From a bacterium (GTDB lineage: Bacteria; Patescibacteria; ABY1; BM507; VMTK01), in contig DAOWHZ010000034.1 of assembly GCA_030641105.1 (NCBI GenBank), forward strand, positions 1 through 9,272: DNA of 9,272 bases. Direction: 5' to 3'. How positions within the stretch are numbered: the first letter of the stretch is position 1; each line of letters starts with the position of its first letter. Below, in pieces: positions 1 through 9,272 of this stretch. A model generated the notes under the pieces. It was not told the origin of the DNA and searched no databases. It was given only the letters and a program-made list of their open reading frames with translations. A program made the position numbers and the translations under genes.

Positions 1-344
1 CGCCTAGATAAATCCTTTTCTAATTCCTGTTCAAAAACCACCCTGTCCGGATGCCGCCTGTCGCTATATCCCTGCTCACTGCGGTAAGTTGTTATTTCAA
101 CAGCATTTTCAGTTTCACCTTGCTTATTTTTAATCGGGACTATCACTGTTCCAAAAACATTTTCATACTTTCCATCTGGAAAAATTTTTAAAATTTCTTC
201 CGGCTTGGCAATAGTTGTTATATCCCAATCTTTCGGGATAACAGAACGCAATAAATCACGCACGCATCCGCCTACAATATAGGCCTCATAGCCAGCTTGT
301 TCTAATTCGGTTATTATATTTTTTACATAAATTGGAATTTTCAT
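1..344 (-). CDS. tRNA nucleotidyltransferase / poly(A) polymerase family protein, N-terminal part
   Basis: The first 114 codons of a class II nucleotidyltransferase that runs off the left edge of the window. These enzymes add CCA to tRNA 3' ends, or poly(A) to RNA, in the cytoplasm. Visible family marks are the nucleotide-binding GGCVRD motif (residues 25-30), the metal-binding pair D39/D41 in KDWDITT, the strand FGTVIVPI, and the block starting VEITTYRSE followed by YSDRRHP, which leads into the second half of the head domain. The N-terminus alone cannot separate a CCA-adding enzyme from a poly(A) polymerase; CCA addition is more likely in a small genome with a single copy. The ATG at 344 is preferred because the family motif starts about 25 residues in, as expected. 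There is no Shine-Dalgarno site, and a promoter lies so close that the transcript should start at or next to the ATG. Confidence 0.9.
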   Translation of the reverse strand, partial: MKIPIYVKNIITELEQAGYEAYIVGGCVRDLLRSVIPKDWDITTIAKPEEILKIFPDGKYENVFGTVIVPIKNKQGETENAVEITTYRSEQGYSDRRHPDRVVFEQELEKDLSR

Positions 345-350
345 AACTAA

Positions 351-379
351 AATATACTATAAATAACTTAATAAGTCAA
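351..379 (-). promoter_or_regulatory. sigma70-type promoter giving a probably leaderless mRNA
   Basis: On the minus strand, TTGACT (379-374) and TATATT (356-351) are separated by exactly 17 bp. With a usual six-base discriminator, transcription would begin at about 344, the A of the nucleotidyltransferase ATG. This agrees with the missing ribosome-binding site. It is the best promoter in the window by consensus match and spacing; the start point itself is inferred. Confidence 0.6.
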
Positions 380-412
380 AAAATGAATTTATATTAATAT
401 AATATCTATTTA

Positions 413-451
413 TTAAAAGTAAAAAAGCAGAGTCATTTTTTGACCCTGCTT
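413..451 (-). terminator. intrinsic terminator after the zinc-ribbon gene
   Basis: Arms at 441-451 and 425-435 form an 11-bp stem with a five-base loop. On the minus strand the stem is followed by TTTTTT, then AC and TTTT. The single irregular pair is a G-U wobble in minus-strand RNA but an A-C mismatch in plus-strand RNA, so the hairpin is built for minus-strand transcription. It ends the transcript coming from the gene at 500-757 and isolates the nucleotidyltransferase gene. Confidence 0.8.
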
Positions 452-499
452 GGTGCTCGCCATTTAACATTTTTACCGCCTTGACTTTTGCCTTAAGTA

Positions 500-757
500 T
501 TACTCTGCACTTATGCAATCGTATGCTGTATTACATCTCGCGCATTTTTTATTGCATCTGCCGCCAAATAATTCCCAATATTTTTTATTGCCGCATTTAG
601 GGCATTTGCCAAACAAATTTAATATAGGTGTTTTCAAAGACCCTCCACTTTTTTTAAATGCATTGTCAATGTTTCTGCAACGATTTTTTAATGCTTCCTC
701 TGTTTTGAGATTCATTTGCGACGACTTTTCAATTGAACTCACACATGTTTTAGGCAT
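500..757 (-). CDS. small zinc-ribbon protein, function unknown
   Basis: An 85-residue protein that I do not recognise as a named family. The N-terminal half is charged and probably helical (residues 10-37). The C-terminal half carries CPKCG (C52, C55) and CNKKCARC (C68, C72, C75), with another Cys at C81: a zinc-ribbon or treble-clef-like arrangement. There is no signal peptide or membrane segment. That it is a real gene is supported by GGAGGG 7 nt before the ATG, the only strong ribosome-binding site in the window, and by a well-formed intrinsic terminator just after it. It may have its own weak promoter in the 70-nt gap after the Nudix gene. The role could be nucleic-acid binding or a small regulator, but nothing here shows it. 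Confidence 0.75.
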   Translation of the reverse strand: MPKTCVSSIEKSSQMNLKTEEALKNRCRNIDNAFKKSGGSLKTPILNLFGKCPKCGNKKYWELFGGRCNKKCARCNTAYDCISAE

Positions 758-764
758 GTCATTA

Positions 765-770
765 CCCTCC
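765..770 (-). promoter_or_regulatory. strong Shine-Dalgarno site of the zinc-ribbon gene
   Basis: GGAGGG on the minus strand, 7 nt before the ATG at 757, decides that start. An overlapping ATG at 762 is out of frame and too close to the site. No other gene in the window has a comparable site. Confidence 0.8.
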
Positions 771-828
771 TTTTTGGTTTTTTATAATTTAACACAAATA
801 ACTTGTCTGGCCAATAAAAAACAAAAAA

Positions 829-1254
829 TCAATAAATCTTGCCTGTTTTAAAATTTCTAATCGTCAACTCGGTTCCTTCTAATATCTTATCCGGCAAACT
901 TTTCAAGCTAAACCATTTCCACTCCTTGCATTTGTCCGGCTCCATTACTTTTGGCTCCCCGCCTTGATATTCCGCTTTTACGCCAATATTTAAATAATGT
1001 TTGCCATCACTTTTAATATAGCGCATTTCATCAGCCACGGAAATCAACTTAAACTGATTAACATTTAAACCAGTCTCTTCTTTAACTTCTCTTTGAGCAG
1101 TTTGAAAAATTGTTTCACCAAATTCCAAATGCCCGCCCGGAAAACTCCATTCTCCTGCGCCATGCGAACCCTGCCGCAAACCGAGCAACACTTCGCCTTT
1201 GTTATTTTGTATCATCACGCCAATGCCAACGCGAGGATATCTTATGTTTAACAT
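829..1254 (-). CDS. Nudix hydrolase, NUDT15/MutT-like
   Basis: A 141-residue Nudix enzyme. The Nudix box is complete: GGHLEFGET, seven residues after the first Glu, then REVKEETGL. This fixes the Mg2+-binding glutamates needed to cleave nucleoside diphosphate linkages. The flanks VGVMIQNNKG, GLRQGSHGAGEWSFPGG and EPDKCKEWKWF resemble NUDT15/MTH2-type proteins, which hydrolyse (oxidised or modified) dNTPs; substrate cannot be told from sequence. I chose the ATG at 1254. A longer frame from a TTG at 1269 adds only MRIRN and starts inside a degenerate short repeat, so it is less likely. No ribosome-binding site is visible. It lies 47 nt after the ECF-S-like gene and may be co-transcribed with it. 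The stop is TGA. Confidence 0.88.
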   Translation of the reverse strand: MLNIRYPRVGIGVMIQNNKGEVLLGLRQGSHGAGEWSFPGGHLEFGETIFQTAQREVKEETGLNVNQFKLISVADEMRYIKSDGKHYLNIGVKAEYQGGEPKVMEPDKCKEWKWFSLKSLPDKILEGTELTIRNFKTGKIY

Positions 1255-1260
1255 ATTTCT

Positions 1261-1300
1261 TATTCGCAATATTCGCGATTAAATTCGCGGTTGATTAGCG
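1261..1300. repeat. degenerate ATTCGC/ATTAGCG short repeat cluster
   Basis: Four related motifs, ATTCGCAA, ATTCGCGATT, AATTCGCGG and GATTAGCGATT, are spaced 9-12 bp apart in the gap between the ECF-S-like and Nudix genes. Similar motifs occur inside the ECF-S-like gene (1501-1540) and at about 3336-3352. Confidence 0.5.
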
Positions 1301-1301
1301 A

Positions 1302-1844
1302 TTATATCCTCTTCAACCACCTCAACACCACCCAGGCAATCATCCCCCCAGCAAATGCCGTAGCAAATTGCGGCCAACTCATCATTTGCGCCACTTTTAC
1401 GGCTAGCTCCTGCTTGATTAACAATTGACTAATAAAATTCACGCTAACAAACAAAAAAGCAAACTTCAATCCAGCACCAGCAATAACTCCAAGCCAATAA
1501 TTTTTGGCGTTATTTGGCGTAGATTGGCGTAAATTAGCGAAATAATCCACACATAACACCAAAATAACATTCCCAATCATAATAAACGGCACAACCGGCG
1601 CCAAAATTGCCGGCAATAGCCCGCCTGACAATGCCATTAAACTTGGAATCAGACAAACAACCAAAGCGCTGCGAATACCAACCAAAAACAAAGTCAAAAT
1701 CAAAATAGCATTGACAATCGGTCCAATCACCCACTGCAGATGAATAAAAAACGGTAGCGCTGTAGCCGCACCGGCCAGCGCTAAAAATTGCGCCATAGCG
1801 CGGACATTAACCTGCGCTAATGCTTTTTCTTTTGTGTAAAACAT
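1302..1844 (-). CDS. ECF-S-like small membrane protein of the hydrogenase locus
   Basis: A 180-residue hydrophobic protein with about six membrane segments (roughly residues 16-34, 38-56, 60-75, 80-100, 116-138 and 157-176). The segment WVIGPIVNAILILTLFLVG, then PSLMALSGGLLPAILAPVVPF and MIGNVILVL, resembles proteins usually annotated as ECF transporter S component, and from memory such proteins are often encoded near [FeFe]-hydrogenases. No ECF ATPase or T subunit is in the window, so a transport role is unproven. Residues 102-115, a hydrophilic loop between membrane segments, are encoded by a 10-bp-period repeat (1501-1540) and look like an insertion. The ATG at 1844 has no ribosome-binding site; the gap before it holds a perfect AT-rich inverted repeat. 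Confidence 0.7.
   Translation of the reverse strand: MFYTKEKALAQVNVRAMAQFLALAGAATALPFFIHLQWVIGPIVNAILILTLFLVGIRSALVVCLIPSLMALSGGLLPAILAPVVPFIMIGNVILVLCVDYFANLRQSTPNNAKNYWLGVIAGAGLKFAFLFVSVNFISQLLIKQELAVKVAQMMSWPQFATAFAGGMIAWVVLRWLKRI
1501..1540. repeat. four-copy 10-bp degenerate repeat inside the ECF-S-like gene
   Basis: On the plus strand the units are TTTTTGGCGT, TATTTGGCGT, AGATTGGCGT and AAATTAGCGA, in exact 10-bp register. Ten is not a multiple of three, so the protein itself does not repeat, yet the frame stays open through codons 102-115. The last unit matches the ATTAGCG motif of the nearby intergenic cluster. Confidence 0.6.
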
Positions 1845-1863
1845 AATAATATTTAAGATTTAC

Positions 1864-1914
1864 GATTTAAGATTTCAGATTTATATAAAAATCTTAAATC
1901 TGAAATCTTAAATC
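1864..1914. repeat. perfect 19-bp AT-rich inverted repeat
   Basis: GATTTAAGATTTCAGATTT at 1864-1882 is the exact reverse complement of 1896-1914, around a 13-nt spacer. The arm itself is a 7-bp direct repeat of GATTTAA/GATTTCA. It lies between the TM1266-like stop and the ECF-S-like start. In RNA it would form a long, GC-poor hairpin without a U-tract, so it is not a standard terminator; a processing site or an intergenic repeat element are both possible. Confidence 0.7.
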
Positions 1915-1923
1915 TAAAATTAA

Positions 1924-2190
1924 TTACTCTGTCATTATATTATTTTTAGCCACAATTCCGTAAAGCCGGTCTAATTTCTTGGTTAAATCATTAATTTCTT
2001 CAGCAGTGCCCTCAACCGCAACAGTAATCAAGCCAGTGCAATTTTCAACACAGCTTCTTTGCGCATTAACTCCTAAACGCGCCATAATTAAATGGCCGTA
2101 ATCAGTTAAAATCTGCTGTACTTCTTTAGCATGCGTCTGCCTGTCTTTGACTAAAATTGTAATCGCAGCAAGATGTTTTTTGTTTGGCAT
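1924..2190 (-). CDS. TM1266-family putative iron-only hydrogenase system regulator
   Basis: An 88-residue protein with an ACT/NikR-C-like fold pattern. The family signature is readable: an N-terminal strand (AAITILVKDR), a helix (KEVQQILTDYG), LIMARLGV, a second strand (LITVAVEGT), then EEINDLTKKLDRLYGI. Members are typically encoded beside [FeFe]-hydrogenases and are presumed, but not shown here, to regulate or support them. I chose the ATG at 2190. The frame stays open upstream to an ATG at 2328, but those 46 residues would overlap the C-terminus of rubrerythrin and are unlike the family. The chosen start leaves a 22-nt gap after rubrerythrin, suggesting one transcript. C47 and C51 form a CxxxC pair in the loop before the second strand and could bind metal or sense redox state. 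Confidence 0.82.
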   Translation of the reverse strand: MPNKKHLAAITILVKDRQTHAKEVQQILTDYGHLIMARLGVNAQRSCVENCTGLITVAVEGTAEEINDLTKKLDRLYGIVAKNNIMTE

Positions 2191-2212
2191 ACTTTTAACT
2201 TTATAATTTAAC

Positions 2213-2794
2213 TCAATAATTTTCGCACTTAACTTGATAATAACTTTGCGGGTGTCCGCAGGCAGGACATTTCTGCGGCGCTTCTTTGCCATAATGCTCA
2301 TACCCGCATTTACGGCATATCCAGGCAACCTCCTTGTCTTTTTTAAATACTGTTTTTGCTTCTAATTCTTTTAATAATTTTTTATATCTTTCCTCATGGT
2401 GTTTTTCAGCAATAGCAATGGATTTAAGGCGAGAGGCTATTTCAGGTAAATTTTCTTCTTCCGCAACTTGAGCAAATTCAGGATACATGCTTGTATGTTC
2501 ATAATTTTCTCCATTAATCGCGGCTTTTAAATTTTCCGCTGTAGTTCCTAAAACAATTGGCACTTCTGCGTTGATTTCTATTTTTTTTAAATCCTCTGCC
2601 TTTTCTTTTAACTCATTTATTAATCTCATTAACCATTTGGCATGTTCTCTTTCTTGATCCGCGGTAAGCAAAAAAATTTCCGCGATTTGTTCATAGCCCT
2701 GTTTTTTAGCGATTTTAGCATACATTGCATAGCGATTCCTGGCTTGAGATTCGCCAACAAAAGCAACAGCTAAATTTTTAATTGTGTTTTGCAT
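2213..2794 (-). CDS. rubrerythrin
   Basis: A 193-residue cytoplasmic peroxidase that reduces H2O2 in anaerobes. The ferritin-like four-helix domain (about 1-145) has all diiron ligands: E15, ExxH at E48/H51, ExxE at E96/E99 and ExxH at E130/H133. A C-terminal rubredoxin-like domain has CxxC at C160/C163 and CxxC at C176/C179 to bind the Fe that passes electrons to the diiron site. Length and domain order match classical rubrerythrin. Placement between the hydrogenase gene and the TM1266-like gene fits protection of an oxygen-sensitive hydrogenase. There is no ribosome-binding site; a promoter with an overlapping palindrome lies just upstream. The stop is TGA, which argues against UGA recoding. 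Confidence 0.95.
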
Positions 2795-2802
2795 ATATTT
2801 TT

Positions 2803-2839
2803 AATTAAAATTAATATTTTAATTATTTTATATTTTCAA
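2803..2839 (-). promoter_or_regulatory. rubrerythrin promoter with overlapping palindrome
   Basis: On the minus strand TTGAAA (2839-2834) and TATTAA (2816-2811) are 17 bp apart. A perfect palindrome, AATTAAAAT (2803-2811), TAAT, ATTTTAATT (2816-2824), covers the -10 and part of the spacer. The position suits a repressor of the Fur/PerR type, which often controls rubrerythrin, but the sequence is pure A/T and the operator role is only inferred. The -35 lies inside the last codons of the asparaginase gene. Confidence 0.4.
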
Positions 2840-3308
2840 ATAAGCCAAGTTTTTTATTTTTTCTAACATTATCCCAGGAAAAAATTTTGCCATTCATTGT
2901 AATATAAACTCCATTAGGTAAAGTTTGAACAGCAGAAATTGCACATCCTAAATTAAACAATGCATCAGATTTTTTTTGATTGTATGGTACCATTGCACCT
3001 AATAAAATTATTGTTTTATTCTTAATTTCTTTTCCTAAAATCTGTGCAGTTTCTGACATGGTATCGGTGCCATGTGTAATAATAATTTTATCATCTTTGC
3101 AATCTTTACAGCTTTGCAAAATTTTTTCTCTATCTTCATCAGTCGTATAAAGAGAATCTTTCATAAAAAGAATTTGGCTTTCAATATTAACCTTACATCT
3201 TCCTTGTTCCAACATTTTAGGAAGATATGTTTTATTAAAAATATATTTATCGCCTTCTTCAATTTTTTCAACATCAATTGTTCCGCCAGTTATAAATAAT
3301 CTAATCAT
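2823..3308 (-). CDS. asparaginase-like protein, N-terminal catalytic domain only
   Basis: A 161-residue protein equal to the N-terminal domain of L-asparaginase type I/II (usual length about 320-350). It keeps the first catalytic Thr (TGGTID, T10), the second Thr-Asp pair (HGTDTM, T81/D82), GAMVP, the SDALFNL block and GVYITMNGKIF. It stops soon after DNVRKNKKLG, where the linker to the C-terminal domain begins. The catalytic Lys of the second triad (near K162 of E. coli AnsB) is not obvious; Q128 appears to lie there. No remnant of the second domain exists in the 28 nt before rubrerythrin, so this is not a recent frameshift. It could be a functional one-domain amidohydrolase or a diverged protein; deamidation of Asn is not assured. 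No ribosome-binding site is visible. Confidence 0.8.
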   Translation of the reverse strand: MIRLFITGGTIDVEKIEEGDKYIFNKTYLPKMLEQGRCKVNIESQILFMKDSLYTTDEDREKILQSCKDCKDDKIIITHGTDTMSETAQILGKEIKNKTIILLGAMVPYNQKKSDALFNLGCAISAVQTLPNGVYITMNGKIFSWDNVRKNKKLGLFENIK

Positions 3309-3329
3309 ATTATTAATTTAGTTAAAGTT

Positions 3330-3358
3330 AATAAAATTTGCGTTAGTTCGCCAGTCAA
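3330..3358 (-). promoter_or_regulatory. possible promoter of the asparaginase-like gene
   Basis: On the minus strand TTGACT (3358-3353) is followed after 17 bp by TTTATT (3335-3330), a weak -10. It would give a leader of about 15-20 nt. Two GCG-centred short motifs of the kind seen at 1261-1300 lie in the spacer. Confidence 0.3.
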
Positions 3359-3395
3359 AATTTCGTATAATAAATGAATGTATAAATTTTTTAAT

Positions 3396-3417
3396 ACTCT
3401 GCTTTTTTTACTTTTAA
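3396..3417 (+). repeat. orphan copy of the 3' half of a terminator
   Basis: The plus strand reads ACTCTGC, seven T, then ACTTTTAA. This matches the 3' arm and U-tract of the terminator at 413-451 (minus strand) apart from one extra T, over about 21 nt. No matching 5' arm lies just upstream on the plus strand, so it cannot fold into the same terminator. Confidence 0.5.
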
Positions 3418-3462
3418 CTCATTCTATTTACTGCTGTCTGTTATTTATCGTCTTCTAACTTT

Positions 3463-3495
3463 GCTCCGTCGCCAAAGCTATGAAACGTCGGCGAC
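3463..3495. repeat. diverged copy of the CCAAAGC palindromic element
   Basis: GTCGCC (3468-3473) pairs with GGCGAC (3490-3495). Its half 3463-3479 read on the minus strand matches 15 of 17 bases of the element after the PSP1 gene (8164-8180). It is a GC-rich island within the 220-nt gap between the hydrogenase stop and the asparaginase-like gene. The rest of that gap is AT-rich, with TTCTTACTTC-like pyrimidine repeats at 3507-3530 and no convincing gene. Confidence 0.6.
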
Positions 3496-3528
3496 TTAAT
3501 TCTAAATTCTTACTTCTATATTTAACTT

Positions 3529-5229
3529 CTACCTTTTTATCTTATAAGTAGTATGCAACACCTGATGCTCCAACTTTCCCTGTTGCTTCAACCATTCCAA
3601 CGCCTCTAATACTCCCTTATTCTCATGCGCCTTTCTAATCTTTTTACCCTTATCAATCTTATATAACGCTTCAATCCGCTTCTGTCTGGTTTCTGGCGTA
3701 GTGGGAATTGGCTGTCCCCCGCCGCCAATACAGCCGCCTGGACAAGCCATAACCTCAATATAATCATATTTATCTAAATTCTCCAGCACTGGTTCAATAT
3801 TGCCTATGCCATTTACCACGGCTACTCTGACTTTTTTGCCGGCTATATCTACAACTGCTTCTTTAATTCCTTTCAGCCCGCGCACATCTTTAAATTCTAA
3901 ACGTGTCTTGCATAATTTATCTTTTTTACCCCGACAAGCTAAAAATTGAGCGGTTCGCAAAGCTGATTCCATTACTCCCCCGCTTCCTCCGTAAATTGCC
4001 GCGGCTCCGCTATATTCGCCTAATGGGCTGTCAGATTTTGCCGGTTTTAAATTAGCAAAATCAATATTATTTTTCTTTATCAGCCAGGCAAACTCGCGCG
4101 TAGTAATAACACAATCAACCGGCCACTGGCCCTGCGCTTTTAATTCTTTTCTTGATGCCTCAAATTTCTTGGCAGTGCAAGGCATAATTGAAACTACAAA
4201 AATATTTTTGGGATTAATATTCATTTTTTGCGCCCAATAAGTTTTAATAATCCCCGCGCTATGAATATGCGGGGATCTGGCAGTTGTTAAATTAGGTATC
4301 AGCTCCGGATGATAAAACTCAACATACTTTACCCAAGCCGGACAGCAGGATGTCATCATTGGCATAACCCCCTTATTTTTAATCCGATATAGTAATTCTT
4401 CAGCCTCAACCATAGTAGTAACATCAGCGCCAAAATTGACATCAAACACATAATTAAAGCCTAATTCACGCAATCCTGCTACAACTTGTCCAGTTACAAT
4501 TTTGCCATAAGGTAAACCAAATTCCTCACCAATACTAACCCGAATTGATGGCGCAAACTGCGCTACTACGACTTTCTTTTTATCCCGCAAAACCTTTTCC
4601 ACCATTTCCCAATGCGTTTGCTCTTGCGCCGCGCCAACCGGACAGTGCACTGCGCATTGGCCGCAATAAATACAATCTATTTTTTTATTATTGGTTGGAG
4701 CTACTTCCTGATTATGTCCTTTGCCTTTTAATTCTAAATAATTAATATTTTGCAAAAGAGAACAAGCATCAATACAATTGCGGCAATCAATGCATTGAGT
4801 GCCGTCAATTTCCACTGCATTGGCAAATTTATAAATCTTGCGCCTGCTTTTGCGGTCTTTAAAACGGGTGATTTCAATTTTGTATCTCTCGGCAAAATTA
4901 AGCAAGGGACAATTAAACCGCCAGATGCAAGTCGGACATTTTTCAATATGCTCGGCAAAAATAAGTTCAATATTCAAATTTCTCACTCTTTTTACTCTAT
5001 CTGAATCAGTAATGATTTCCATGCCGCCTTCAACTTTAGTAGAACACGATGTTACTAAATCTTTTCTACCAACAATCTCGACCACGCAAATCCGACAGTT
5101 GGCTTTTGCCGGAAAATCCGGATGACCGCAAAGCCCGGGAATAAAAATCCCGTTTTCTTTAGCAACCTTGTAAATATTTTTATCTGGCGAGCAGATTATT
5201 TCTTTATTGTTAATTTTGATTTTAATCAT
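3529..5229 (-). CDS. hydA: [FeFe]-hydrogenase, group A, NAD(H)-linked type
   Basis: A 566-residue catalytic subunit that reversibly reduces protons to H2. In order: an N-terminal [2Fe-2S] ferredoxin domain (C34, C45, C48, C62); a His-Cys3 [4Fe-4S] site (H94, C98, C101, C107); two ferredoxin-type [4Fe-4S] clusters (C146, C149, C152, C156 and C186, C189, C192, C196); and the H-cluster domain with TSCCPAW (C295/C296), MPCTAKK (C351) and MACPGGCIGGGGQP (C496, C500). All H-cluster motifs are intact. The end (GQPIPTT, KIRKAHEN, LHTTY) resembles group A3 subunits of NAD-linked, often electron-bifurcating, hydrogenases. It starts 8 nt after the NuoF-like gene with no ribosome-binding site, suggesting one transcript and coupled translation. 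There is no signal peptide, so it acts in the cytoplasm. HydE/F/G maturases would be needed from elsewhere in the genome. Confidence 0.96.
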   Translation of the reverse strand: MIKIKINNKEIICSPDKNIYKVAKENGIFIPGLCGHPDFPAKANCRICVVEIVGRKDLVTSCSTKVEGGMEIITDSDRVKRVRNLNIELIFAEHIEKCPTCIWRFNCPLLNFAERYKIEITRFKDRKSRRKIYKFANAVEIDGTQCIDCRNCIDACSLLQNINYLELKGKGHNQEVAPTNNKKIDCIYCGQCAVHCPVGAAQEQTHWEMVEKVLRDKKKVVVAQFAPSIRVSIGEEFGLPYGKIVTGQVVAGLRELGFNYVFDVNFGADVTTMVEAEELLYRIKNKGVMPMMTSCCPAWVKYVEFYHPELIPNLTTARSPHIHSAGIIKTYWAQKMNINPKNIFVVSIMPCTAKKFEASRKELKAQGQWPVDCVITTREFAWLIKKNNIDFANLKPAKSDSPLGEYSGAAAIYGGSGGVMESALRTAQFLACRGKKDKLCKTRLEFKDVRGLKGIKEAVVDIAGKKVRVAVVNGIGNIEPVLENLDKYDYIEVMACPGGCIGGGGQPIPTTPETRQKRIEALYKIDKGKKIRKAHENKGVLEALEWLKQQGKLEHQVLHTTYKIKR

Positions 5230-5237
5230 AAAAGTAA

Positions 5238-6368
5238 TTATTTAAAACACTCACAAATCACCTTCTTGCTCCCTTTAGGCAAATTAATCTCGCTCTCCGG
5301 CATCTTCATTAAAACATTTTCAATATAAGATCTAATCGGCGCCGGCACAACACAGCCTAATCCGCAAAATGATGTTTCATCCAAATTATTAAGCAATTCG
5401 GCAAACAACTGCCAATCCGGCTTAGGCGACTGCATTATTTCTTTCAAGCGATAAACTCCTTCCCGGCACGGAGTGCACTGGCCGCATGATTCATTAAGAA
5501 AAAAATCCAGCCATCCTGCTATCAGCTTTTTTGGCTGGTATTTTTTTATGCTATAAACAGTAATTGACCCGGCGCCGCTGACCGGCTGTTTTAGTTGTTT
5601 ACTATTCAATGCTTCACCGCTTGCATCACCGCCGACTTGCGCAAAAAAAGCAAACTTTGGCATATTCTTGGTTTGCTTTAACACTTTTTCAATTGTCCAA
5701 TCTTCAGGAAGTTCATATACTCCTGTCCATAAACAATCGCCGCTAATAGTATAAAATCTTTTATTCTCATATTCACCGCTGGCAATCAAGCTGACATCAT
5801 AAAATGTTTCCACATTATTAACCAAGGTCGGACAACCATAAAGTCCATTAGTAGTTGGAAAAGGCGGCCGCAATCTAGGTTCAACTCGCCTACCTTCTAT
5901 GGCGTTAATAGCAGAAGTTTCTTCCCCGCCGATATACCCGGAATTAATTGGCTTAATAAATAATTCAATTGGCAATCCCTTCCCCCCCTCTCCTTTAGAA
6001 GGAGAGAGTTGCTTGCCCGCCAAAGCCTTGGCGTCGGCGGGGGGTGAGGAAATAATCTTATTTAAATTCTTAGCAAATTTTTTATAATACTTATGATTAA
6101 TATAAATTATACCCTTTTCCGCCTCTAAAAAATCAATAGCAATTTTCATGCCATCAATCACTCTTTCCGGAAAATGCTTTAAAATATAGCCGTCCTTTTT
6201 AATTCCCGGCTCGCCTTCAGAAGCATTGCAGATGACATAACATTTTTTTTCTACATTTCTTTTATCAGCCATAGCTTTAGCGACGGCTGACCATTTCACA
6301 GCCGTAGGAAAACAAGCCCCGCCACGGCCAACGAGATTGGCTTTTTTAATTTTATTAAGTATACTCAT
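5238..6368 (-). CDS. NuoF/HydB-like NADH:FMN iron-sulfur subunit of the hydrogenase
   Basis: A 376-residue flavoprotein that should pass electrons between NADH and the hydrogenase. Visible motifs: FMN-binding GRGGACFPTAVKW (14-26) and NASEGEPGIKKD (48-59), the NADH/FMN block GYIGGEETSAIN (144-155) with PPFPTTNGLYGCPTLVNNVE (168-187), and the [4Fe-4S] site SCGQCTPCREG (C295, C298, C301) with C335 in SFCGLGC. It is shorter than HydB of the trimeric bifurcating enzymes, lacking the N-terminal [2Fe-2S] thioredoxin-like domain and the C-terminal double [4Fe-4S] domain. Residues about 107-131 are encoded by a GC-rich palindromic repeat and fall in a loop before the GGEET motif. Translation stays open through it, so the gene is not broken. 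It is first in the pair with hydA. No ribosome-binding site is visible. Confidence 0.92.
   Translation of the reverse strand: MSILNKIKKANLVGRGGACFPTAVKWSAVAKAMADKRNVEKKCYVICNASEGEPGIKKDGYILKHFPERVIDGMKIAIDFLEAEKGIIYINHKYYKKFAKNLNKIISSPPADAKALAGKQLSPSKGEGGKGLPIELFIKPINSGYIGGEETSAINAIEGRRVEPRLRPPFPTTNGLYGCPTLVNNVETFYDVSLIASGEYENKRFYTISGDCLWTGVYELPEDWTIEKVLKQTKNMPKFAFFAQVGGDASGEALNSKQLKQPVSGAGSITVYSIKKYQPKKLIAGWLDFFLNESCGQCTPCREGVYRLKEIMQSPKPDWQLFAELLNNLDETSFCGLGCVVPAPIRSYIENVLMKMPESEINLPKGSKKVICECFK
5976..6050. repeat. in-frame composite palindromic element inside the NuoF-like gene
   Basis: A 75-bp GC-rich block equal to 25 codons. It has one perfect hairpin, CTCTCCTT (5988-5995) with AAGGAGAG (5999-6006), and a second, CCCGCC (6016-6021) with GGCGGG (6036-6041), inside which CGCCAA/TTGGCG can also pair. 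A C-run at 5982-5988 and a G-run at 6039-6044 enclose both, giving a cruciform-like whole ending in GGTGAGGA. Positions 6012-6041 match 27 of 30 bases of the repeat at 8151-8180. Confidence 0.8.
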
Positions 6369-6381
6369 AAAAAATATCTAA

Positions 6382-6387
6382 ATTATA
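6382..6387 (-). promoter_or_regulatory. possible -10 element of the hydrogenase pair
   Basis: A perfect TATAAT on the minus strand lies 13 nt before the NuoF-like ATG, so a transcript from it would have a leader of only about 7 nt. No good -35 is seen, and the region is so AT-rich that chance is a real alternative. Confidence 0.3.
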
Positions 6388-6415
6388 AAATATTTAAAAT
6401 TTTATTTATAAATTT

Positions 6416-6820
6416 TTATAATAAATTTAAAGAATCAAAAATCACTAATCCTGCAATAATCATAATAATACCCGCCAGTATATAAAGTAAAGTGTATTTT
6501 ATTGCTTTGAAAGCTTTATTTTCTGAAACACCATGTCCGGGTATTGATTTGTTAAAAACTTTATTTGACTTAGATGAATTTATTTTTAGAAGAAATCCTA
6601 ATAAAATATAAGAACACACAAATCCTTCTATAGTAATTAAAAATATATCAGCATCTTTTAATAATCCATAAACTATCCAAAAGATTGAAATCAAAATATA
6701 AACAATTATCCTTTCTAAACTAAATTTTTTTATTTTTTTAGATTGCAAAATTGTTGAAGCATCAACAAAGCTAACAAACGCTGTTATGTAAGCTAATATT
6801 TTATAAGTAAAGAATTCCAT
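6416..6820 (-). CDS. small membrane protein, SemiSWEET/MtN3-like
   Basis: A 134-residue protein with about four membrane helices (roughly 6-24, 37-54, 58-79 and 106-130). The first three resemble a SemiSWEET triple-helix bundle: a first helix ending near a short basic loop (QSKKIKK), then FWIVYGLLKDADIFLI, close to the conserved W-x-VYG-L-x-x-D pattern. The usual PQ pair of the first helix is not evident and the fourth helix is extra, so the match is suggestive only. SemiSWEETs move sugars across the membrane as dimers; substrate here is unknown. A weak AGGA lies 10 nt before the ATG. A TATAAT two bases before the ATG is too close to serve this start. It lies 47 nt before the NuoF-like gene and could share its transcript. 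Confidence 0.65.
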   Translation of the reverse strand: MEFFTYKILAYITAFVSFVDASTILQSKKIKKFSLERIIVYILISIFWIVYGLLKDADIFLITIEGFVCSYILLGFLLKINSSKSNKVFNKSIPGHGVSENKAFKAIKYTLLYILAGIIMIIAGLVIFDSLNLL

Positions 6821-6843
6821 AAATTATAATTCCTAATAAATAA

Positions 6844-6918
6844 CTAATTTCTAAACATTTATGTCATTTAAAAATTATTCCATTAGAATTTTATTAGACA
6901 TTATAATTTAGAAATTAG
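6844..6918. repeat. imperfect AT-rich inverted repeat between gap and the SWEET-like gene
   Basis: CTAATTTCTAAA (6844-6855) pairs perfectly with TTTAGAAATTAG (6907-6918). Inside, ATGTC (6861-6865) pairs with GACAT (6897-6901) after symmetrical 5-nt gaps, and weaker pairing continues inward. It fills most of the 122-nt gap after the gap stop codon. It could fold in RNA as a 3' structure of the gap transcript or be a small MITE-like element. Confidence 0.55.
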
Positions 6919-6942
6919 AAATTTTGAAATCATTTTCTGTTT

Positions 6943-7977
6943 TTATACTAAACGTTTCCTCCCAATATACTCGCACAAATCCACCAGCCGATTACTATAT
7001 CCCCATTCATTATCATACCAAGCAACTACTTTAACCAAATTACCTTCAATTACTTTAGTCAAGGACAAATCCACAATCGCGCTGGCTAGATTAGCGATAA
7101 TATCAGAAGAAACAATTGGTTCTTCAGTTGCTTCTATAATGCCGCGGTATCGGGCGCTACGAGCCGCTTTTTTAAAAACCTGATTGATTTTTTTCTCATC
7201 AGTTTTTTTATTAACAACAAAAACAATATCGCACAAAGATCCTACTAAAGTCGGCACCCGTATAGCCATGCCGTCAAATTTGCCTTTTAAAGCAGGAATA
7301 GTTTTGCAGGTAGCAATGGCCGCGCCAGTAGTGGTCGGGACAATATTAACAGCCGCGGCCCTGGCCCGGCGCAAATCCTTATGCGGGCCGTCAACAATAT
7401 TCTGGTCAGCCGTATAAGAATGAACAGTTGTCATAATAGCTTTTTTAATGCCGAAATTCTGCTTGATAATATCTGTAACCGGCGCTAAGCAATTAGTTGT
7501 GCAGGAGGCCATGGAAATAATTTTATCATTTTTATTTATCTTATTTTCATTCACGCCCGGCACAATTGTTTTTATATTATCAGACTTGGCAGGAGCGCTT
7601 ATTATGACTTTTTTTGCGCCTGCTTTCAGATGCATTCTGGATTGCTCTTTTGTTCTAAAGATGCCAGTACACTCTAACGCTATGTCCACATTCATCTCGC
7701 GCCAAGGCAATTGGCTTGGATTTCGTTCTGCTAAAATTTTATACTTTTTTCCTCCCACAAGAAGACTATCAGCAATATAACTTACGCTTTTATTATATTT
7801 GCCATAAGCAGTATCATACTTTAACAAATGCGCCAATGTTTTTGTATCGGTCAAATCATTTATGGCAACGATCTTCAGCGGACGCGACCCCTTAGGGGCG
7901 CGTACGCGAGCACTGTCTAATAACGCTTTAAAAGTGGCTCGGCCGATTCTGCCAAAGCCGTTGATTGCAATGTTCAT
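6943..7977 (-). CDS. gap: glyceraldehyde-3-phosphate dehydrogenase, type I
   Basis: A 344-residue glycolytic enzyme that oxidises glyceraldehyde-3-phosphate with NAD+ and phosphate to 1,3-bisphosphoglycerate in the cytoplasm. Visible: NAD-binding INGFGRIGR (5-13) and AIND (38-41), catalytic C159 in SMASCTTNC with H186 in TTVHSYT, the S-loop region around DLRRARAAAVNIVPTTTGAA, and C-terminal WYDNEWGYSNRLVDL. It is of bacterial type. Residues about 23-33 (ARVRAPKGSRP) are extra relative to usual enzymes, lie on the surface between the first helix and second strand, and are encoded by a GC-rich palindromic island. The catalytic core is intact. It has its own promoter and a structured leader; no ribosome-binding site is seen. 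Its NADH can feed the NAD-linked hydrogenase next door. Confidence 0.97.
   Translation of the reverse strand: MNIAINGFGRIGRATFKALLDSARVRAPKGSRPLKIVAINDLTDTKTLAHLLKYDTAYGKYNKSVSYIADSLLVGGKKYKILAERNPSQLPWREMNVDIALECTGIFRTKEQSRMHLKAGAKKVIISAPAKSDNIKTIVPGVNENKINKNDKIISMASCTTNCLAPVTDIIKQNFGIKKAIMTTVHSYTADQNIVDGPHKDLRRARAAAVNIVPTTTGAAIATCKTIPALKGKFDGMAIRVPTLVGSLCDIVFVVNKKTDEKKINQVFKKAARSARYRGIIEATEEPIVSSDIIANLASAIVDLSLTKVIEGNLVKVVAWYDNEWGYSNRLVDLCEYIGRKRLV
7882..7908. repeat. in-frame palindromic element near the 5' end of gap
   Basis: ACGCG (7882-7886), one bulged A, CCCCT (7888-7892), T, AGGGG (7894-7898), CGCGT (7899-7903) form a near-perfect hairpin. An overlapping perfect 10-bp palindrome CGCGTACGCG spans 7899-7908. 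The block is far more GC-rich than the gene around it and encodes the extra residues about 23-33 of the dehydrogenase. Confidence 0.7.
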
Positions 7978-7995
7978 AAAAAAAATAAAAATTTT

Positions 7996-8048
7996 TACCG
8001 AACTTCAGTTCGGGTTCTGGATGCTTTAGCATCCCGCTGAAAAACGGC
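7996..8048 (-). promoter_or_regulatory. tandem hairpins in the gap leader
   Basis: CCGAAC (7998-8003) pairs with GTTCGG (8008-8013) around a 4-nt loop, and GGATGC (8019-8024) pairs with GCATCC (8029-8034) around another 4-nt loop. CCG (8034-8036) with CGG (8045-8047) could form a weaker third stem that competes with the second for one base. On the minus strand the last hairpin is followed by a T-rich tract running up to the gap ATG. This could be an attenuator or an mRNA stabiliser, or another copy of a palindromic repeat. No known riboswitch pattern is recognised. Confidence 0.5.
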
Positions 8049-8066
8049 AAAAATTATTAACAATTT

Positions 8067-8086
8067 ATTATACAATAATTATAACA
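8067..8086 (-). promoter_or_regulatory. gap promoter, extended -10
   Basis: On the minus strand TGTTATAAT (8086-8078) is a full extended -10, and a second TATAAT lies 11 bp downstream (8072-8067). No good -35 is seen, as is normal for extended -10 promoters. It sits after the PSP1 terminator and before the leader hairpins, giving a leader of roughly 80-95 nt. Confidence 0.5.
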
Positions 8087-8097
8087 CAAATTACCAA

Positions 8098-8125
8098 AAC
8101 AAAAAACAACCTCTTAAGGATTGTT
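8098..8125 (-). terminator. intrinsic terminator after the PSP1 gene
   Basis: On the minus strand AACAATC (8125-8119) pairs with GGTTGTT (8111-8105) around a 7-nt loop, followed directly by TTTT, G, TTTT. One pair is U-G in this orientation but would be A-C on the other strand, so it favours minus-strand use. It separates the PSP1 gene from gap. Confidence 0.65.
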
Positions 8126-8150
8126 CTTCTTACTTCATACTTCTCACTTC

Positions 8151-8180
8151 CTTGCCCTCCAAAGCCTTGGCGACGGAGGG
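8151..8180. repeat. CCAAAGCCTTGG palindromic element abutting the PSP1 stop codon
   Basis: CCCTCC (8155-8160) pairs with GGAGGG (8175-8180) around AAAGCCTTGGCGAC. The 30-bp unit matches 27 bases of the copy inside the NuoF-like gene (6012-6041). Two of the three differences form one compensatory pair change in the stem (G-C to T-A). The element begins directly after the PSP1 stop codon (8181-8183). Confidence 0.75.
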
Positions 8181-9008
8181 TTACTTCTTTCTATTTAAAT
8201 CCACCTCCACCACTGTACTCTGCTTTTCTCCATTCTCAGGCGGAAACTTAACATCAACAGACTGCTTTAAAATATGAAGTCCGACAATTACTCCCTTTTT
8301 ACCGTCAACATCAACTTTAGTGCCGATTGTTGGTAATCTTTCAGCCAGCTTTTCATAACCGTTTTCCTCATAAGCCAAACAGCACATTAAACGGCCGCAA
8401 ATACCGGAAATACGCTCACTGCCGCGATGTGCAATTTGCTGCAATTCTGCCATTTCTGAACTAATAGAAGTTAAATTCTTTAAAAACCGGCCACAGCACA
8501 AAGGACGGCCGCAATGGCCATAATCACCCATTAATTTTGCCTCATCACGAATGCCAATTTGCTGTAATCTGATAGTTTTACTAAAGTGGCGGGTTAAATC
8601 TTTAACTAACTCTCTGAAATCAATCCTGCCATCAGCAATAAAAGCAAAAGTAACCCGCGAACCATCAAAAGAAAAATGCACATCAACCAATTTCATTGGC
8701 AACTTATGCTTATTAATTATTTCTTTGCAATAATCCAACGCTTTTTTCTTCTGCTTACTATCTGGGATTTTTTCTAAATCAGTAGTTGTTGCTTTTCTAA
8801 GTATTGGTTTTATTTCTCTCTTCTTGTCAACTTCTTGTTCGCTCAACTCTGCTGGCGCGGGCAAATCTTTAAAACCAATCACCTTGCCAATTTCTGTGCC
8901 AAGTTCAGTTTTAACTACAACATAATCTCCAACCACCAAAACCGAATCAACCGGATCAAAGTCATATATTTTATCCCATGGATTAAATTGTATTTGTACA
9001 ATCTTCAT
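8181..9008 (-). CDS. PSP1 domain protein, RicT/YaaT family
   Basis: A 275-residue cytoplasmic protein of the PSP1 family. The N-terminal part (about 1-85) is a beta-rich region (VGDYVVVKTELGTEIGKV). The core carries GHCGRPLCCGRFL (C166, C171, C172) and SGICGRLMCCLAYE (C204, C209, C210), the cysteines that in Bacillus RicT take part in Fe-S cluster binding within the RicA-RicF-RicT complex that affects mRNA maturation. The C-terminal part has short strands around GTKVDVDGKKGVIVG. Length is typical. In many bacteria it follows tmk-holB, but the upstream gene is outside this window. The ATG at 9008 has no ribosome-binding site and lies only about 4 nt from the end of a MITE-like repeat, so its leader is part of that repeat. 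Its own terminator follows. Confidence 0.93.
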   Translation of the reverse strand: MKIVQIQFNPWDKIYDFDPVDSVLVVGDYVVVKTELGTEIGKVIGFKDLPAPAELSEQEVDKKREIKPILRKATTTDLEKIPDSKQKKKALDYCKEIINKHKLPMKLVDVHFSFDGSRVTFAFIADGRIDFRELVKDLTRHFSKTIRLQQIGIRDEAKLMGDYGHCGRPLCCGRFLKNLTSISSEMAELQQIAHRGSERISGICGRLMCCLAYEENGYEKLAERLPTIGTKVDVDGKKGVIVGLHILKQSVDVKFPPENGEKQSTVVEVDLNRKK

Positions 9009-9012
9009 AAAT

Positions 9013-9235
9013 TAGACAACTAGACACTAGTAAATAGACAGCTAGAAATATTTAAATAAATAACCTCTAATATCCTGATGAACTGACATCCTTTCTCTAA
9101 TTACCTTGTTCAACTGATATCCTTAAAGGTTATCAGGTAATCAGTTGAGCGGGGAAAGTTATCCAGATATCAGTATATTAGGAATATCTTTATAATTTCT
9201 TCTAGCTGTCTAGTTGTCTATTTACTAGTTGTCTA
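9013..9235. mobile_element. MITE-like element with terminal inverted repeats upstream of the PSP1 gene
   Basis: About 220 bp with no long frame. Both ends read TAGACAAC inward. The inner ends share a perfect 13-bp match, TAGACAGCTAGAA (9035-9047) against its complement at 9200-9212, and ACTAGTAAA (9026-9034) pairs with 9221-9229; one 8-nt TAGACAAC-type unit is gained or lost between arms. The interior has more palindromes: CTGATATCCTT (9114-9124) with AAGGTTATCAG (9126-9136), CAACTGAT (9111-9118) with ATCAGTTG (9140-9147), and a direct repeat AACTGACATCCTT/AACTGATATCCTT (9081-9093, 9112-9124). A TA at each end may be a target duplication. No transposase is present. The remaining bases to 9272 show nothing certain. 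Confidence 0.5.
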
Positions 9236-9272
9236 TAATTACAAGCTATACCTTACCAGCCTTTCCACTTTC

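Follow-up and report, generated by a model that had tools for sequence, protein, structure and literature searches.

Does the GC-rich palindrome that is read as part of a NuoF/HydB-like protein belong to that protein, or is it repeat DNA that has entered its gene? The gene lies at 5238-6368 on the minus strand of the window, the whole 9,272-nucleotide stretch of DNA analysed here. It was identified by domain matches (Complex1_51K and NADH_4Fe-4S) and by homologues, encodes 376 aa, and adjoins a gene on the same strand for the large subunit of an [FeFe]-hydrogenase (3529-5229; domain match). Our reading, held at a probability of about 0.9, is that selfish repeat DNA has here become part of a protein.

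A 75-bp palindrome in an open frame, and one element within another

Alignment, frame, fold and tree delimited the insert to 5976-6050 on the minus strand, where it forms codons 107-131 (SSPPADAKALAGKQLSPSKGEGGKG) with exact codon boundaries, Ser107 starting at 6050 and Gly131 finishing at 5976. The frame of the host gene was open throughout its 376 codons despite the insert. The GC content of the insert was 64.0%, when compared with 38.6% in the remainder of the gene and 36.2% in the window. The insert was predicted to fold into two hairpins under a common stem; the RNA fold of the insert region (87 nt) reached -42.4 kcal/mol (z -3.29), with 1 of 200 shuffles equally good, and the DNA fold of the insert itself (75 nt) reached -22.1 (z -3.96), which none of 200 shuffles equalled. 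The original prediction of a 75-bp GC-rich double hairpin that constitutes codons 107-131 and leaves the frame open was thus exact in its coordinates. Plain counting of exact hairpins over the whole window was poor evidence, as the four matches at three places were barely above the 0-4 found in 20 shuffles, and an Rfam scan of the window gave no match at the gathering threshold.

The AlphaFold model of the protein (mean pLDDT 88.5) placed the insert between helix 92-107 and strand 134-138, and pLDDT fell below 50 only in segments 118-121 and 123-128, both within the insert. Judging by the motifs of NuoF, this loop presumably lies between FMN/NADH-binding motifs. Canonical NuoF in PDB chains carries a native peptide of its own at the same loop (GFLGKNILGSGFDLEIYV region), so that loop length is variable in any case.

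The insert was composed of two elements, one of 30 bp and the other of about 45 bp. The inner element (6011-6040, minus strand) comprises 10 codons, belongs to the CCGCC..GCCAAGGCTTTGGCGGGC family, and is stop-free in all six frames; its best matches to family members of other genomes (loci L037, L054 and L064) agreed at 29 of 30 bases. The outer element is split into a left part at 6041-6050 (minus strand; TCCTCACCCC), assigned by sequence comparison, and a right part at 5976-6010 (minus strand) with the hairpin CTCTCCTTCTAAAGGAGAG at 5988-6006, assigned by comparing the joined flanks with uninterrupted copies. After excision of 6011-6040, the outer element reads CCTCACCCC joined to AACTCTCTCCTTCTAAAGGAGAGGGGGGG. 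The joined flanks agreed at 34 of 38 bases with block-free copies in L245, L237 and L244, and at 22-34 of 38 over all uninterrupted copies compared; the copy in nuoF of the related genome G202 begins CCTCACCCCAACTCTCTCC, with zero mismatches to the joined start. Since the outer element is contiguous elsewhere and the block recurs elsewhere, one repeat is nested in another. The guess that the two hairpins differ in type and that one may be nested in the other was therefore borne out at the level of single bases.

The inner element also had an extragenic copy in the window, at 8148-8180 (minus strand; sequence match), directly 3' of the stop codon of a PSP1-domain gene (8181-9008, minus strand). 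Part of the insert had been noted to recur at 8151-8180, and the copy there included an exact 22-nt core: with up to three mismatches allowed, CCAAAGCCTTGGCGNCGGNGGG was detected at two sites of the window (6020-6041 and 8159-8180), each an exact match, and nowhere in 200 shuffles. The 33-nt copies in the insert and outside the genes were 88% identical, and the extragenic copy alone folded no better than shuffles (z -0.58). A possible degenerate copy of the inner element lies between genes at 3462-3496 (no strand assigned), judged from a weak hairpin (z -1.67) and a resemblance seen by eye.

A candidate second in-frame insert was found by homologue alignment in the GAPDH gene (6943-7977, minus strand), where 7885-7908 on the minus strand encodes RVRAPKGS, residues 24-31. 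This site was occupied in 6 of the 120 listed homologue rows, the window's own row included, and the best PDB match, 1hdg (which we take to be the Thermotoga maritima enzyme), had seven residues fewer there. RVRAPKGS is likely a second palindrome insertion in the window, although the hairpin of this segment is weak (z -0.78). Near GAPDH residue 131, four homologues (P0133, P0157, P0194 and P0237) had SAKATAGKPA-like peptides similar to ADAKALAGK of the inner element. Two further repeats were observed in the window. Adjacent perfect hairpins CCGAACTTCAGTTCGG and GGATGCTTTAGCATCC occupy 7996-8037 between genes, just upstream of the GAPDH gene (z -4.09, with 0 of 200 shuffles equally good), and a 21-nt inverted repeat with arms 95% complementary and 162 nt apart lies at 9026-9229, upstream of the PSP1-domain gene, and looks MITE-like or regulatory.

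Distribution among NuoF homologues and related genomes

The insert was compared with the best 120 of 7,008 protein-search matches, the window protein included. In this set, the segment from Ile106 to Pro133 had 13-33 residues in 10 rows (again counting the window) and 8 or fewer in the other 110; most of the listed homologues thus have the short form of the loop. Against 26 residues in the window protein, the close homologues P0003, P0005 and P0010 show just 2-3 at this position; the proposed comparison with relatives, which asked whether residues 107-131 are absent from them, was answered accordingly. P0002, with 88% identity across 94% of the query, carries the insert of the window with three substitutions in 25 residues. 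The loop is filled by unlike sequences, with eight insert types among the 120 listed rows and nine when genome G178 is counted: SSPHIFLPHPNPPLINGGNKREG in P0004 (nearly identical in P0006), ISPPFSSSKGEGVNG in P0007, NDTPALTRPNQKE in P0008, TSPQPSQPLPSPPLRKGKEVSPLLTKEGVRGR in P0011, IKTSPHPSSFGKLRTGSCEGEG in P0012, RKIPPSPLAKGGNPPIPPCEGGQ in P0022 and LSNKIVYNKKNENNASFSLRERTGKGNKKT in P0048, besides that of the window and, in G178 (48% identity), CCCCCCTTAATAAGGGGGGATTAAGGGGGG, found in frame in the DNA at L007 1810-1840. Insertion has thus recurred at one and the same loop. Named homologues of both NuoF and GAPDH bear the labels Patescibacteria, Parcubacteria, Falkowbacteria and similar.

Palindromes were also in frame in nuoF of G153 (L005 1749-1770) and G202 (L033, about 1745-1825), each 70% identical, at a different loop, after residue 82 and 25 codons upstream of the site in the window. 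G001 nuoF had no insert, and an exact hairpin search of the G116 nuoF locus (L004) found no hairpin. After residues 34, 158-159 and 203, a few homologues each had short repeat-like peptides. The inserts of G178, G153 and G202 were read from DNA, and most of the others from protein sequence alone. Counts at nuoF site B (27 of 125 rows) were not used, as they combine palindromes and a length variant that is inherited.

A tree of 126 rows (the 120 listed homologues and six genomes, with sparse columns dropped) contained 11 insert-bearing rows and demanded at least 9 changes, 7 of them forced by starred branches, or 11 once insert types were distinguished. The insert labels were somewhat clustered on the tree, as 25 of 500 shuffles gave an equally low number. 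As three changes may represent a single gain followed by two losses, the tree does not separate gain from loss and leaves the number of gains undefined. P0004 and P0006 share one insert while their near relatives are empty and P0001 and P0002 carry another; this pattern suggests that an insert at one site has been precisely lost, replaced or transferred.

Copies of the two families of the window were counted in the window itself and in the genomes of relatives, and 383 genomes of the class, listed at 0.4-1.5 Mb, were searched with one mismatch allowed in the inner core and with a reversed-pattern control. The inner core was present in 39 of the 383 genomes with 44 listed matches (one palindromic site being listed twice), at a single place in 37 of the 39, and the start of the outer element in 21 genomes at 41 sites, up to six per genome; the control gave 0 in every class genome listed. 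Of 18 genomes from the nearest order, none had the inner core and 8 had the outer start. The proposed count of copies in genes and between genes, run on the window and on related genomes, thus found both kinds of copy in the relatives.

Thirty loci per family were inspected. The inner family gave 30 distinct places, 23 of them within ORFs of at least 150 aa; at five of these (L039, L045, L051, L057 and L060), the inner core CCGCCAAGGCTTTGGCGG seemed by our reading to consist of native AKALA codons, and they were left out of the insert count. Of the 18 left, 14 were scanned, each of which had a Pfam match, the hosts including UvrB, MetRS, TypA, TsaD, an S1-domain protein, MurJ, RNase HII, rRNA adenine dimethylase, Lgt and RpiB. 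The outer family gave 31 distinct places, 18 within ORFs of at least 150 aa, and the 12 scanned were all identified; among them were RecA, AlaRS, GatB, DHFR, RecG, HypD, DNA polymerase III delta, a class I tRNA synthetase and two Mur ligases. The place at L220 is in the NuoF of G202. These class-wide places were set by open frame and Pfam match rather than by aligning empty homologues one by one, and some lie near the protein end or outside the Pfam domain (e.g. RecA in L232).

Genome G153 presented a different family at high copy number. In 606,149 bp (the genome size being stated as about 800,000), a search allowing two substitutions detected 38 copies of CCCCTCCTT..AAGGAGGGG, against 1 each for the reversed and the permuted control, and the nuoF palindrome of G153 is a member of this family. 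Fifteen of the 38 were within ORFs of at least 90 aa, and 11 were in frame in identified genes, namely those for NuoF, FemAB, an acyl-CoA synthetase-like protein, ArgRS, peptidase U32, TopA, a DUF4012 protein, two O-antigen ligases, IleRS and UvrA. Four copies (L126:5481, L127:15453, L128:1762 and L179:2031) were dropped as lying before likely starts or in doubtful ORFs. Alignments with homologues showed added residues at the element in TopA, UvrA, IleRS, ArgRS, the acyl-CoA synthetase-like protein and NuoF, and less plainly in FemAB, the DUF4012 protein and the L211 ligase; the L196 ligase, with its ambiguous alignment, and U32 are not counted as plainly supported. When flanking homology was examined against a database of 1,572 ORFs, frame agreement not being demanded, 6 of the 38 copies were flanked on both sides by one homologous gene, and all six were in open frame. 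The IleRS of G153 (1,316 aa; L207 9159-13106, minus strand) has, besides its in-frame palindrome, an internal histidine phosphatase domain at residues 634-814. In G178 (loci L097-L116), ATTCCCGC..GCGGGAAT with its variants was the commonest palindrome family in the sampled part, and we take it to resemble the Neisseria dRS3 repeats.

Comparison with known repeats and search for a mobilising enzyme

Protein-coding palindromes are best known from Rickettsia and Wolbachia, and the Rickettsia palindromic elements (RPEs) were reportedly described by Ogata in 2000 and 2002. RPEs are described as 105-146 bp long and Rickettsia-specific (PMC2229807) or as about 150 bp long in ten families (PMC10969869), and lie in frame within many Rickettsia genes (PMC10969869, PMC2229807). 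By these descriptions, the elements of the window resemble RPEs in being palindromic with a stable stem-loop, in occurring both in genes and between them, and in being translated in frame within unrelated conserved proteins, and the insert of the window lies in a gene whose orthologues lack it. As for high copy number, the window has two copies of the inner element, and the relative G153 has many of another family; in the class genomes searched, the inner core is mostly single. Compared by description and not by sequence, the elements differ from RPEs in their sizes of 30 bp and about 45 bp and in their lineage; prominent in the window and its relatives, too, are an insert nested inside another within a gene and a single loop filled by inserts of unlike sequence. 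Owing to the size of 105-146 bp and the restriction to the genus Rickettsia, the insert was not classed as an RPE. The original prediction of a Rickettsia-type pattern therefore held for the manner of working and failed for size and genus.

Repetitive extragenic palindromes of the GTAG/CGTC type are palindromes of 20-40 bp (PMC3733652). Some lie within uvrA, recB and tRNA synthetase genes, and two Xanthomonas species carry REPs that differ from each other at roughly one position of recB. The GTAG repeats are there assigned to Proteobacteria, Cyanobacteria, Chloroflexi and PVC, with Thermotogae also mentioned, and the word 'candidate' is absent from the text of PMC3733652. The elements described here are likewise short palindromes within genes, with unlike repeats at one site, but neither GTAG nor CGTC stands at the ends of the insert or of the inner block, CGTC being present only inside the inner palindrome when the letters are read directly. 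Because the end tag is absent, the elements were not classed with these REPs. Intragenic MITEs such as ERIC, RU-1 to RU-3 and Correia (PMC2229807) offer a further parallel, since they too are short, non-autonomous repeats, and several contain open frames that are fused in frame to genes. Their size of about 100-170 bp is greater, however, and they bear terminal inverted repeats and in several cases target-site duplication. Among the papers listed in a literature search of titles and abstract starts, with most subscription journals and bioRxiv preprints outside its range, none dealt with intragenic palindromes in Patescibacteria/CPR, and in the CPR paper PMC7143001 the sole mention of 'palindromic' concerns CRISPR.

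Transposases of the Y1 type (IS200/IS605; PF01797) gave 53 matches in 15 of the 18 order genomes. When 30 of these loci were searched for three palindrome families, none was found around any of them, so the RAYT (Y1) flanking that marks GTAG REPs and REPtrons was lacking at these loci of relatives, and mobilisation by Y1 transposases of the same genome was rejected for the three families. At 11 of the 30, an exact hairpin of other families was nearby. At L077, L090, L092 and L096, palindromes of other families (e.g. GGCTCCAGTC..GACTGGAGCC) were observed on one or both sides of the Y1 gene, an arrangement that could be a REPtron.

Origin of the insert and its meaning

Other origins of the insert were weighed against these results. 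A role of the hairpin itself in mRNA or DNA (pausing, stability, attenuation or supercoiling), with the peptide as a side effect, would suit the strong predicted fold and the extragenic copy directly after a stop codon; we consider it unlikely, as unlike sequences fill the loop, most listed homologues manage without an insert, and insertions within open frames of many unrelated genes speak against a gene-specific role. The recurrence of inserts in the same nuoF loops in several lineages could instead reflect the gain of useful new surface peptides, an adaptive diversification of protein loops. This is a somewhat fainter prospect, since the low predicted order of the insert, the lack of a motif common to all inserts and the absence of an insert from most listed homologues fit tolerance better.

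That the peptide belongs to NuoF as a native loop of variable length and has its own function, the hairpins being a product of GC-rich codon choice, is suggested by the peptide that canonical NuoF carries in the same place. Such an origin is very improbable given that 110 of the 120 listed homologues have 8 or fewer residues there, that the insert sequences differ between lineages, that the GC content is 25 points above that of the gene, and that both DNA pieces (30 bp and 45 bp) recur outside nuoF, in unrelated genes and spacers of relatives. Repeats are easily misassembled, so an artefact or chimera of the metagenome contig was also considered; it is scarcely credible, as P0002, listed from a contig of different size, shares the insert but for three substitutions, the frame is intact, and inserts of the same kind are present in other assemblies.

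The preferred reading, selfish repeat DNA turned into protein, would proceed as follows. Several families of short GC-rich palindromes are scattered through the genomes of the class to which the window belongs; they would move as non-autonomous mobile elements and land widely. Where the frame of a palindrome is free of stops and the landing site is a tolerant surface loop, the gene would still work, and the repeat would be translated as added residues; the protein is presumed to be expressed and the added peptide to be neutral or nearly so. In the NuoF-like gene, the outer palindrome was inserted into the loop that separates helix 92-107 from strand 134-138, and the inner palindrome of 10 codons, from another family, was inserted into the outer one. 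A wider picture is possible, and we put it forward tentatively as rather less than an even chance: a class-wide and still active invasion of these small-genome bacteria by protein-coding palindromes, open in many or all frames, which repeatedly invade one another as well as the same permissive loops, lengthen a large share of essential enzymes by extra peptides, and are moved by an enzyme yet to be recognised.

For annotation, the finding calls for caution, as odd proline/glycine-rich peptides in these proteins (SPHPNPLPRGEG, ADAKALAGK and the like) are repeat DNA and not domains. It also adds a lineage of small genomes with palindromes in genes, often essential ones, such as those for RecA, IleRS, TopA and TsaD. 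As unlike elements stand repeatedly at one loop, and orthologues both lacking and bearing an insert are available, the way in which such elements move becomes testable, and the same sets of orthologues make it testable how far enzymes tolerate inserted repeats or put them to use.
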